Shown here: positions 1-64,000 of the stretch, one piece after another | Layout of the letters: every line of letters starts with the position of its first letter | Position numbering within the stretch: the first letter of the stretch is position 1 | Assembly (NCBI GenBank): GCA_021773365.1 | Contig: JAJFKF010000105.1 | Span: forward strand, 1-64,000 | DNA length: 64,000 nt | Source of the DNA: Gammaproteobacteria bacterium | GTDB taxonomy: Bacteria; Pseudomonadota; Gammaproteobacteria; Steroidobacterales; Steroidobacteraceae | Direction: 5' to 3' | Position numbers and translations under genes: made by a program | The notes under the pieces: model-generated | The model's input: the letters and a program-made list of their open reading frames with translations, nothing else | Database searches by the model: none | Told to the model about the DNA's origin: nothing

Positions 1-140
1 AAGGTGACCCTTACACCGAAGGCTTCAGCCGCCTATCCTTGTGCGACTGCTCCGATTGCTACCGGCTGGAGCGACAGTTGCCGGGTGGGATTCGCACCCA
101 CTGGGACGCCGTGCCTTTCCACGGCGCACGAGAAATGCGG
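1..140 (-). promoter_or_regulatory. Possible cobalamin-riboswitch-like leader for a gene left of the window
   Basis: On the minus strand this stretch folds into several short stems: GCCGTG/CACGGC, GTGGG/CCCAC and CCGGC/GCCGG. It contains GGTGCGAATCC followed shortly by GCAACTGT, which resemble two core blocks of the cobalamin riboswitch. It lies just downstream of a minus-strand gene, and anything it controls would begin to the left of position 1. The spacing between the two blocks is shorter than usual and a clean GCCACTG block is not seen, so this is tentative. A covariance-model search would settle it. Confidence 0.3.
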
Positions 141-141
141 G

Positions 142-1251
142 TTAGCGCGTATCCGCGGCCAGTATTTCCTCGATGGCGCTTTTCTCTTCGGTGTCCGGGG
201 CGCGCGCGAGGAAATTGCGCAGGTCCGCCGGTCGCTCGCTGCGCTGCCCGGCCTGCATCAGCCGCAGCATCGGCCCCGCCTTCCAGCCCTTCACCGCCGT
301 ATCCAGCGGCGTAAGTGTATGGCGCGTGCGTGCATCGAGCTGCACGCCCTTATCAATCAGGTATTCGACCATCGGCACCTGATCGCCCAGCACGGCCTGA
401 TGCAGGCAGGTACTGCCCTTCACATCGGTCGCGGAGGCAAGGTCGACCCCATCCGCCAGCATCGCCTCCAGTAATTCAATTTCACCGAAGTAACACATAC
501 CGAGCAGCGCACCCGCATCGGGCGGAACGTCGCGGCCAAGCAGCAGTTCGATCGACGCGTGACGACGATCTCCCTCACGCGCCCAGGCTGCCATCGACAA
601 CGCGGTCACAGAACTCACAGTGGCGGTATTGTCAAAACCCAGGCTGCCTTCTTTATTCAGCACGGCGGCGGGAGCGGCGCCCGCCTCCAGCAAGATCTCC
701 AGCACCTGCGGATTGCCGTCGCGGGCCGCCCACATCAGCGGTGTAAAACCAATACTCCGGTCGGGCGCGTTGACGTCTGCACCCTTCCTCACCAGAGCCC
801 GCACCTTCTGCGGGTCGGGCCGGAAGCGCAGCTCCTCAATCAGCGCCACATCGGCCTGATGGGTCATCTCGTGCAGCAGTTCGCCCGAAGACTGCTTCAG
901 CGGCTCGTAGAATACCGGCGCCAGCACCGCCAGGTGAATGGCGAGATAGGCGGCCAGGTAAACAAAGAACCAGAAATAGCGGTTGCGCACCGGATACTTC
1001 CGGCACCAGTACACCAGCGCGCACAGTGCGAATAGATGCAGGGGCGCGGAAATGAACAGCAGAAGCAGAAAGGCCACATAGCCGAAGAAAATCTGGGCAT
1101 CAGGCCCGCCGCCGGAGCCGATAAGCGCCAGCACCGCGGTGGTGGCGAATACTCCGAGACAGGTGAGAAACAGGGGCTTGAGGCGGGGAGCGGATGGTGC
1201 GAGCTGATCCATGCTGGTCTGCCTAGTCTGCGATTGTTGTTGTGGCTGCAT
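142..1251 (-). CDS. Ankyrin-repeat membrane protein
   Basis: 369 residues. The N-terminal part carries about three hydrophobic segments (roughly residues 27-47, 53-83 and 92-115), the second followed by a basic loop. The C-terminal two thirds has ankyrin-type repeats with recognisable cores such as GFTPLMWAARDGN and GSTCLHQAVLGDQ. Ankyrin repeats mediate protein-protein contacts, so this is probably a membrane-anchored scaffold; the partner cannot be told. A second in-frame methionine at residue 14 is an alternative start. The gene stands alone, with ssrA running away from it on the other strand. Confidence 0.8.
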   Translation of the reverse strand: MQPQQQSQTRQTSMDQLAPSAPRLKPLFLTCLGVFATTAVLALIGSGGGPDAQIFFGYVAFLLLLFISAPLHLFALCALVYWCRKYPVRNRYFWFFVYLAAYLAIHLAVLAPVFYEPLKQSSGELLHEMTHQADVALIEELRFRPDPQKVRALVRKGADVNAPDRSIGFTPLMWAARDGNPQVLEILLEAGAAPAAVLNKEGSLGFDNTATVSSVTALSMAAWAREGDRRHASIELLLGRDVPPDAGALLGMCYFGEIELLEAMLADGVDLASATDVKGSTCLHQAVLGDQVPMVEYLIDKGVQLDARTRHTLTPLDTAVKGWKAGPMLRLMQAGQRSERPADLRNFLARAPDTEEKSAIEEILAADTR

Positions 1252-1378
1252 CGTAGCCGATGCGCCACGTCAATCTCAACGCGCGCGCAACTGCTCATCA
1301 CTCCCGCTGCAGAAATAAGGGATCAGGGGTCGAAGAACGGGAATCCAGCAACCACTTCAGGTTTCGAGCGCCACCGGC

Positions 1379-1406
1379 TTGTATCCCCCGCCGGCGGCAC
1401 TACAAT
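1379..1406 (+). promoter_or_regulatory. Likely sigma70 promoter of ssrA
   Basis: TTGTAT at 1379-1384 and TACAAT at 1401-1406 are separated by 16 bp. The -10 ends 12 bases before the first base of the mature tmRNA at 1419. The -10 is one base from consensus and the -35 keeps TTG. Confidence 0.55.
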
Positions 1407-1418
1407 GGCTGTGCTTCT

Positions 1419-1771
1419 GGGGGCGATCGGCTTCGACGTGGGTCGCGAAACTTCAGGTGCGTACCGAGGTGCAGTACATCTCGTTAAACATGCTGCAAAC
1501 TTATAGTTGCAAACGACAGTAACTACGCTCTGGCGGCTTAACCCCGCCTAACCTCCGACTGGCCTGTGCCTGTGCAGCCAAATCGGGGGACGCGCTCACA
1601 GGCTCGCGTTCGCGGTGTGCTCCAGGCCGCAACGTTAAATAAAGCTGAAGCTGGTCGCACGTCTTCCCTGCCCGTCGGGTAGCGTGCGATGAGAACAATG
1701 GCGCGGCTACGTACGTAGATCTTGGAGCGTAGGGCTTGCGGACGCGGGTTCGATTCCCGCCGCCTCCACCA
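1419..1771 (+). ncRNA. ssrA: tmRNA (transfer-messenger RNA)
   Basis: 353-nt one-piece tmRNA that rescues stalled ribosomes in trans-translation. The 5' end GGGGGCG pairs with CGCCTCC at 1761-1767 to form the tRNA-like acceptor stem (one G-U pair), and CCA is encoded at 1769-1771. The T arm GGGTTCGATTCCC is intact. The tag reading frame starts with GCA at 1509 and encodes ANDSNYALAA before TAA at 1539-1541, close to the standard proteobacterial tag AANDENYALAA with E replaced by S. The degradation signal ALAA is kept. Confidence 0.97.
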
Positions 1772-1797
1772 TTTTCACTGTGTAATCAGTGGGTTAC

Positions 1798-1813
1798 GGG
1801 CGCATCCGCGCCC
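1798..1813 (+). terminator. Hairpin behind ssrA, possible terminator
   Basis: GGGCGC-ATCC-GCGCCC is a perfect 6-bp stem with a 4-base loop, 27 bases after the tmRNA 3' end. No T-run follows, so it may be a rho-dependent or processing element instead. Confidence 0.3.
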
Positions 1814-1875
1814 TGCCCCACATCCATCCCGTCGAAGACCTGTCGCCTCCTATCAACCACGACGGAGGACGACAC

Positions 1876-1974
1876 ATGACAACGACCAAGACCACCGCGC
1901 CAGCCGTGAGCAGGCGCACCCAAGGACCGGCGATCTCGCGCGAGTTCAACAGGTTGTCGAACACCGCTCATTAA
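1876..1974 (+). CDS. Small hypothetical protein behind ssrA
   Basis: 32 codons, starting MTTTKTTAPAVSRR and ending FNRLSNTAH. It has a strong Shine-Dalgarno sequence (GGAGGA) about 7 bases before the ATG, the main reason to list it. No family recognised. Its place directly behind tmRNA, a common integration site, raises the alternative that it is the stub of a longer transferred gene. Without homology it may also be chance. Confidence 0.3.
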   Translation: MTTTKTTAPAVSRRTQGPAISREFNRLSNTAH

Positions 1975-1987
1975 CCAAATTCGACTA

Positions 1988-2356
1988 CTACACCAAGGTC
2001 TCAGATAGCGCCTTCTTCCACAGCGAAGGCAGATCATTGCGCAAATCAGGACTGTTCCATACGAGAGCCGTCCAATAGAAAAAATCTATAGTTTCAAGAT
2101 CAAGACTATCGGCAGTTGGTTCACTCAACTCCGCACTATTCTCATATTGTATTTTGAGCAACAGCTCGCCGTTGCGTCTCAACTCAAAAACTCTCATTGC
2201 GCCTACTGGAGCGCATAAGCACTGTATTTCTCTCTGTACAAGGTCATTCAGCTCATAGTGGGTACTGCGCCCACCCGCATCCGTTTTCCGCAGCACACCC
2301 CGCCTGGCCAGATCGTTGTTGTCACGCAGGGCCGTGTGTAGCTTCAATCGCCGCAA
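1988..2356 (-). pseudogene. C-terminal fragment with winged-helix end, N-terminus missing
   Basis: About 122 residues. The first 40 match the C-terminal winged-helix pattern found in Fic-type and related proteins: TALRDNNDLARRGVLRKTDA followed by GGRSTHYELND. The rest is not recognised. The frame is closed by a stop only five codons upstream of a weak TTG start, so an N-terminal catalytic domain, if there was one, is gone. The neighbouring oxidoreductase leaves no room for it. I read it as a remnant next to the tmRNA gene; a short functional DNA-binding protein cannot be excluded. Confidence 0.4.
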
Positions 2357-2380
2357 TTCATGCGGAGATTATGAGCCGGA

Positions 2381-2403
2381 TTCTCCGCATATCATGCGGA
2401 GAA
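2381..2403. repeat. Perfect 10-bp inverted repeat
   Basis: TTCTCCGCAT (2381-2390) and ATGCGGAGAA (2394-2403) flank a 3-base spacer. A degenerate copy with the same TGCGGAGA core lies at 2350-2368. The pair sits directly upstream of the winged-helix fragment on the minus strand, where an operator for that protein or its lost parent would be expected. Confidence 0.6.
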
Positions 2404-2445
2404 TGTTGGCCGGCATATGCCCGCCATGGGGACAGGCCGGGCGAT

Positions 2446-3426
2446 CTACTTCCTGCCCGCCTTCCCAGTCACCTGCTCCGTAATCCGAATAGCCGTCTCC
2501 AACGCCCGCAACCCGTCCTCCCCCGACACCACTGGCGGCGTACCGCTGCGCACGCACTCCAGAAACGACTCAATCTCCGCCTTCAACGCATCGCCCTGCT
2601 CGAAGTTGCGCTCATCGATGCGCACCTGCGGCAGCTCGCCGTCGGGCTGCTCTTCTTCCTTGCGCACCACGGTGAGAATCTTCTGCTGCAGGTCGATGGA
2701 CATGTAGGCATCGTCCTGGAACAGGCGCAGCTTGCGTTCGGTTTTCAGGCTGACGCGACTGGCCGTGGTATTGGCCACGCAGCCGCTTTCGAAACGCAGG
2801 CGTGCGTTGACGATGTCGAGTTCGCGCGAGAACACCGAGGCGCCCACCGCGTCGATGCTCACCAGCGGCGAGCGGACGATGGATTCGATGATGTCGATGT
2901 CGTGGATCATCAGGTCCAGCACCACATTGACATCGGTGCCGCGCTGTTTGAAGGGCGCGAGGCGGTGTGACTCCATGAACCTGGGCACGGTGAGAATGGA
3001 ATCCAGCGCGAGGATGACTGCGTTGAAGCGTTCCAGGTGGCCGACCTGCAGCACACGTTTGTGCCGCGCGGCCAGGTCGATCAGACGCCGGGCGTCTTCG
3101 ACGGTGGTGGTGATGGGCTTTTCCACCAGCACATGCGCGCCGGCTTCGAGGAATGCCGCCGCCACTTCGTAGTGCTGCGGCGTGGGGGTGGCGATGCTGA
3201 CCGCGTCCACCTTGCCCAGCAGATCCCGATAGTCGCTGTGCGCCTCGGCGCCGAGTTCGGCGGCCACCTGCCGGCAGGGGACATCGCTGACGTCCACCAC
3301 ACCCACCAGCTGCGAGCCGGGCAGTGCGGCGTACTTCTGTGCGTGGAAGCGCCCGAGGTAGCCGACGCCGATAACGGCGGTTTTCAGTGTATCGGCCTTG
3401 CCGGCTGTATTGTTTGTCGCTGTCAT
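2446..3426 (-). CDS. Gfo/Idh/MocA family NAD(P)-dependent oxidoreductase
   Basis: 326 residues from the ATG giving MTATNNTAGK. The N-terminal Rossmann fold has the dinucleotide motif VIGVGYLGRFHAQKY. The EKP motif (VEKPITTT), whose lysine is catalytic in the family, is present, followed by GHLERFNAV and the alpha/beta substrate domain. Family members oxidise or reduce sugar or inositol hydroxyls; some act on UDP-GlcNAc in lipid A synthesis, but nothing here fixes the substrate. It starts 7 bases after the stop of the small membrane protein gene at 3434-3679, so the two are probably co-transcribed. In-frame methionines 4 and 5 codons upstream are alternative starts. Confidence 0.85.
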   Translation of the reverse strand: MTATNNTAGKADTLKTAVIGVGYLGRFHAQKYAALPGSQLVGVVDVSDVPCRQVAAELGAEAHSDYRDLLGKVDAVSIATPTPQHYEVAAAFLEAGAHVLVEKPITTTVEDARRLIDLAARHKRVLQVGHLERFNAVILALDSILTVPRFMESHRLAPFKQRGTDVNVVLDLMIHDIDIIESIVRSPLVSIDAVGASVFSRELDIVNARLRFESGCVANTTASRVSLKTERKLRLFQDDAYMSIDLQQKILTVVRKEEEQPDGELPQVRIDERNFEQGDALKAEIESFLECVRSGTPPVVSGEDGLRALETAIRITEQVTGKAGRK

Positions 3427-3433
3427 CAAACAC

Positions 3434-3679
3434 TCAGTCATCATGCGGGTGGCGGCGCTCCCACTTGCTGGTGCGCCGGTAATCACGCCGCAGCTGCAGG
3501 ATTACGGCGCCGTAAATGCTCAACGCGCAGCCCAGGCTGAATGCCACGGTGACCGGAATACTCCAGCTGCCCTGCACGACAGCGATGGCAAATGCCCCCG
3601 CGCCCGTGCCGGCACCGAGCACCAGCGCGACCCATGGCCGGCTTTCGTATGCCCACGGCGGCCACCAGTGTTTTTTCAT
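3434..3679 (-). CDS. Small membrane protein with two predicted helices
   Basis: 81 residues from MKKHWWPPWAYESRPW. Two hydrophobic stretches (about residues 16-36 and 39-61) are followed by a basic, charged tail (RRDYRRTSKWERRHPHDD), suggesting an inner-membrane protein with a cytoplasmic C-terminus. No family recognised. It precedes the oxidoreductase gene by 7 bases on the same strand. Confidence 0.6.
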   Translation of the reverse strand: MKKHWWPPWAYESRPWVALVLGAGTGAGAFAIAVVQGSWSIPVTVAFSLGCALSIYGAVILQLRRDYRRTSKWERRHPHDD

Positions 3680-3791
3680 TCTGCTCACCCTGCTGCAGTC
3701 CCGCGGATTATAGACATACTTGCCCAACAGGCCGCTCAGCCCGGACAATCCCCCTCCGCTTCCATCGGAACCCATGCCCGGAACTCATACG

Positions 3792-4112
3792 ATGAGCACC
3801 CAGACTCCACAACATCCTCCAACCTCCTTCCGGGCGAAGCACCCGCGGCTGCGCCGCGAGCTGTGGATCGCCGGCGGTGCGCTGCTGACAGGCCTGATCG
3901 TCCTGCCGTTGCTGATCTACATGGCTGGCCAGCTCACGCTGGGGCCGTATGCCTCCGGCAGCGGCAGCCTGGGCGCATTCATCGGCGACTACTATTCCGG
4001 CCTGGTGCACGGCTCAGGTGCGGTGTGGTGGGTGGTACTGGGACCGTACCTGTTCCTCGCCTTGCTGCGCGGGGTCCTGCTGATCTCCCGGCGCTACCTG
4101 CGCACAGCCTGA
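3792..4112 (+). CDS. Small membrane protein upstream of the HDOD gene
   Basis: 106 residues from MSTQTPQHPP. Two hydrophobic segments: residues 27-47 (LWIAGGALLTGLIVLPLLIY) and about 74-98 (VWWVVLGPYLFLALLRGVLL). No recognisable family. It ends 7 bases before the HDOD gene and is likely co-transcribed with it. An upstream in-frame ATG at 3774 would add six residues; neither start has a strong ribosome binding site. Confidence 0.55.
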   Translation: MSTQTPQHPPTSFRAKHPRLRRELWIAGGALLTGLIVLPLLIYMAGQLTLGPYASGSGSLGAFIGDYYSGLVHGSGAVWWVVLGPYLFLALLRGVLLISRRYLRTA

Positions 4113-4119
4113 CCTCGCC

Positions 4120-5070
4120 ATGACGCCGGAACTGCAGGCACAGCTGCGCTCGCTGGTGAACTTCCCCACGCCGCCGGGTATTGCCACACGCCTCATCGCC
4201 CTGGCCCGTGAACCGCATGTCGAGATGGAGCAGGTGGCGGAAGTGATGGAGCTGGATCCGGCCTTGTCGGTCAGGATTCTGCGCGTGGTGAACTCACCCC
4301 TGTACGGCCAGAGGCGGCCTTGCCAGACACTGCGCCATGCGCTGGTCGTGCTGGGACTGAACGCCACCCTGACACTGGCGCTGAGCTTCTCGCTGGTGCG
4401 TTCGCTGCGCACCTTGCAGGAGGAGCCGCAGGGACTGGATTACGCCTGGTACTGGCGCCGGGCGCTGCTGTCCGCCATTGCCGCTCGCGCGCTGGGCGAT
4501 GCACTGGGTCAATCGCAGGCCGAGGAGCGCTTCCTGGCAGCGCTGCTGCAGGACATCGGCATGCTGGCGCTCGATCGCAGCATGCCCGACCTGTACCGCG
4601 GCATCGGCCCGCTTCAGCACGACCATCGCCAGCTGCAGGATCATGAGCGGCGCCGGCTGGGCACCGACCATGCCGCGGTCGGTGGCTGGCTCATGCGGAC
4701 CTGGAATCTTCCAGAGAGCCTGTGTGAGGCCATTGAGAACAGTCATGCGCCGGGCCCGACGCCGGCGCTCACCGCGCAGGAAAATTTCAACGCCTGTATC
4801 GGCCTGTCCGGTGACATCGCGGACATCTACCTGCGCGGCCCGGAGAACTCACCGGTAATACAAACCGCCCGCAACGCCGAAGACGCCCTGGGCATTGATC
4901 CGGAACTGTACGCTGCGGTCCTGGATGCCACAGCTGGCCGCGTATCGGCGGCACAGAGCCTGTTTGAGACGGAACTGCTGCCGCCCGGCGAAGCAGAAAA
5001 AATCATGCGGGAGGCACGTACCGTTCTGGTCCAGCACGTGCTGCAGCCCGACGGCCCGGCGCCGACGTGA
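4120..5070 (+). CDS. HDOD domain protein
   Basis: 316 residues, almost entirely one HDOD domain (about 12-215): an HD-like helical fold without the catalytic HD pair, used in bacterial signalling and motility control. Typical stretches are FPTPPGIATRLIALA, the helix VMELDPALSVRILRVVNSP and LLQDIGMLALD. There is no receiver or GGDEF domain, so it is a stand-alone HDOD protein whose output partner must be encoded elsewhere. Confidence 0.85.
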   Translation: MTPELQAQLRSLVNFPTPPGIATRLIALAREPHVEMEQVAEVMELDPALSVRILRVVNSPLYGQRRPCQTLRHALVVLGLNATLTLALSFSLVRSLRTLQEEPQGLDYAWYWRRALLSAIAARALGDALGQSQAEERFLAALLQDIGMLALDRSMPDLYRGIGPLQHDHRQLQDHERRRLGTDHAAVGGWLMRTWNLPESLCEAIENSHAPGPTPALTAQENFNACIGLSGDIADIYLRGPENSPVIQTARNAEDALGIDPELYAAVLDATAGRVSAAQSLFETELLPPGEAEKIMREARTVLVQHVLQPDGPAPT

Positions 5071-5111
5071 ACGGGTCCGGCTAAAGACCGGAGCGCAGGG
5101 CAGCGTTCAGC

Positions 5112-6755
5112 CTACCGCTGGCGCATCTGGCGGCTGGCCTCCCTGACCGCGCGAAACTCCTTGCCCTCGTACCATTCCGGCCAGCTGTCCTGCTGCGCCA
5201 GGCGGTAGCCCACCGCGAACAGAAGCTCCAGGTCCTGCAGCGCCCCGCGGAAGTCCATGTCCGCGCGGTATTCATCTGAAGGGCGGTGATAGTGCTGGCC
5301 ATAGGCCTCGTGCACGGCGGCGCCATGCGCCACGCCGCCTTCCAGCGCGTCCACACCGGGCTTGACGTACAGGGCGGGTACGCCCTTTTTTGCAAAGTTG
5401 AAATGATCAGATCGATAGAAGGAGCCGCGCTCCGGGCGGGCATCCGCCTCCACCCGCCGACCCTGCGACTGTGCCGCCTCGCGCAGCAGCTCTTCGAGCT
5501 CAGAGGCGCCGTGACCGATGACGGCCACATCGTGGGTGGGCCCGCCCTCATACAACGCATCCATGTTGATCACGCCTGCCGTTCGCTCCAGTGGAAACAG
5601 CGGATGTTCGGCGTAGTAGGCCGAGCCCAGCAGCCCGGACTCCTCGCCGGTAGTGGCGAAGAACACCACCGAGCGGGCCGGTGGATGCGCGGCGAAGACC
5701 CGCGCCATCAGGATCAGGGCCGAGATGCCGGTGGCGTTGTCGACAGCGCCGTTGTAGATCTGATCCCCTTCCAGCTCCGGATCGCGCCCCAGGTGATCCC
5801 AGTGGCCCATGTAGACCACGTACTCATCCGGGCGCTCCGTACCGCGAAGCAATCCGAGCACGTTGGCCGATTCGGAGCGGCGGATCGTGTTGCTCACCCC
5901 GGCGCTGGCGCGCGCCTGCATGGACACGGGCTTGAAGCCACGCTCCCCTGCCCTGGCCTGCAACTGCGCCAGATCGAGACCCGCCAGATCGAACATGGCC
6001 TGGGCGGCAGGATAGGTCACCCAGCCCTCGATGGCCGTGCGCCCGACATTGCCATCCTCACTCCACTTGTCCAGCTGCGGCCCGGTCCAGCCCGAGCGCA
6101 CCACCTCCCAGCCGTAGGAAGCCGGCGCGGTGTCGTGAATCACGATGGCGCCGGCCGCACCCTGACGCGCGGCTTCCTCATACTTGTAGGTCCAGCGACC
6201 GTAGTAGGTCATGGCCTTGCCGGTGAACAGCTGCGCATCGCCGCTGGCATAGCCCGGATCGTTGACCAGAATCACCGCCGTCTTGCCCTTCATGTCCAGG
6301 CCGGCGTAGTCGTTCCAGCCGTATTCAGGCGCGACGATGCCGTAGCCCACGAACACCAGCTCGCTGTCGGCGATGGACGCCTCCGGCACCAGCCGCCGGG
6401 TCCACACCACCGTCTCATCACCGACTTTGAAGCGCCGCTCAGCGTCGCCCGCCTTCACCGCGAGGCCACCCTGAGGCTGCGCGGTGACTTCGACCATGGG
6501 TACAGGCTGGTAATAGCTATCGCCATTGGCCGGCGCGAGCCCCGCATCCCGGAAGGCATCGCGAATGTATTCGATGGTTTTTGTTTCCCCGGCCGTAGCC
6601 GGCGCCCGCCCCTCGAACTCATCGGATGCCAGCACCTGGATGTGCCGGTGAAAATCCTGTTCATCAAATGTGACCGCCGGCACCTGTACCGGTTCGGCGG
6701 GCTGGCGCGAGCAGGCCGACAGCAGCAGTGCTGTGGCGCAGACCGCGAACGACAT
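5112..6755 (-). CDS. M28 family zinc aminopeptidase, lipoprotein
   Basis: 547 residues from MSFAVCATALLLSACSRQ, which holds a lipobox (LLSAC), so the mature enzyme is probably a periplasmic lipoprotein. A protease-associated (PA) domain covers roughly residues 130-300, with the M28 peptidase domain after it. Expected di-zinc ligands are visible: GHWDHLG, VDNATG, the GEES pair, the aspartate in NMD and the histidine in RSDHF. Such enzymes release N-terminal residues from peptides. The reading frame stays open upstream into the next gene, but the lipoprotein signal decides the start. Confidence 0.88.
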   Translation of the reverse strand: MSFAVCATALLLSACSRQPAEPVQVPAVTFDEQDFHRHIQVLASDEFEGRAPATAGETKTIEYIRDAFRDAGLAPANGDSYYQPVPMVEVTAQPQGGLAVKAGDAERRFKVGDETVVWTRRLVPEASIADSELVFVGYGIVAPEYGWNDYAGLDMKGKTAVILVNDPGYASGDAQLFTGKAMTYYGRWTYKYEEAARQGAAGAIVIHDTAPASYGWEVVRSGWTGPQLDKWSEDGNVGRTAIEGWVTYPAAQAMFDLAGLDLAQLQARAGERGFKPVSMQARASAGVSNTIRRSESANVLGLLRGTERPDEYVVYMGHWDHLGRDPELEGDQIYNGAVDNATGISALILMARVFAAHPPARSVVFFATTGEESGLLGSAYYAEHPLFPLERTAGVINMDALYEGGPTHDVAVIGHGASELEELLREAAQSQGRRVEADARPERGSFYRSDHFNFAKKGVPALYVKPGVDALEGGVAHGAAVHEAYGQHYHRPSDEYRADMDFRGALQDLELLFAVGYRLAQQDSWPEWYEGKEFRAVREASRQMRQR

Positions 6756-6793
6756 TCTGTAACCGGATGTAATCGACGTCACTTGCAACCTCC

Positions 6794-7087
6794 TCAGATG
6801 GCCTCTGGCCAGTAAACCCACGCCACCAGTCCGAACCAGCCCACCAGCGCCAGCAGCGGCCAGCGCCGCCATGGCGTGCGCCTGAGCTGCCCGACGAAAC
6901 CAAGGGCGGCGAGCACGGTCAAGGGTATGAACAACCCGATGGCACGCAGCAGCGGCCCACGCTCGGCCTCCAGCTGTGTGTACTCCGATCCCAGAATGAG
7001 GAAAACAACCCACACCATGCTCAACCCAATGGCAATGGCGGCGGAAGAGCCCAGCAGGAAGCCGATCAGGACGGCCAGCGGGCGCAT
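6794..7087 (-). CDS. Small membrane protein, three helices
   Basis: 97 residues, mostly hydrophobic: segments at about 4-32, 49-66 and 75-92, with a charged loop (SEYTQLEAERGP) between the first two. No family recognised. It lies 38 bases upstream of the M28 peptidase gene on the same strand, so co-transcription is likely. Confidence 0.55.
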   Translation of the reverse strand: MRPLAVLIGFLLGSSAAIAIGLSMVWVVFLILGSEYTQLEAERGPLLRAIGLFIPLTVLAALGFVGQLRRTPWRRWPLLALVGWFGLVAWVYWPEAI

Positions 7088-7230
7088 GAGATATGTGGTG
7101 AATTAGACACAGTGAAGACTTTTACTTGCGTAGCGGAGCCGGGGCTTCTAGCCTAGGCCTCGAGTTTATCAAGGAATTTCCCGTAGAAGTTCCATCACCT
7201 GCAACCGCGGCAGCGGCCGCTCGGGGGCGT

Positions 7231-9372
<2,142 letters not shown>

Positions 9373-9400
9373 CCCGCATCAATACCGAGTGAAAAGGCGG

Positions 9401-9418
9401 GCGCGACTGACGTCGCGC
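9401..9418. terminator. Hairpin between convergent genes, possible terminator
   Basis: GCGCGAC-TGAC-GTCGCGC is a perfect 7-bp stem with a 4-base loop in the short gap between prc and the convergent coiled-coil gene. It lacks a T-run, so termination would have to be factor-dependent. Confidence 0.3.
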
Positions 9419-9429
9419 TCGCTGCGCTG

Positions 9430-10494
9430 TCAGCGCAGCAGCACTTTGTAGACGTACCAGTAATCGTCCGCGAGGATCTCCGGCGCCGACAGACTATGGG
9501 CCTTGCCCCCTTCCACAGTGGGCGGCACAACGCCCGCCAGCGTATCGGCCAGCGGTACAGTCTCGTGGTCCGTACGATATCTGGCAGCCTCCCTGAGCAG
9601 ATCCACGGTGCTTTTGATCTGTACCGCCGCGTCCTTGCGCGATCGCAGGCTCATCAGCGTGACGGCAATGGCGCCCATCAACGTCTCGCACTCGCCCGGT
9701 GACCCGAACTGGGCATCACTCACGCGCCGGTTGATGGCGTCCTTGGCCCGTACGGCCAGACCGTCTACCGTCAACCGCGCGCCCAGCACCATGGCATAGG
9801 CGATCACCGCCAGATTGATGGAGCGCTTGCCTTCGGTGGACACACCAGGGAAAGCCGGAGGCTCTTCCTGCTCGATGGCGCGCATCTCCAGGCTGATCTG
9901 CTCAACTTCGCCACGCGCGGCAGCCAGTGGCTGACGCTGACGATCGATCTGCGGCACCAGGCGCCGGCGGCGGAAGTAATTCCAGAAACCCTTCAGGCGC
10001 GCGCGTTGCAGTTCCAGGGCCGCGAGAATCTGCTGCTGTTCAGCGGCCTCCGCTTCGGCCTGCGCCGACCGCTCCGCAGCGGTCGCCAGTCTGCCCTGCC
10101 GCGCCTGATTGAACTCCGACAGCTGGCGGCGGCGTTCCCGCTCCTCCTGCTGGCGTTCCAGTTCCGTCACGAACTGGTTCAGCTGCTGGTGACAGGCCCG
10201 CCACAGGCCGCGAAGCTGGAAGAACACCAGCGCCGAGCGTCCGGACTCCGGATTGCCGAGCAGCGTCTCCAGCGCCTCCAGCTGCCCCTGCACCCGCTCG
10301 GTGGACTTCTCCTGCTGCTTGAGCTTGTCGCGCAGCTCATAGAGCTGGTCCTGCAGGTCCGCATGCGCCTTCTTCAGGCCGACGCGGTTGCGGAACAGGT
10401 GCATGAGCCGCTCGTCCTCGTCCGGCTTCTGACCGGAGAGAAACGGCAGCTTCAGGTTGCTGATTTTTTCGACCATTGTCTGAACAACGGCCAC
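9430..10494 (-). CDS. Coiled-coil protein of unknown function
   Basis: 354 residues. Residues 27-75 and 108-215 are rich in Q, E, R, A and L with heptad character (for example LQDQLYELRDKLKQQEKSTE), predicting a long coiled coil. The C-terminal third is more globular (INLAVIAYAMVLGARLTVDG onward). No signal peptide or membrane segment, so it should be cytoplasmic. It precedes nothing on the same strand before the convergent prc gene, and follows the DUF1249 gene by 22 bases, suggesting co-transcription. I do not recognise the family. Confidence 0.7.
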   Translation of the reverse strand: MAVVQTMVEKISNLKLPFLSGQKPDEDERLMHLFRNRVGLKKAHADLQDQLYELRDKLKQQEKSTERVQGQLEALETLLGNPESGRSALVFFQLRGLWRACHQQLNQFVTELERQQEERERRRQLSEFNQARQGRLATAAERSAQAEAEAAEQQQILAALELQRARLKGFWNYFRRRRLVPQIDRQRQPLAAARGEVEQISLEMRAIEQEEPPAFPGVSTEGKRSINLAVIAYAMVLGARLTVDGLAVRAKDAINRRVSDAQFGSPGECETLMGAIAVTLMSLRSRKDAAVQIKSTVDLLREAARYRTDHETVPLADTLAGVVPPTVEGGKAHSLSAPEILADDYWYVYKVLLR

Positions 10495-10516
10495 TGTTTA
10501 CTCCCCTCTGCTGTAC

Positions 10517-10999
10517 TCAGGCGCTGAACGCGTGTCCGCGCTCGGCGCAGTATTCCAGCCACTTGTTCAGCAGGATGTTGCGCGCCCAGCGCCGTTCGAG
10601 TTCTTCGCGGGCGGCAATGACCGGATCAGTACTGGCTCGACCAGCGCTGGTTCGATCGGCACTGGCGGTACGGGCGGGCGAACCGCTGCAGTCATGTGCC
10701 TCGGCCAGTCGCGCGTCGTGATAGACGCGGATACGCATGTCCGGAATGGCCACCTCGCCGGCATCGGTGGCGAAGCGGTAGGTGAGATTCAGCAGCACGG
10801 TATAGGGCGTGCGCTCAAGCACTTCCAGGTGCAGGCTCATCTCCTCGTGCACCTGCGAGACCAGCCGCCCCTGCAGGGCCAGCAGGTCCGGAACCAGCCA
10901 GCCGAGGCGGATGTAGTTGCTTTCGTATAGCGTCATTAGGCTGACGAAGCTGCGCGGGGGGCAGCGCCAGCCTATGCGGCAAAGGTGGTCGGACGTCAT
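10517..10999 (-). CDS. DUF1249 (YqiB-like) protein
   Basis: About 160 residues. The segment SLMTLYESNYIRLGWLVPDL is the hallmark of the DUF1249/YqiB family, followed by the conserved strand pattern LEVLERTPYTVLLNLTYRF and PDMRIRVYHDARLAEAHDC. The C-terminus (ELERRWARNILLNKWLEYCA) is also typical. An alanine/serine/threonine-rich insert at about 108-125 (SPARTASADRTSAGRASTD) separates the halves. Function unknown. Starts at 10999 and 11005 are equally possible. Confidence 0.8.
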   Translation of the reverse strand: MTSDHLCRIGWRCPPRSFVSLMTLYESNYIRLGWLVPDLLALQGRLVSQVHEEMSLHLEVLERTPYTVLLNLTYRFATDAGEVAIPDMRIRVYHDARLAEAHDCSGSPARTASADRTSAGRASTDPVIAAREELERRWARNILLNKWLEYCAERGHAFSA

Positions 11000-11028
11000 G
11001 ACCATGGCGCCGAATATAGCACTCTTTA

Positions 11029-11865
11029 TCAGGGGCGCACGCGCCGCTCGATACCCGTTCCGTCCAGAATGCGGCTGGAGATTTCCTCGATGGAACATTC
11101 GGTGGTATCGAGGAAGGGCACCCCGGCGCGGGTGAACATGGCCTCGGCGGTGCGCACTTCGTAGTCCACCTGCCGGGCCGAGGCATAGCGGCTGTCAGGG
11201 CGGCGCTCGCTGCGGATCTGCTGCAGGCGCTGTGGCTTGATGGTCAGGCCGAAAAGCTTGGGGCGATGAGTATTCAGCATGGCCGGCAGGCTACCGCTCT
11301 CCAGCTCATCCTCGGTCAGCGGGAAATTGGCGGCAAAGATACCGTACTGCAGGGCGAGGTACAGGCAGGTTGGCGTCTTGCCCGAGCGGGAAACGCCGAG
11401 CAGGATCACGTCGGCGTGCTCGTAATCACGTGCGCCCGCACCGTCGTCATTGGCCAGCGCGAAGTTGGTGGCGTTGATGCGGGTGGTGTAGGCGGCAAGA
11501 TCCACCATGCTGTGCGCCCGGCCGCTGGTGTGCGAGGAGCGCAGTGACAGCTCGGTCTCGAGCGGCCCCAGAAAGGCGTCAAAGAAGTCAAGGTACAGGC
11601 CGTTGGAACGCTTGACGATATCGCGCAAATCATCCTGCACCAGCGTACTGAACACGATGGGCCGTACGCCCTCCTGTGCAGCCGTGGCATCGATGCGGCG
11701 TACCGCCTCGTCCGCCTTGTCAGGTGTGGAGATAAATGGCAGAGTCAGCGGCCTGAATTTCAGTGACTCGAATTGCGTGAGCAGGCTGTGGCCCATGGTC
11801 TCGGCGGTCACGCCCGTCTGATCCGAAACGAAGAACACCGTCCTGCATTTGCTGTCGGGAAGCAT
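11029..11865 (-). CDS. ppsR: Phosphoenolpyruvate synthase regulatory protein (kinase/pyrophosphorylase)
   Basis: 278 residues. The DUF299/PpsR family inactivates PEP synthase by ADP-dependent phosphorylation and reactivates it by phosphate-dependent dephosphorylation. Family features: the N-terminal [13 protein letters not shown], the P-loop-like [23 protein letters not shown]-like [16 protein letters not shown], and [13 protein letters not shown]. It is divergent from its target ppsA, the usual arrangement. The ATG at 11865 overlaps the ppsA ATG on the opposite strand (shared CATG at 11863-11866); an in-frame ATG at 11880 would lengthen the overlap. Confidence 0.93.
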
Positions 11866-14263
11866 GGCCGCATCATACATCCTTTCTTTTAATGCTCTCG
11901 GCCGCGACGATGTCGCCACGGTCGGCGGCAAGAACGCCTCCCTGGGCGAGATGATCCGCAACCTCACCGCCGTGGGCGTGAAGGTTCCGGACGGTTTCGC
12001 CACCACCGCGCAGGCCTATCGGGACTTCCTGCTCCATGAAGGCCTGGCGCAACGCATCGCCGATGCGCTCGAAGGCCTGGACGTGGAGGATCTCACGCGT
12101 CTGACGCAGACCGGCGCGCAGATTCGCGAGTGGATTCTCGCCACGCCCTTCCCACAGCAGTTGCAGACAGAAGTCCTGGCGGCGTGGAAGACAATGAACG
12201 CCGCGGCCGGTGGTTCCGGACCCATCGCCGTGGCAGTGCGCTCTTCGGCTACGGCAGAAGACCTGCCCGAAGCCTCCTTTGCCGGCCAGCAGGAGACCTT
12301 CCTCAATGTACGCGGCGAGCAGAACCTGCTGCAGGCCATGCACGAGGTGTACGCCTCGCTGTTCAACGACCGCGCCATCGCCTATCGCACCCATCATAGT
12401 TTCGACCACAATCAGGTGGCCATCTCCGTGGGCGTGCAGCACATGGTGCGCAGTGACCTTGGCGCCAGCGGTGTAATATTCACCCTGGACACCGACTCGG
12501 GTTTTCGCGATGTGGTGTTCATTACCGCCGCCTACGGCCTCGGCGAGACCGTGGTGCAGGGTGCGGTCAATCCGGATGAGTTCTACCTCTACAAACCGGC
12601 GCTGCGCGCGGACAAACATGCAGTCCTGCGCCGTAATCTCGGCAGCAAGGCCATCAAGATGGTCTATGCCGAGGCCGGTTCAGGCGAGCGCGTGCGTACC
12701 GTGGACGTACCCCAGGCCCAGCGCGACCGCTTCTGCCTCGACGATGATGACCTGCAGCAGCTTGCGCGCCAGGCACTGCTTATCGAGAACCACTACGGCT
12801 GCCCGATGGATATCGAGTGGGGCAAGGATGGCCACAGCGGCGAAATCTATGTCCTGCAGGCACGGCCGGAAACCGTGCAAAGCCGCAGCGGCCGTTCCAT
12901 CCAGCGCTTCACGCTGAAGGGACGTTCGCAGGTACTGACCAGCGGACGCAGCATCGGCCAACGCATCGGCGCCGGCCCCGCACGCGTGATCCGCGAAGTG
13001 CGCGAGATGGCGCGCGTGCAAAGCGGTGATGTGCTGGTGGCCGACATGACCGACCCGGACTGGGAGCCGGTGATGAAACGCGCCGCGGCCATCGTCACCA
13101 ATCGTGGCGGACGCACCTGCCACGCCGCCATCATCGCGCGCGAGCTGGGCATTCCGGCGCTGGTGGGCTGCGGCAACGCCACCGAGGCCATACGCGAAGG
13201 CCAGGAAGTCACCGTCTCCTGCGCCGAAGGTGACACCGGCTACGTTTACGAGGGCATTCTCGATTACGAGCGCCAGCAGATCGAACTCGACGCCCTGCCG
13301 GAACTGCCCGTGAAGATCATGATGAACGTGGGCAATCCCGACCGGGCCTTTGCCTTCGCCGGCATTCCGCATCGTGGCGTTGGCCTGGCGCGGCTGGAGT
13401 TCATCATCAACCGCATGATCGGCGTGCATCCGCGCGCCCTGCTGGAGTACGACCGGCTGGATGCGCAGCTGAAGGACACCATCGCCCGCCAGATGGCCGG
13501 CTATTTTGATGACACCGACGGACGCGGTCCGACACAGCAGGAAGCCGTGGATTTCTACGTCGACAAGCTGGCCGAGGGCGTGGCGCAGATCGCCGCCGCC
13601 TTCGCACCCGAGCCGGTGATCGTACGTTTGTCTGATTTCAAGTCCAACGAGTACGCCAATCTCATCGGCGGACGCGCCTACGAGCCGCACGAGGAAAACC
13701 CCATGCTGGGCTTCCGCGGCGCCTCGCGCTACATCGACGAAAGTTTCCGCCCCTGCTTCGAACTGGAATGCCGTGCGCTGCGCAAGGTGCGTGAGCAGAT
13801 GGGCCTGAGCAACGTGCAGGTGATGGTGCCGTTCGTACGCACGTTGAAAGAAGCCGAGCAGGTGGTGCAGCTGCTGGCGGACAATGGTCTGAAATCGGGC
13901 GTTGACGGCCTGAAGATCATCATGATGTGCGAGCTGCCCACCAATGCACTGCTCGCGGATCAGTACCTGGACTATTTCGACGGCATGTCCATCGGCTCAA
14001 ACGACATGACGCAGCTGACGCTGGGGCTGGACCGGGATTCGGCCATCGTCGCCAAGAGCTTTGACGAGCGCGACCCGGCGGTGAAGGCGCTGTTGTCGAT
14101 GGCGATTGCAGCGTGCCGCAAGCGCGGCAAGTACGTGGGAATCTGCGGGCAGGGCCCCTCGGATCATCCGCAGCTGGCGCGATGGCTGGTTGAGCAGGGC
14201 ATCGAGAGCATGTCGCTGAATCCGGATACGGTTGTTGAAACCTGGATGTTTCTGGCGTCCTGA
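11864..14263 (+). CDS. ppsA: Phosphoenolpyruvate synthase (pyruvate, water dikinase)
   Basis: 799 residues, full length. It converts pyruvate, ATP and water to PEP, AMP and phosphate in gluconeogenesis. The order is an N-terminal ATP-grasp domain ([34 protein letters not shown]), the swivelling phosphohistidine domain with His420 in [20 protein letters not shown], and the C-terminal PEP-binding barrel ([12 protein letters not shown] near the end). The divergent ppsR gene encodes its regulator. A TTG five codons upstream is a less likely start. Confidence 0.96.
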
Positions 14264-14292
14264 AAGGCGGGCTTTCGGGAGCGCCATCGACC

Positions 14293-14853
14293 CTAGGGCG
14301 CCTTGCGATAAGGCATAGCGAACAGCTGCTCGCGGTAGTAGGCCAGTTCCTTCACTGATTCGCGGATGTCATCAAGCGCCAGATGGGCACTGGCCTTCTC
14401 CGCCGGTTGCACGGCGGGGGCCCAGCGACGAGCCAGCTCTTTGAGGGTGCTGACGTCGAGATTGCGGTAGTGGAAAAACTTCTCCAGTTCGGGCATGTGG
14501 CGGGCGAGGAAGCGGCGGTCCTGGCAGATGCTGTTGCCGCACATGGGTGAGCCACCGGCTTCCTGGAGGCGCTCCAGGAACAGCAGCGTCTGGCGTTCGG
14601 CCTCCGCGGTGTCCACCTTGCTGGCGCGCACGCGCTCGATGAGACCCGAGCCGCCGTGCTGCCGGCGATTCCAATCGTCCATCAGTTCCAGCACCGGTTC
14701 GGGCTGGTGGATGGCCAGCGCCGGGCCCTCGGCCAGCAGGTTGAGCTGCTTGTCGGTCACCAGTGTGGCGATTTCGATGATGTAGTCGACGTCGGGGCGC
14801 AGGCCCGTCATTTCCAGGTCGATCCAGATCAGGTTGTCGGGGTCTCTCGCCAT
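14293..14853 (-). CDS. orn: Oligoribonuclease
   Basis: 186 residues, typical length. A 3'-5' exonuclease of the DEDDh family that degrades 2-5 nt RNAs and pGpG, and is usually essential. Motifs: DLEMTGL (Asp12, Glu14), EIATLVTD, the central [17 protein letters not shown], and [14 protein letters not shown] carrying the late His and Asp. It is divergent from the M48 protease gene. Confidence 0.96.
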
Positions 14854-14906
14854 TGCCGCGCATCTTAGCAGAGGCTACCCTGCCCCCCTTTGGAATCTTG
14901 CCCACG

Positions 14907-16178
14907 ATGACATCCCTCGCCCTCATATTTCTACTGCTGATTCTTGCAGGCCTCGCCTGCCGTATCTGGCTGCTGCTGCGCCAGAGCGCCAGCGTGCGCG
15001 CCGCACGCGACCAGGTGCCCGCGGCCTTTGCCGCCGCGGTGCCGCCGGAGGCGCATCGCAAGGCCAGTGACTACACCACGGCCAACGCGCGCCTGGCCAT
15101 CGCCGAGTCGGTGCTCGATGCCGCACTACTGGTAGCGCTGACCTGGGGCGGCATGCTGGCGACCATCGACGGTGCCTGGCGGGCACAGGGCCTGAGCGGC
15201 ATCTGGTTGGGACTTGTAGTTATTGTCAGCGTGTATGCACTGACCTTTGTTGTGGGCTGGCCGCTGACGCTGTACCGGGTGTTCGGCATTGAAACGCGCT
15301 TCGGCTTCAACCGCATGACCTGGAAGTTGTACCTGGTCGACCTGCTGAAAGGCCTCGCGGTGGGCATGGTGCTGGGGCTGCCCCTGCTGGCGGCCATTCT
15401 GTGGCTGATGCAGGGGCCGGACAGCGCGGCCGCCGGGATACAACCCACCAGCCAGTACTGGTGGCTGACCGCCTGGCTGGTGTGGGCGGGATTCAGCCTC
15501 ACGCTGGCCTGGGCGTATCCGGCGCTGATTGCGCCGCTGTTCAACCGCTTCCGGCCCGTGGAAGACCAGTCACTGCAGCAGCGCATAGAAGCTTTGCTCA
15601 AACGCTGTGGCTTCACCAGCCGCGGAGTGTTCATCATGGACGGTTCGCGGCGCTCCGCGCACGGCAATGCCTATTTCACAGGTCTTGGCGCCAACAAACG
15701 CATCGTGCTGTTCGACACGCTGCTGGAGCGGCTGGAGCCGCAGGAAGTCGAGGCGGTACTGGCGCATGAACTGGGACATTTCCGCCTCAGGCATGTGCGC
15801 AAGCGCTTGCTCACCAGCCTGGCGCTGGGACTGGCCGGGCTCTACCTGCTGGGATGGCTGGCGGCGCAGCCGGCATTCTATGCAACCTTTGGCGCCGCTG
15901 CGCCCTCGCCGCACGTGGCACTGGTGCTGTTCATGCTGGCGCTGCCGGTGGTGACGTTCTGGCTGGAGCCACTGGGTTCGGCCTGGTCGCGTCGCCATGA
16001 ATTCGAGGCTGATCAGTTCGCCACCGCTCACAGCCGCGCCGATGACCTGAGTTCGGCGCTGGTGAAGCTCTACAAGGACAATGCCACCACGCTGACGCCC
16101 GATCCACTGTATTCAGCGTTCTTCGACAGCCATCCGCCGGCACCGCGACGCATTGCACGCCTGCAGACCGGTGCGTAG
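14907..16178 (+). CDS. M48 family zinc metalloprotease (Ste24/CAAX protease type)
   Basis: 424 residues from MTSLALIFLL. A multi-spanning membrane protein with about six to seven hydrophobic helices. The zinc motif HELGH is at 287-291, with the third ligand in the later EFEADQFA segment. FGFNRMTW and SRRSAHGNAYFTGLG are typical of the Ste24 branch. In bacteria these enzymes contribute to envelope protein quality control; the substrate is unknown. It precedes rsgA by 8 bases, so the two are probably one transcription unit. An upstream start at 14853 would add 18 non-conserved residues. Confidence 0.9.
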   Translation: MTSLALIFLLLILAGLACRIWLLLRQSASVRAARDQVPAAFAAAVPPEAHRKASDYTTANARLAIAESVLDAALLVALTWGGMLATIDGAWRAQGLSGIWLGLVVIVSVYALTFVVGWPLTLYRVFGIETRFGFNRMTWKLYLVDLLKGLAVGMVLGLPLLAAILWLMQGPDSAAAGIQPTSQYWWLTAWLVWAGFSLTLAWAYPALIAPLFNRFRPVEDQSLQQRIEALLKRCGFTSRGVFIMDGSRRSAHGNAYFTGLGANKRIVLFDTLLERLEPQEVEAVLAHELGHFRLRHVRKRLLTSLALGLAGLYLLGWLAAQPAFYATFGAAAPSPHVALVLFMLALPVVTFWLEPLGSAWSRRHEFEADQFATAHSRADDLSSALVKLYKDNATTLTPDPLYSAFFDSHPPAPRRIARLQTGA

Positions 16179-16186
16179 CCGCACCC

Positions 16187-17119
16187 ATGACAACACAACC
16201 GCGTACCGGCAGGGTTATCGCCAACCACGGGCGCCGGGTGACGCTCGAAATAGCCGATGGAGAACGCCTGTTCGGCAAGGTCTCCGGCCGTCGCCTGGAA
16301 GTGGTCTGCGGTGACACGGTGCGCTGGCAGATTGATGCCAGCGACCCTGAACCGGTAGTCGTTGAACGGCTGCCGCGCCATTCGGCACTGGTGCGCACCG
16401 ACGCCAGCGGCCGTGCCGAAACCATCGTGGCCAATCTCACCCAGCTGGTGGTGGTGGCCGCGCCTGAACCCGCGCCGGATTTCTTCATCTTTGATCGCTA
16501 CCTGGCCGCAGCAGAGCTGATGGGCATCGGCGCGGCCGTGGTATTGAACAAGTCCGATCTGGTTGACGCCGACTTTTCGCCACAACATGCCGAACTGAAG
16601 ATCTATGCCCGCATCGGCTACCCGGTACTGCAGTGCTCGGCCACCACCGGCGACGGACTCCAGGCCTTGCAGCAGCAGCTGCGAAATCAAACCACCGCGC
16701 TGGTCGGGCAATCCGGCAGCGGCAAGTCATCCCTGGCCAACTGTTTGTTGCCTGATCTGAACGCCGCCACGGCGGAACTGTCGCGTGCCAGCACCGAAGG
16801 TAAACACACCACCACGGTTTCCACGCTGCACCATCTGCCGACTGGAGGCGACCTGATCGACTCCCCGGGCGTACGCGATTTCGCGCCCTCCATCGAGCAG
16901 CTCACCCAGCCGGCGCTGGGCTTCCGCGAGTTCAGCCAGCTCGACACGCCCTGCCGCTTTGCCGATTGCCGACACCTGCGCGAGCCGGATTGCGCGGTGC
17001 GGGCGGCGGTGGAGCGTGGCGACATCAGTCCACGACGATATGAGAGCTACCGGCGGCTGGTGCGGTTGAGCGAGGATCTGGCGCCGGAGCCGGGACGGAA
17101 GCCGGGTCGGCGCAGGTAG
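16187..17119 (+). CDS. rsgA: Ribosome small-subunit-dependent GTPase A
   Basis: 310 residues. RsgA acts late in 30S subunit maturation. Order: N-terminal OB fold (about 1-75), a circularly permuted GTPase domain with NKSD (LNKSDLVD) before the P-loop GQSGSGKSSLANCLLP and the DSPGVR element, then a C-terminal zinc-binding domain with CRFADCRHLREPDCAV. The tail is basic (GRKPGRRR). The common pairing of this gene with orn is kept nearby. Confidence 0.95.
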   Translation: MTTQPRTGRVIANHGRRVTLEIADGERLFGKVSGRRLEVVCGDTVRWQIDASDPEPVVVERLPRHSALVRTDASGRAETIVANLTQLVVVAAPEPAPDFFIFDRYLAAAELMGIGAAVVLNKSDLVDADFSPQHAELKIYARIGYPVLQCSATTGDGLQALQQQLRNQTTALVGQSGSGKSSLANCLLPDLNAATAELSRASTEGKHTTTVSTLHHLPTGGDLIDSPGVRDFAPSIEQLTQPALGFREFSQLDTPCRFADCRHLREPDCAVRAAVERGDISPRRYESYRRLVRLSEDLAPEPGRKPGRRR

Positions 17120-17161
17120 GTCCCGAGCCTCTGACCGTAGAGAACAAACTCAGGGACAGCT

Positions 17162-17551
17162 CTACGCGTGCGATCCCCTGATCGCCGTCACTTCAATCTC
17201 GATCTTCATGCGTGGATCGGCAAGACCCGCCGACATCATGGTCGCCGCCGGACGGATCGTGCCGAAAACCTTGCGCAGAACGAGCCAGCATTGCTCGAAG
17301 TCTGCTGCCACCGGCAGTATGTAGGTGACGCGGACAACATCCTCGAGACCCGAATCGGCTTCCTGCAGGGCGCGCTCGATGTTTTCCAGGCACTTCCCGG
17401 TCTGCTCGGCAACATCGTCTGATATCGACATGGACGCGTAGTCAAAACCGGTGGTGCCGGAGACAAATATCCATTCCCCGACCACGACAGCGCGGGAATA
17501 ACTCACCTGCGCTTCGAACGGCGAACCGGAGCTGATCAGCTTTCTACTCAA
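17162..17551 (-). CDS. RidA family protein (YjgF/YER057c/UK114)
   Basis: 129 residues, the typical length. Family features: WIFVSGTTGFDY near residues 27-39, the central QTGKCLENIERALQEADS helix, VVRVTYIL, and the C-terminal IEIEVTAI strand. The arginine of TIRPAATMM fits the active-site Arg that RidA uses to hydrolyse reactive enamine/imine intermediates. Actual substrate unknown. Confidence 0.88.
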   Translation of the reverse strand: MSRKLISSGSPFEAQVSYSRAVVVGEWIFVSGTTGFDYASMSISDDVAEQTGKCLENIERALQEADSGLEDVVRVTYILPVAADFEQCWLVLRKVFGTIRPAATMMSAGLADPRMKIEIEVTAIRGSHA

Positions 17552-17661
17552 GTTGACCTCTCACCAGATCTGGTCATGATCCGGGCCCAGGAAGAACCAG
17601 CGATACTTCCCGCCCGGCTCTTCCCGCGGCATAGATCGCCGGAATCGCTGTGATCCTCCGC

Positions 17662-18033
17662 TCACACATGCTGATCAATCAACACCGGATTGCCATCCGG
17701 ATCCACCACCACAAAGCTGGCCGGTCCTGCTGTCGCCTCGTCCACGTCCTCCTGTGGTTTCACTCCCCTGGCTTTCAACTGGCGCTGCAGCTCGCGCACG
17801 TCAGTGAATGCAGGCAGTCTCTGCGCATTGCTGTCCCAGCCGGGATTGAAGGTGAGGATGTTCTTGTCAAACATGCCCTGGAACAACCCGATCAGGCAAT
17901 CGCCATTCTTCATGATCAGCCAGTTCTGCGCCGGATCGCCACCGAAGGCCTTGAATCCAAGGTTCTCGTAGAACTGCTGCGAGGCCTGCAGATTCTTCAC
18001 TGCCAGACTGACTGAAAACGCTCCAAGCTCCAT
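17662..18033 (-). CDS. VOC family protein (glyoxalase/bleomycin-resistance fold)
   Basis: 123 residues from MELGAFSVSLAVKNL. The start resembles one vicinal-oxygen-chelate module (SLAVKNLQASQQFYENLGFK) and it ends with the characteristic FVVVDPDGNPVLIDQ. Members bind a metal and a small molecule. This one resembles the uncharacterised single-copy enzymes rather than a specific resistance protein. An upstream ATG at 18051 is possible. Confidence 0.85.
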   Translation of the reverse strand: MELGAFSVSLAVKNLQASQQFYENLGFKAFGGDPAQNWLIMKNGDCLIGLFQGMFDKNILTFNPGWDSNAQRLPAFTDVRELQRQLKARGVKPQEDVDEATAGPASFVVVDPDGNPVLIDQHV

Positions 18034-18059
18034 GATGTGCTCCTCTTGCAACAGGCCGA

Positions 18060-19406
18060 CTACGATTCAGATCCCCGCGGCCCGGCATGGCCGTCACCAC
18101 CCACCGCCACCGACCGCACCAGCGCCGGATAGCAGTACGCCAGCGTACCGATGCGCGCCAGGTAGTGCACGTACAACGCCGCCCACAGCCCGTGATTTCC
18201 CCAGGGCAGCAGCAGCCACCAGCCCGCCAGGAAAATACCCGTCGAGACCACCATGGCGTTGCGCATGGCTGCCGTGCGCGTGGCACCGATGAATATGCCG
18301 TCGAGCTGAAACGCCCAGACGCCGAGCAGTGGCGCTGCGGCCGCCCAGGGCAGGTAGGTCCGCGCCGTAGCCCGCGCCGTGGCGTCCACCGTCAGCAGAT
18401 CGATGAATACCGTGCCGAACAGCGCCAGCACCAGCGATACAAGCGCCGCCACGCCCAGGGCCCACAGGGTCGTGATCCGCGCAGCCGCCGCCAGGCCAGC
18501 GCGGTGCGCGGCCCCCACAGCCCGCCCCACCAGCGCCTCGGCGGCGAACGCCAGTCCATCCAGGAAGTACGCGCCGACGCCAATGAAATGCATCAGCACG
18601 GCATTGGCCGCCAGCACCACATCCCCCTGCCGCGCACCCTGGGCCATGAACCATACGAAGACAAAAATCAGCGCCAGCGAACGCACCATGATGTCGCCGT
18701 TGACGGCAAAGGTGCGGCGCAGCTTCTGCGCCACCAGCAGTCGCTGCCACGACAGCCGGCCGCTGCCGCGCCGCACATGGCGCACGGCGATGAGCAGCCC
18801 CAGCACCGCGGCGATGATCTCCGCCAGCAGCGTTCCCAGGGCCACGCCGCGCACATCCCAGCCGAACCCCAGTACAAACAACGCATCCAGTGCAATGTTG
18901 GTGAGATTCAGCACCAGCTGCAGCGCCAGACCGATGCCCGTGCGACCAAGTCCAATGAACCAGCCGAGCAATGCGTAGTTGGCCAGCGCCGCCGGCGCGG
19001 ACCAGATGCGGATATTGAAGTAATCGCGCGCCAGACTCTCGACCTGCGGGCTGCCCTCCAGCAAACCAAAGGCCGCCTCGCGGATCGGCCATTGCAAGGC
19101 GATCAGCCCGAAGCCCACCGCCAGCGCGATCAGCAGCGCACGCCCCAGCCCGGCCACCAGCTCATCAGCATCACCCGCGCCCAGGGCCTGCGCGGTCATG
19201 CCCGTGGTGCCCATGCGCAGGAAACCGAAGGCCCAAAAAACAAAGGTGAATACCAGCGCGCCGACCGCCACCGCGCCGATGTAGGCGGGATCCGGGATAC
19301 GGCCCACGACCGCGGTATCGACCACGCCGATCAGCGGCGTGGAAACATTTGAGAGCATGACCGGCAGGGCGATGGCCAGAACTGCCCTGTGGGTCAGCGG
19401 TTGCAA
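18060..19406 (-). CDS. MATE family efflux transporter (DinF type)
   Basis: 448 residues with twelve hydrophobic segments, starting directly with the typical IALPVMLSNVSTPLIGVVDT. The paired motif PAYIGAVAVGALVF and the second-half start FAVNGDIMVRSLALIF are characteristic of the DinF branch. MATE proteins export drugs or metabolites against a Na+ or H+ gradient. It follows recR by 13 bases on the same strand and may be transcribed with it. Confidence 0.9.
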   Translation of the reverse strand: MQPLTHRAVLAIALPVMLSNVSTPLIGVVDTAVVGRIPDPAYIGAVAVGALVFTFVFWAFGFLRMGTTGMTAQALGAGDADELVAGLGRALLIALAVGFGLIALQWPIREAAFGLLEGSPQVESLARDYFNIRIWSAPAALANYALLGWFIGLGRTGIGLALQLVLNLTNIALDALFVLGFGWDVRGVALGTLLAEIIAAVLGLLIAVRHVRRGSGRLSWQRLLVAQKLRRTFAVNGDIMVRSLALIFVFVWFMAQGARQGDVVLAANAVLMHFIGVGAYFLDGLAFAAEALVGRAVGAAHRAGLAAAARITTLWALGVAALVSLVLALFGTVFIDLLTVDATARATARTYLPWAAAAPLLGVWAFQLDGIFIGATRTAAMRNAMVVSTGIFLAGWWLLLPWGNHGLWAALYVHYLARIGTLAYCYPALVRSVAVGGDGHAGPRGSES

Positions 19407-19419
19407 GCGGGCGCCCGTG

Positions 19420-20019
19420 CTATCCGATCAATTGCCGACCCGCCAGCGCATGGGCCAGCGTGCCACCATCGACGTACTCCAGTTCACCGCCCATGGGCAC
19501 GCCATGGGCTATGCGTGTGGCGCGCACGCCGCGCCGCCGCGCCAGTTCGCTGATGAAATGCGCGGTGGTCTCACCTTCCACCGTGGAATTGGTGGCAAGG
19601 ATCACTTCGCGCACCTCGCCCTCCTCCAGCCGCGCATCCAGCCGCTCAAGTCCGAGCTGCTCGGGACCGATGCCGTCCAGCGGCGACAGATGCCCCATCA
19701 GCACAAAATACTGCCCGCGAAATCCACCGGACTGTTCAACCGCAATGACATCGGCCGGCGTTTCCACCACGCACAGCAGGCCAGCATCACGTTGCCTGGA
19801 AGTACACACCGCGCACAGCGGTCCTTCCGTCAGCATGCGGCAGCGTTCGCAATGCCCGACGCTGGTCAGCGCCGCCTGCATCGCCGTCGCCAGCTCGGCG
19901 CCGCCGTTGCGATTGCGCTCCAGAAGGTGGAAGGCCATGCGCTGGGCGCTCTTGGGGCCGACGCCCGGCAGGCAGCGCAGGGCTTCGATCAGACGCGCCA
20001 GTGTGGGGGAGTACTGCAT
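19420..20019 (-). CDS. recR: Recombination mediator protein RecR
   Basis: 199 residues. N-terminal helix-hairpin-helix ([18 protein letters not shown]), a four-cysteine zinc finger ([16 protein letters not shown]) and a Toprim domain ([19 protein letters not shown]). RecR works with RecF/RecO to load RecA at gaps. It is part of the conserved dnaX-ybaB-recR order. Confidence 0.96.
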
Positions 20020-20029
20020 AGGCCGCAGG

Positions 20030-20362
20030 TCAGAACGGCATCTTGAAGCCCGGCGGCAGGTTCATGCCGCCCATCATGCCGGAGTACTTCTCCTGCACCT
20101 TGGCCTCGAGCTTGTGCACGGCATCGTTGATAGCCGCCGCCAGCAGGTCCTCGAGCATCTCCTTGTCTTCGGTCAGCGTGGCCAGAGCCGAGGGCTCAAG
20201 CTGCACCCCGCGCGCTTCGTGCTTGCCGTTGATGGTCACGCGCACCATGCCGCCGCCGGCCTCGCCCGTGACTTCCAGCGTGACCAGCTCAGCCTGCGCC
20301 TTTTGCATGTTGGCCTGCATCTGCTGGGCCTGCTTCATCAAATTGCCAATTCCGCCTTTCAT
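20030..20362 (-). CDS. ybaB: YbaB/EbfC family nucleoid-associated protein
   Basis: 110 residues. The start [20 protein letters not shown] and the later helix [20 protein letters not shown] are diagnostic. These small dimeric proteins bind DNA and affect gene expression. The gene lies between dnaX and recR with short gaps, the usual operon. Confidence 0.95.
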
Positions 20363-20390
20363 CCGGGACCTCGCCTCTTGTCGAAAAAAA

Positions 20391-21953
20391 TCAGTTAAGC
20401 GGCTTGACCGAGTCGGGCACGATGGTCGCGCCGAATGTTTCCTCGAAGTATTTCACCGCCGCATCACCGGCCAGGGACTGGCGCGCGAGCTGCATGCGCT
20501 CATCCTCCGCCCGTGCCTGCTGACGCGCCGGGGTTTCCGGCACCGCATTGCTGGTTTCGATGCGAAGCGTGACCGGTGCGCCAAATAACCGGGACAGCGA
20601 ATCACGCAGGTTCGATTCATTCTGGGACGTACGGTAGTGCGCGCAACGCGGGTCGAGCTCGAGCGCAACCATATTGCCGTCGCGGCTGCTCAACGTGCAA
20701 TTGGCCGCCAGCTGCCGCGCAAAGCCCTGCAGATCAAGCGCCGCCAGTATTGCCGGCCAGCCGCCCTCCTCCGGCGCGGTGCGCACGCCGGCCGCAGACC
20801 GCGTGCCGCCCCGGCCTGCCGGTGCAGCTACCGCCTTGCCGCTGGCTGGCGCAGGCGCCGCTGACGCCTCACCGGTTTCAAACGCCAGCATGCGCAGCAG
20901 GATCATCTCGAATCCGCCGCGCGCATCCGGCGCCAGGTCCAGATCCCGCCGCCCGAGCAGCACCAGCTGGTAGTACAGCTGCAGATCTTCCGCTTCGATG
21001 CGTGCAGCCAGCGCGGCAACTGTTTGCGCGTCGAACAGCTCACCCACATCGTAATCGGGCACCGCCTGGCGCAGCGCTACCTTCTGTATCAATGAGGCCA
21101 GTTCCTCCAGGGCCGCCGCGTAGTCCGGCGCGCTCTCATCCAGCGCTTCCACTTCCCGCAGTACGCCGGCCGCATCGCTCTCGGCCACCCGCTCCAGCAG
21201 CCGCACGATATTCGCGCGATCAATACTGCCCAGCATGGAACGCGCGTCAGCCTCGGTGATGCGCCCGGCACCGAATGCGATCAGCTGATCCAGCAGGCTC
21301 AGCCCATCGCGCATGCTGCCCGCCGCCGCGCGCGCCAGCAGCTCCAGGGCGGCATTCTCCGCTTCGATGCCCTCCTCCTTGAGGATATAGCTCAGCCGCT
21401 CGCGGATCAGCCCTGCCGGCAGGCGCTTGAGGTTGAACTGCAGACAGCGCGAGAGCACCGTTACCGGCAACTTCTGCGGATCGGTGGTGGCCAGCAGGAA
21501 TTTCACGTGCGGCGGCGGCTCTTCCAGCGTCTTCAGCAACGCATTGAAGGAGTGGTTCGAGAGCATGTGCACCTCGTCGATGAGATACACCTTGTAGCGG
21601 CCACGGGCCGGCGAGTACTGCACGTTGTCCAGCAGCTCACGGGTGTCGTCCACCTTGGTACGCGAAGCGGCGTCCACCTCGATGAGATCCACGAAGCGGC
21701 CCTCGTCGATCTCGCGGCAGGTATCGCACTTGCCGCAGGGTCTGGAACTCACGCCCGTTTCGCAGTTCAGCGACTTAGCCAGAATGCGGGCGATGGTGGT
21801 CTTGCCCACCCCGCGCGTGCCGGTGAACAGGAAGGCGTGGTGCATCCTGTCAGTGTCCAGCGCGTTCGCCAGCGCGCGCAGCACATGCTCCTGCCCGGCC
21901 AGCTGGGCGAATTCGCGCGGACGCCATTTGCGGGCAAGTGCTATGTAACTCAT
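20391..21953 (-). CDS. dnaX: DNA polymerase III subunit tau/gamma
   Basis: 520 residues, shorter than E. coli tau. The clamp-loader ATPase has Walker [15 protein letters not shown], the zinc module CGKCDTC, Walker [10 protein letters not shown] and sensor 1 [18 protein letters not shown]. Residues from about 370 onward form the variable linker and a shortened tau tail. I saw no A-rich slippery site like the one that makes gamma in E. coli. The SRP RNA gene lies just upstream on the same strand. Confidence 0.96.
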
Positions 21954-22028
21954 TGATTATATTGCTCTATTTGGCTCACAGAGGCGCGGCCTGCAGAGCG
22001 CCGCGCGCCCGGCATTGTCCTTGATGGA

Positions 22029-22141
22029 GGCAGCCCGCACCAGCACTTCCCCGGCGCCCGATCGATGCCGCTACCGCTGCTCCCTTCCGGGCCTGACGGA
22101 GTTCACGGCGGATCGTCGCGAGGAGACCGATACGGGCTACC
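22029..22141 (-). ncRNA. ffs: Signal recognition particle RNA (4.5S type)
   Basis: About 113 nt. The apical domain GTCAGGCCCGGAAGGGAGCA matches the conserved SRP Alu-less tetraloop and symmetric-loop region. The 5' GGTAGCCCG pairs with 3' CGGGCTGCC to close a long hairpin. Gene order ffs-dnaX-ybaB-recR is common in gammaproteobacteria. Ends are set from the terminal pairing and may be off by a few bases. Confidence 0.92.
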
Positions 22142-22332
22142 ACTGACCGGAAGGAAGCGGCACCGAAGGTCGAGGCATTCCTGGACGGCAGCGATCTTAC
22201 GCGATCAGGGCGCCGCCGAGAAACGCCTGGTGGAGGGCACGGGCAACCTGGGCTGGCGCAAGAGACCCTGGATGAGCTCAAACGCTCCATCGCCCTCGCC
22301 ATTGCTGCCGCGCGAGGAAGTGAGAAAGATCA

Positions 22333-22686
22333 ATGAAGAAGCTGCAGCTTGACCATGTCCTGCAGGCCGCGGGCCGCATCACCGGCGAAAAGCAGTTCAT
22401 CATCGTTGGCAGCCAGTCTCTGCATGGGAAACATCCCGATCTGCCGGATGACATCGTCCGTTCGGCAGAGGTGGACCTGATTGCCAGAAAGCAGATCAAC
22501 CGCACGAAATGGCTGAATGCCATCGGACAGGACTCGCCATTTCACGAGACCTTCGGTTACTACGCCGATCCGGTCGATGAGACCACCGCCACCCTGCCGA
22601 AGGGCTGGAAGGGACGACTGGTCAACCTGCCGGCTGGCGAAATCATGACTGGTCAGCGAAAACTCTTGCGCAGGGAGATGCTGTAG
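22333..22686 (+). pseudogene. Truncated DUF6036-type nucleotidyltransferase-like protein
   Basis: 117 codons. Residues 1-105 resemble the N-terminal part of DUF6036 nucleotidyltransferase-like proteins: LDHVLQAAGRITGEKQFIIV, GSQSL, VDLI, FHETFGYYADPV and LPKGWKGRLVNL. The family normally continues with a DPHDLAVSKL-type C-terminal half, which is absent: after LPAGE the frame runs into the antisense of the TBDT 3' end. An upstream frame ends in LDELKRSIALAIAAARGSEK and overlaps this ATG (CAATGA), possibly the remains of the partner gene of a two-gene toxin-antitoxin-like unit. Confidence 0.55.
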
Positions 22687-25600
22687 CGGCGCAGGCGCGG
22701 GTCACCATAGAAACTGTAGCTGCCATACAACCGGCCGGAAGCAATGACTGGCGGCACCTTGTCAAACACGTTCTGAATGCCCACGGTCAGCTCGGTATCG
22801 GCCAGCAGGCTGCCAAAACGACCGGCCTGCTCGAAGCGATACTCGGCCAGCAGGTCGTGATACACCTGACGGGGAATGGTATCGGAGCCCTGATTCAGAA
22901 CCTTCGATTCGACAGTCCCAACCGAATCATCCGCCCTGAAAACAAGGTAAGAATCGTAGTACTGCAGGTTCCAGGCAATTGTCAGCGGCCCACGGCGCCA
23001 GTTGATACCCCCGTTGCCGCGCCATTTCAGCGCGGAGTTTCCCGAGTTGCCTGCATACTCGACCACCGCTGCGGTACCGGTAAGCCGGCGCTTGAAATGC
23101 GGCTGCCACGTCGCCAGTAGGTAGGCATTGAACTCTCCATACGGCGTCTCCCACAGATAGTCGCCCTGGACATCGTAGGAATCGATGGCCGTGGTGGCGG
23201 TATTGATCAAAGACAGATCAATAAAATTGATCCTGCCGTAGGTCAGACCGGCCATCATGTCTTCCGGTGTCAACGCCGCGCGGCCGACTCGGCCAGGCAG
23301 CAGCAGCTCGTTATTGATGATAGTACCCTGATCGAGAAAGGTGATTTCGTCACTCTTGCGAATGCGCGTGTAATCCATCGATACCCGCAGCCCCTCTATC
23401 GCTGCCGGAGTGAGAATGATGCCCGCGGAAAGACTTCTGGATTCCTCCGGCACCAGATCCGGATTCCCGATGCGACGCGTGGCAATTCTGGTTGAATAGA
23501 TCGCCCCGTTATTGCGCGGGTCCTGAATGGTGGTGGGACGGAAGGCAGGCACGTTCAGCGCCACCAGTTGTTCAATGGACGGCGGCAGGAAACCAGTGCC
23601 GTAGCTTACCCGCAGCGCTACCGCGCGGTTGGGCGCGTAGCGCAGACCGAAGGTGTAGTCCGTGGACGCCGCGCCTGCCAGGGTGCGCTCGATCGGACCC
23701 GTCGGCACATCGCCGATTGCATCGACCGGGTACTGACCGAGCGCCACGGTGTCGGTGGCGTAGTCATCCCGCCGTACCGATACCTGCGCCTCCAGCGAAT
23801 GCACAAACGGCAGCGCATTGCCTTGTGAAAACAGCGGCACCAGCGTCTCTACATAGAGGCTGTCCACGTCCTGCCTGCGGGCCGGGTAGTAGTAGGTCTC
23901 CAGTTCGCCTGCCGGGTCAAAGAAGCTTGGTTGAACCTGATAGGCAGGCTTCATCTCCTGCTCGCGTCGCTCCAGCACGGCCGAAACCGTCACAGCGCCA
24001 CCGGGAAGCGTGAACAGCTGTCCGGCCAGCCGCAGGGAGGCGTCCTGCAACACGGTCTCCGAAGGACCGGAAATAAAATTCGGCGACGCCAGCCGGTAGG
24101 AGCTGAAATCGATGGGATCGAGATTCAGATCGCGCATGACATCAAGGGTGCCGTCGCTGACGGCGGCCACGCCGGCATCGTTCACCAGCCCGAAAACGCC
24201 ATCCGAGCCGCGGAAGGCATTACGCGATTCATTCCAGCTGTAATCACCCTGCAAGGTCCAGTTGCGCGGCAACCGCACAAGCAGGCCGCCGGAAGCCTGC
24301 GTGGTCTGCGACAGGGAAGTCGCTCCCGCTGAAAGACCCGGGGTGGGAAAAGTGACCAGCACATCGGATTCAAACGGGTTATTCGGCGCATCGGCGTTCA
24401 ATGTCACGCCAACAAAGGCATCGCCGCTGAACGTACGGCCGAGGTTACGGAAGCGCGAGACGTCCACGAAGGCCTCCACGTACTCACCGAATGTACGGCG
24501 AATATTGGCCCCGTAGGACTCGACTGTCGGATTACTCAACAGACTAGCCTGCCTGCCGTTCAGATCATTCGGCAGATCCAGATTGTAGGTGCCAGCGTTG
24601 TCGATCAATGCCTGCACACCGTCAATGTCCATCCCGCGGTAGCCGACGGGGATGTGCGTGTATGAACTGTTGAGAGGGATACCGCCATCGAGCACCAGCG
24701 GCTCGCCAAAGAAACCCGAGATATTGGTGGTGTAGCCGGGCGTCGGATCGAAATCCTGCTCCAGCAGGTAGGTGGGGTTGTTACGTTCCAGCAGCGCGCG
24801 GCTGCGCTGGTAGAAATCGCGCTCGCCCACCTGCAGCTCGTTGGAATCCGAATAGCTGCCGGAGACCATGATGCTGGTCTTGCCGCCCTCGAGGCTGAAC
24901 CCGGCATTGACTTCGATGCCACGCTGGCTGATGTCGCTGGCGAAGGAATTCTCATAACGACCCTTGACCTCTATACCCTGGTAGTCACGTTTGAGAATCA
25001 CGTTGACCACACCGCCGGTGGCGCCACCGCCGTATATACCTGAAGCGGTCGAGGGAAGAATCTCGATGCGCTCAACCGCCGAGATGGGAATACCGTTAAG
25101 ATCAGGCTGACCGAAATTGCCCAGCAGAGTCGAATTGGAAATCGCCGGCGCCCGACGCCCATTGATGAGAATCAACGTCTGGTTGGCACCCAAACCGCGC
25201 AGATCGACCGAGCTTTGATTGCCGTAACCACCGACCTCATCCTGGTTGTTGCTGGCAGCGACGGTATTCATGGGCAGATGGGTCTTGAGGAACTGCTCCA
25301 GATTCGTAGCCATGGACCGTTCTATCGTCTCGGCGTCGAACACCACATAGGGCTGCACATCATCCTCGGTGCGCCTGATGTCGCTGTTGATGCTGCGCCT
25401 GCCCTTGACCAGCATTTCCGGCACACCCTTGATCGGCGCCGCCTGCTCATCAGCGACGGTGGCAGGTGCCGCCACCCCGGGCGATGCCGGCGCGGCATTC
25501 TGCGCCAGCTGCAACGGCGGCAGCTGCTGCAGCTGCGCGCTGACGTCCGCCTTTTTCGCCTCTGAGGACTTGATCGCAATCGTGGAATCGTCCACCACTT

Positions 25601-25910
25601 CAAACGAGAAACCCGTGCCCTGCAACAGCCGGCCGAGCCCCTTGCTGACGGCCAGCTTGCCCTGCACGCCCTTGGTGGAGGCGCCGGAGATATCCGCGGC
25701 CCGCGTCACCACCTGCACCCTGGCCTGGCTGGAGAACTGATACAGCGCCGATAGCAGGGACTGCGCCGGAATGTCGAACTTCACCTCGCGGCCAATATCG
25801 TCAATATTGCCAATATCTGAGGCCGGCGCCGCCATGCTCCACAGGCCGGCCACGAGCAGCACGGCCCGCGCAATGCAGCCAAAAATCGAACCGAATGTAT
25901 GTTGACGCAT
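22653..25910 (-). CDS. STN-domain TonB-dependent receptor, class A (A1)
   Basis: 1085 residues. Signal peptide 1-30; STN domain about 42-115 (FDIPAQSLLSALYQFSSQAR), the periplasmic signalling module that contacts FecR; a low-complexity linker; plug start VPEMLVKG at 163-170; plug motifs VDLRGLGANQTLILINGRR and GIYGGGATGGVVNVILKRDY; then a 22-strand-type barrel ending YSISLRKSFR. The STN domain and the FecR/ECF genes just upstream indicate transport-coupled transcriptional signalling. The ligand is unknown; STN-TBDTs take up siderophores, heme, glycans or peptides. It has its own predicted promoter at 25953-25982. Confidence 0.92.
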   Translation of the reverse strand: MRQHTFGSIFGCIARAVLLVAGLWSMAAPASDIGNIDDIGREVKFDIPAQSLLSALYQFSSQARVQVVTRAADISGASTKGVQGKLAVSKGLGRLLQGTGFSFEVVDDSTIAIKSSEAKKADVSAQLQQLPPLQLAQNAAPASPGVAAPATVADEQAAPIKGVPEMLVKGRRSINSDIRRTEDDVQPYVVFDAETIERSMATNLEQFLKTHLPMNTVAASNNQDEVGGYGNQSSVDLRGLGANQTLILINGRRAPAISNSTLLGNFGQPDLNGIPISAVERIEILPSTASGIYGGGATGGVVNVILKRDYQGIEVKGRYENSFASDISQRGIEVNAGFSLEGGKTSIMVSGSYSDSNELQVGERDFYQRSRALLERNNPTYLLEQDFDPTPGYTTNISGFFGEPLVLDGGIPLNSSYTHIPVGYRGMDIDGVQALIDNAGTYNLDLPNDLNGRQASLLSNPTVESYGANIRRTFGEYVEAFVDVSRFRNLGRTFSGDAFVGVTLNADAPNNPFESDVLVTFPTPGLSAGATSLSQTTQASGGLLVRLPRNWTLQGDYSWNESRNAFRGSDGVFGLVNDAGVAAVSDGTLDVMRDLNLDPIDFSSYRLASPNFISGPSETVLQDASLRLAGQLFTLPGGAVTVSAVLERREQEMKPAYQVQPSFFDPAGELETYYYPARRQDVDSLYVETLVPLFSQGNALPFVHSLEAQVSVRRDDYATDTVALGQYPVDAIGDVPTGPIERTLAGAASTDYTFGLRYAPNRAVALRVSYGTGFLPPSIEQLVALNVPAFRPTTIQDPRNNGAIYSTRIATRRIGNPDLVPEESRSLSAGIILTPAAIEGLRVSMDYTRIRKSDEITFLDQGTIINNELLLPGRVGRAALTPEDMMAGLTYGRINFIDLSLINTATTAIDSYDVQGDYLWETPYGEFNAYLLATWQPHFKRRLTGTAAVVEYAGNSGNSALKWRGNGGINWRRGPLTIAWNLQYYDSYLVFRADDSVGTVESKVLNQGSDTIPRQVYHDLLAEYRFEQAGRFGSLLADTELTVGIQNVFDKVPPVIASGRLYGSYSFYGDPRLRRYSISLRKSFR

Positions 25911-25952
25911 CGTTCTCTACCCCGAATGGATTGCGTAATCGCTACGCAACCA

Positions 25953-25982
25953 AAGACGGCCGAGAGACCCCGAGTGAGAACG
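25953..25982 (-). promoter_or_regulatory. Predicted ECF promoter of TBDT A1
   Basis: Minus strand: CGTTCTCACT (25982-25973), 14 bp, then CGTCTT (25958-25953). The same two blocks at the same spacing precede the sigma gene at 27618. The -35 block is inside the fecR-TBDT gap. A 7-bp inverted repeat (TTGCGTA/TACGCAA, 25931-25949) follows in the leader. Confidence 0.6.
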
Positions 25983-25990
25983 CAGGCGCG

Positions 25991-27040
25991 CTACTCGCCG
26001 CTGCCCCGTGGGCGCCCGGCGGCCGCGGAGCCCGAATCGAATTGCGCAGACCTGGACGGCGCCAGTTCGATCCGATCACCATCGGCGGACCGTACCAGGG
26101 AAAAGACCCGGCAGGCCGCCTCCAGCCAGCCCTCCACATTCCCGGTCAACACAGTGCCGGAGAAACGCAACGTCTGCAGCCGCGGATCGAGAAAGATCTC
26201 ACGCGTGGAATAGCGGTTGAGATTGGCCACCACGATAGGCAGCGGCTCGTTGTTGAATCGCAGCTGCCCCTGCTGCCAGGAAACCGCCTCCTCAAGCGCC
26301 ACACGACTGAAAGTTTCCGGCACGGGCAGCGAGGGATCCATGATCACCTGGTCGCCGGCCAGCAGACGCAATGGCGCCGGACCGCCTTCGGGGGGCGGTG
26401 CCTGCAACGGTGCGATGTCGACGATGCCCTCCGTCACCGTCACCACCACGCGCTCATGGGTCTTGCGGACATTGAAAGCGGTGCCGATATCGCTCAGCCG
26501 CCACTCGCCGGCATTGACCAGGAACGGACGATGGCTGTCCGTTTCAGTCTCAAAGAACGCCTCACCTTCGATCAACTCCACATGCCGCACCTCGGCGGTA
26601 TAGCCGACATGCAGCCGCGATCCGGCGCCCATCTCCACGCGGGTGCCATCCGGAAGCGTAAAGACGCGGTTCTGCGCCTTTGCCGTCATGTAAGTCGTAT
26701 CAAAGATCTGGTGACTCAGATGCTGTCGCCACGACACATAGCCGCCCGCACCCAGCATCAGGACCACCGCCGCTGCGGCCGCATACCGCCAGGCCGAACT
26801 GCGGACCTGCCGCCTGGCCATCAGCTGCTGCAGCGCCTGTGCCTTGCGGGCCTCATCCAGCCCCCTGATATCGCGCATCAGCAATTTGACCTGCTCGAAG
26901 GCCTGCAGATTGTCCGGATGTGCCTGGCTCCACTCCAGCCACTGCGATATCTGCTCGCTGGACAGCTCATCATCATGCAGCTTCACCAGCCAGTCGCTGG
27001 CCTGGCGCATGCGGTCCTGTTCCAGGGCCGTATGGGTCAC
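25991..27040 (-). CDS. FecR-type anti-sigma/sensor protein
   Basis: 349 residues from a GTG at 27040. Cytoplasmic N-terminal domain with the AxxW pattern (ASDWLVKLHDDELSSEQISQ), one membrane segment at about 85-103, and a periplasmic FecR domain (VFTLPDGTRVEMGAGSRL; VELIEGEAFFETE; GTAFNVRK). It ends with the STN-like secretin fold typical of these proteins. In FecR systems the periplasmic part receives the signal from the STN domain of a loaded receptor and modulates the ECF sigma factor. The GTG overlaps the sigma stop (GTGA), showing translational coupling. Confidence 0.92.
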   Translation of the reverse strand: MTHTALEQDRMRQASDWLVKLHDDELSSEQISQWLEWSQAHPDNLQAFEQVKLLMRDIRGLDEARKAQALQQLMARRQVRSSAWRYAAAAAVVLMLGAGGYVSWRQHLSHQIFDTTYMTAKAQNRVFTLPDGTRVEMGAGSRLHVGYTAEVRHVELIEGEAFFETETDSHRPFLVNAGEWRLSDIGTAFNVRKTHERVVVTVTEGIVDIAPLQAPPPEGGPAPLRLLAGDQVIMDPSLPVPETFSRVALEEAVSWQQGQLRFNNEPLPIVVANLNRYSTREIFLDPRLQTLRFSGTVLTGNVEGWLEAACRVFSLVRSADGDRIELAPSRSAQFDSGSAAAGRPRGSGE

Positions 27041-27618
27041 GGTGTCCTCCCCAGCCGCTCCCGGCAATATTCCAGCCCACGCACAATGTAGTTGTGAATA
27101 CACCGGCGGGTCAGGCCGAGCTGCCGGGCGATGTCGGTGAGCGAACGATCGGCAAAGAAATGCAGCGCGCAGGCTTCGCGGCAGGCCTGCGGCAATTCAT
27201 CCAGCGCCGCCACCAGCAGGTCGAACTCCTGCTGGCTCATGGCCGTGCGCTCCGGCGAGGGCTGCTCCAGCAGCTCCTCGAACAGCGCCTGCGGAGAATT
27301 GCGATCACAGACCTGGCGATGGCGCAGACGATCTACGGCGAGATTGCCGGCGATGCGAAACAGATAGCCGCGCAGAAATCCGACGGCGCCGGGCTGCTGC
27401 AGCTGCAGCAGGCGCACGTAGGCCTCCTGTGCAACTTCGTGGGCTTCAGCCTCGGAATTGAGCTTGCCGAACAGGAAACCCAGCAGCGCGTGGTTGTGCT
27501 CCTGGAACAGACGCCGCACAACCTCCGCATGCTCGGCGGCCGGCTGGGCCGGCGCCCGATCCCGGGCGACGGGACCGGGGGCAGAGGGACGGGAAGGTTC
27601 CTGGGACATGGGCTGCAC
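27037..27618 (-). CDS. ECF sigma factor, FecI-like
   Basis: 193 residues. Sigma region 2 (HNHALLGFLFGKLNSEAEAH; AYVRLLQLQQ) and region 4 with its HTH (LDELPQACREACALHFFADR; IARQLGLTRRCIHNYIVRGL). The N-terminal 25 residues are proline/alanine-rich and poorly conserved; a start at residue 4 (MSQEPS, 27609) is equally possible. It overlaps the fecR start by 4 bases. Likely autoregulated: the promoter at 27646-27675 matches that of the TBDT. Confidence 0.92.
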   Translation of the reverse strand: MQPMSQEPSRPSAPGPVARDRAPAQPAAEHAEVVRRLFQEHNHALLGFLFGKLNSEAEAHEVAQEAYVRLLQLQQPGAVGFLRGYLFRIAGNLAVDRLRHRQVCDRNSPQALFEELLEQPSPERTAMSQQEFDLLVAALDELPQACREACALHFFADRSLTDIARQLGLTRRCIHNYIVRGLEYCRERLGRTP

Positions 27619-27645
27619 AGCTCGAATACAGGACCGCTGTACTGT

Positions 27646-27675
27646 AAGACGTTTCAGGGTTGGGAAGTGAGAACG
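27646..27675 (-). promoter_or_regulatory. Predicted ECF promoter of the sigma gene (cassette 1)
   Basis: Minus strand: CGTTCTCACT (27675-27666), 14 bp, CGTCTT (27651-27646), 28-37 bases before the start codon. It shares both blocks and the exact spacing with the TBDT A1 promoter. Confidence 0.6.
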
Positions 27676-27706
27676 GGCAGAAACGGGCTGCTGCCGTGTG
27701 GCCGCT

Positions 27707-28270
27707 TCAACCGCCCAGGGAATGGCTGAGGAAAATCAAGACGCCTATGGTCACCAGTACTGCCCCACCGACAACTTCCGCCCACCGCCCCAGCCGCCTG
27801 CCCACCCGTGGCCCGATGAAGTAGCCCAGCGAGGAGATCACGAACGAGGTCAAGCCAATGGTCGCGACGGCCGCCCACACATCTACTTCAATGAAAGCCA
27901 GGGCAACCCCCACGGCGGCCGCGTCGACACTGGTCCCCAATGCGGTCAGTACGGTTCCCAGGCCACGCCGGTTCACGGTTGCTGGCGCCGGTGCACTTCC
28001 CGCAACGCCAGCGTGAATCATCCGCAAGCCAATCGCTCCCAGAATCAATAGCGCCAGCCAGTGATCCAGCAGCGTCACCACGACAGCGAACTGCGCAGCC
28101 AATACCCACCCGAGGAGGCACATGCTTCCTTCGCACAGGCCGAACACCGCGCCGACCTTCAATGCACCGACCACGGACGAGGACGGTTTGCGCCCGCCGC
28201 GGGCTACTGCGGCGGCAAAGGCATCCGAGGACAATCCCAGGGCAGTTGCCAGCAGGGCAGCGGGCGTCAT
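27707..28270 (-). CDS. mntP: Manganese efflux pump MntP-like
   Basis: 187 residues from MTPAALLATALGLSSDAFAA. Six hydrophobic segments with the family's SSDAFAAAVA and TSVDAAAVGVALAF repeats, one in each half, with the acidic residues that bind the metal. MntP exports Mn2+. I saw no yybP-ykoY riboswitch upstream, and no MntR site I would trust. A long upstream extension to 28393 is non-conserved and rejected. Confidence 0.85.
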   Translation of the reverse strand: MTPAALLATALGLSSDAFAAAVARGGRKPSSSVVGALKVGAVFGLCEGSMCLLGWVLAAQFAVVVTLLDHWLALLILGAIGLRMIHAGVAGSAPAPATVNRRGLGTVLTALGTSVDAAAVGVALAFIEVDVWAAVATIGLTSFVISSLGYFIGPRVGRRLGRWAEVVGGAVLVTIGVLIFLSHSLGG

Positions 28271-28419
28271 GACGCGCGGTTGAGCCTGACGCGCACACCG
28301 CAAGTCATCGAGCACTGGTTGCGCAGCAGCCACGGCCGCAATGACCAGGAGGAATAGTTCTTGTTGGCGATGTAGAGTTTGTAGGTCAATCAACTGTCCG
28401 CAGTGCGCCGGGTAGTTAT

Positions 28420-29160
28420 TCAGCGTGCGAGCTCGTAGACCCCGCTGATATCGATGCGCACCTCCAGTTCGCCCGCGGACACCGGGGTGGAGGCATCCAT
28501 GCTCTCTGCTCGCGCCATGGCAAACATCGGCCGGGGTGGCGGCGGGGCGTAGCCGCCGGACTCACTTAGATTTACCAGTCTGCCGATCCGGTGGTCGGTG
28601 GCCCCGGCGTAGAGTTCGGCCTTCGCGCGCAGCGCCTTGACCGCCTCGAGCCTCGCGGCATTCTCCGCACTGGCCGGATAGGCCAGTGCGAAACCGATGC
28701 CGCTGATCTGATTGGAGCCGGAGGCGACCACCGCGTCGATCACCTTGCCCAGTTTGTCCAGGTCCATGACCCGGATCGTCACCTGATTCTGCGCCTGATA
28801 GCCGCGCAGCAGCGGCGGCTGGTTCTGGCGGTAGGTGTATTGCGGATTGAGATTCAGACCGGAGGTCTGGATATTGCGCGCCTCCACGCCCTGCTTGTTC
28901 AGCGTCGCCATCACTTCGCTCATGCGCGTGGCGTTCTGGCGCATGGCCTCGGCAGCGCTGGGCGCCTCGGTGGTCACGCCGAGGTTGATGGTCGCCATGT
29001 CCGGCTGTACCCGGACCGCACCGTGAGCCGAGAGACTGAGGGTGGTGGCCTGGAATAGGCCCTCCCCTGCAGACGCTGGCACCTGCGCCTGCGCGCCGAA
29101 GCTGAAGGATATCGTCATCAGCAAGGAGGCAAGGGCCGCAACGCGAACCGGATTTTTCAT
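28420..29160 (-). CDS. SIMPL domain (DUF541) protein
   Basis: 246 residues with a signal peptide (VAALASLLMTISFSFGAQAQ). The SIMPL/DUF541 fold shows as TTLSLSAHGAVRVQPDMATI, NATRMSEVMATLNKQG, QNQVTIRVMDLDKLGKVID and ARLEAVKALRAKAELYAGA. These exported proteins are linked to oxidative-stress protection in some bacteria, but their biochemical role is unclear. It is monocistronic and divergent from the cytochrome gene. Confidence 0.88.
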   Translation of the reverse strand: MKNPVRVAALASLLMTISFSFGAQAQVPASAGEGLFQATTLSLSAHGAVRVQPDMATINLGVTTEAPSAAEAMRQNATRMSEVMATLNKQGVEARNIQTSGLNLNPQYTYRQNQPPLLRGYQAQNQVTIRVMDLDKLGKVIDAVVASGSNQISGIGFALAYPASAENAARLEAVKALRAKAELYAGATDHRIGRLVNLSESGGYAPPPPRPMFAMARAESMDASTPVSAGELEVRIDISGVYELAR

Positions 29161-29269
29161 AAGCCGTCTCCAGAAACCTGCGTGAATTCTAGCGCAGCGG
29201 GCACACGGGTAGTCAGGACAGGGCTTTTATCCGTATGATCCGCTCCGGTCAAAATTTACAAAACGCCAC

Positions 29270-30049
29270 ATGTTCGCTGCACATTCCAAGAAATACCTGA
29301 TGGCGTTCCTGGTTGCTGCTTTCGCCATCCAGGGCTGGCTGGTCTACACCGACACGCCCGCAGAAACGCCCCTCACCGGCCCCGCACTGCACGGACGTGT
29401 GCTGTGGCACCAGCACAACTGCCAGTCCTGCCACCAGCTCTACGGCTTCGGCGGATTCCTCGGCCCCGACCTGACCAACGCCTCGCCCCAGCTGGCCGAC
29501 GCGCGCCTGTCGCTGGTGCTGACCGCGGGCGCCAATGCCATGCCACCGTTTCACATGACGCCTGACGAGATCGCCGCGATGCGAGCCTTCCTGGACGCCA
29601 TGAACACCACCGGCCGCGGCCAGGCACGCATCCCGCCTGCACCCGGCGCCGATGAATGGAGCGGGACCACCTTCGAGCCGTTCTACCGCGCGCTGAACGA
29701 TGAGTTGAAGGTCAATGCACCACGCGAAGAAATCCAGCAGGGTCTGGAGTTGTACCAGCGCAACTCCTGCCAGGCCTGCCACTATCCGCTGGCGATCTCA
29801 CCGCTGAACGCACCCGACCTTTCGCTGATCGCCGAACGTCTGGATACCCGGACCATCGACGAGGCACTGAAGAACGGCAAGCCGGGTACCGCCATGCCGC
29901 CCTCCGGCCTCGGACCGGATGACCGCGCACGCCTGATTGCCTTCCTAGAATGGATGGGCAGACAGCGGGACGGACTGGAGGACCGCCTGGCCGGAAACAA
30001 GCCGCCGCCGATCGTGTGGCGTGAAATCCCCTGGTGGGAGTACCAATGA
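29270..30049 (+). CDS. Membrane-anchored di-heme cytochrome c, NorC-like
   Basis: 259 residues. An uncleaved N-terminal anchor (about 9-25) precedes two c-type heme sites: CQSCH (51-55), within the NorC-like LWHQHNCQSCHQLYGFGGFL, and CQACH (167-171). Possible distal methionines are M91 (AMPPF) and M209 (AMPPSGL). NorC of nitric oxide reductase has one heme, so the second domain looks like an added cytochrome c module. Its stop overlaps the next gene's start (ATGA), so the two proteins probably form one complex that passes electrons into the membrane subunit. Confidence 0.85.
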   Translation: MFAAHSKKYLMAFLVAAFAIQGWLVYTDTPAETPLTGPALHGRVLWHQHNCQSCHQLYGFGGFLGPDLTNASPQLADARLSLVLTAGANAMPPFHMTPDEIAAMRAFLDAMNTTGRGQARIPPAPGADEWSGTTFEPFYRALNDELKVNAPREEIQQGLELYQRNSCQACHYPLAISPLNAPDLSLIAERLDTRTIDEALKNGKPGTAMPPSGLGPDDRARLIAFLEWMGRQRDGLEDRLAGNKPPPIVWREIPWWEYQ

Positions 30050-31491
30050 GCACTACGACCAAACCCGATACCGCCGCCGAATCAACCGCACCCGATCCGG
30101 TGTGGCGCTACGCCTCCATCATGTACGCGCGCGGCGCGTTCACCTCACTGGGCATCGTGCTGCTGGCCGGACTGGTCGCGGCGCTGTACTACGTGCCGTG
30201 GATCCAGCCGCACCTGAAAGCCACCGGCATCGACATGCGTCTGCTCGAACCGCTGCACAAGACCTTCGCGGCGGCGTGGATTTTTCTCGGCGGCATGGCG
30301 CTGGTCATGCGTTTCATGCAGGACGAGGTCAAGCGCGCCTCGCGCGGCGATCGCCTGCGGCTGCGCATCTCCGTGATCTCGCTGCTGGCGGCGGGCATTG
30401 CCATCCTGATCACCATTCCGATGGGCATCACCTCAGGCCGCGAGTACGTGCCCTTTCATCCAGCGATCTCACCGCTGATCCTCATCGGCTGGGTCGCCTT
30501 CGGCTGGACCTTCCTGCGCGCGGTGCTGCCGAAGTTCTGGGAACGGCCGGTCCACATCATGATGTGGACCGTGGGCGTACCCTTCTTCGCCCTCACCTTC
30601 CTGGAGCAGCACTACTACCTGCTGCCGTCGATCTTCGGCGATCCGATACAGGACATGCGGGTGCAGTGGAAGGCCTGTGGCACGCTGGTCGGGTCGTTCA
30701 ACCTGTTCGTTTATGGCTCGGCCATATTCGTGGCAACGCGCATCTCCGGAGATTCCTCCTACGGCTACTCACGCACCGCCTGGGCGCTGTTCGGCGTCGG
30801 CCTGCTCAACTCCTTCACCAACTTCGGCCATCACACCTACCACCTGCCGCAAAGCAGCGCCGTACACTGGATTTCCTTTCTCGTCTCGATGATGGAGATC
30901 ATCATCGTCTTCAAGGCACTGTCCGATGTGGTGCGCCTGGTCGGCCGCACGATGCCGAGGCCGTACACCACCGCGCAGGCCTTTCTTTCCATGTCCAAGT
31001 GGTGGACGGCGCTGATGCTGGTCACCTCCATCCTGCTGTCCTACCCGCCAATCAACGCCCTGTTCCACGGCACCTATGCGATCACCGGCCACGCCATGGG
31101 CGCGATGATCGGCATCGACACCATGGTACTGCTGGGCGCACTGGCCTTCGTGCTGGCCGAAAACGCCCGACGGGAGCGCGGCTCATCGGCCATCATCGAT
31201 TCGGGCCGCATGCGCGCCCTGGTGATCGGCACCAATTTGGCAGCCTTCGCCTTCGTCATCGGTCTGCACGTGGTGGGCGGCGCGGTGGGCCTCAACCGCT
31301 ACGTCGGCTTGCCGGCACCGGTGTGGTCGGAGGCGCTGAAGCCCTGGGTGTTCGCCGGCGCGGGCGCACTGACGTTTGTCTTCTTCGCGATCCTGGTCGG
31401 CGCCTGGCTGCGGCTGGCGTTCCGGCGCATGGAACGCAAGCTCGTCCCCGGCATGAAAGACGCCGCGACGGAACAGAACGCGACGGCGTAG
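30046..31491 (+). CDS. Heme-copper-oxidase superfamily subunit I, NorB/CcoN-like and atypical
   Basis: 481 residues, about 12 transmembrane helices. It keeps His71 (low-spin heme), the His262-His263 pair (GHHTYHLP), Glu284 and His349 in GHAM, but differs from cNOR and cbb3 subunits. The third metal-site His expected about 50-51 residues before the pair falls on Cys211/Gly212, helix VI has no His, and the second histidine of the usual HxH is Met351. The partner gene encodes a di-heme NorC-like cytochrome. Whether it reduces NO or O2, or has lost that chemistry, cannot be told from sequence. Confidence 0.8.
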   Translation: MSTTTKPDTAAESTAPDPVWRYASIMYARGAFTSLGIVLLAGLVAALYYVPWIQPHLKATGIDMRLLEPLHKTFAAAWIFLGGMALVMRFMQDEVKRASRGDRLRLRISVISLLAAGIAILITIPMGITSGREYVPFHPAISPLILIGWVAFGWTFLRAVLPKFWERPVHIMMWTVGVPFFALTFLEQHYYLLPSIFGDPIQDMRVQWKACGTLVGSFNLFVYGSAIFVATRISGDSSYGYSRTAWALFGVGLLNSFTNFGHHTYHLPQSSAVHWISFLVSMMEIIIVFKALSDVVRLVGRTMPRPYTTAQAFLSMSKWWTALMLVTSILLSYPPINALFHGTYAITGHAMGAMIGIDTMVLLGALAFVLAENARRERGSSAIIDSGRMRALVIGTNLAAFAFVIGLHVVGGAVGLNRYVGLPAPVWSEALKPWVFAGAGALTFVFFAILVGAWLRLAFRRMERKLVPGMKDAATEQNATA

Positions 31492-31499
31492 CTGAACAG

Positions 31500-31515
31500 C
31501 CGCAAGGAATTGCGG
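31500..31515 (+). terminator. Hairpin behind the heme module, possible terminator
   Basis: CCGCAA-GGAA-TTGCGG: a perfect 6-bp stem with a tetraloop, 8 bases after the stop codon of the oxidase-like gene. No T-run. Confidence 0.3.
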
Positions 31516-31556
31516 ACGCTCAGGTCGGCGCGGTCGTAGCGGAGCCCGACTTTACA

Positions 31557-31584
31557 GTGACGTTGCAGCCCTCGAAAAACCTCA
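31557..31584 (-). promoter_or_regulatory. ECF promoter copy facing away from its sigma gene
   Basis: Minus strand, 28 nt starting TGAGGTTTTT and ending AACGTCAC. It matches the element before TBDT B1 (33182-33209) at 24 of 28 positions with identical spacing. It points left, toward the oxidase-like gene, and not toward the sigma gene at 31668. No coding gene starts just downstream of it. Confidence 0.5.
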
Positions 31585-31667
31585 GCCAGTTCATCCAAGC
31601 GGCGGATTTCCACAGAATCTCCATCTAGCCCCTGGCATACGCCGCGCGGTCGTGCAATCTTCCTCCC

Positions 31668-32150
31668 ATGCATGCCCTGTTCGGTCAGCTTCGCCGTCTG
31701 AAGAAACTGCTGCGCCGCCGCGGCGCCAGCAACGCCGACGCCGAAGATCTGGTCCAGGAGGCGGTGCTGCGGCTGCACGTCTACACCAACCAGGGCCACG
31801 AAGTGCGCGATGAGGCCGCCTTCGTGATGCGCACGGCCATGAACCTGGCCATCGACGCGCGCCGCCATGCGCGCGCCGACCGCTATGAATACGAACCGGT
31901 CGAGAAACTCAAGCTCCCGGACATCGGCCCCTCCCCGGATGAGGTTTGTGCCGCCGAGCAACGTCTTATGCGGATGAAGCAGACACTGGATCAGGTCAGC
32001 CCGCGCACCCGGGACATTTTCTTCATGCACCGTCTGCAAGGTCTCAGCCATGAGGAAATCGCTCAACGGCTGGGCATCAGCAAGAGCGCAGTGGAGAAGC
32101 ATATCGCCAGCGCGGTGACCACACTGGCAATGGAGCGGCAACGCGAATGA
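31668..32150 (+). CDS. ECF sigma factor, FecI-like (cassette 2)
   Basis: 160 residues. Region 2 (ASNADAEDLVQEAVLRLHVY; AAFVMRTAMNLAIDARR) and region 4 (QVSPRTRDIFFMHRLQGLSH; IAQRLGISKSAVEKHIASAV), the standard FecI size. The stop overlaps the fecR start by 4 bases (ATGA). Its own promoter is unclear, because the recognisable cassette promoter upstream points the other way. Confidence 0.92.
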   Translation: MHALFGQLRRLKKLLRRRGASNADAEDLVQEAVLRLHVYTNQGHEVRDEAAFVMRTAMNLAIDARRHARADRYEYEPVEKLKLPDIGPSPDEVCAAEQRLMRMKQTLDQVSPRTRDIFFMHRLQGLSHEEIAQRLGISKSAVEKHIASAVTTLAMERQRE

Positions 32151-33184
32151 GTATCGCGGAACAAACCTCTGGCAGACCCGTTTCTCCGGAACGGCTGGCC
32201 GAAGCCGGCGTGTGGATCGCGCGATTGCACGGCGGGGAGCGCGATCACGCACTGGAGAAGGGTTTCAACCACTGGCTGCACGCCCACCCCGAGAACGCCC
32301 AGGCCTTCGAGCTAACCACTGAGGTGTGGGACGAGGCGCCTAACCTGCGCCGGGTCGTGCCGTTTGCCTCGTCCGCGCCGCCTGCAAAGCACATGCCGTT
32401 GCGCCTGGCCTGGGCAGGCGCCCTGCTCGTGGTCATCGCTGTCGTCGCGGGCCTGTATTATTCGAACCTCGACCGGGTCTCCACTGACGTCGGCGAACAG
32501 CGCATGCTGACGCTGGACGACGGCACCCGTGTATTCCTGAACACCGCCACCCGAATCAAGATCAACTTCAACCCGAACCAAAGAACGGTGGTGCTGGAAA
32601 CCGGCGAGGCCCTGTTTGACGTTGCCCGGCATCGTGACCGGCCTTTTGTCGTACTGGCCGGTGACCGCCAGGTCCACGCCCTGGGCACTTCGTTTGTCGT
32701 GCGACGCGAGTCGCGGCGCCTTGCCGTCACGCTCGTCGAAGGCAAGGTGGCGGTAGCCCCCACCGGCAGTACTGCACCGGGACGCCTGGCGAAAACCGGC
32801 CGGCAGCCTCAGGTCGCCGCGCGCGAACAGGTGTTTACACTCACGGCGGGACAACGCCTGACGCTGGTTACCGGTGCACCGCCGCGTGTGGACACGCCGG
32901 TTCTCGACAAGGCGATCGCCTGGCGGCGGGGACAGGTCGTCCTGGACGACACTCGCCTGAGCCAGGCCATAGCCGAAATGAACCGCTACAGTCCAAAAAA
33001 ACTCACCATTGAACAGGCGCAAACCGAACGGCTACTGATCAACGGCCTGTTCCAGGCGGGTGATTCGCTCAGTTTTGCCAATGCCGTGGCGCAAACCTAC
33101 GGCCTGCGCGTAGCCGAGCAAGGCGATGAGATTGTCATCACCGGTCGACCCGCGGCAGCCGAACCCGCGTCCATCCGTCATTGA
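32147..33184 (+). CDS. FecR-type anti-sigma/sensor protein (cassette 2)
   Basis: 345 residues. N-terminal cytoplasmic domain (LAEAGVWIARLHGGERDHAL; HPENAQAFELTTEVWDEA), membrane helix about 86-105, periplasmic FecR domain (RMLTLDDGTRVFLNTATRI; GTSFVVRRESRRLAVTLVEG) and C-terminal STN-like fold (IAWRRGQVVLDDTRLSQAIA). It should link TBDT B1 to the sigma factor just upstream. The stop codon overlaps the TBDT promoter. Confidence 0.92.
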   Translation: MSIAEQTSGRPVSPERLAEAGVWIARLHGGERDHALEKGFNHWLHAHPENAQAFELTTEVWDEAPNLRRVVPFASSAPPAKHMPLRLAWAGALLVVIAVVAGLYYSNLDRVSTDVGEQRMLTLDDGTRVFLNTATRIKINFNPNQRTVVLETGEALFDVARHRDRPFVVLAGDRQVHALGTSFVVRRESRRLAVTLVEGKVAVAPTGSTAPGRLAKTGRQPQVAAREQVFTLTAGQRLTLVTGAPPRVDTPVLDKAIAWRRGQVVLDDTRLSQAIAEMNRYSPKKLTIEQAQTERLLINGLFQAGDSLSFANAVAQTYGLRVAEQGDEIVITGRPAAAEPASIRH

Positions 33185-33209
33185 GGTTTTTGTACGGCTG
33201 CAACGTCAT
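33182..33209 (+). promoter_or_regulatory. Predicted ECF promoter of TBDT B1
   Basis: TGAGGTTTTT at 33182-33191 and CGTCAT at 33204-33209, starting on the fecR stop codon and 37 bases before the TBDT ATG. A near-identical element lies inverted upstream of the sigma gene. Confidence 0.5.
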
Positions 33210-33245
33210 CCTCCCACAGGCACAGCATCCAAGTGGGACACCAAT

Positions 33246-36200
33246 ATGCGTAATGCTATTCGCTCTCTGTTCGCGACAGCCACCATTCTTGTTGCCGGCG
33301 TATTGAGCGCGCCAGCCAGCCTGGCGCAAAGCACCGCGAGCTTCAACCTGCCCGCCCAGCTATTGGCCGACTCACTGCGCGCGGTGGCCAGCCAGACCAA
33401 TAGCAATATCATCTTTGAAAAGCGCCTGGTCGCCGGCCTGTCTGCCGAAGCACTGAAGGCGCGCATCAGCACCTCGGAGGCCTTGCAGCAGCTGCTCGAT
33501 GGCACCGGGCTGACATATCGCTACCTAGACGAGCGGACAGTAGCCATCGTGCCGCTGAATGACTCATCTCCCGCAGGCAAGGCCGCGGCCACGCCCACAG
33601 CGAATGGCGCCGCACAGCACGAACGCGCGGACCTTTCCGGCACGAACATGACTCAGGCCGTGCAATTGGTGCAGCTGGGCGACGCGGCACGCGGCGCGGC
33701 CGGGGGAAAACACGACAGCACGGCCTCGAGTGACAGCGCCTCTGACGAAGAGGCTGATGAGAAAAAGGTCATTCACGTCACCGGCTCGCGCATCCGCCGC
33801 GATCCGGCGGAGTCGAGCATCAGTCCGGTAACAGTCTTCAGCCGCGCCGACATCGAGCGCAGTGGCTTCGTCACCATCGCTGATTTCGTCAGCCGCATTA
33901 CCCAGGCCAACAACGACGTCACCAGCCGAGAAACCTCCGACCTTCCGACCAGCGGCAGAACCACGGTCAATCTGCGCGGCCTCGGCAACAACACGACACT
34001 GGTGCTGCGCAACGGCCGGCGTATGCCGAAATCGGGGCAGGGTTTCGGCCAGGATGACTACAACCTAAACGGCATTCCACTGTCTTCGGTGGAACGTATC
34101 GAGGTACTCACCGGCAGTGCGAGTGCCATCTACGGTTCGGACGCGATCGGCGGTGTGATCAACATCATCACGCGGGATCACTACAACGGCCTCGACCTTT
34201 CCGTACAGTACGGCAATACCTTCCAATCCGATGTCAGCGAAAAAACCGCAAGTCTCACCTTCGGCACCGCCGGTCAAATCGGCGCCAACCGCCACTACTC
34301 TGCAGTGCTCAACCTGAACACCAACGAGCGCAATGAGCTGGCCGCCAGTGATCGCCCCTATACCGCGCGCGCGGACTACAGCGACACGGGCGGCCAGCCG
34401 GTTCCGGCCGCCGACTATTTCAGTGCCCACAGCGGAGCCGGCGGCCTGTATACAGCCTTCAGCCTGTTCGATCCGACACCACTGCCCGGATTGGCGGTCA
34501 ACGCCGTGGCCATCCCCGGTGGACAGGACGGACGCAGTCTCACGATCGCCGATTTCCTCGCCAGCGGCGCGCCGATGTCGGCAAGCCTCGATGCTCCACA
34601 GTACCGCCAACTGCTCGCGCCCTACGAGGAGCGCTCGGCTTCGGCTTCCGCTTCGCTGGAGCTTACTGAGCAGATGCAGGTCTTTGCCGAAGGCAGCTAC
34701 TATGACTACCGCATTGAGTATCGAGGACTCCCGCCACGGGCTGACATCCCCGTACCCGCCACCCACCCGCTGAATCCGTTCGGCGTCGATCTGGAGGTGA
34801 AGAAAATATTCTACGAACTGGGGCCGTCACGCGGTGTAACAGAGAATGAGAATCGCCAGGGCGCCGTCGGCGTGCGCGGCACGTTGTTCTCCGACTGGCA
34901 CTATGAGCTGTATGGTGACCATGCGAACTATCGCGGTGAGACGACCAACCCGATGCCCGCGGCTGTTAATTTCTATCCGATACAAGACTTCACCGCCGAA
35001 GGCGGCCTTGAGATCATCCCCACACCCGGCTCGATCGCCATTTCAGAAACCGACCCGGACCTGGCTTTCAATCCATTCGGCGATGGGCGCACCACGCAGC
35101 CCAACGACATGGCGCTGCTGCGATCGCTCATTGGCGTCGACGACTACCGCGAACGCAGCACCAGCCAGACCTGGGCATTTCAGGCCGACGGCACTGTGCT
35201 GGACCTGCCCGGCGGAGCGGCACAGCTGGCGTTTGGCGGAGAATACCGCCGCGAGAAGGTCGATTTCCGCCAGATCAACAGCACCATGCGCTACTACATC
35301 AGCCTCGAGGACGGCGCGGACCGCGATGTCAGCGCAGGCTTCCTGGAACTGAATATTCCGCTGATCGGCGCGCATCAACAGATTCGCGGGGCGCAATCCC
35401 TGCAACTGAGCCTGGCAGGACGTCTGGACTCCGAAAGCCTGTTCGGCGACAAGCTCACCCCCAAGGCCGGGCTGATGTGGCAACCGCTACCGTCGCTGAC
35501 GCTGCGCGGGAGCTACAGCCGTGGCTACAAAATTCCCAACCTGAAGCAATTATTCGAACCGCAACAGCTGTTTATCAGCCAGTTCTTTCCCTCGCCCGTG
35601 GACCCGGCAACCAATGAGGTCATCAGCCGCCCGCTGCTGCTGAACTTCGGCGGCAATCCCGATCTGGTACCGGAGGAGTCTGTATATCGCAGCGCCGGGG
35701 TCGTCTACGAACCGCGATGGTTGCCGCGGTTCTCGCTGTCGGTCGACTATTTTGATATCGATTACACCAACAAGGTCATGACGCTGTTCGATCCAGAGGT
35801 GGTCCTGAATTACTTCCCGCAGCGCGTGCAACGCGACCCGACCACCAACCTGGTGACAGGATTCGACTTAAGAACGATCAACATCGCAACAGCGGCCGCG
35901 CGCGGCGTGGATCTGCGTATTGTTCATCGCACGGACGTTGCACTGGGCGGCGCTGTCGAAAGCACCCTGAACTACACCTACAACATCACCAATGAAGAAC
36001 AATCGACCCCGGGCGGGCTGTTACGGGAGAATATCGACACACAGTACTACCCGCGGGTGCGAGCCAATGCCAATGTATTCTGGATCATCACCGGGTATAC
36101 CCTCGGCTCCACGGTGACTTACGAATCCTCTACCCGCAACGACTTACTCGCCGGCGCCTTCGAGCCAAGGCGCATTCGCCGCGGCATCGTGCTCGACCTG

Positions 36201-36386
36201 CAAGGCAGCGTCGAGTTCGACGCGCTGTCGAACGCAACATCGCGCTGGACCGAGGGCGTCAAGCTGACCCTGGGGATTCACAACGTGCTGGACCGCCCGC
36301 CCTCACCCATCGACGGTGCCGGCGGCTACGCCAAGATCGATCCTCGGCAACGGCGCTACTACCTGTCGTTGCGCAAGACCTTCTGA
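33246..36386 (+). CDS. STN-domain TonB-dependent receptor, class B (B1)
   Basis: 1046 residues from MRNAIRSLFATATILVAG. Signal peptide about 1-27; STN domain 32-102 (FNLPAQLLADSLRAVASQTN); long linker; plug start KKVIHVTGSRIRR at 173-185; plug motif VNLRGLGNNTTLVLRNGRR and AIYGSDAIGGVINIITRD; barrel ending in YYLSLRKTF with the C-terminal Phe. The VTGSR plug start separates it from the four class A receptors here. It is followed after 26 bases by a thioredoxin-fold gene, probably in one operon. Substrate unknown. Confidence 0.92.
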   Translation: MRNAIRSLFATATILVAGVLSAPASLAQSTASFNLPAQLLADSLRAVASQTNSNIIFEKRLVAGLSAEALKARISTSEALQQLLDGTGLTYRYLDERTVAIVPLNDSSPAGKAAATPTANGAAQHERADLSGTNMTQAVQLVQLGDAARGAAGGKHDSTASSDSASDEEADEKKVIHVTGSRIRRDPAESSISPVTVFSRADIERSGFVTIADFVSRITQANNDVTSRETSDLPTSGRTTVNLRGLGNNTTLVLRNGRRMPKSGQGFGQDDYNLNGIPLSSVERIEVLTGSASAIYGSDAIGGVINIITRDHYNGLDLSVQYGNTFQSDVSEKTASLTFGTAGQIGANRHYSAVLNLNTNERNELAASDRPYTARADYSDTGGQPVPAADYFSAHSGAGGLYTAFSLFDPTPLPGLAVNAVAIPGGQDGRSLTIADFLASGAPMSASLDAPQYRQLLAPYEERSASASASLELTEQMQVFAEGSYYDYRIEYRGLPPRADIPVPATHPLNPFGVDLEVKKIFYELGPSRGVTENENRQGAVGVRGTLFSDWHYELYGDHANYRGETTNPMPAAVNFYPIQDFTAEGGLEIIPTPGSIAISETDPDLAFNPFGDGRTTQPNDMALLRSLIGVDDYRERSTSQTWAFQADGTVLDLPGGAAQLAFGGEYRREKVDFRQINSTMRYYISLEDGADRDVSAGFLELNIPLIGAHQQIRGAQSLQLSLAGRLDSESLFGDKLTPKAGLMWQPLPSLTLRGSYSRGYKIPNLKQLFEPQQLFISQFFPSPVDPATNEVISRPLLLNFGGNPDLVPEESVYRSAGVVYEPRWLPRFSLSVDYFDIDYTNKVMTLFDPEVVLNYFPQRVQRDPTTNLVTGFDLRTINIATAAARGVDLRIVHRTDVALGGAVESTLNYTYNITNEEQSTPGGLLRENIDTQYYPRVRANANVFWIITGYTLGSTVTYESSTRNDLLAGAFEPRRIRRGIVLDLQGSVEFDALSNATSRWTEGVKLTLGIHNVLDRPPSPIDGAGGYAKIDPRQRRYYLSLRKTF

Positions 36387-36412
36387 TCGCCGCCTATCAA
36401 TAGTTACACACA

Positions 36413-38407
36413 ATGACTTACATGAGATCGCTGTACGCGGCGACGGCGCTGACGGTATTCGCCGGCGCCATCGCGCAGGACACCCAACCGGACATGACGA
36501 CCATCGTCACGGAAGATCAGGCCGACCGGAAAAACTTTTCCGAGGCCCAGCAACGGCACACCGCCGGGGATTCCAAGCGCCTCGACAGAGTCAAGGCGCT
36601 GATGGCCGAGATAGAACGTGAAGAACAAGCAGATGAAAAGGAATTCGCAGACCTGCTCGCGGAAATGCAGCGGCGCGATGCGCAAAGACTCAACCAGATC
36701 ATCGAACTGCTGGCCGCGGACAAACTGACCTCGACTCAGGACCTGGAATCAGCTGCCCTGATACTGCAGCACGGCAGCATACCGGAGCATTACCTGCTGG
36801 CCCACGAGATCGGCACCATTGCCGTGCTCAAAGGCGGCACGACACCGCTTGGCGCCTACGCGGAAGATCGTTTCCTGCTGAGCATCGACCGCAAGCAGCG
36901 TTTCGGCAGCCAGTACCACGAGATCAACGGGCAAACGCAACTTCTGCCGTTGGAAGATACTCCCCGAACGAAAGTCACCCCAGCCTTCCGCCAGCGGCAT
37001 CGCATATGGACCCCTCTGGACACGAGCCAACACATGGCTGATCCCCAGCAGGACCTCGGCGAGCCCCAGGGCAGCTTCACCACGGCAGAGCAGGCCCTTG
37101 CGCTATATCACGACGATCAACTCACGCACCCGCAGGATCTGCACCACGCCGCACTGCTGCTGCTCCACAGCGACGATCCGCTGGAGCTGCTGCTGGCCCA
37201 TGAGTTTTCCGCCGCCGCCCTGATGGGTGGAGTCCAGCAGGCAGGACCGGTGTTCGCCCGCACGCTGGACAAATATCTGCTGTCCATCGGCCGACCACAA
37301 CGGTACGCCACCCAGGAGGGGCCGGCCGCGGATACACCAATCATGCCGCTGGTCAGGCGCGTCCTGGATCTCGACGGCACGCAGGCGACACTGGAGCGCG
37401 ACTGGACGACTTTGCAATCGCACCTGCGCGAGTATCCACCCGAGGCCGCACTGCAGGATCAACAGATCCTCGCGCGCTGGGTGGAGAAAAATAGTGCGCG
37501 ACTGCGCGAACTTGCGATGCATTTCTACACCGCCTACCCGCGCGAACCGCGCCGCTGGGATGCGATCGCGGCCTTGCTGCAACGAGCCCCCGCGCAGGCA
37601 ACCGAGCAGAACGAGGCCACTGCTCAGACTCAACAGGCTTGGCTGGAAGAACTACACACCCTGCACGTCGCACTGGAGCGCTCCTCCGACGCCAGCCCCA
37701 AGGCGCGCGAGCAGGCCGCGGCATTCTCCGTTCAACAGGCCCTACTCGGCGCCTATCTGTCACCACAGGACACATCAATCGCACAGATCCGCCATGACCT
37801 TGAGCAGTTCGCGGAACGCTTTCCGCAAAGCGGGAACATTGAACTGCTGGCGGACATGCACCTGAACCTGCTGGAAACTCACCGACCTGACGACCTCGAA
37901 TCCATACTGACCGAGCTGCTGGACAGCCCCAGCCGCACCCTTCGGGAAACGGCCAATGGCCGCATCGAGCGTCACATCCGCGCGCGCAGCGAACCGATGC
38001 AAATGCATTTCACCGCTCTCGATGGACGCGAAGTGGACACGGCTGCACTACGCGGCAAGGTGGTGCTGGTGGAATTCTGGGCCACCTGGTGCAAGCCGTG
38101 CATCGCCGAAATACCCGCCATCAAACGCCTCTACGAGCGCTACCGCGCCGACGGTTTCGAGGTCATCGGCATCGCGCTGGACGAGCAGAAGGATCGCGAC
38201 CGGCTGCTGGAACTCATCGAGGAGCACCGGATCCGCTGGCCGCAGTACTTCGACGGCAAGGGCTGGGACAACCCCTACGTCAAGCGATACGCCATCCACG
38301 CCGTCCCCGCCCTGTTCCTGCTTGACCAGCAAAGCCGGCTAGTCAGCATCCATACAAGCAGCGAACAGCTCGCCGCGGAAGTGCGCGGGCTGCTGGACTT
38401 GGAATAG
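36413..38407 (+). CDS. TlpA-like thioredoxin protein with repeated DUF6624-like N-terminal part
   Basis: 664 residues with an N-terminal signal (LYAATALTVFAGAIAQ). Two related repeats at about 108-180 and 238-311 share the pattern LESAALILQH / LHHAALLLLH, LLAHE, and DRFLLSI-QRFGSQ / DKYLLSI-QRYATQ, as in DUF6624. The C-terminal 140 residues form a TlpA/ResA thioredoxin domain with Cys560-Lys-Pro-Cys563 in ATWCKPC and the cis-proline region HAVPALFLLD. It is likely periplasmic. It follows TBDT B1 by 26 bases; the other class B receptor has a TlpA neighbour too, suggesting a shared role. Confidence 0.85.
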   Translation: MTYMRSLYAATALTVFAGAIAQDTQPDMTTIVTEDQADRKNFSEAQQRHTAGDSKRLDRVKALMAEIEREEQADEKEFADLLAEMQRRDAQRLNQIIELLAADKLTSTQDLESAALILQHGSIPEHYLLAHEIGTIAVLKGGTTPLGAYAEDRFLLSIDRKQRFGSQYHEINGQTQLLPLEDTPRTKVTPAFRQRHRIWTPLDTSQHMADPQQDLGEPQGSFTTAEQALALYHDDQLTHPQDLHHAALLLLHSDDPLELLLAHEFSAAALMGGVQQAGPVFARTLDKYLLSIGRPQRYATQEGPAADTPIMPLVRRVLDLDGTQATLERDWTTLQSHLREYPPEAALQDQQILARWVEKNSARLRELAMHFYTAYPREPRRWDAIAALLQRAPAQATEQNEATAQTQQAWLEELHTLHVALERSSDASPKAREQAAAFSVQQALLGAYLSPQDTSIAQIRHDLEQFAERFPQSGNIELLADMHLNLLETHRPDDLESILTELLDSPSRTLRETANGRIERHIRARSEPMQMHFTALDGREVDTAALRGKVVLVEFWATWCKPCIAEIPAIKRLYERYRADGFEVIGIALDEQKDRDRLLELIEEHRIRWPQYFDGKGWDNPYVKRYAIHAVPALFLLDQQSRLVSIHTSSEQLAAEVRGLLDLE

Positions 38408-38501
38408 CCCATGCCATCGGAAGTCGGGCGATAGACTGCCGACTATCGGCAACCAATTCATAATCCGGCACGGGGAATCAGCGTTCAGGGCTTCTGCTTC
38501 G

Positions 38502-39661
38502 TTATTGCGCTGCAGGTGCGAGCACTATGCGGTTGGCCTTGTCTATTGCCCGCAGGGAGAAGGCACTTTCCAGGCTGGCGATCCATCTATATTGTCGTTC
38601 ACTATCGTGCCGGTGACCCGCAGGTCGCCGATGCGCTCGTCTTCGAAGACCACAGGTTTATGTGCGTAGCGGTTGACGTCCTGCAGAACGTAGCGTAACT
38701 GCTCGCGCTCGAAGGCAAGACGACCATTTCTCCAGGCGGTGGTCAGCGCCGGGTCGTTGGCATGGCGAGCGGAGTCGAAACCGAACTCGCCGATTGTTGT
38801 TTGATAGCCGGCCTGCAGGCGCCGTGGCAGGCGCTTCATGGAGCGCTCACCAGCCCCGCTCAGGCGCTGCAGCAATGGCACTGTCGGCTCAACCAGAACC
38901 TGCCCCTCCATCACGGCAACCACCACACGATCTGAACTGCGCCTGAGATTGAACTCCGTACCCAGCGCCGTCACTGTTGCCGTGCCTGCACGCACCGAGA
39001 ATGGGCGCTCAGGATCATTCGCCACGGTGAAGAATGCTTCGCCTTCCACCAGGGTGAGCTGACGCGCCGAACTGCTCAGCTTCACCTCCAGGCGTGACTT
39101 CCCGCCCAGGACAACTTCCGATCCGTCCTCCAGGCGCAGCGTGCGGTTTTCGCCAACCAGCGTTTCAATGCTGTGAACAGTGCCCGCTCCGCTATCGACG
39201 AACGCATAGAACAGAGCGCCCACTCCGACTGCACAGAAAGTGGCCGCCGCGGCCAATGTCCACTGCGATCTGCGCCGACCGGCAGGGCGCCCGAGGTAGC
39301 TGCCTATCGGGACGGTGCCATCGTATTGATCCTCACGCAGTTCCTGTTGTCCTGTCAGCGCTGGCTTGCCGATTGCATCAAGGCCGCGCCACACCTCCTC
39401 TATGCGGTGGAACGCCTGTGCGTGCTCGGCCTGCGCAGCCATCCAGTTCTGCCATTGCAGCGTTGCCTGCAGCGAGACATCACCGCCCTGCAGGCGCGTA
39501 AACCATTCAGCGGCTGCCTGATGAATGGGGTCGTGTTCGGAATGAGCCGGTCTGCAGGCTCGAGCGAAGGGATGGTCTTCGCTCGAGCCCGGCAGATTGG
39601 AAGCAATTGTCGCGGTGCCGCAACAGGTTGTACCTGGCTGGCTGCCATTGCCTGATAGCAT
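38502..39661 (-). pseudogene. FecR-type gene with a frameshift and unclear start
   Basis: The body is FecR-like: AAAEWFTRLQGGDVSLQATL, a membrane helix, RTLRLEDGSEVVLGGKSRL, GEAFFTVANDPERPFSVRAG and GTEFNLRRSSDRVVVAVMEG. Near 38583-38586 a one-base loss shifts the frame to SPAWKVPSPCGQ-stop. In the other frame the expected end continues from 38582 as IASLESAFSLRAIDKANRIV and LAPAAQ with TAA at 38504-38502. No ATG, GTG or TTG lies within a normal distance before the first conserved residue, and no sigma gene precedes it. Probably a decayed orphan, unless the shift is a sequencing error. Confidence 0.75.
39557..39589. repeat. Perfect 13-bp inverted repeat with 7-base loop
   Basis: GGCTCGAGCGAAG (39557-39569) and CTTCGCTCGAGCC (39577-39589) around GGATGGT. 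It lies at the N-terminal edge of the fecR pseudogene, about 100 bases before the lipoprotein gene. No T-run on either side, so it is not a textbook terminator. Confidence 0.8.
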
Positions 39662-39692
39662 TCCGGCACAAACCTTTCCGGGAGGACAGAGC

Positions 39693-40328
39693 ATGAGGAC
39701 GCTTTGCATCATCACCTTGATGCTGACTTCAACCGCACTGATAAGCGGATGCGCCGGCACACCGTCACGACCGACTGCCCATATCAAGCATTCAATCATC
39801 TCCTCCGCCCTGGAAAGTCAGACTGAGAGGCGGAACCTGATCGAAGACAACTGGTCCATGCTGGTGCAGTTCAACTTTGTGACCAGCGAACTTATTGACG
39901 CCGCCTCAGCCATCGCCCATGAGGTAAAACCCGATGGCAGCCCCTCCGCCGCCGTTTCCACTGCATTTCATGTGTTCTATCTCCACGACTCAGGCCCCTA
40001 CGTGTGGATCCAGAATCACACTTATTCCGGAAGCAAACCCACGGTGGCAGTAGACGGCCACAGTCCGATCGCACTGCCCCAGGATGGCAGCGTATCCGTG
40101 CAGACGGCGCCACCCGAGCTGATCGACCTAATGCTGCAAGGAGCCGTCATACGGGGCCGCTATGGCGTGCGGTCGCAGAACGATCGGGAATTCATCCTTG
40201 ATCTGCGCGGCTTCCCGCAGGCCTGGGAGAGACTGCAAGTCTCGGCAAGACGGAGATCCGCGGCTATGACACCAGTCGCGATCGAATCGCTCTGGGACGG
40301 ATTGTCCTTTTCGAAATCCACGCAATAG
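39693..40328 (+). CDS. Lipoprotein of unknown function
   Basis: 211 residues. The signal CIITLMLTSTALISGCAG holds a clear lipobox (ISGC). The ATG follows a good ribosome site (GGGAGGACAGAGC). The mature part has no family I recognise; it carries FVTSELIDAASAIAHEV and AFHVFYLHDSGPYVWIQ. It is flanked by the fecR pseudogene and the class A receptor, both on the other strand, so it stands alone. Confidence 0.65.
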   Translation: MRTLCIITLMLTSTALISGCAGTPSRPTAHIKHSIISSALESQTERRNLIEDNWSMLVQFNFVTSELIDAASAIAHEVKPDGSPSAAVSTAFHVFYLHDSGPYVWIQNHTYSGSKPTVAVDGHSPIALPQDGSVSVQTAPPELIDLMLQGAVIRGRYGVRSQNDREFILDLRGFPQAWERLQVSARRRSAAMTPVAIESLWDGLSFSKSTQ

Positions 40329-40461
40329 GCCACGAAAAGCACCGATGTGCGTGCCCATGAACGCAAGCTGCTAAACGAACGCCGGTCGGGCCATCTTCTG
40401 CATGGTCAACAATTTCCCGAGCCCGATCGTCAGTACTCCATTGGCGCTACAGGCGTTCAGA

Positions 40462-43400
40462 TCAGAATCGTTTGACCACCGCCACCGAATATGCACGCAG
40501 CCGCGGATCACCGTACACGCTGTAGCCACCGAAGGCGCCGGTGGTGGCCAGGATGGGCGGACTGGTATCAAACACATTCTGCACGCCCAGCGTCAGCTCC
40601 ATGTCCGCCAGCAGACCGCCAGCCGTCGCCGCTGCGGCATCGAAGCGGTAGCGTGCAAACAGGTCGTGGTAGATCTGGCTGGGAATGGTGTCGCTACCCT
40701 GCCCGTTGCGGATGCGCGTCATGGTCGCCGTGGAAGCATCGCCGGGATAGGCGATGTAGTCGTCGTAGTACTGGAAGCTCCAGCCCAGGCTCCAGGGCCC
40801 ACGATCCAGCGTCAGCCCGCCATTCACGCGCAGCTTCAGCGCCGAGTCACCGCTGAAACCGCCGATCTGCACCACCGGAGAACTTTCCAGCAGCTGACGT
40901 TTGAAGCTGGGCTGATAGGTACCCACCGCATAGGCGCTGAACGTACCCACCGCCATCTCCCAGGCGTAGTCGATCTGCACGTCCCAGGCCTCCACTTCGG
41001 TGTTGGACAGATTGGCCATGGTGAAATCAAACGAGGTGATCTCGCCCGCCGTGTAGCCCAGCAGCTCATCATCCATGCTCAGGGGGCCACGTCCCACGCG
41101 CCCCGGCAGGGCGTCCTCGTTGTCGATGACCTGCTGGAAGCTCAGCGCCCCGATTTCATCGCTCTTGCGGATGCGGGTGTAGTCAACTGCCAGACGCAGA
41201 CCCGGAACAGCGGCGGGTGTGAGGACGGCGCCAGCCGAGAAGCTCTCGGACTGCTCGGGTTTTAGATTGGGGTTGCCGCCACGGTACGTCAGCAATGGAT
41301 CAAGATAGGTGAACGCCCCACCCCGCTTCGGATCGAGCACCAGAACAAAGCCGTTGGGATCCTCGATGCGGAACACCTGCTCGATTGAAGGCGGCAGGAA
41401 GCCGGTGCCATAGCTGGCGCGCAGCAGCAGGCCCGGCAGTGGCGTATAGCGAAGCCCCAGCGTGAAGTCGGTGGAACTGACTTCGTTTGTCGCCCGCTCG
41501 ACCGCCTGAAAAGGTCCGTCGCGCGAGGGCACCTGCAGCACATCATCAGGCACGGTGACGGTCTGGTACTCATCATGTCGCGCCGACACCTGCAGTTGCA
41601 GCTCATGCACCAAGGGTATCTGCGCATCGGCAGACACCAGCGGCACCAGTGTTTCCATGTACAGGCTGCGCACGGTTTGCGCGCGACTGGGATAGTACAA
41701 GGGGTCAACAAACTCACCGCTGGAGGGGCTGATGGTGTCGATGAAGCTCCTCTGCACCTCTTCCTCACGGCGCTCCAGCAGCACCGACAGGGTCAACGGA
41801 CCGGCGGGCAGTCGCGCCAGCGGACCGGCCAGGCGCAGCGCAGTGCTGCGCAGCTGCGTATCCACCGGGCCGAAGAAGAAGTTCGGCGCCGGCAGCAGGT
41901 AGGGCGAAAAATCCAGCGGATAGGCATTCAGATCGCGCAGCACATCCAGCGTGCCGGCCTGCAAGGCGGCGTTTCCTGCCGAGTTGATCGCCGGACTGAC
42001 CGAATCATATTCCAGCCGCGCCCGGCTCCAGTTGACGTCCCCCTGCAGCGACCAGCGCCTGGGCAAGCGCACAATCACGCCGGCGGCGGCCTGGCGAGTC
42101 TCGGAGAAGGAGTTCACGTCGAAGCCCAGTCCGGGCGTGGGGAAGACGATACGCACGGGGTCCAGAAAGGGATTGGCCGGGGAAGAACCGAACAGTGTCA
42201 GCAGCCCCGGCACGCCTGCATTACGACCGCGGCCTTCATTGTTATAGATGGACAGATCGACAAATGCCTCGACCGACGCCCCGAATTCGCGACGCAGGTT
42301 CAGTGCGGCCGATTCAATGGTGGGGCTGTTCAGCAGCGTCTGCTGCCGGCCGGTCAGATCATCAGGCAGATCCAGATTCAGGTTGCCGGCGTTGGCAATC
42401 AGGGCCGCGCCGCCGTCGGAAGCCAGACCCGCGTAGCCGTAGGGTACAAAGGTGTGGTTGAAACCCAGGGAGATACCATCCACCGTGCCGTTGTCCAGGC
42501 GCAAAGGCCCGCCGGACAAACTGGCGATGTTGGTGGTGGCGCCTCGCGGCGGTGAGGTGCTGAAGAGCTGGGCGCGGTCGTTCTCGTACAACAGCGCCCG
42601 CCCGCGGCGGGCGAAATCGCGTTCACCGACCAGCAGCGGATTGGAATCGGCGTAGCTGGCAATCAGCATGACGTTGGTCTTGCCGTCTTCGAGGCTGAAG
42701 CCGGCGCTGGCCTCCAGCCGCCGCTGGCCGGCATCGGAATCGAAGGTATTGCCGTAGCTGGCTTTGATGGTAATGCCCGAGTATTCGCGCTTGAGAATGA
42801 TGTTCACCGAACCACCGGTGGCACCACCACCGTAGATGCCCGAGGCCGTGGAGGGCAGCACCTCAATGCGCTCCACCGCGTCGACCGGAATGCCGTTGAT
42901 GTCCGGCTGATTGAACGCGCCGGTCACGCCGTTGAAGATGCCCGGCAGGCGGCGACCGTTGAGCAGGATCAGAGTTTGATTGGCGCCCAGGCCGCGCAGG
43001 TTGACGGTGCTCTGGTTGCCGAACTGGCCACCGGCATCCTGGCTGTTTGTCTCACCGACGGTGTTCATGGGCAGCCGGGTCTTGAGAAACTGCTCCAGGT
43101 TGCCGGCCATGGAGCGCTGGATCTCCCCCGCCTCGTACACCACATAGGGTTGGGCATCATCCTCGCTGCGGCGGATATCGGCGTTGAGCGAGCGCTGGCC
43201 TTTCACCAGCATCTCCGGGATGCCCTTCTGATCCTGCCGGGAATCCTCGGCGGATTGTGCGTTGCTGCCGGGGCCGGCCGGTGCCTGCGCTTCATCCCCA
43301 GTGTTTGTTGTTCCGGCAGCACCGCTGCGGGCCAGGGCCAGACCCAGCGTCGAGGCGCGCGTGCGGTCAGCCCCCGCGCGGCCTTCCTCCACCGTGGGCG

Positions 43401-43755
43401 CCTCGCCTCCGGCAGAGGCGGCGAGAATGGCCACGGTACGCTCATCGATGAACCGGGCCTTGAGCGAGGTGGCTGCCAGAATCCGCGACAGCGCATCATC
43501 GGGCGTGTACTCGCCCACGACTGCCGGGGCGCGCGCGCCGCCAAGCTGGTCGGAGTACAGCACCACCTGCAGACCCGTCTGCGCGGCAAAGGCGTTCAGG
43601 GCATCACCCACCGCCTGCGCGGCGATGTTCAGTGAAAACGTCCCCATGGTGGCCGGCACCGCGGCCGCAGGCGGTTGCGCCGCCACGATGCCGGCCGCAG
43701 CGCTCAACCACGCCCCCAGTGCTGTCGCCCGCAATGTTGTATTGATATTGTTCAT
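40462..43755 (-). CDS. STN-domain TonB-dependent receptor, class A (A2)
   Basis: 1097 residues. Signal peptide about 1-26; STN domain 39-112 (FSLNIAAQAVGDALNAFAAQ); Ala/Gly-rich linker; plug start IPEMLVKG at 179-186; the class motif SEDDAQPYVVYEAGEI; plug core VNLRGLGANQTLILLNGRRL and GIYGGGATGGSVNIILKREY; barrel ending YSVAVVKRF with C-terminal Phe. It diverges from its sigma-fecR pair, and a shared palindromic element (43857-43870) lies between. Substrate unknown. Confidence 0.92.
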   Translation of the reverse strand: MNNINTTLRATALGAWLSAAAGIVAAQPPAAAVPATMGTFSLNIAAQAVGDALNAFAAQTGLQVVLYSDQLGGARAPAVVGEYTPDDALSRILAATSLKARFIDERTVAILAASAGGEAPTVEEGRAGADRTRASTLGLALARSGAAGTTNTGDEAQAPAGPGSNAQSAEDSRQDQKGIPEMLVKGQRSLNADIRRSEDDAQPYVVYEAGEIQRSMAGNLEQFLKTRLPMNTVGETNSQDAGGQFGNQSTVNLRGLGANQTLILLNGRRLPGIFNGVTGAFNQPDINGIPVDAVERIEVLPSTASGIYGGGATGGSVNIILKREYSGITIKASYGNTFDSDAGQRRLEASAGFSLEDGKTNVMLIASYADSNPLLVGERDFARRGRALLYENDRAQLFSTSPPRGATTNIASLSGGPLRLDNGTVDGISLGFNHTFVPYGYAGLASDGGAALIANAGNLNLDLPDDLTGRQQTLLNSPTIESAALNLRREFGASVEAFVDLSIYNNEGRGRNAGVPGLLTLFGSSPANPFLDPVRIVFPTPGLGFDVNSFSETRQAAAGVIVRLPRRWSLQGDVNWSRARLEYDSVSPAINSAGNAALQAGTLDVLRDLNAYPLDFSPYLLPAPNFFFGPVDTQLRSTALRLAGPLARLPAGPLTLSVLLERREEEVQRSFIDTISPSSGEFVDPLYYPSRAQTVRSLYMETLVPLVSADAQIPLVHELQLQVSARHDEYQTVTVPDDVLQVPSRDGPFQAVERATNEVSSTDFTLGLRYTPLPGLLLRASYGTGFLPPSIEQVFRIEDPNGFVLVLDPKRGGAFTYLDPLLTYRGGNPNLKPEQSESFSAGAVLTPAAVPGLRLAVDYTRIRKSDEIGALSFQQVIDNEDALPGRVGRGPLSMDDELLGYTAGEITSFDFTMANLSNTEVEAWDVQIDYAWEMAVGTFSAYAVGTYQPSFKRQLLESSPVVQIGGFSGDSALKLRVNGGLTLDRGPWSLGWSFQYYDDYIAYPGDASTATMTRIRNGQGSDTIPSQIYHDLFARYRFDAAAATAGGLLADMELTLGVQNVFDTSPPILATTGAFGGYSVYGDPRLRAYSVAVVKRF

Positions 43756-43829
43756 AGCCCTACCCCGATACCGATCAGAAGACGCCTGTGAGAAAGCCGG
43801 CGGCCCGCCAGGCAGGCCCCGTCAGGCGT

Positions 43830-43897
43830 TGTAGAACACCGGCCCGGGCGATTCAGGGACAAAATTGTCCTCAAACCGCTCACTCGACGTTCCTATA
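43830..43897. promoter_or_regulatory. Predicted back-to-back ECF promoters of TBDT A2 and sigma (cassette 4)
   Basis: The palindrome GGACAAAATTGTCC (43857-43870) gives a TTGTCC element facing each way. On the plus strand TATA begins at 43894, and on the minus strand TACA begins at 43833, each 24 bases from its TTGTCC. The -10 blocks are less similar to CGTCTA than in other cassettes. A 7-bp inverted repeat (TCTACGC/GCGTAGA, 43908-43926) sits in the sigma leader. Confidence 0.45.
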
Positions 43898-43958
43898 CCC
43901 TGGGGGTTCTACGCTCAGGGCGTAGACTGATGCAGAAATCGACGTGCCGGAAGCCGAA

Positions 43959-44507
43959 ATGCTGAAGAACGAGCCGCAGGTCCCGCATGCGCAGCGCGAG
44001 GTACTCGAAGACCTCGCCCCGGCGCTGTATCGTTTCCTGCTGCGCCGCCTGCGCAGCCGGCGCGATGCGGAAGATTTGCTGCAGTCAGTGTACCTGCGCT
44101 TCCTGCAGACCCCGCATACCGAGCTGGTGCGCCAGCCGCGCGCCTACCTGTATCGCATCGCCACCAATGTCATCAGCGAGTTTCACATGCGCCGGCAGCG
44201 CGAACCGGTGCTGTACGACTCGCAAACCGCCAGCGAGGTGGCCGAACAGGCGCCGGCGGATGACATGTGGACCGACGGCTATGGCGAACGCCTGGCCATG
44301 GAGGAGCAGCTCAAACGTGTGCTCGACCAGCTGCCGAAGACCTATCGCGCCGTGCTGCTGATGCGCACCCGCGACGGCCTGTCGTTCAAGGACATCGGTC
44401 AGCGCCTGGGCATCACCGAACAATCCGCACGCAAGTACATGGTGCGCGCCATGGCGCAGTGCCGGGTCGCCCGCTGGCCGCAGCCCCCGGAGCGCCGGTC
44501 CTCATGA
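43959..44507 (+). CDS. ECF sigma factor, FecI-like (cassette 4)
   Basis: 182 residues from the ATG at 43959, preceded by GGAAG at a suitable distance; an upstream GTG at 43944 is possible. Region 2 (RLRSRRDAEDLLQSVYLRFL; RAYLYRIATNVISEFHMRRQ) and region 4 (LDQLPKTYRAVLLMRTRDGL; IGQRLGITEQSARKYMVRAM). It overlaps fecR by 4 bases (ATGA) and diverges from TBDT A2. Confidence 0.92.
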   Translation: MLKNEPQVPHAQREVLEDLAPALYRFLLRRLRSRRDAEDLLQSVYLRFLQTPHTELVRQPRAYLYRIATNVISEFHMRRQREPVLYDSQTASEVAEQAPADDMWTDGYGERLAMEEQLKRVLDQLPKTYRAVLLMRTRDGLSFKDIGQRLGITEQSARKYMVRAMAQCRVARWPQPPERRSS

Positions 44508-45565
44508 ACACACCCGCCGTGCAACAGCGCATCGCCAGCGAAGCCGCCGAATGGCTGCTGCGCCTGGAGGAAGACGATGGCGCCTCCTGCAGCACGGACT
44601 TTGTTCAGTGGCTGCGGGTCTCTCCGCACCACATCGACGAATTCCTGCTGGTCGAGGCGGCCTGGCGCAGCATGCATCACGCCGACCCGCAGCGGCGCAT
44701 CGATCTGGACGCATTGATCGACAGCGCCCGCAGCGACATCGTGCCGCTGAGCGATACGCCCTTTGCCGCGCCCGCCACGGCACACCGGATAATCGCGCCA
44801 CGCGCCCGCCGGCGCCCCTGGGCCTACGCTGCCGGCATCGCACTGCTGATCTGCGGCGGCTGGTTCGCGTCCTCATGGTTCACGGCCCCGCCCGCCTATC
44901 AAACCGCAGTCGGCGAACAACGTGCCTTCAAGCTGCCCGACGGCTCGCTGCTGCATCTGAATACGCATTCACGCGCCGAGATCCGCTTCTCGGACGAAGC
45001 CCGCGAAGTACACCTGCTGCAGGGCGAGGCCCTGTTCACCGTCAAGGCCGACAGCGCACGCCCCTTCCGCGTGCTCAGCGGCACGGCCAAGGTCCAGGCC
45101 ATCGGCACCGCCTTCAATGTCTACTATCGAACCGACAGCAGCACCGTGGTGTCGGTGGTCGAAGGTCGCGTGAACGTCTCCACCGCCGCGCCTGGCGACG
45201 GACACGATACAGACAGCCGCACCGCCCCGCTGTCCGCCGGCGAGGAGGTGCGGGTACAGTCGGACGGCAGGATCGTCAAACAAAACGCCGCGGACATCGC
45301 CAGCACCCTGGCCTGGCGCCAGCGCCGCCTGGTATTCCGCGCCACGCCGCTGGCCGAGGTCATCGCCCAGTTCAATCGCTACAACAGCGCGCCACGCCTG
45401 CAACTGTCCAGCGATGCCATTGCCCGGCGGCGCATCACCGCCACCTTCAATGCCGACGATCCCCGGGCGCTGCTGAACTTCCTGCGCGAGGATGCGACGG
45501 TGCTGCTGGAAGTTGGCGATGACACGGTAACGATCGACATCCGCGGCGGCGGGAACACCATGTGA
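44504..45565 (+). CDS. FecR-type anti-sigma/sensor protein (cassette 4)
   Basis: 353 residues. Cytoplasmic domain (ASEAAEWLLRLEEDDGASCS), membrane helix about 107-125, periplasmic FecR domain (RAFKLPDGSLLHLNTHSRAE; GEALFTVKADSARPFRVLSG; GTAFNVYYRTDSSTVVSVVE) and C-terminal STN-like fold (FRATPLAEVIAQFNRYNSAP). Partner of the sigma factor that overlaps it and, by the shared promoter region, of TBDT A2. The 160 bases that follow, up to the convergent TBDT A3, hold only a weak hairpin (GCTCCC/GGGAGC). Confidence 0.92.
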   Translation: MNTPAVQQRIASEAAEWLLRLEEDDGASCSTDFVQWLRVSPHHIDEFLLVEAAWRSMHHADPQRRIDLDALIDSARSDIVPLSDTPFAAPATAHRIIAPRARRRPWAYAAGIALLICGGWFASSWFTAPPAYQTAVGEQRAFKLPDGSLLHLNTHSRAEIRFSDEAREVHLLQGEALFTVKADSARPFRVLSGTAKVQAIGTAFNVYYRTDSSTVVSVVEGRVNVSTAAPGDGHDTDSRTAPLSAGEEVRVQSDGRIVKQNAADIASTLAWRQRRLVFRATPLAEVIAQFNRYNSAPRLQLSSDAIARRRITATFNADDPRALLNFLREDATVLLEVGDDTVTIDIRGGGNTM

Positions 45566-45725
45566 TGCTTGGCGCCCAGGATGCGGTGCGCGTTCTCCAC
45601 CCGCACAGGTGCTCCCACGTTGACGGGAGCGCTCCTCCGTACCGTGTGGCCCCAGGTATCGGCCCGCGGGTTACAAACAGGAACGGGCGCTGACCTGCCA
45701 CCCGCCCACTGCCACATGCAGCAAC

Positions 45726-48700
45726 TTACTGGCCGAATCGCTTGCTGAAGGCGATCGAGTAGCGCCGCAGGCGCGGATCGCCTTCGGTGCTGTAGCCCCC
45801 GAAAAGATAGGTGGCGGCGCTGGCCAGTATCGGCGGACTGTGATTGAAGACATTCTGCACTGACACGCGCAGATCAGCGTTCTTCAGCAGGCCACTGGCA
45901 AAGCCGCCGGATCCCTCAAAGCGATACCGCCCGAACACATCATGGTACGCCTGGGTGGGAATCCATTCAGATCCTTGATTGAATATCATGACGTCGCGAT
46001 CATAGTCCGATGCGGTAGCTGCGTAGATCCGGTAACTATCATAGTACTGCATGTTCCATCCCAGACTGAGTGCGCCCCGACTCCAGTGCACGCCGGCATT
46101 GACGCGCCATTTCAGCGGACCATCACCGTATCCCACTTTCTCAATCTCATTGCTGTCCGCCGTGACCTGCTGCTTCAGGTGAGGCTGCAACGTGAAGATC
46201 GCATCCGCCGTGAAATCACCAAGACGCGTCTCCCAGGTGTAGTCGGCCTGGACATCGAAGGCTTCAAGCACGCTGTGGGCAACGTTGACGTTACCGAGAT
46301 TCAGCTCGCGAATCGCGCCGCCGGTGTAGCCCAGCACCGTATCGGCTGGCGTCAGCGGCTCACGCACAATGTACCCGGGAAGATCATCTTCCAGATCGAG
46401 ATAGTTCTGAAATGGCAGCGTGGTGATTTCATCGGCCTTCTCGATTCTCGTGTAATCCACGGATAGCCTGAATCCCGGCAAACTGTCTGGCGTGAGAATC
46501 GCACCGGCTGACCAGCTCTGCGATCGCTCCGAACGCAGCTGCAGGCTGCCAACCAGAGAAAAGCTCTCTACGTTTGCACCCGTAACCGGCAGCCCACCGC
46601 GCTTGGGGTCCGTCAACCCGAAGAACTCAATGTACTCTGTTGGCAGCAGAGCTTCCGAGAGCTGCAGCGGCGAAGGTGGCAGAATCCCTTTACCATAGCT
46701 CACTCGCAAGGCCAGATCCCGCGCTGGCACATAGCGCATACCCAATGTGTACTGATGCCCCGCGACCTTGTTCGTCTGATACGGCACATCGGGAAACGGC
46801 CCATCTGCGGAGGGAATCGATACCTCACCGTCACCCAGCGGACGTGCGCGCGTCTTCGTGCCGTCGTAGCGGTAGGAAGCCTGCAGATCGAGTCCACGCA
46901 GGCCGGTGCGCGCATTTCGCGCCGACACCAGCGGCGCGGTAAGTTCGGAATACACGCTCTCGGTAGTCGCACCGATTTCGGCATAGTACAGGTAGTATGG
47001 ATCTGTGCTGCCCAGGGATCGCAGGGTCAACACCTGATCTCCGGTCAGTTGCTCACGATTCTCCAGCAGGGCCACCAGCCGCAATGGTCCGCCAGGCAAT
47101 TCAAGCAGCGGGCCAGCCAGGCGCAACGTCATATCCTCGTGTGAAACGGGGTAATCCGCCGCTGTCGACGCAACCTGATCAGGCGGGCCGGGATAGTACG
47201 CCGAGAAATCCATAGGGTAGGCATTCACATCACGCAATGGGTCCAGCCTGCCATCGAGCAGCGCAGCCTTTCCATCCTGACTCAGGAATGCACGCGGATA
47301 GTGAAATGCGAACGAAGACAGACTCCAGCTGTACTCCCCCTGCAGTGTCCAATCACGCGGCAATCGCACGATGAGCCCGCCGCTCACCTGCTCGACCCTG
47401 GATTGATGGCGCGTTCGCAATCCGGTGGTATCGTATCCGGGCACGGGTAGCGCAAGCCGCACTGCCTCGGTAAACGGATTATTCGGGCCTGCAGGCAGGA
47501 CAAGGTTCGTGTCTCTTGATGCCTGTCCGCTGCCCACTGCTGAAGCCCGATTGTCGTAACGGGACAAATCCACAAACGCCTGGATTCGCCCGGAGAACTC
47601 GCGCCGAATACTCAAGGAAAACGAGCGCACGGCCGGCGCTGCTATCAGAGAGTATTGACGACCGATCAAATCGTCTGCCAGCCCAAGATTGTACTGCCCG
47701 GCAGTGCTCAGGAAGGCTGCACCACCGTCGCTCGCCGGTCCGGCGTAACCCATGGGCACATGCGCGGTGGGAAAGCCCAGTGATTGCGCACTACCGAGCA
47801 GCACCAGGTCGTTACCACTGACACTCTTGATGTTGGTGGTATAGCCGTGCACTGGTCCCGTCTGGTCAAAGAATGCATCGCGGTTATTGGCATACTGCAA
47901 GGCGCGGGAACGCTCTGCGAATTCACGGTCGCCGAGATACAGTGGACTGGCATCCTGGTAGCTGGCCATGAATGAAATTCCGGTGCGCCCGCCTTCAAGA
48001 TTCAGTCCGCCGGCAACGTCGAGGCGCCGGTCGGCGCCACCGCCCGCGAATGTGTTGTCGTAACGTGCGGTGAGCTCAAGCCCTGAATAGTCGCGTTTGA
48101 GGATGATGTTCAGCACACCGCCCGTTGCACCGCCGCCATAGATGCCACCCGCCGTGGAAGGCAGCACCTCGATACGCTCAACCGCCGAGAGCGGAATGCC
48201 GTTGATATCGGGCTGCCCGAAGTCCACGCTGTCGCTGACGCCAGGCTGGCGCCGGCCGTTGACGAGAATGAGAGTCTGATTGGCGCCCAGGCCACGCAGA
48301 TCGACTGTGCTGCGATTGCCCTGCAGACCACCCAACTCCTGACCTGCGCTTCCACGCACCTGGTTCATTGGCAACCGGGTCTTGAGAAAGGTGTTCAGGT
48401 CCGGCGCCATGGAGCGGTCAATATCCTCTGCATCGAAGACCACATAGGGCTGCACGTCGTCCTCGGTACGGCGAATATCGGTGTTGGAGGTACGTGCGCC
48501 TTTGACAAGCATTTCCGGAATGCCTGCCGAAGAAGGTGGCACCAGCCGCGTATCCTCGTGCTCTTCATCGCGGGTACGCGCGCTGCCGCCATCGTCCTGC
48601 ACCTCGCCTGAAGACGATGACTGGATCCCGGCCAACTGAAGACTATCCGTGGAAAATACCGCGGTGGTCGGAGCCGTTGCGGCCGGCTGCACCGTCACCG

Positions 48701-48965
48701 TCCTCTCATCCAGGTACTTGTACGTCAGCCCGGTGCCCTCCAGCACCTTGGCCAGCGCCTCCTCGGTGCTGAGGTCACCCTTCACACCGGAAGTCCGGAC
48801 CTGCCCCACCACCTCGGTCAGAAACACAATCTGAAAATTGCGCTCCCTGGAAAGCTGCTGCAACGCCGGTTTCAATGCCTGCGCCGGAATATCCACCGGG
48901 GCGGCGGTAACACCGATTGCCAGAACGCTCAGACCGATGACGGCGACAAGGATACGCATGGGCAT
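45726..48965 (-). CDS. STN-domain TonB-dependent receptor, class A (A3)
   Basis: 1079 residues from MPMRILVAVIGLSVLAIG, chosen because AGGGGG lies 3 bases before the ATG. Signal peptide 1-21; STN domain 23-95 (VDIPAQALKPALQQLSRERN); plug start IPEMLVKG 149-156 and RRTEDDVQPYVVFDAEDIDR; VDLRGLGANQTLILVNGRRQ; GIYGGGATGGVLNIILKRDY; barrel ending YSIAFSKRFGQ. Closest in this window to A4 (shared FLKTRLPMNQ/FLRTRLPMNQ and barrel blocks), suggesting tandem duplication. Own promoter predicted at 48995-49024. Confidence 0.92.
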   Translation of the reverse strand: MPMRILVAVIGLSVLAIGVTAAPVDIPAQALKPALQQLSRERNFQIVFLTEVVGQVRTSGVKGDLSTEEALAKVLEGTGLTYKYLDERTVTVQPAATAPTTAVFSTDSLQLAGIQSSSSGEVQDDGGSARTRDEEHEDTRLVPPSSAGIPEMLVKGARTSNTDIRRTEDDVQPYVVFDAEDIDRSMAPDLNTFLKTRLPMNQVRGSAGQELGGLQGNRSTVDLRGLGANQTLILVNGRRQPGVSDSVDFGQPDINGIPLSAVERIEVLPSTAGGIYGGGATGGVLNIILKRDYSGLELTARYDNTFAGGGADRRLDVAGGLNLEGGRTGISFMASYQDASPLYLGDREFAERSRALQYANNRDAFFDQTGPVHGYTTNIKSVSGNDLVLLGSAQSLGFPTAHVPMGYAGPASDGGAAFLSTAGQYNLGLADDLIGRQYSLIAAPAVRSFSLSIRREFSGRIQAFVDLSRYDNRASAVGSGQASRDTNLVLPAGPNNPFTEAVRLALPVPGYDTTGLRTRHQSRVEQVSGGLIVRLPRDWTLQGEYSWSLSSFAFHYPRAFLSQDGKAALLDGRLDPLRDVNAYPMDFSAYYPGPPDQVASTAADYPVSHEDMTLRLAGPLLELPGGPLRLVALLENREQLTGDQVLTLRSLGSTDPYYLYYAEIGATTESVYSELTAPLVSARNARTGLRGLDLQASYRYDGTKTRARPLGDGEVSIPSADGPFPDVPYQTNKVAGHQYTLGMRYVPARDLALRVSYGKGILPPSPLQLSEALLPTEYIEFFGLTDPKRGGLPVTGANVESFSLVGSLQLRSERSQSWSAGAILTPDSLPGFRLSVDYTRIEKADEITTLPFQNYLDLEDDLPGYIVREPLTPADTVLGYTGGAIRELNLGNVNVAHSVLEAFDVQADYTWETRLGDFTADAIFTLQPHLKQQVTADSNEIEKVGYGDGPLKWRVNAGVHWSRGALSLGWNMQYYDSYRIYAATASDYDRDVMIFNQGSEWIPTQAYHDVFGRYRFEGSGGFASGLLKNADLRVSVQNVFNHSPPILASAATYLFGGYSTEGDPRLRRYSIAFSKRFGQ

Positions 48966-48994
48966 AGGCCCCCTATGTGTTGTACCTGCCCACG

Positions 48995-49024
48995 TAGACG
49001 GCGACTTCAACAAAAACAGACAAT
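48995..49024 (-). promoter_or_regulatory. Predicted ECF promoter of TBDT A3
   Basis: Minus strand: ATTGTCTGTTTTT (from 49024), 11 bp, CGTCTA (49000-48995), in the 64-base fecR-TBDT gap. The sigma gene promoter at 50562-50591 has ATTGTCCTTTTCT, 11 bp, CGTCTA, at the same spacing. Confidence 0.6.
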
Positions 49025-49029
49025 ACGCA

Positions 49030-50013
49030 TCAAGGATTCGCCTCGATTGCCACCCCACCTGCATGCTCGCGCACTCGCATGCCGGGCAATGTCGCCAGGA
49101 AACTAATCAGTGAGCGCGGATCTGCCGAATCGAAGCGTGCGGTAACCGACAAATGCTCCAGCTCCGGGTCAAGCTGCAGACGACTGCGGCCAACGCGGTT
49201 GAACTCCGCCACCACTTCAGCCAGCGTCGCATCGTCAAACACCATCTCGCGCCGCTTCGTCCAGGCCGTTACAGTCGCAACATCGGTGGACTTCGGCGCC
49301 GTGATTGACGCTGCCGTGGCCACCACCTGCTGTCCTGCCGTCACCACCGACGAGCGATCTGCCCCCTGTACCGCCACGCGGCCTTCGACCACCGTCACCG
49401 TTACGCCCGTCGCCTGCCGCTCCACGTCAAAACTGGTGCCCAGAGCCTGCACTCGCGTGCGGCTACTCCTGACGACAAAGGGCCGACTGGTGTCCGCAGC
49501 GACTTCAAACAACGCCTGCCCCCTCAGCAGGTCAATGCGCCGTTCGCGCTGGCTGAAATGCAGACGGATCTTTGATCGCGCATTCAGATGCACCGCCGAA
49601 CCGTCCTTCAACTGCAAGGTGAACAGCTCGCCACTGCGGGTACCATATGTCGGCGTAGTGAGATATGAGATCCCCACAAACGCCAGCACCGCGCAGGCAG
49701 CGATGGCTGCCGCCGCGACAAGGCGCTGCGAGCGCCTGCGGGCGCCAGTCCGGCGCCCCGCAGAAGGCCCCGCCGCTGTGGCATTCAGTGCCGTGACGTT
49801 GTCCTCGCGCGCCACCTGCTCCAGCAGTTGCGCCACCGGTACCTTTGTCAGCCCTGCGCTGTCCTCCCACGCCGTCACCGCCTGCAGATATGCCCGGATG
49901 TTCTCCGGCGAGCGGCGCAGCCAGGCATCGAGCTTCCTGCGCGTGCCGGCGGTGGCCTCTATATCCAGCTCGACCAGAAAATCCACCGCTTCCTCGTAGG
50001 TCTGCCTGTTCAT
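49030..50013 (-). CDS. FecR-type anti-sigma/sensor protein (cassette 5)
   Basis: 327 residues. Cytoplasmic domain (YEEAVDFLVELDIEATAGTR; RRSPENIRAYLQAVTAW), which lacks the usual AxxW start motif; membrane helix about 98-118; FecR domain (FTLQLKDGSAVHLNARSKIR; GQALFEVAADTSRPFVVRSS; GTSFDVERQATGVTVTVVEG); C-terminal STN-like fold (DDATLAEVVAEFNRVGRSRL). The ATG overlaps the sigma stop by 4 bases. Confidence 0.92.
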   Translation of the reverse strand: MNRQTYEEAVDFLVELDIEATAGTRRKLDAWLRRSPENIRAYLQAVTAWEDSAGLTKVPVAQLLEQVAREDNVTALNATAAGPSAGRRTGARRRSQRLVAAAAIAACAVLAFVGISYLTTPTYGTRSGELFTLQLKDGSAVHLNARSKIRLHFSQRERRIDLLRGQALFEVAADTSRPFVVRSSRTRVQALGTSFDVERQATGVTVTVVEGRVAVQGADRSSVVTAGQQVVATAASITAPKSTDVATVTAWTKRREMVFDDATLAEVVAEFNRVGRSRLQLDPELEHLSVTARFDSADPRSLISFLATLPGMRVREHAGGVAIEANP

Positions 50014-50531
50014 GCTGGCTCCCTGCCCAGTCGCCGCGTCAGGTGGCCGACGGCCTGCTTGATGTCGTTCTTGACCGTATTCGGATGCACCCCGTGGAGC
50101 CGGGCAATCTTCTCGTGATTCATTCCATGTACCCGGTACAGCAGAAAGCTCGCATACACCCGCGGCGGCAGCTCCTGCAATATCTGCTCGGCCTGCTCGA
50201 CGCGGCGCTGCGCATCTGCCTGCGCCACCGGGTCCTCACTGGCCCACGCCTCTGGTCCGTCCGACGCCAGGCGTACCGGACCTCCGTCCGTGTGCGCCTT
50301 CGCGTGCCCCATGTCGTGCAACGTATGCGCCGCCACCTGAATGACATAGGCCTCAGGGTTGCGCACCGTCTCCTGCTCCCGCCGACGGATAATGCGCAGG
50401 TACACCTCCTGCACGACGTCATCAATGGCATGTTTCGCGCCACGCAGCCGCGCCGCCACGAAACGGCGCAGACTGCGCCCGTGGTCGCGGGCGATGGCAT
50501 CGGCAAGGCTACGGCTTTCAGGTACGTTCAC
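50010..50531 (-). CDS. ECF sigma factor, FecI-like (cassette 5)
   Basis: 173 residues from a GTG at 50531. Region 2 (LRGAKHAIDDVVQEVYLRII; PEAYVIQVAAHTLHDMGHAK) and region 4 (LQELPPRVYASFLLYRVHGM; IARLHGVHPNTVKNDIKQAV). A predicted self-promoter lies 31 bases upstream and matches the promoter of TBDT A3. The gap from here to the M14 gene (258 bases) holds no other gene I can support. Confidence 0.9.
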   Translation of the reverse strand: MNVPESRSLADAIARDHGRSLRRFVAARLRGAKHAIDDVVQEVYLRIIRRREQETVRNPEAYVIQVAAHTLHDMGHAKAHTDGGPVRLASDGPEAWASEDPVAQADAQRRVEQAEQILQELPPRVYASFLLYRVHGMNHEKIARLHGVHPNTVKNDIKQAVGHLTRRLGREPA

Positions 50532-50561
50532 GGGGACTGCGGTTTTCAGGGTCTGTCAGGG

Positions 50562-50591
50562 TAGACGGGTTTGACGGGAGAAAAGGACAAT
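50562..50591 (-). promoter_or_regulatory. Predicted ECF promoter of the sigma gene (cassette 5)
   Basis: Minus strand: ATTGTCCTTTTCT (from 50591), 11 bp, CGTCTA (50567-50562). It matches the promoter before TBDT A3 in both blocks and in spacing. Confidence 0.6.
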
Positions 50592-50789
50592 CCGGCAGCG
50601 CGTGAGGCATCCACATTCCGATTCCTGCCCCTAAAGCTGAACAGCTCAAGAAAACGAGCGTGTCTGGCCTGTCTGCTGCAACAGCGTACGCAGTGGAGTG
50701 ACGCACACAAGGAAACGGAGGCCCGTTGTTGCCGCCGACGCCCGAGCGCTGCGTTATAGTAGCGGCAACGCAACCTGAGCCATCTGATC

Positions 50790-51701
50790 ATGACAACCAC
50801 GCCCTATCCTATTGGCAGCCCCGGCCTTCCCTGGGGTGAATCCGAGCGCACGCAGTGGCTGTCACGCCAGCAGCGGCATCGCAGTTATGTCGACGACGTA
50901 GTGAAAGACCTGGAGCGCCTGTCAGCGCGATTCGATGTCGAGGAATACGGTCGCATCGAGTATCCGCCCGATCGCTACACCCTGTTCGCGGCACGCAGTC
51001 GCAACTGGCACGACGAGCGCCCCATCGCGCTCGTCACTGGCGGTGTTCACGGCTACGAGACCAGCGGCGTGCACGGGGCACTGCAGTTTCTCCACCGCCA
51101 TGCCGCACAGTATGCAGAGCGGATCAACCTGCTGGTGGCGCCCTGCGTCAGCCCCTGGGCCTACGAACGCATCCATCGATGGAACGCCAATGCCATCGAC
51201 CCCAATCGCTCGTTTCGGGACAACGCCCCGGCCGAGGAATCAGCCGCGCTGATACGCCTGATCGCGCCACTGCGCGGACGGTTCCTGCTGCACATCGACC
51301 TGCACGAGACCACCGACACCGACGAGACCGAGTTCCGTCCCGCGCTCGCGGCCCGCGACGGCAAGCCATTCACGCCCGGTATCATTCCGGACGGCTTCTA
51401 TCTCGTCGATGACAGCGCCAATCCGCAACCTGAGTTTCAGCAGGCCATGATCGATGCCGTCAGCAAGGTCACCCACATCGCGCCGGCGGATGCCAGCGGC
51501 CAGATCATCGGCTCGGACGTCGTGTCGCCGGGCGTCATCCGCTACCCCATGCAGCAGCTCGGGCTGTGCGCGGGCATTACTGGAGCGCGTTACACCACGA
51601 CCACCGAGGTCTACCCGGACAGCCCGCGCGCCACGGCCGAAGAATGCAATGCCGCTCAGGTCGCCGCGGTCTGCGCAGCGATTGATTTCGCGCTGAAATA
51701 G
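50790..51701 (+). CDS. M14 family zinc carboxypeptidase-like protein
   Basis: 303 residues. The catalytic zinc site is visible: GGVHGYETSGVHG (the HxxE pair) and a later HIDLHETTDTDE with the third His; NAIDPNRSFRD carries the substrate-binding Asn-Arg, and TTTEVYPDSP the catalytic Glu. No signal peptide, so it is probably cytoplasmic. M14 enzymes remove C-terminal residues or acyl groups. It sits between two receptor cassettes on the opposite strand and could process an imported peptide, but this is inference from position only. Confidence 0.85.
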   Translation: MTTTPYPIGSPGLPWGESERTQWLSRQQRHRSYVDDVVKDLERLSARFDVEEYGRIEYPPDRYTLFAARSRNWHDERPIALVTGGVHGYETSGVHGALQFLHRHAAQYAERINLLVAPCVSPWAYERIHRWNANAIDPNRSFRDNAPAEESAALIRLIAPLRGRFLLHIDLHETTDTDETEFRPALAARDGKPFTPGIIPDGFYLVDDSANPQPEFQQAMIDAVSKVTHIAPADASGQIIGSDVVSPGVIRYPMQQLGLCAGITGARYTTTTEVYPDSPRATAEECNAAQVAAVCAAIDFALK

Positions 51702-51720
51702 AAGATCCGGACTACCGGGC

Positions 51721-51902
51721 AGCCGCAGGCGCGGATCGCCGTAGGCGCTGTAGCCTGCCCCGGCGCCCAGGCCCGCTAAGGCGAGGATGGGTGGCGAGGT
51801 ATCGAGCACGTTCTGCACGCCCAGGGAAATCTCCGTGTTGGCCCACAGTGTGCCGGCGAAGGTCGCCTGATCAAACCGATACGTCGCTTCCAGGTCATGC
51901 CA
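51721..51902 (-). pseudogene. 3' stub of another class A TonB receptor
   Basis: Directly after the TBDT A4 stop (51905-51903) the frame continues as WHDLEATYRFDQATFAGTLW, ANTEISLGVQNVLDTSPPIL and YSAYGDPRLRL, the class A barrel C-terminus (compare A2: GVQNVFDTSPPILATTGAFG). The final strand is lost (PGSPDLLF in place of a Phe-ending strand). About 61 residues remain. This is what is left when recombination between tandem receptor genes removes the body of one copy. Confidence 0.8.
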
Positions 51903-54900
51903 TCAGCGCCCGAAGCGCTTGGTGATCGCGATGGCGTAACGCCGCAGGCGCGCATCGCCCTCGGTGGCGTAGCCGGCGATCGCGTAGCTGTTCGCGATGG
52001 CCAGGATGGGCGGGCTGGTGTTGAGCACATTCTGCACCGAGACTTGCAGCTCCGTGTTCTCCAGCAAACCGCCGGCGAAACCGGCCGCGTTCTCGAAACG
52101 GTAGCGGCCGTAAATATCGTGATAGGTCTGGGTGGGTATCCAGGCCGATCCCTGTCCGAGCACCAGCCTGTCGCGTAAACCCATCGTGGCCGAACTGGTA
52201 TACACCCGGGAGGCATCGTAGTACTGCAGGTTCCAGGCTAAATCCCAATTGCCGCGGCTGAAGCGCAGGCCCGCATTGGCCCGCCACTTCAGCGGGCCAT
52301 TGCTGTAGCCCACGGTCTCCATCGTCGCGCCATCCGGCGTCACCTGCTGAGTGAGGTGCGACTGCAGGGTGGTCAGCACGTTGGCGGCAAACGAACCAAA
52401 AGGCGTCTCCCAGCGGTAGTCAACCTGGATGTCGAAGGCCTCCATCAGACTGCTGGCGATGTTGATAGGCCCGCCATGGAACTCCCGAATCTTCCCACCC
52501 GTATAGTTCAGTGCCATATCCGCCGCGGTCAGCTCTATACGCTCCACGTATCCCGGCAGGTCATCCTCCAGATCAAGAAATAGCTGCCATGACGGGGCGA
52601 GAATTTCGTCGGTCTTCTCGATACGGGTGTAGTCCACCGACACTCTCAAGCCCGGCAGACTCGCCGGCGTGAAAATCACCCCGCCCGACCAGCTGGCGGA
52701 TTGCTCCGGTCTCAGCAACAGGTTGCCGGAGGCCGTAAAGCGCTCCACGGCCGACGCATCGACGGTCAGCCCGCCGCGCTTGGGATCCCGGATCCCCGTA
52801 AAACCCAGTGTGGCCGGGGCGCGATCGGTCTGGCCAAGATCCCTGGAGTTGGGCGGCAGTATGCCCTCGCCATAGCTGATCCGCAGCGCCACATTTTCCA
52901 TCGGCGTGTAGCGAAAGCCCAGCGTGTACTGATTGCCCGTCACGCGCCGGACCACAAACGGTACATCCGGAATCGGACCGTCGGGCGAGGGCACGCTCAC
53001 TCTCGATCCGGTGGACGAACGGGTACGGACCTGATTGGCATCGTGGCGATAGGAGGCGAGCACATCGAAGCCCAGCAACCCCGGGCGCGCCCGGGCCGCG
53101 GAGACCAGCGGCGCATTCAGCTCGATGTAGCCGCTGTCGGTGATCCCGCCCACCTCGCCATAGTAGAGATAGCTGGGGGCGCCACCTTCCACATAGCTGG
53201 TGAGGATCTGATCGCCGGTGAACTCCTCGCGGCGCTCCAGTAGCGCGGCCAGGCGCAGCGGTCCGCCCGGGAGCCGCAGCAGCGGGCCGGAGACCCGCAG
53301 CGTGGCGTTATTCAGTTCCACGGGAAAGTCGCGGCCAATTGCGCGGCCATCCTCGCCGGGGTAGAAGCCGGAGTAGTCCAGCGGATAGGCATTGATGTCG
53401 CGCAGCGGATCGAGCCGTCCGTCGATCAGCGCGGCGTTGCCGTCCACGGTCAGTGCATCCTGTCGGCTCTTGTAGGTGAGTGTCGATCGGCCCAGGCTGT
53501 ACTCGGCCTGCGCCGTCCAGTCCCGCGGCAGGCGCACGATCACGCCCCCGGCAATCTGCTCGCTCAGCGAACCGGTGAGGGTGCGGTAGGCATCATCCTC
53601 GTAGCCCACCAGGGGCACCGACAGCTGCACAGCCTGGTTAAACGGATTGGCCGGACCTACCGGCAGGGTGCGCGCCGCCCAGTAAAACGACAACTGGGAG
53701 CCCCTGCGCTCGGTGCGGCTGTCATAGCGGGAGACATCCACGAACGCCTCGATGTGGTCGGTGAATTCACGCCGCACACTGAACTGCAGCGAGCGCACCG
53801 AAGGGGCGTTCAGCAGCGCAAACTGGCTGCCCAGCGGATCCTCGCCGAGCGCGAGGTTGTAGCGGCCGGCCGTGCCCAGGAACGCCGCGCCGTTGTCGCT
53901 CGCCGGCCCCGCGTACCCCACCGGCACATGCGTAATGTTCGAGTTCAGCGAGACCATGCCTTCCTTCAGCACCAGATCGCTGCCATTGATGCTGCGGATA
54001 TTGGTGGTGTAACCGCGGATCGGCTGGAACAGGCCGGCGATGGCGGAATAGTCGTTCTGCGCCTGCAAGGCGCGCGAACGGGCGGCAAAGTCCCGCTCCC
54101 CCAGGTACAGCGGGTTGCCGTCACGGTAGCTGCCCATGACCATGACATTGGTGCGCCCGCCCTCCAGGCTGAAGCCCGCCGTGGCGTCCAGGCGCCGCTC
54201 GGCGCCGCCACCGTCAAAGGTGCCGTCGTAGCGAGCGGTCAATTCCAGATCGTTGTAGTTGCGCTTCAGGATGATATTCACCACCCCGCCGGTGGCCCCG
54301 CCGCCGTAGATGCCCCCGGCCGTGGAGGGCAGGATCTCGATGCGTTCCACCGCCGAGAGCGGGATGCCGTTGATATCCGGCTGTTCGAAGTAATTGCCAC
54401 TGGCCACGCCCGGCATGCGCCGGCCGTTGACCAGGATCAATGTCTGGTCGGCGCCCAGGCCGCGCAGGTCGATGGTGCTTTGATTGCCCCGGGCACTGAG
54501 AAAGTTCTGAGCCTCGGTGTCGCGCGCCTGGTTCATCGGCAGGCGGGTGCGCAGGAAGGTCTCCAGGTCCGGCGTCATGGAACGCCCGATCTCTTCGGCG
54601 TCAAACACCACGTAGGGCTGCACGTCGTCCTCGGTGCGGCGGATGTCGGTGTTGGAGGTGCGCGTGCCCTTGACCAGAATCTCCGGCACGCCCCGGGAAT
54701 CCTCCGCGCTCGTCGGCGGGCGTGCGGATTCAGTTGCCTCAACCGGCGCAGCGGCGGCATCCGATTCACTCACCCGCGCCAGCCGCAACACGGATTGCGG
54801 CGGCACGCTACCCGACGCCGAAGCCTTGTCCGACACCCAGATCATGCGTGGATTGACGAACTGATACGTCAGGCCGGTATGTTTGAGCATCCGCGCCAGC

Positions 54901-55127
54901 GCCTCACTCGCCGTCAGCTCGCCCTTCAGCGCCGGAGACACCATTCCATCTCCAGCCACATCCTCGGTCCTGAACATGATCTGCAGTCCCGTCTGCTTGC
55001 CCAGTTCCTTCAGCGCCAGGCGGATGGGTTGCGGCTTGATATCCAGGTTGATCCTGGGCGATTCCCCCGCGACGGCGCCGGTTGCCATAACCAGCAGTGT
55101 GCACAGCATGGATGTCATGAATCTCAT
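51903..55127 (-). CDS. STN-domain TonB-dependent receptor, class A (A4)
   Basis: 1074 residues from MRFMTSMLCTLLVMATG, preceded by GGGGAAG. Signal peptide 1-20; STN domain 26-98 (LDIKPQPIRLALKELGKQTG); plug start VPEILVKG 147-154 and RRTEDDVQPYVVFDAEEIGR; IDLRGLGADQTLILVNGRRM; GIYGGGATGGVVNIILKRNY; barrel ending YAIAITKRFGR. Closest to A3. It diverges from its sigma-fecR pair, and an inverted repeat with two -35 elements lies between. Confidence 0.92.
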   Translation of the reverse strand: MRFMTSMLCTLLVMATGAVAGESPRINLDIKPQPIRLALKELGKQTGLQIMFRTEDVAGDGMVSPALKGELTASEALARMLKHTGLTYQFVNPRMIWVSDKASASGSVPPQSVLRLARVSESDAAAAPVEATESARPPTSAEDSRGVPEILVKGTRTSNTDIRRTEDDVQPYVVFDAEEIGRSMTPDLETFLRTRLPMNQARDTEAQNFLSARGNQSTIDLRGLGADQTLILVNGRRMPGVASGNYFEQPDINGIPLSAVERIEILPSTAGGIYGGGATGGVVNIILKRNYNDLELTARYDGTFDGGGAERRLDATAGFSLEGGRTNVMVMGSYRDGNPLYLGERDFAARSRALQAQNDYSAIAGLFQPIRGYTTNIRSINGSDLVLKEGMVSLNSNITHVPVGYAGPASDNGAAFLGTAGRYNLALGEDPLGSQFALLNAPSVRSLQFSVRREFTDHIEAFVDVSRYDSRTERRGSQLSFYWAARTLPVGPANPFNQAVQLSVPLVGYEDDAYRTLTGSLSEQIAGGVIVRLPRDWTAQAEYSLGRSTLTYKSRQDALTVDGNAALIDGRLDPLRDINAYPLDYSGFYPGEDGRAIGRDFPVELNNATLRVSGPLLRLPGGPLRLAALLERREEFTGDQILTSYVEGGAPSYLYYGEVGGITDSGYIELNAPLVSAARARPGLLGFDVLASYRHDANQVRTRSSTGSRVSVPSPDGPIPDVPFVVRRVTGNQYTLGFRYTPMENVALRISYGEGILPPNSRDLGQTDRAPATLGFTGIRDPKRGGLTVDASAVERFTASGNLLLRPEQSASWSGGVIFTPASLPGLRVSVDYTRIEKTDEILAPSWQLFLDLEDDLPGYVERIELTAADMALNYTGGKIREFHGGPINIASSLMEAFDIQVDYRWETPFGSFAANVLTTLQSHLTQQVTPDGATMETVGYSNGPLKWRANAGLRFSRGNWDLAWNLQYYDASRVYTSSATMGLRDRLVLGQGSAWIPTQTYHDIYGRYRFENAAGFAGGLLENTELQVSVQNVLNTSPPILAIANSYAIAGYATEGDARLRRYAIAITKRFGR

Positions 55128-55166
55128 AATGAACTTCCCCGGCCAATGTTGCATTCTCTGGCTGGG

Positions 55167-55238
55167 TAGTCGCTGCCGGCGGCGATTCTTTAGGTACCTC
55201 TGCGCCGCAACCTAAAGAATCCGTACTTCGAGCGTCTA
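55167..55238. promoter_or_regulatory. Predicted back-to-back ECF promoters of TBDT A4 and sigma (cassette 6)
   Basis: ACCTAAAGAATC occurs once on each strand as a perfect 12-bp inverted repeat (55184-55195 and 55210-55221). Exactly 11 bp downstream of each copy lies CGTCTA (plus, 55233-55238) or CGACTA (minus, 55172-55167). The arrangement gives one promoter per direction. Confidence 0.65.
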
Positions 55239-55268
55239 TACAGTGCAGAGGTCTCTCGACGGATACGC

Positions 55269-55817
55269 ATGCTGGACAGAAAGCCAAAAACCTCACAGGC
55301 GGCGCTCGCAAGGGCGGCGATGGCCTACCGCCAGTACGCCCCGAGCCTGCACGCCTATCTCTCCCGCCGGCTGCACAGCCGCTCGGACGTGCCGAATCTC
55401 ACCATGGAGATCTACGAGCGGTACCTGCGCACCCGACAGCTGGAGGTCATCGAGAATCCGCGCGCCTTCCTGTTCCGCATCGCCAGCCATGTGGTGGCCG
55501 ACGCGCGACGGCTGGAGTCTCGCCAACCGCTGACCTTCGACTCCGCGGTAACCGACCGGGCCGCCGAATCGCTGGAGCTGTCCACGCCGGATGACAATGA
55601 CCGACAGATAGACGCCACGCGTGAGTTGCGGCAGGTGCGCACTGCGATGCGACAACTGCCGCCCATGCACCAGGCCGTGTTGTGGCTGGCCGTACACGAC
55701 GGCCTCGCGCACAAGGAGATTGCCCGGCAGACCGGACTGACCCCGGCCACCGTGGGTTTGTATGTATGCGAGGCGCGAGCCCGCTTGAGGAAGATGGTGG
55801 ACCATCATGCAGACTGA
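55269..55817 (+). CDS. ECF sigma factor, FecI-like (cassette 6)
   Basis: 182 residues. Region 2 (YAPSLHAYLSRRLHSRSDVP; NPRAFLFRIASHVVADARRL) and region 4 (MRQLPPMHQAVLWLAVHDGL; IARQTGLTPATVGLYVCEAR). It overlaps fecR by 11 bases and lies 31 bases after its predicted -10. Confidence 0.92.
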   Translation: MLDRKPKTSQAALARAAMAYRQYAPSLHAYLSRRLHSRSDVPNLTMEIYERYLRTRQLEVIENPRAFLFRIASHVVADARRLESRQPLTFDSAVTDRAAESLELSTPDDNDRQIDATRELRQVRTAMRQLPPMHQAVLWLAVHDGLAHKEIARQTGLTPATVGLYVCEARARLRKMVDHHAD

Positions 55818-56802
55818 GGAACAGATTACCCAGCTGACGGCGAAACGCGCCGCCGAATGGATGGAAACGCTGCGCGCGGATACACACGCCGACCGCGTCG
55901 CCTTCGACGCCTGGCTGCGCGAATCCCGGTCCCACCTCGAGCAGTTCCTGGAACTGGAGGCGCTGGACCGGCAGGTTCGCGCACTCGATGCGGCCGACCG
56001 GCCCGACATCGAGGGCATGATCGCCGGCGCCGCGACCACGGTGCGCCCCCTGAGGCAGCGCCCGTGGACCGATCAGGCGCCGACGCGCGGCAGACGCCGT
56101 TTCCGGCCGCTGGCCGCCGCGGCGGCCCTGGCCCTGCTGTCATGGGTGGGGTATTTCGTCTTGCAGACCTCTACCCAGCAATACACCACCCGGGTGGGCG
56201 AACAACGCTCCCTGACGCTGGCGGACGGCTCGCAGATCCACATGAACGTGGACACCGTGCTCAAGGTGAACTACAGCGACCGCGAGCGCGGCATACGGCT
56301 GACCTCGGGCGAGGCCATTTTCGAAGTGGCCAATGACCCGGCGCGCCCGTTCATTGTTCATACGCCCACCGCCGACGTGCGTGCGCTGGGCACGCAGTTC
56401 AATGTGTATCAGCGCAATACCACCGTCGTCTCCGTGTTGCAGGGCCGGGTGCAGGTCAAGACAGGCGCCCGCGATTCGCGGGACCTGGCGGCGGGAGAGG
56501 AAGTGCAGATCGCCCGTGGCCGTATCCAGCCGCGCGCGCACCCGGATGCAAGCAAGACCGCGGCCTGGCGCCAGGGCCGGCTGTATGTCGATGAGATGCC
56601 GCTAGCGGAAATCGTGCGGGAGTTCAACCGCCACGGCGGCCCGGTGCGCCTACGGCTCGAAGGCATCCCGGCCGGCGCCTACCGCTTCGGCGGCACCTTC
56701 GACGCCGATGACCCGGCCGCCTTTGTCGATCTGCTGGAGCGGCAGAGTGATCTGCAGGTGCAGCGGGCTGAGGGCGAGATCGTGATTCGCGGGCGGGATT
56801 GA
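55807..56802 (+). CDS. FecR-type anti-sigma/sensor protein (cassette 6)
   Basis: 331 residues. Cytoplasmic domain (LTAKRAAEWMETLRADTHAD), membrane helix about 100-119, FecR domain (RSLTLADGSQIHMNVDTVLK; GEAIFEVANDPARPFIVHTP; GTQFNVYQRNTTVVSVLQGR) and C-terminal STN-like fold (VDEMPLAEIVREFNRHGGPV). Its 3' end is antisense to the readthrough end of the truncated Hsp70 frame. Confidence 0.92.
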   Translation: MQTEEQITQLTAKRAAEWMETLRADTHADRVAFDAWLRESRSHLEQFLELEALDRQVRALDAADRPDIEGMIAGAATTVRPLRQRPWTDQAPTRGRRRFRPLAAAAALALLSWVGYFVLQTSTQQYTTRVGEQRSLTLADGSQIHMNVDTVLKVNYSDRERGIRLTSGEAIFEVANDPARPFIVHTPTADVRALGTQFNVYQRNTTVVSVLQGRVQVKTGARDSRDLAAGEEVQIARGRIQPRAHPDASKTAAWRQGRLYVDEMPLAEIVREFNRHGGPVRLRLEGIPAGAYRFGGTFDADDPAAFVDLLERQSDLQVQRAEGEIVIRGRD

Positions 56803-57646
56803 GCGACTGTATACACCGCCAGCACTCGTGATGTGAAATTCCTTCGGTGAAATGGCTCGATACGCTATCCAAACGTTTCCTGAAATTAAAGCTGGCCCCT
56901 TGCTCTGTCCCTTGTTCGGCCCCCCGATAGCGAATGACGCTCAGGTCCAGCGTACCGCCGCCAAAATCCACCGTCAGCGCAATGCCCGGCTTGTCCGGCC
57001 GCGCCCGCCATAGATAGCTCAGGGTGGCGGCGATGGGCTCCGGATAGAAATGAATGTTGCGAATTCCGGCATAGCCGCCCGCCTCACCCAGCCGCGCCAA
57101 TGCCACCTCATTTCGCTGTGGATCGCGGCCCTCGAAGTTGACCGGTCGTCCGACGTGAACCGTCTCCGCCGGCCGGCCCAGCACCTGCTGCACACCTTCG
57201 CGCATGCGCTGCAACACCGGAGTCATCAGCGCCACCAGACGAAAAGCGCGACTGAAGACCGTCAGCCGGTCCATGCCGGCATCGCCCAGCAGGCGCTTCA
57301 AGCCGAGAAACAATCTCCCGGGCTGGCCGCGATCGTACAGCTGACCATAGACCGTATTGCGATTGTCTTCCTGTTCACCATCGGACTCACCGAGACGGGC
57401 ACCACTGATTTCCGTGGCCGCCACGCCAATGGCTTCCGGCACCAGCTCGACCAGCCGTCCCCGGTTCTCCTCTACGTACTGCTCGACAGCAGCCGAGCCG
57501 GTGAGCGCGGCGAAGCTGCGGTTCAGGTGGACGGCCGTGGGCAGGATGGGACTGGCGCCATCCAGCGTGACGTAGCGCAGCTGCTCGCCATCGAAATACG
57601 CCACCGCCGAATTGGAAGTCCCGAAGTCCGCCCCTACGCCCGTCAT
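56624..57646 (-). pseudogene. Truncated Hsp70-family (YegD-like) protein
   Basis: The first 242 residues are Hsp70-like: phosphate-1 GADFGTSNSAVAYFDG, the YegD-type GRPVNFEGRDP, YPEPIAATLSYLWRA, and phosphate-2 VDFGGGTLDLSVIRYRG. After about 56,920 similarity stops; the frame continues as FNFRKRLDSVSSHF and then antisense to fecR. The second half of the ATPase, present in YegD-like proteins of about 450 residues, is missing. The cut lies at the edge of the receptor cassette, suggesting that insertion or rearrangement of the cassette broke the gene. Confidence 0.75.
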
Positions 57647-57747
57647 ACGCCCTGCTCTTCCGCAAAGGGGCGCTTTATACCCGAATCGAGCGGCCGCGGC
57701 GGCATTGCAGCCTCTGCGGCTGCCCGGTCGCGATGAAATCGGCGATC

Positions 57748-58605
57748 TCAGTTTCCGGTGCTGACGATGCCCCCGTTGGGCAGAAATATGCCGATGGTCT
57801 GCCCGTCGGAGATGCCGCTGGAGAATTTCGTCTGCCAGCTGCCGCCGCCACCTTGCGACTGCGCAACCAGGGCGCCGAGATTCCACTGCGGCGGTCCGCC
57901 TTCATATCCGGCCAGACCCTGCGCGGTGATGAAGTAGCGTCCCGGAACAATGGGGCCGGTGATCTGCTGCAGGGCCCGCAGATCCAGGAGATGCAGTTCG
58001 CGGCCGTTTACGAACACTCCAGTGCCGCCGCCGGAGGCATCCGACTGCAGGCCACCGCCCAGCCTGAGCCCCGGGGCGATGAAACCCAGTGTCGGGCTAC
58101 CTCTTACACCCCAGCTGCCGAGCACGGGGTCGTACCAGTAATCGGCGTCGGGAATACGGATTCCGTATGTTTGTTCGGCCTGCGCCAGTTCCTGCGCGCT
58201 TAACCTGTGACCATTGATCACCACTTTGCGTTCGCCGTCCGCGGCCGCGCCCGCCGTAGCGGCTCCTGTCTGCCGCAGGAAGGCGACCTGCTCGCCGTCC
58301 TCCGGATCTCCGATCTCGAGAATCAGCCGCTCGCCCTTGACGGTGGCAACAAACGGCACGGCCTCCTCGCCCTTGCCGATGGTGCCGGCAAAACCCAGGC
58401 CCTGGTAGCGCGCAGTCAGCGACTGGGACATGTGCGGGTCGCTCAGCGTGCCGGTGAGCGACCCGTCGGATTGCGTCTGCAGTTTCAGGATCAGGGAGGG
58501 CTCATCCTCGGCTTTGTACACGCCGGAAAAGTCCCCGGCGGTTGCCATGCCCCAGAGCATCGAACACAGCGGAAACAGAATCGCGCAAACAGATGCGGGC
58601 CGCAT
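57748..58605 (-). CDS. Exported protein of unknown function
   Basis: 285 residues with a signal peptide (ILFPLCSMLWGMATAG). Two parts: an N-terminal beta-rich domain (FSGVYKAEDEPSLILKLQTQ) and a C-terminal glycine-rich domain with GLRLGGGLQSDASGGGTGVF, VNGRELHLLDLRALQQITGP and GYEGGPPQWNLGALV. I have seen the C-terminal pattern only in uncharacterised secreted bacterial proteins and do not name a function. It may follow the TlpA gene in the same transcript. Confidence 0.65.
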   Translation of the reverse strand: MRPASVCAILFPLCSMLWGMATAGDFSGVYKAEDEPSLILKLQTQSDGSLTGTLSDPHMSQSLTARYQGLGFAGTIGKGEEAVPFVATVKGERLILEIGDPEDGEQVAFLRQTGAATAGAAADGERKVVINGHRLSAQELAQAEQTYGIRIPDADYWYDPVLGSWGVRGSPTLGFIAPGLRLGGGLQSDASGGGTGVFVNGRELHLLDLRALQQITGPIVPGRYFITAQGLAGYEGGPPQWNLGALVAQSQGGGGSWQTKFSSGISDGQTIGIFLPNGGIVSTGN

Positions 58606-58740
58606 GGCTCACCCCTTTTATCCGGGAAGACGATTGGCTAATCGGGACGCCGACCGATCATACCCAAGAGCCGCCACCAGCGTCTTCAGCTGTGGGGCCT
58701 TGGGCTGCGGATGGATGATGTAGTCCGAACAAACGCCTCG

Positions 58741-59907
58741 TCAGTTCGCGCTATCGGCCAGCAGGCGCCTGACCTCCGTTCCCAGCGTCTCTCCGCGGGC
58801 ATTGGTGCTCACCAGCCGCCCGCTCTTGTCAAACAGGTACATGGCGGGTATTGCGGTAACGCCGTATTTCTGGGCGATCTCGTTCCTGAAGTGCTTGCCG
58901 TCGAAGTGCTGCGGCCAGGGCATGTCCCTCTTGGCGACAAAGTCGATCAGCTTCTGGCGATCTTCGGCCTTGTCGAGCGAAACCCCAACCACCTCGAAAC
59001 CCAGGTCGTGATACTTCCTGTAGTTGGCGGTCACGTTGGGCAGCTCGGCCACACACGGGCCGCACCAGGTCGCCCAGAAATCCACCAGCACCACCTTGCC
59101 GCGCAGCCTGGCCAGATCCACCTTGCGCCCATCCACTGCGGTGAAGGCCAGCTCGAGCGGTGTCTCGCGCAGCTGCTCGGTCCGCAGCGCCCCCTGCGCC
59201 CACTGGGCGACGCCTGGATTTGGATCGCCGGCCTGCTTTTCCAGATAGGTCAACACCTCCGTCGGATTCACGCGCCGCAGGCGACCCAAGTACTGCCACT
59301 CTAACGTCTGCAGCCGCTTCATCTGGGGAAATTCCGCACGTACCATGTCGATGCGCCCGCGCAACGCCGCCAGGGCCGCGGCATCCGCCTTCTGCGTGTG
59401 CATCTCTCCCACCAACTTCTCCACCCAATGCCAGTAGGCCTCCTCGCGGTTCTTTGCCGGGACGCCGGTTGCGGCGATCAACTGCTCAAGCAGCGCATCG
59501 ACCTTTTTCGACCAGGCCTGCTCCACCACCTCGTCGCGAACCAGCGCCTTCCAGCCCTGCTCGCGCACGTCGCCGATTGTCTTGTAGACCGGCCGGTAGA
59601 CTTTGGCCAGCGCCACCACCGCGTCCCAGTGGCGCGAATCGCCTGGATACTGCTCGACGAACTCCATCAGCAGATCGCCGAGCGCCGCGCCACGCTGCGC
59701 ACGTGCTTCAATATATTCCCTTGTCAGGACAACCTCGTCTCCGGCGCGCTCCAGCTTGGGCTCGGGACTTTTCTGCAGTTCCTCGATGCGGTTCCACAGC
59801 TCCGCGGCCGGGATGGATGCGGCCTGCGAGCCGCCGGGCGGCATCCATATCATCAGGCAGGCAACCGCCAGTAGGGGGCCTCTCATGGCAAGCGTTTGAT
59901 TAATCAT
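58741..59907 (-). CDS. TlpA family thioredoxin-like protein
   Basis: 388 residues with a signal peptide (MRGPLLAVACLMIWM region). Helical N-terminal domain about 35-245; TlpA/ResA thioredoxin domain from about 250 with Cys282-Gly-Pro-Cys285 in ATWCGPC and the cis-proline region TAIPAMYLFD. It begins 24 bases after the TBDT B2 stop, so the two form an operon, the same order as TBDT B1 with its TlpA protein. The N-terminal domain differs from that of the other TlpA protein. A start at 59886 is possible. Confidence 0.88.
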   Translation of the reverse strand: MINQTLAMRGPLLAVACLMIWMPPGGSQAASIPAAELWNRIEELQKSPEPKLERAGDEVVLTREYIEARAQRGAALGDLLMEFVEQYPGDSRHWDAVVALAKVYRPVYKTIGDVREQGWKALVRDEVVEQAWSKKVDALLEQLIAATGVPAKNREEAYWHWVEKLVGEMHTQKADAAALAALRGRIDMVRAEFPQMKRLQTLEWQYLGRLRRVNPTEVLTYLEKQAGDPNPGVAQWAQGALRTEQLRETPLELAFTAVDGRKVDLARLRGKVVLVDFWATWCGPCVAELPNVTANYRKYHDLGFEVVGVSLDKAEDRQKLIDFVAKRDMPWPQHFDGKHFRNEIAQKYGVTAIPAMYLFDKSGRLVSTNARGETLGTEVRRLLADSAN

Positions 59908-59931
59908 GTTGAATCAGTCCGTCCCTATGTT

Positions 59932-62900
59932 TCAACGCGAGCCGACAAAATCGAATTTCTTGACTATATTCAGATACACCATCCGGCGGCGCAGATCCAC
60001 CCGCCGCGGATCCCAGGGCACACCGAATCCATCGAAGAAGGGGAATTTCGCATCGAACAGGTCCTTGATGCCGCCGTTGAACTCCAATCCGACGGCATCC
60101 ATCCGATAGGAGCCGGTGAGATCGACGGTCGTGTAGGAATCCACCGATCCGTCGAGCCCTGGGAAGCTTCGGGCGAGGGTGTTGTAATAGCTGCCAGAAT
60201 AATTCACATACACGTTCGCGCCATAATTGCCCCGGGTCCAGTTGACCCAGCCGCGCATCCTCAACTTCTCAGGCCCGCTCTCAGTACCCAACACAACCGA
60301 TGGAGTCGCGCCGGGGAAGAAGACATTCTCCAGCCTGGTGTTATAAGTGCCGTCGGCCCCCAGGGTAAACGCACCGACGGTGGCCGTGTCAAAATCGTAT
60401 GTGGCCTTGAAATCGTAGCTGGCGCCGTTTCTTGCGGCAATATTAATAGCCTTGAGATTAATTCGGGTAACTTTGTTATTGGAATCCCTCGGCGCCAGTC
60501 GCGGGTCACCGAAGAAGGCGTCCGGATGTCCGCCTACGAATGCAAGCAGGGTCGATGTGCTGGAAATCTCGTTGCTGAAATCGATCTTGCTGTAAGTGAC
60601 CGAAAGGTTCAGTCCGTGCAGGACGCCTGAAGGCTTCCAGTCCAGGCCTATCGCGGTGTTCCTGGAGGTCTCGGGTTGTAATCCCGGATTACCGCCGAAA
60701 TAAAAGGGTGGATCGAATGTGGCGGCATCGCCGGGATTCTGTGGATCGCTTATCCCAAAGGCAGCCGCGTAGTAGTAGGGTCCGGATTCCGGCGAGAAAA
60801 GCGGATACAAGTCCGGCGCTCTGAATGACTTGCCCCACGTGGCCCGAAATTTGATATCCCGCACCGGATACCATGCCACGCCTATCTTCGGCGAGGTGGC
60901 GTTGAAGCTCTCGTCCCGGGACGGAAGGGTCGGCCCGTCAAAAGGACCTGAAAAACTGTATTTTTCCGAGCGCGCTGCCATGGACAGATCCACGGCGTAC
61001 AGGCCCGGGATCCTGTTCTGCTCGCCCACCACGGGTATGGACGCCTCCATATACTCGGCGTTGATGCTACGTTTTGGCGTTGCAATACCAAACACACCCG
61101 CAAAGCCGGCGCTCTTTGAATAGTCGAGATCATCCGTGCGCTGCTCTGCTCCGACGGCCAGTCTTACTGCGCCGCCCGGCAGTGTGAACAGCGAGCCTTC
61201 CGCGACCAGCCCGACGGATTGTGCATTTGCGAATTGCAGTGCCTCGGCAAAAGCGCCCGTCCCCGGTGCGACGAGGCCGTCAAGCGCCGCCGGATCCTGC
61301 GCAGTGCCATTGCCGAACAGATTCAGGTGTTCGGCCGCCGGCAGCGGGCTGCCCTGCGCATCCACACCGGCTGCACGCTCGGCGATCAGCGCAGTATCTC
61401 CCCTGAGCGTAAAGTAAAAGTCTCTATCCCTGGAGCGTGACCCGGACAAATCTGCCGTCCAGTCCTTGAATGGCAGATCCGCCTTGAAACCAAGCAGGCC
61501 GCCGGTGCTGCTCTGACTGTTTGAAATGCTCCCCGGACGCAGCAGACCGTCATTGACTTCCTGGTCGAAAGTGTAATTCACGCTCAAGGTCGAGCCGCTA
61601 TCATTGAAGCGATTCGTCGGGGGAACGGCGACGAAAAAAATCACAGGAGGGCCGGTCTGCGCACTCGACTTGTTATTCGAGTGCGTAACATTTGCATACA
61701 GGCTGATCTTGCGGGAAATGTTTTGTCTGATATCGACATTGAACGTGAGGTTCTGCGCATCTGCCACGAAATCCTGGTACTTGTAGGTGGCTGCAGTATC
61801 GCGCGGCACGGTATTTGAGGGCGACAGTTTCCCCGCAATACCGTTAGTACCGTCATCGCCAGCTGGCAGAGACCCAAGCCCGGCCACATTGCCGGGTTGC
61901 GTGAGAAGAGTAGACCGCTGATCGCGCCCGCCCAGATTCGTGAAATTGACAGTGGGTACTCCCATCCTGTACCCGTTGATCGGTTTGAATTTGGCGTAGC
62001 GTACGTTACCGGTGACGCTGCCGGAACCCCAGGCCAGCCCAGCCAGCTGATTAGCCGTGTAGCTATCGCCCCCGGTGGAACTGTTTTCGTACGAGATAGA
62101 AGTCTCCGCGCCTCGATAGTTCTTCTTCAGGATGAAATTGATTACGCCGCCCGCGGCATCGGAGCCGTAAATGGCAGAGGCGCCGTCCAGGAGTATCTCT
62201 ACCCGCTCGATCGCGCCGGAGGGGATGGAATTGACGTCCACGGCAGAGACGAAAAACGACGGTGAGTTCACCCGCCTGCGTCCGTCGACCAGCACCAGGG
62301 TGTTTTCCGCGCCGAACCCCCGCAGGTTCGCAGCCACGTGTCCTCTGGCACTGCCCGTATTGATCGAATTATCGAGCGCCGCGGCCGCGTTGACATCCGA
62401 GAAGGACTGCGGCAGCGAGCGGATAATGTCCTCGACGCTGTTCAGGCCCTGGCGCTTGATGTCCTCCTGGGTGATGACCGTGATCGGTGATGCGGTGCTG
62501 GTGCTGGTACCCCTCAGCCGGCTGCCGGTCACGACCAGCTCTCCGGATTCCGTCTCGCTGACTTTGCGTTCGTCCTTCCTCTCATCTTTGAGACTGCTTT
62601 CATCCATCTTCGGGTCTGCATCCTGCGCCTGAACCAGCCGCAGCGCACCGCCGTCATTTCCGGCCGCGGTGGTGCTGACTGGCATGGCCTGAGCCCCGCC
62701 GGGCACGATGCGCACCGAGCGCTCTCCCACAAGCTGATACTTCAGGCCCGTTCCCCGCAGCAACTTGTCCAGCGCCGCGGACACCGTAAGGTCGCCTGAC
62801 ACGCCCGAGGTTTTGTGCGTACGAACGGCGTCGGTGGCGCCGACCACCTGGCGGTTGGCTTGTTTGGAGAACTGGATCAGCGCGGAAGCCAGTGACTGCG

Positions 62901-63042
62901 GCTGGATGTCAAACTTGCGCGTCTCAGATGCCTGCGTCGCGAATGCCGGCGCCTGGGAAAACAGCATTGCGCTGCCCGCCAGCATCAGGCCGGTCAGCAG
63001 GGCGCGGATCCGCACCCGGATATCGGTCGCTTTCATGTTCAT
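59932..63042 (-). CDS. STN-domain TonB-dependent receptor, class B (B2)
   Basis: 1036 residues. Signal peptide about 1-36; STN domain 43-113 (FDIQPQSLASALIQFSKQAN); charged linker with ERKDERKVSETES; plug start ELVVTGSRLRG at 168-178; VAANLRGFGAENTLVLVDGR; AIYGSDAAGGVINFILKKNY; long barrel ending IVKKFDFVGSR. Unlike B1, the last strand is followed by five extra residues after the Phe (DFVGSR). It is followed by a TlpA gene and preceded by an incomplete FecR gene. Substrate unknown. Confidence 0.92.
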   Translation of the reverse strand: MNMKATDIRVRIRALLTGLMLAGSAMLFSQAPAFATQASETRKFDIQPQSLASALIQFSKQANRQVVGATDAVRTHKTSGVSGDLTVSAALDKLLRGTGLKYQLVGERSVRIVPGGAQAMPVSTTAAGNDGGALRLVQAQDADPKMDESSLKDERKDERKVSETESGELVVTGSRLRGTSTSTASPITVITQEDIKRQGLNSVEDIIRSLPQSFSDVNAAAALDNSINTGSARGHVAANLRGFGAENTLVLVDGRRRVNSPSFFVSAVDVNSIPSGAIERVEILLDGASAIYGSDAAGGVINFILKKNYRGAETSISYENSSTGGDSYTANQLAGLAWGSGSVTGNVRYAKFKPINGYRMGVPTVNFTNLGGRDQRSTLLTQPGNVAGLGSLPAGDDGTNGIAGKLSPSNTVPRDTAATYKYQDFVADAQNLTFNVDIRQNISRKISLYANVTHSNNKSSAQTGPPVIFFVAVPPTNRFNDSGSTLSVNYTFDQEVNDGLLRPGSISNSQSSTGGLLGFKADLPFKDWTADLSGSRSRDRDFYFTLRGDTALIAERAAGVDAQGSPLPAAEHLNLFGNGTAQDPAALDGLVAPGTGAFAEALQFANAQSVGLVAEGSLFTLPGGAVRLAVGAEQRTDDLDYSKSAGFAGVFGIATPKRSINAEYMEASIPVVGEQNRIPGLYAVDLSMAARSEKYSFSGPFDGPTLPSRDESFNATSPKIGVAWYPVRDIKFRATWGKSFRAPDLYPLFSPESGPYYYAAAFGISDPQNPGDAATFDPPFYFGGNPGLQPETSRNTAIGLDWKPSGVLHGLNLSVTYSKIDFSNEISSTSTLLAFVGGHPDAFFGDPRLAPRDSNNKVTRINLKAINIAARNGASYDFKATYDFDTATVGAFTLGADGTYNTRLENVFFPGATPSVVLGTESGPEKLRMRGWVNWTRGNYGANVYVNYSGSYYNTLARSFPGLDGSVDSYTTVDLTGSYRMDAVGLEFNGGIKDLFDAKFPFFDGFGVPWDPRRVDLRRRMVYLNIVKKFDFVGSR

Positions 63043-63071
63043 GCCGGTCTCCGCAAAAGTTCAGTGCGCAT

Positions 63072-63101
63072 AAGACGGACGAGAGACAGAAAGCGGTAGG
63101 T
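63072..63101 (-). promoter_or_regulatory. Predicted ECF promoter of TBDT B2
   Basis: Minus strand CGTCTT at 63077-63072, in the fecR-TBDT gap, as in the other cassettes. If the spacing is the same, its -35 begins ACCTACCGCTTT at 63101. The sigma gene lies outside the window, so the -35 cannot be checked. Confidence 0.4.
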
Positions 63102-63123
63102 CGCGCCGGAAAGTTCACAGGAA

Positions 63124-64000
63124 TCAGGGACTCCCGGACTGGCGAATCAGCTTGCGCACATCACCACGCTCGACGACGCGCAGCGGAAAACTCCCTTCCA
63201 GCGTCATCAGCCACTCGTCGAGATTGTCGACAAACACGGTGCCGGTGAATTCCAGCCGTGCGAGCCGCGGATCATCCAGCACGATCTTGCGCTTCGCATA
63301 CCGGTTGACGTCCGCCAGCACGTAGCGCAACTCCTCGTGCAGATATTCAAAGCGGCCCTGGCGCCAGGCGACGGCAGCCTGTGGATTCACCGTAGCGGTG
63401 GTAGTGCGGCGCATGCCGCCGGCATCGATGACGCCCTGCTCGCCCGCCCGCAGTCTCAGCGCAGATCCGCTGCCGGATAGCTGCACCACCCCGTTGGTAA
63501 CGGTCACGACCGTACGGTCCGCAGAGCGCTCGATATTGAAAGCCGTGCCCAGCGCGCGCACCTGATGGTGACCGACGATCACGACAAAGGGGCGCGCGAT
63601 ATCCGGCGCCACATCGAAGTAAGCCTCACCGCGTTTCAAGTTGACGGAGCGCCGGTCCGCATTCAGATCGACGGACAGCACGGACTCCGCGGCCAACTCC
63701 ACGCGCGATCCGTCATCCAGACGCAGCGAACGCTGCTCGGCTGTGACGGTTTCGATCACGGTAGGCTGCGCCTGCAGAACCCACCAGGCCGCGATGCCAC
63801 CGGACACGAGAACAAACACAGAGGCAGCCAGCCTCCAGGGCAACGCCTGCCGTCGCACGGGTGCGAGCTCCCCGCTCACCCGGGTGGAGCGCGCCCAGAC
63901 ATGATCGAGACGCTGATACAGCTCGCAATGCCCAGGGTCTTCAGCCAGCCAGGCCTGCCATTCGACCAGCTCCGCCCCGGTGACTTCCGGATCGTTGATG
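63124..64000 (-). CDS. FecR-type anti-sigma/sensor protein, N-terminus beyond the window
   Basis: 292 residues visible, open at the right edge. Cytoplasmic domain (GAELVEWQAWLAEDPGHCEL), membrane helix (LAASVFVLVSGGIAAWWVL), FecR domain (RSLRLDDGSRVELAAESVLS; GEAYFDVAPDIARPFVVIVG; GTAFNIERSADRTVVTVTNG) and C-terminal STN-like fold (ELRYVLADVNRYAKRKIVLD; FTGTVFVDNLDEWLMTLEGS). A sigma gene is expected just to the right. Confidence 0.92.
   Translation of the reverse strand, partial: INDPEVTGAELVEWQAWLAEDPGHCELYQRLDHVWARSTRVSGELAPVRRQALPWRLAASVFVLVSGGIAAWWVLQAQPTVIETVTAEQRSLRLDDGSRVELAAESVLSVDLNADRRSVNLKRGEAYFDVAPDIARPFVVIVGHHQVRALGTAFNIERSADRTVVTVTNGVVQLSGSGSALRLRAGEQGVIDAGGMRRTTTATVNPQAAVAWRQGRFEYLHEELRYVLADVNRYAKRKIVLDDPRLARLEFTGTVFVDNLDEWLMTLEGSFPLRVVERGDVRKLIRQSGSP

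Follow-up and report, generated by a model that had tools for sequence, protein, structure and literature searches.

Paralogous regulators must avoid crosstalk once they have duplicated, and how they do so is a long-standing question that has mostly been studied in small sets of paralogs or by comparing genomes. The question arises within a single cell at cassette 5 of the 64,000-nucleotide stretch of DNA analysed here (the window), which encodes an ECF sigma factor, a FecR protein and a TonB-dependent receptor (TBDT) and carries a similar two-block element before both the sigma gene and the receptor gene. The original prediction took these blocks for a private promoter code, in which a shared -10 is joined to a cassette-specific -35 that insulates the circuit. 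Are the two elements promoters of the cassette's own sigma factor, and would such a code keep this circuit apart from its relatives? The features concerned are the following.

50562 to 50591, minus strand: predicted promoter of the sigma gene, ATTGTCCTTTTCT-N11-CGTCTA, with core TGTCCTT, -10 CGTCTA and a GTG start about 30 nt downstream
50010 to 50531, minus strand: ECF sigma factor of 173 aa with Sigma70_r2 and Sigma70_r4_2; its K154 is taken to be the equivalent of sigmaE R171
49030 to 50013, minus strand: FecR (DUF4880 and FecR domains), presumed anti-/pro-sigma regulator
48995 to 49024, minus strand: predicted promoter of the TBDT gene, ATTGTCTGTTTTT-N11-CGTCTA, with core TGTCTGT, -10 CGTCTA and a probable ATG at 48965, about 30 nt downstream
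45726 to 48965, minus strand: TBDT with STN signalling domain and Plug

Sigma70_r2 and Sigma70_r4_2 both exceed their cut-offs in this short protein of 173 aa, which identifies it as an ECF sigma factor, and the gene content is that of FecI-like signalling, with an adjacent FecR that carries DUF4880 and FecR domains and a TBDT with an N-terminal STN domain (Pfam; STN 1.4e-10, Plug 4.8e-16). Against the FecI equivalog NF041727 the sigma factor scores 44.8 bits, the cut-off being 260, and it is therefore FecI-like and not FecI. The listed open reading frame of the receptor begins at 49064, upstream of the receptor's own promoter. Translation is likely to begin at 48965 or 48959 instead (MPMRILVAV..., a signal peptide). 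The promoter then falls in the gap that follows the FecR stop (49030) and precedes the TBDT start, and the -10 lies about 30 nt from the start in both the sigma and the TBDT gene.

Both elements were found on the minus strand where they had been predicted, before the sigma gene and before the receptor (TBDT A3), with common blocks and spacing. In full, the sigma element reads ATTGTCCTTTTCT-CCCGTCAAACC-CGTCTA and lies 5' of the sigma ORF (50010-50531), and the receptor element reads ATTGTCTGTTTTT-GTTGAAGTCGC-CGTCTA and lies 5' of the TBDT gene. Their -35 blocks are identical at 10 of 13 bases and their -10 blocks at 7 of 7 (CGTCTAC), across an equal gap of 11 bases. Within the 7-nt core of the -35 only 5 of 7 bases are common to the two copies (TGTCCTT and TGTCTGT), so that most cassettes illustrate the pattern better than cassette 5 does. 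As claimed, its -35 also differs from that of cassette 1, where the core is TTCTCAC. The genome of 3.97 Mb contains the exact pattern ATTGTC-N18-CGTCT at two places, both of them in cassette 5, and the genome-wide motif scan that had been suggested as a check, run with the 30-mer at up to 3 mismatches, returned just the same two sites (the reversed control pattern gave 2 matches).

Cassette 5 belongs to a large array. The genome holds at least 150 FecR domains among the matches listed, and the genes recovered around FecR matches comprise 145 sigma, 154 FecR and 145 STN-receptor genes, with 138 sigma/TBDT cassettes paired (72 collinear, 66 divergent). In relatives from the family and order, 39 genomes altogether, the corresponding figure runs from 0 to 13, and a class-wide survey of 274 genomes gave 175 first-look candidates here and at most 14 elsewhere. 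One FecR match (C57:38920-39195) contains two in-frame TGA codons and is probably a decaying copy. In the window, a FecR gene at 38543-39799 (minus strand) stands without an adjacent sigma or receptor gene of its own, and TlpA/ResA-like thioredoxin-domain proteins (36413-38407, plus strand; 58741-59907, minus strand) directly adjoin the TBDT genes of two different cassettes.

Promoter pairs were scored over two blocks (13+7 bases, gap 8-12) in the 135 bases preceding each gene. Cassette 5 is its own best pair at 17/20, and at least 17/20 is reached by 0.17% of mismatched cassette pairs. Among own pairs this level is reached by 18 of the 72 collinear cassettes and by 32 of the 66 divergent ones (50/138), and in coding and far-upstream control regions by 0-1 of 66-72. 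An anchored model whose training set left out cassette 5 gave 16 mismatched pairs, of 18,906, that score as high as cassette 5, and none of these includes its sigma or TBDT promoter. At a 1% null threshold the anchored model called 81 of 138 cassettes, 13 of them new; a sigma/TBDT promoter pair is detectable in about 99 of 138 cassettes (86 aligned plus 13 called later), leaving about 39 without. With a CGTC anchor required on both sides, 60 of the 138 cassettes were lost, and the -10 is therefore not always CGTC. An unrestricted search with 8+5 blocks returned, in divergent cassettes, inverted repeats read on both strands, so that overlapping DNA was excluded afterwards, and testing k-mers for enrichment over the opposite strand brought out no clear motif. 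Among the FecR cassettes of relatives, a pair at 16 or more was present in just 2 of 27, which makes the promoter pairing largely peculiar to the source lineage; a search of the 39 related genomes at E<=1e-25 found no relative of the cassette 5 sigma factor. With the pair so rare among relatives, footprinting of orthologs cannot confirm the promoters.

The private part of the code is compact. In 86 aligned cassettes, whose pairs were picked for similarity over the 13+7 bases (a choice that inflates absolute concordance and leaves the contrast between columns within the blocks unaffected), seven adjacent -35 positions (-35 to -29) agree within cassettes with a kappa of 0.81-0.95. Across cassettes, the information is 0.02-0.12 bit in six of these positions and about 0.5 bit in the first. 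A T-rich tract common to most cassettes lies 3' of the core, and the spacer shows no agreement within cassettes (kappa ~0), which excludes copied flanks as the cause of the core agreement. The two 7-mer codes of a cassette lie 0-1 base apart in 77 of 86 cassettes, and 79 distinct codes are found on the sigma side. Before the shared -10 core T-C-T-(A/T), about three (3-4) positions are partly private: five cassettes have the -35 TGAGGTT in common and differ in the triplet before the TC of the -10 (AAC, CTG, GGC, GTG, CCC), and specificity is therefore bipartite. The predicted cassette-specific -35 with a commoner -10 is thus real genome-wide, but CGTCTA/T is not present in every cassette and the core is T-C-T-(A/T); likewise, the -35 core is private, but it does not set specificity alone, as the bases right before the -10 core are also cassette-specific.

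Code distance drops as sigma identity rises. Across all cassette pairs a Mantel-type test found little correlation (rho ~0.1), because codes saturate below 40% sigma identity, and binned distances were used instead. Privacy of the code is not complete: sigma pairs above 70% identity mostly have the same code. This sharing bears on the rival reading that survives best, according to which the elements are real ECF promoters recognized widely across sigma factors, the code tuning strength and not insulating. Some -35 codes are indeed common (the five TGAGGTT cassettes and several sister pairs), as is, broadly, the -10 core, and chance similarity is not rare, since for 48% of cassettes the TBDT code of some other cassette is at most 1 mismatch away; yet codes of different cassettes differ on average at about 5 of 7 positions (mean 4.98), and just 45 of 18,906 off-diagonal pairs in the 138x138 comparison reach the score of the 50/138 own pairs. 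Where the -35 is common, the 2-3 bases before the -10 add specificity, and published ECF sets show high promoter orthogonality (PMC3817407). We hold wide cross-recognition to be unlikely.

If the core is private, what reads it? When 13 promoter columns were compared with every variable sigma column for covariation, base -31 (the fifth of the 7-mer) and residue 154 (cassette 5 numbering) came out on top, with a z of 15.7 that is partly phylogenetic and is followed by values of 11.5 and 7.2. A glutamate (E) at this residue goes with G, a lysine (K) with C and a neutral residue mostly with A. In the 13 later-called cassettes, which were held out, the rule (E/D with G, K with C) was correct at both sites in 7 of 8 (binomial ~0.002 from a base frequency of ~0.31), and in independent sister pairs a base change accompanies a change of residue class in 8 of 9 versus 9 of 28 (p = 0.004). 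Cassette 5, with K154, has C at -31 in its sigma site, as K predicts, and T in its TBDT site, which deviates. Residue 154 aligns with R171 of sigmaE and K170 of SigW. ECF residues have reportedly been related to promoter bases by Todor and colleagues in 2020. As -31 covaries with a residue of the recognition helix, the -35 core is, so far as the sequences tell, read by sigma region 4.2 across the genome-wide set, with the TBDT site of cassette 5 deviating at -31.

Crystal structures agree with this assignment. R171 of sigmaE and K170 of SigW contact the template G'-31 of a 7-nt -35 element that extends from -35 to -29 (PMC6713349); the seven private columns coincide with this structural footprint, and the pairing of K with C is the one that the structures lead one to expect. 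Unlike SigE and SigW, the present set frequently has E at this residue, paired with G at -31, or a neutral residue, which often goes with A, so that one contact is read in alternative ways.

The covariation also weighs on the possibility that the elements are operators of a repressor or activator, such as a Fur-like or other local regulator, and not sigma promoters. Paired elements in divergent cassettes do form inverted repeats that look like operators, and canonical fec promoters contain Fur sites (PMC9249621); the elements are nevertheless directional, with promoter-like spacing and a T-C-T-(A/T) core, their variable positions track the contact residue in region 4.2 of the adjacent sigma factor, and FecR is the sole constant regulator across cassettes. 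We regard the operator reading as very improbable. Functionless leftovers of upstream-region duplication are hardly credible at all, for although the cassettes are products of many duplications and close relatives have common promoters, the two blocks are conserved within a cassette while spacer and flanks are not (kappa ~0), and a single sigma residue predicts -31, held-out cassettes included.

We therefore return to the promoter reading, and consider it highly probable that both elements are promoters of the FecI-like ECF sigma factor of cassette 5, read via a private -35 and a partly private -10. Substrate binding to the STN-type TBDT would signal through FecR and free or activate the sigma factor; together with RNA polymerase, the sigma factor would then transcribe the receptor gene and the sigma-fecR operon, which amounts to positive feedback. 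Region 4.2 would read the cassette-particular 7-nt core (-35 to -29) and region 2 the -10, where the T-C-T-(A/T) core is common and the preceding 2-3 bases are partly particular. The same logic would recur across most of the 138 cassettes, the codes diverging along with their sigma factors, so that cross-recognition should stay limited to the closest paralogs. Transcription from the elements, the FecR and TBDT signalling steps, autoregulation and functional insulation are what we infer from sequence, and insulation of the circuits would here mean sequence-level orthogonality.

The cassettes fall into three layouts, which are strongly clustered on the sigma tree. The other cassettes of the window with predicted promoters represent them as follows.

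25953 to 25980, minus strand: TBDT promoter of cassette 1, TTCTCACT...CGTCTT
27646 to 27673, minus strand: sigma promoter of cassette 1, TTCTCACT...CGTCTT
31557 to 31584, minus strand: reversed promoter copy of cassette 2, upstream of the sigma gene (31668-32150) and facing away from it
31940 to 31967, plus strand: candidate third copy of cassette 2, inside the sigma gene (region 2-4 linker) and facing FecR
33182 to 33209, plus strand: TBDT promoter of cassette 2, TGAGGTTTTT...AACGTCAT
55167 to 55194, minus strand: TBDT promoter of cassette 6, CCTAAAGAAT...GCGACTA, back to back with the sigma promoter
55211 to 55238, plus strand: sigma promoter of cassette 6, CCTAAAGAAT...GCGTCTA

In the collinear group that contains cassettes 1 and 5, the promoter copy faces the sigma gene, which predicts self-regulation. 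Divergent cassettes (cassette 6 and about 40 others) carry two near-identical copies back to back, mostly with 3-25 bases between the -35 edges, so that two polymerases are probably unable to bind simultaneously. A second collinear group of about 22 cassettes, cassette 2 among them, has the sigma-side copy reversed; at 16/20 or more, reversed copies occur in 20 of 72 collinear cassettes, with about 1 expected. The idea of a self-directed sigma promoter thus applies to part of the cassettes but not to these 22 or so. As to a gene driven by the reversed promoters, no conserved outward ORF was found, and most copies face no divergent gene.

In eight of the 22 cassettes of the reversed group the sigma gene itself contains a third copy, which points to FecR and falls between +241 and +260 counted from the domain start; mismatched codes give 3.8%, a control that is imperfect because codes are alike within the group and the region is coding. 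The third copy could possibly provide separate expression of the regulator (FecR). In Streptomyces a bound sigma factor has been reported to act as a barrier (PMC10771440), and on one reading the reversed class might exert negative feedback on the sigma factor via FecR together with promoter interference. In several cassettes of the reversed class (for example C31-11999, C57-9625, C86-69351, C152-460), the DNA that separates the reversed promoter from the sigma start contains a recurring GCGAAATAT-like sequence, perhaps a basal sigma promoter.

The predicted cognate promoters before sigma genes depart from what is described for this type of sigma factor. According to review literature, fecIR lacks autoregulation and FecI acts at a single promoter (PMC9249621); absence of autoregulation in FecI-like sigma factors is also described elsewhere (PMC8103513), as it is for HemI of Stenotrophomonas (PMC12772443). 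Promoter mining for ECF sigma factors omitted the FecI-like groups on the view that they lack autoregulation (PMC3817407). Cognate promoters are predicted here before many sigma genes, including that of cassette 5, and self-promoters in dozens of cassettes are therefore unexpected. With the E. coli FecI/FecR/FecA system and the FecI-like ECF groups (ECF05-10 in the older scheme) the cassettes have in common an ECF sigma factor, a DUF4880 FecR and an STN TBDT, with the sigma factor predicted to drive the receptor; they differ in the predicted cognate promoter of many sigma genes and in their number, about 140 in one genome.

Two other systems offer parallels for the code itself. The ECF orthogonality set of Rhodius et al. 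2013 (PMC3817407) likewise has bipartite -35/-10 specificity, with low crosstalk expected from sequence, but was drawn from many genomes and subgroups, whereas the present array is one FecI-like expansion in one cell. Clostridial SigI/RsgI systems (PMC6056542), with 8-16 paralogs per genome, also combine a common promoter part with a divergent, specificity-setting -35 and limited crosstalk; SigI, however, belongs to another sigma family, which binds the -35 through a domain of a different kind; its paralogs are roughly tenfold fewer, and its anti-sigma and sensing parts differ.

Altogether, the original interpretation appears largely right, with corrections for the bipartite code, the sharing of codes by close paralogs and the reversed class. 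With about 140 FecI-like sigma factors in one cell, most of them with at least two predicted cognate promoters, specificity becomes readable and testable as a code, and since FecI-like sigma factors were omitted from promoter mining, the source genome supplies the missing promoter data. The array would amount to a naturally occurring collection of distinct signalling channels, with lock-and-key rules that are legible from sequence. We give an even chance to the broader proposal that this bacterium holds about 100 mutually insulated channels of one receptor, one sigma factor and one promoter, mostly self-amplifying, which would have arisen as cassettes duplicated and region 4.2 then changed in step with the -35 core of two promoters at the same time. 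If true, this would be the largest natural orthogonal sigma/promoter set in a single cell known to us, and its cassettes are candidate orthogonal parts for circuit design. As for the organism itself, its receptors may indicate that it lives by scavenging a very wide range of nutrients.
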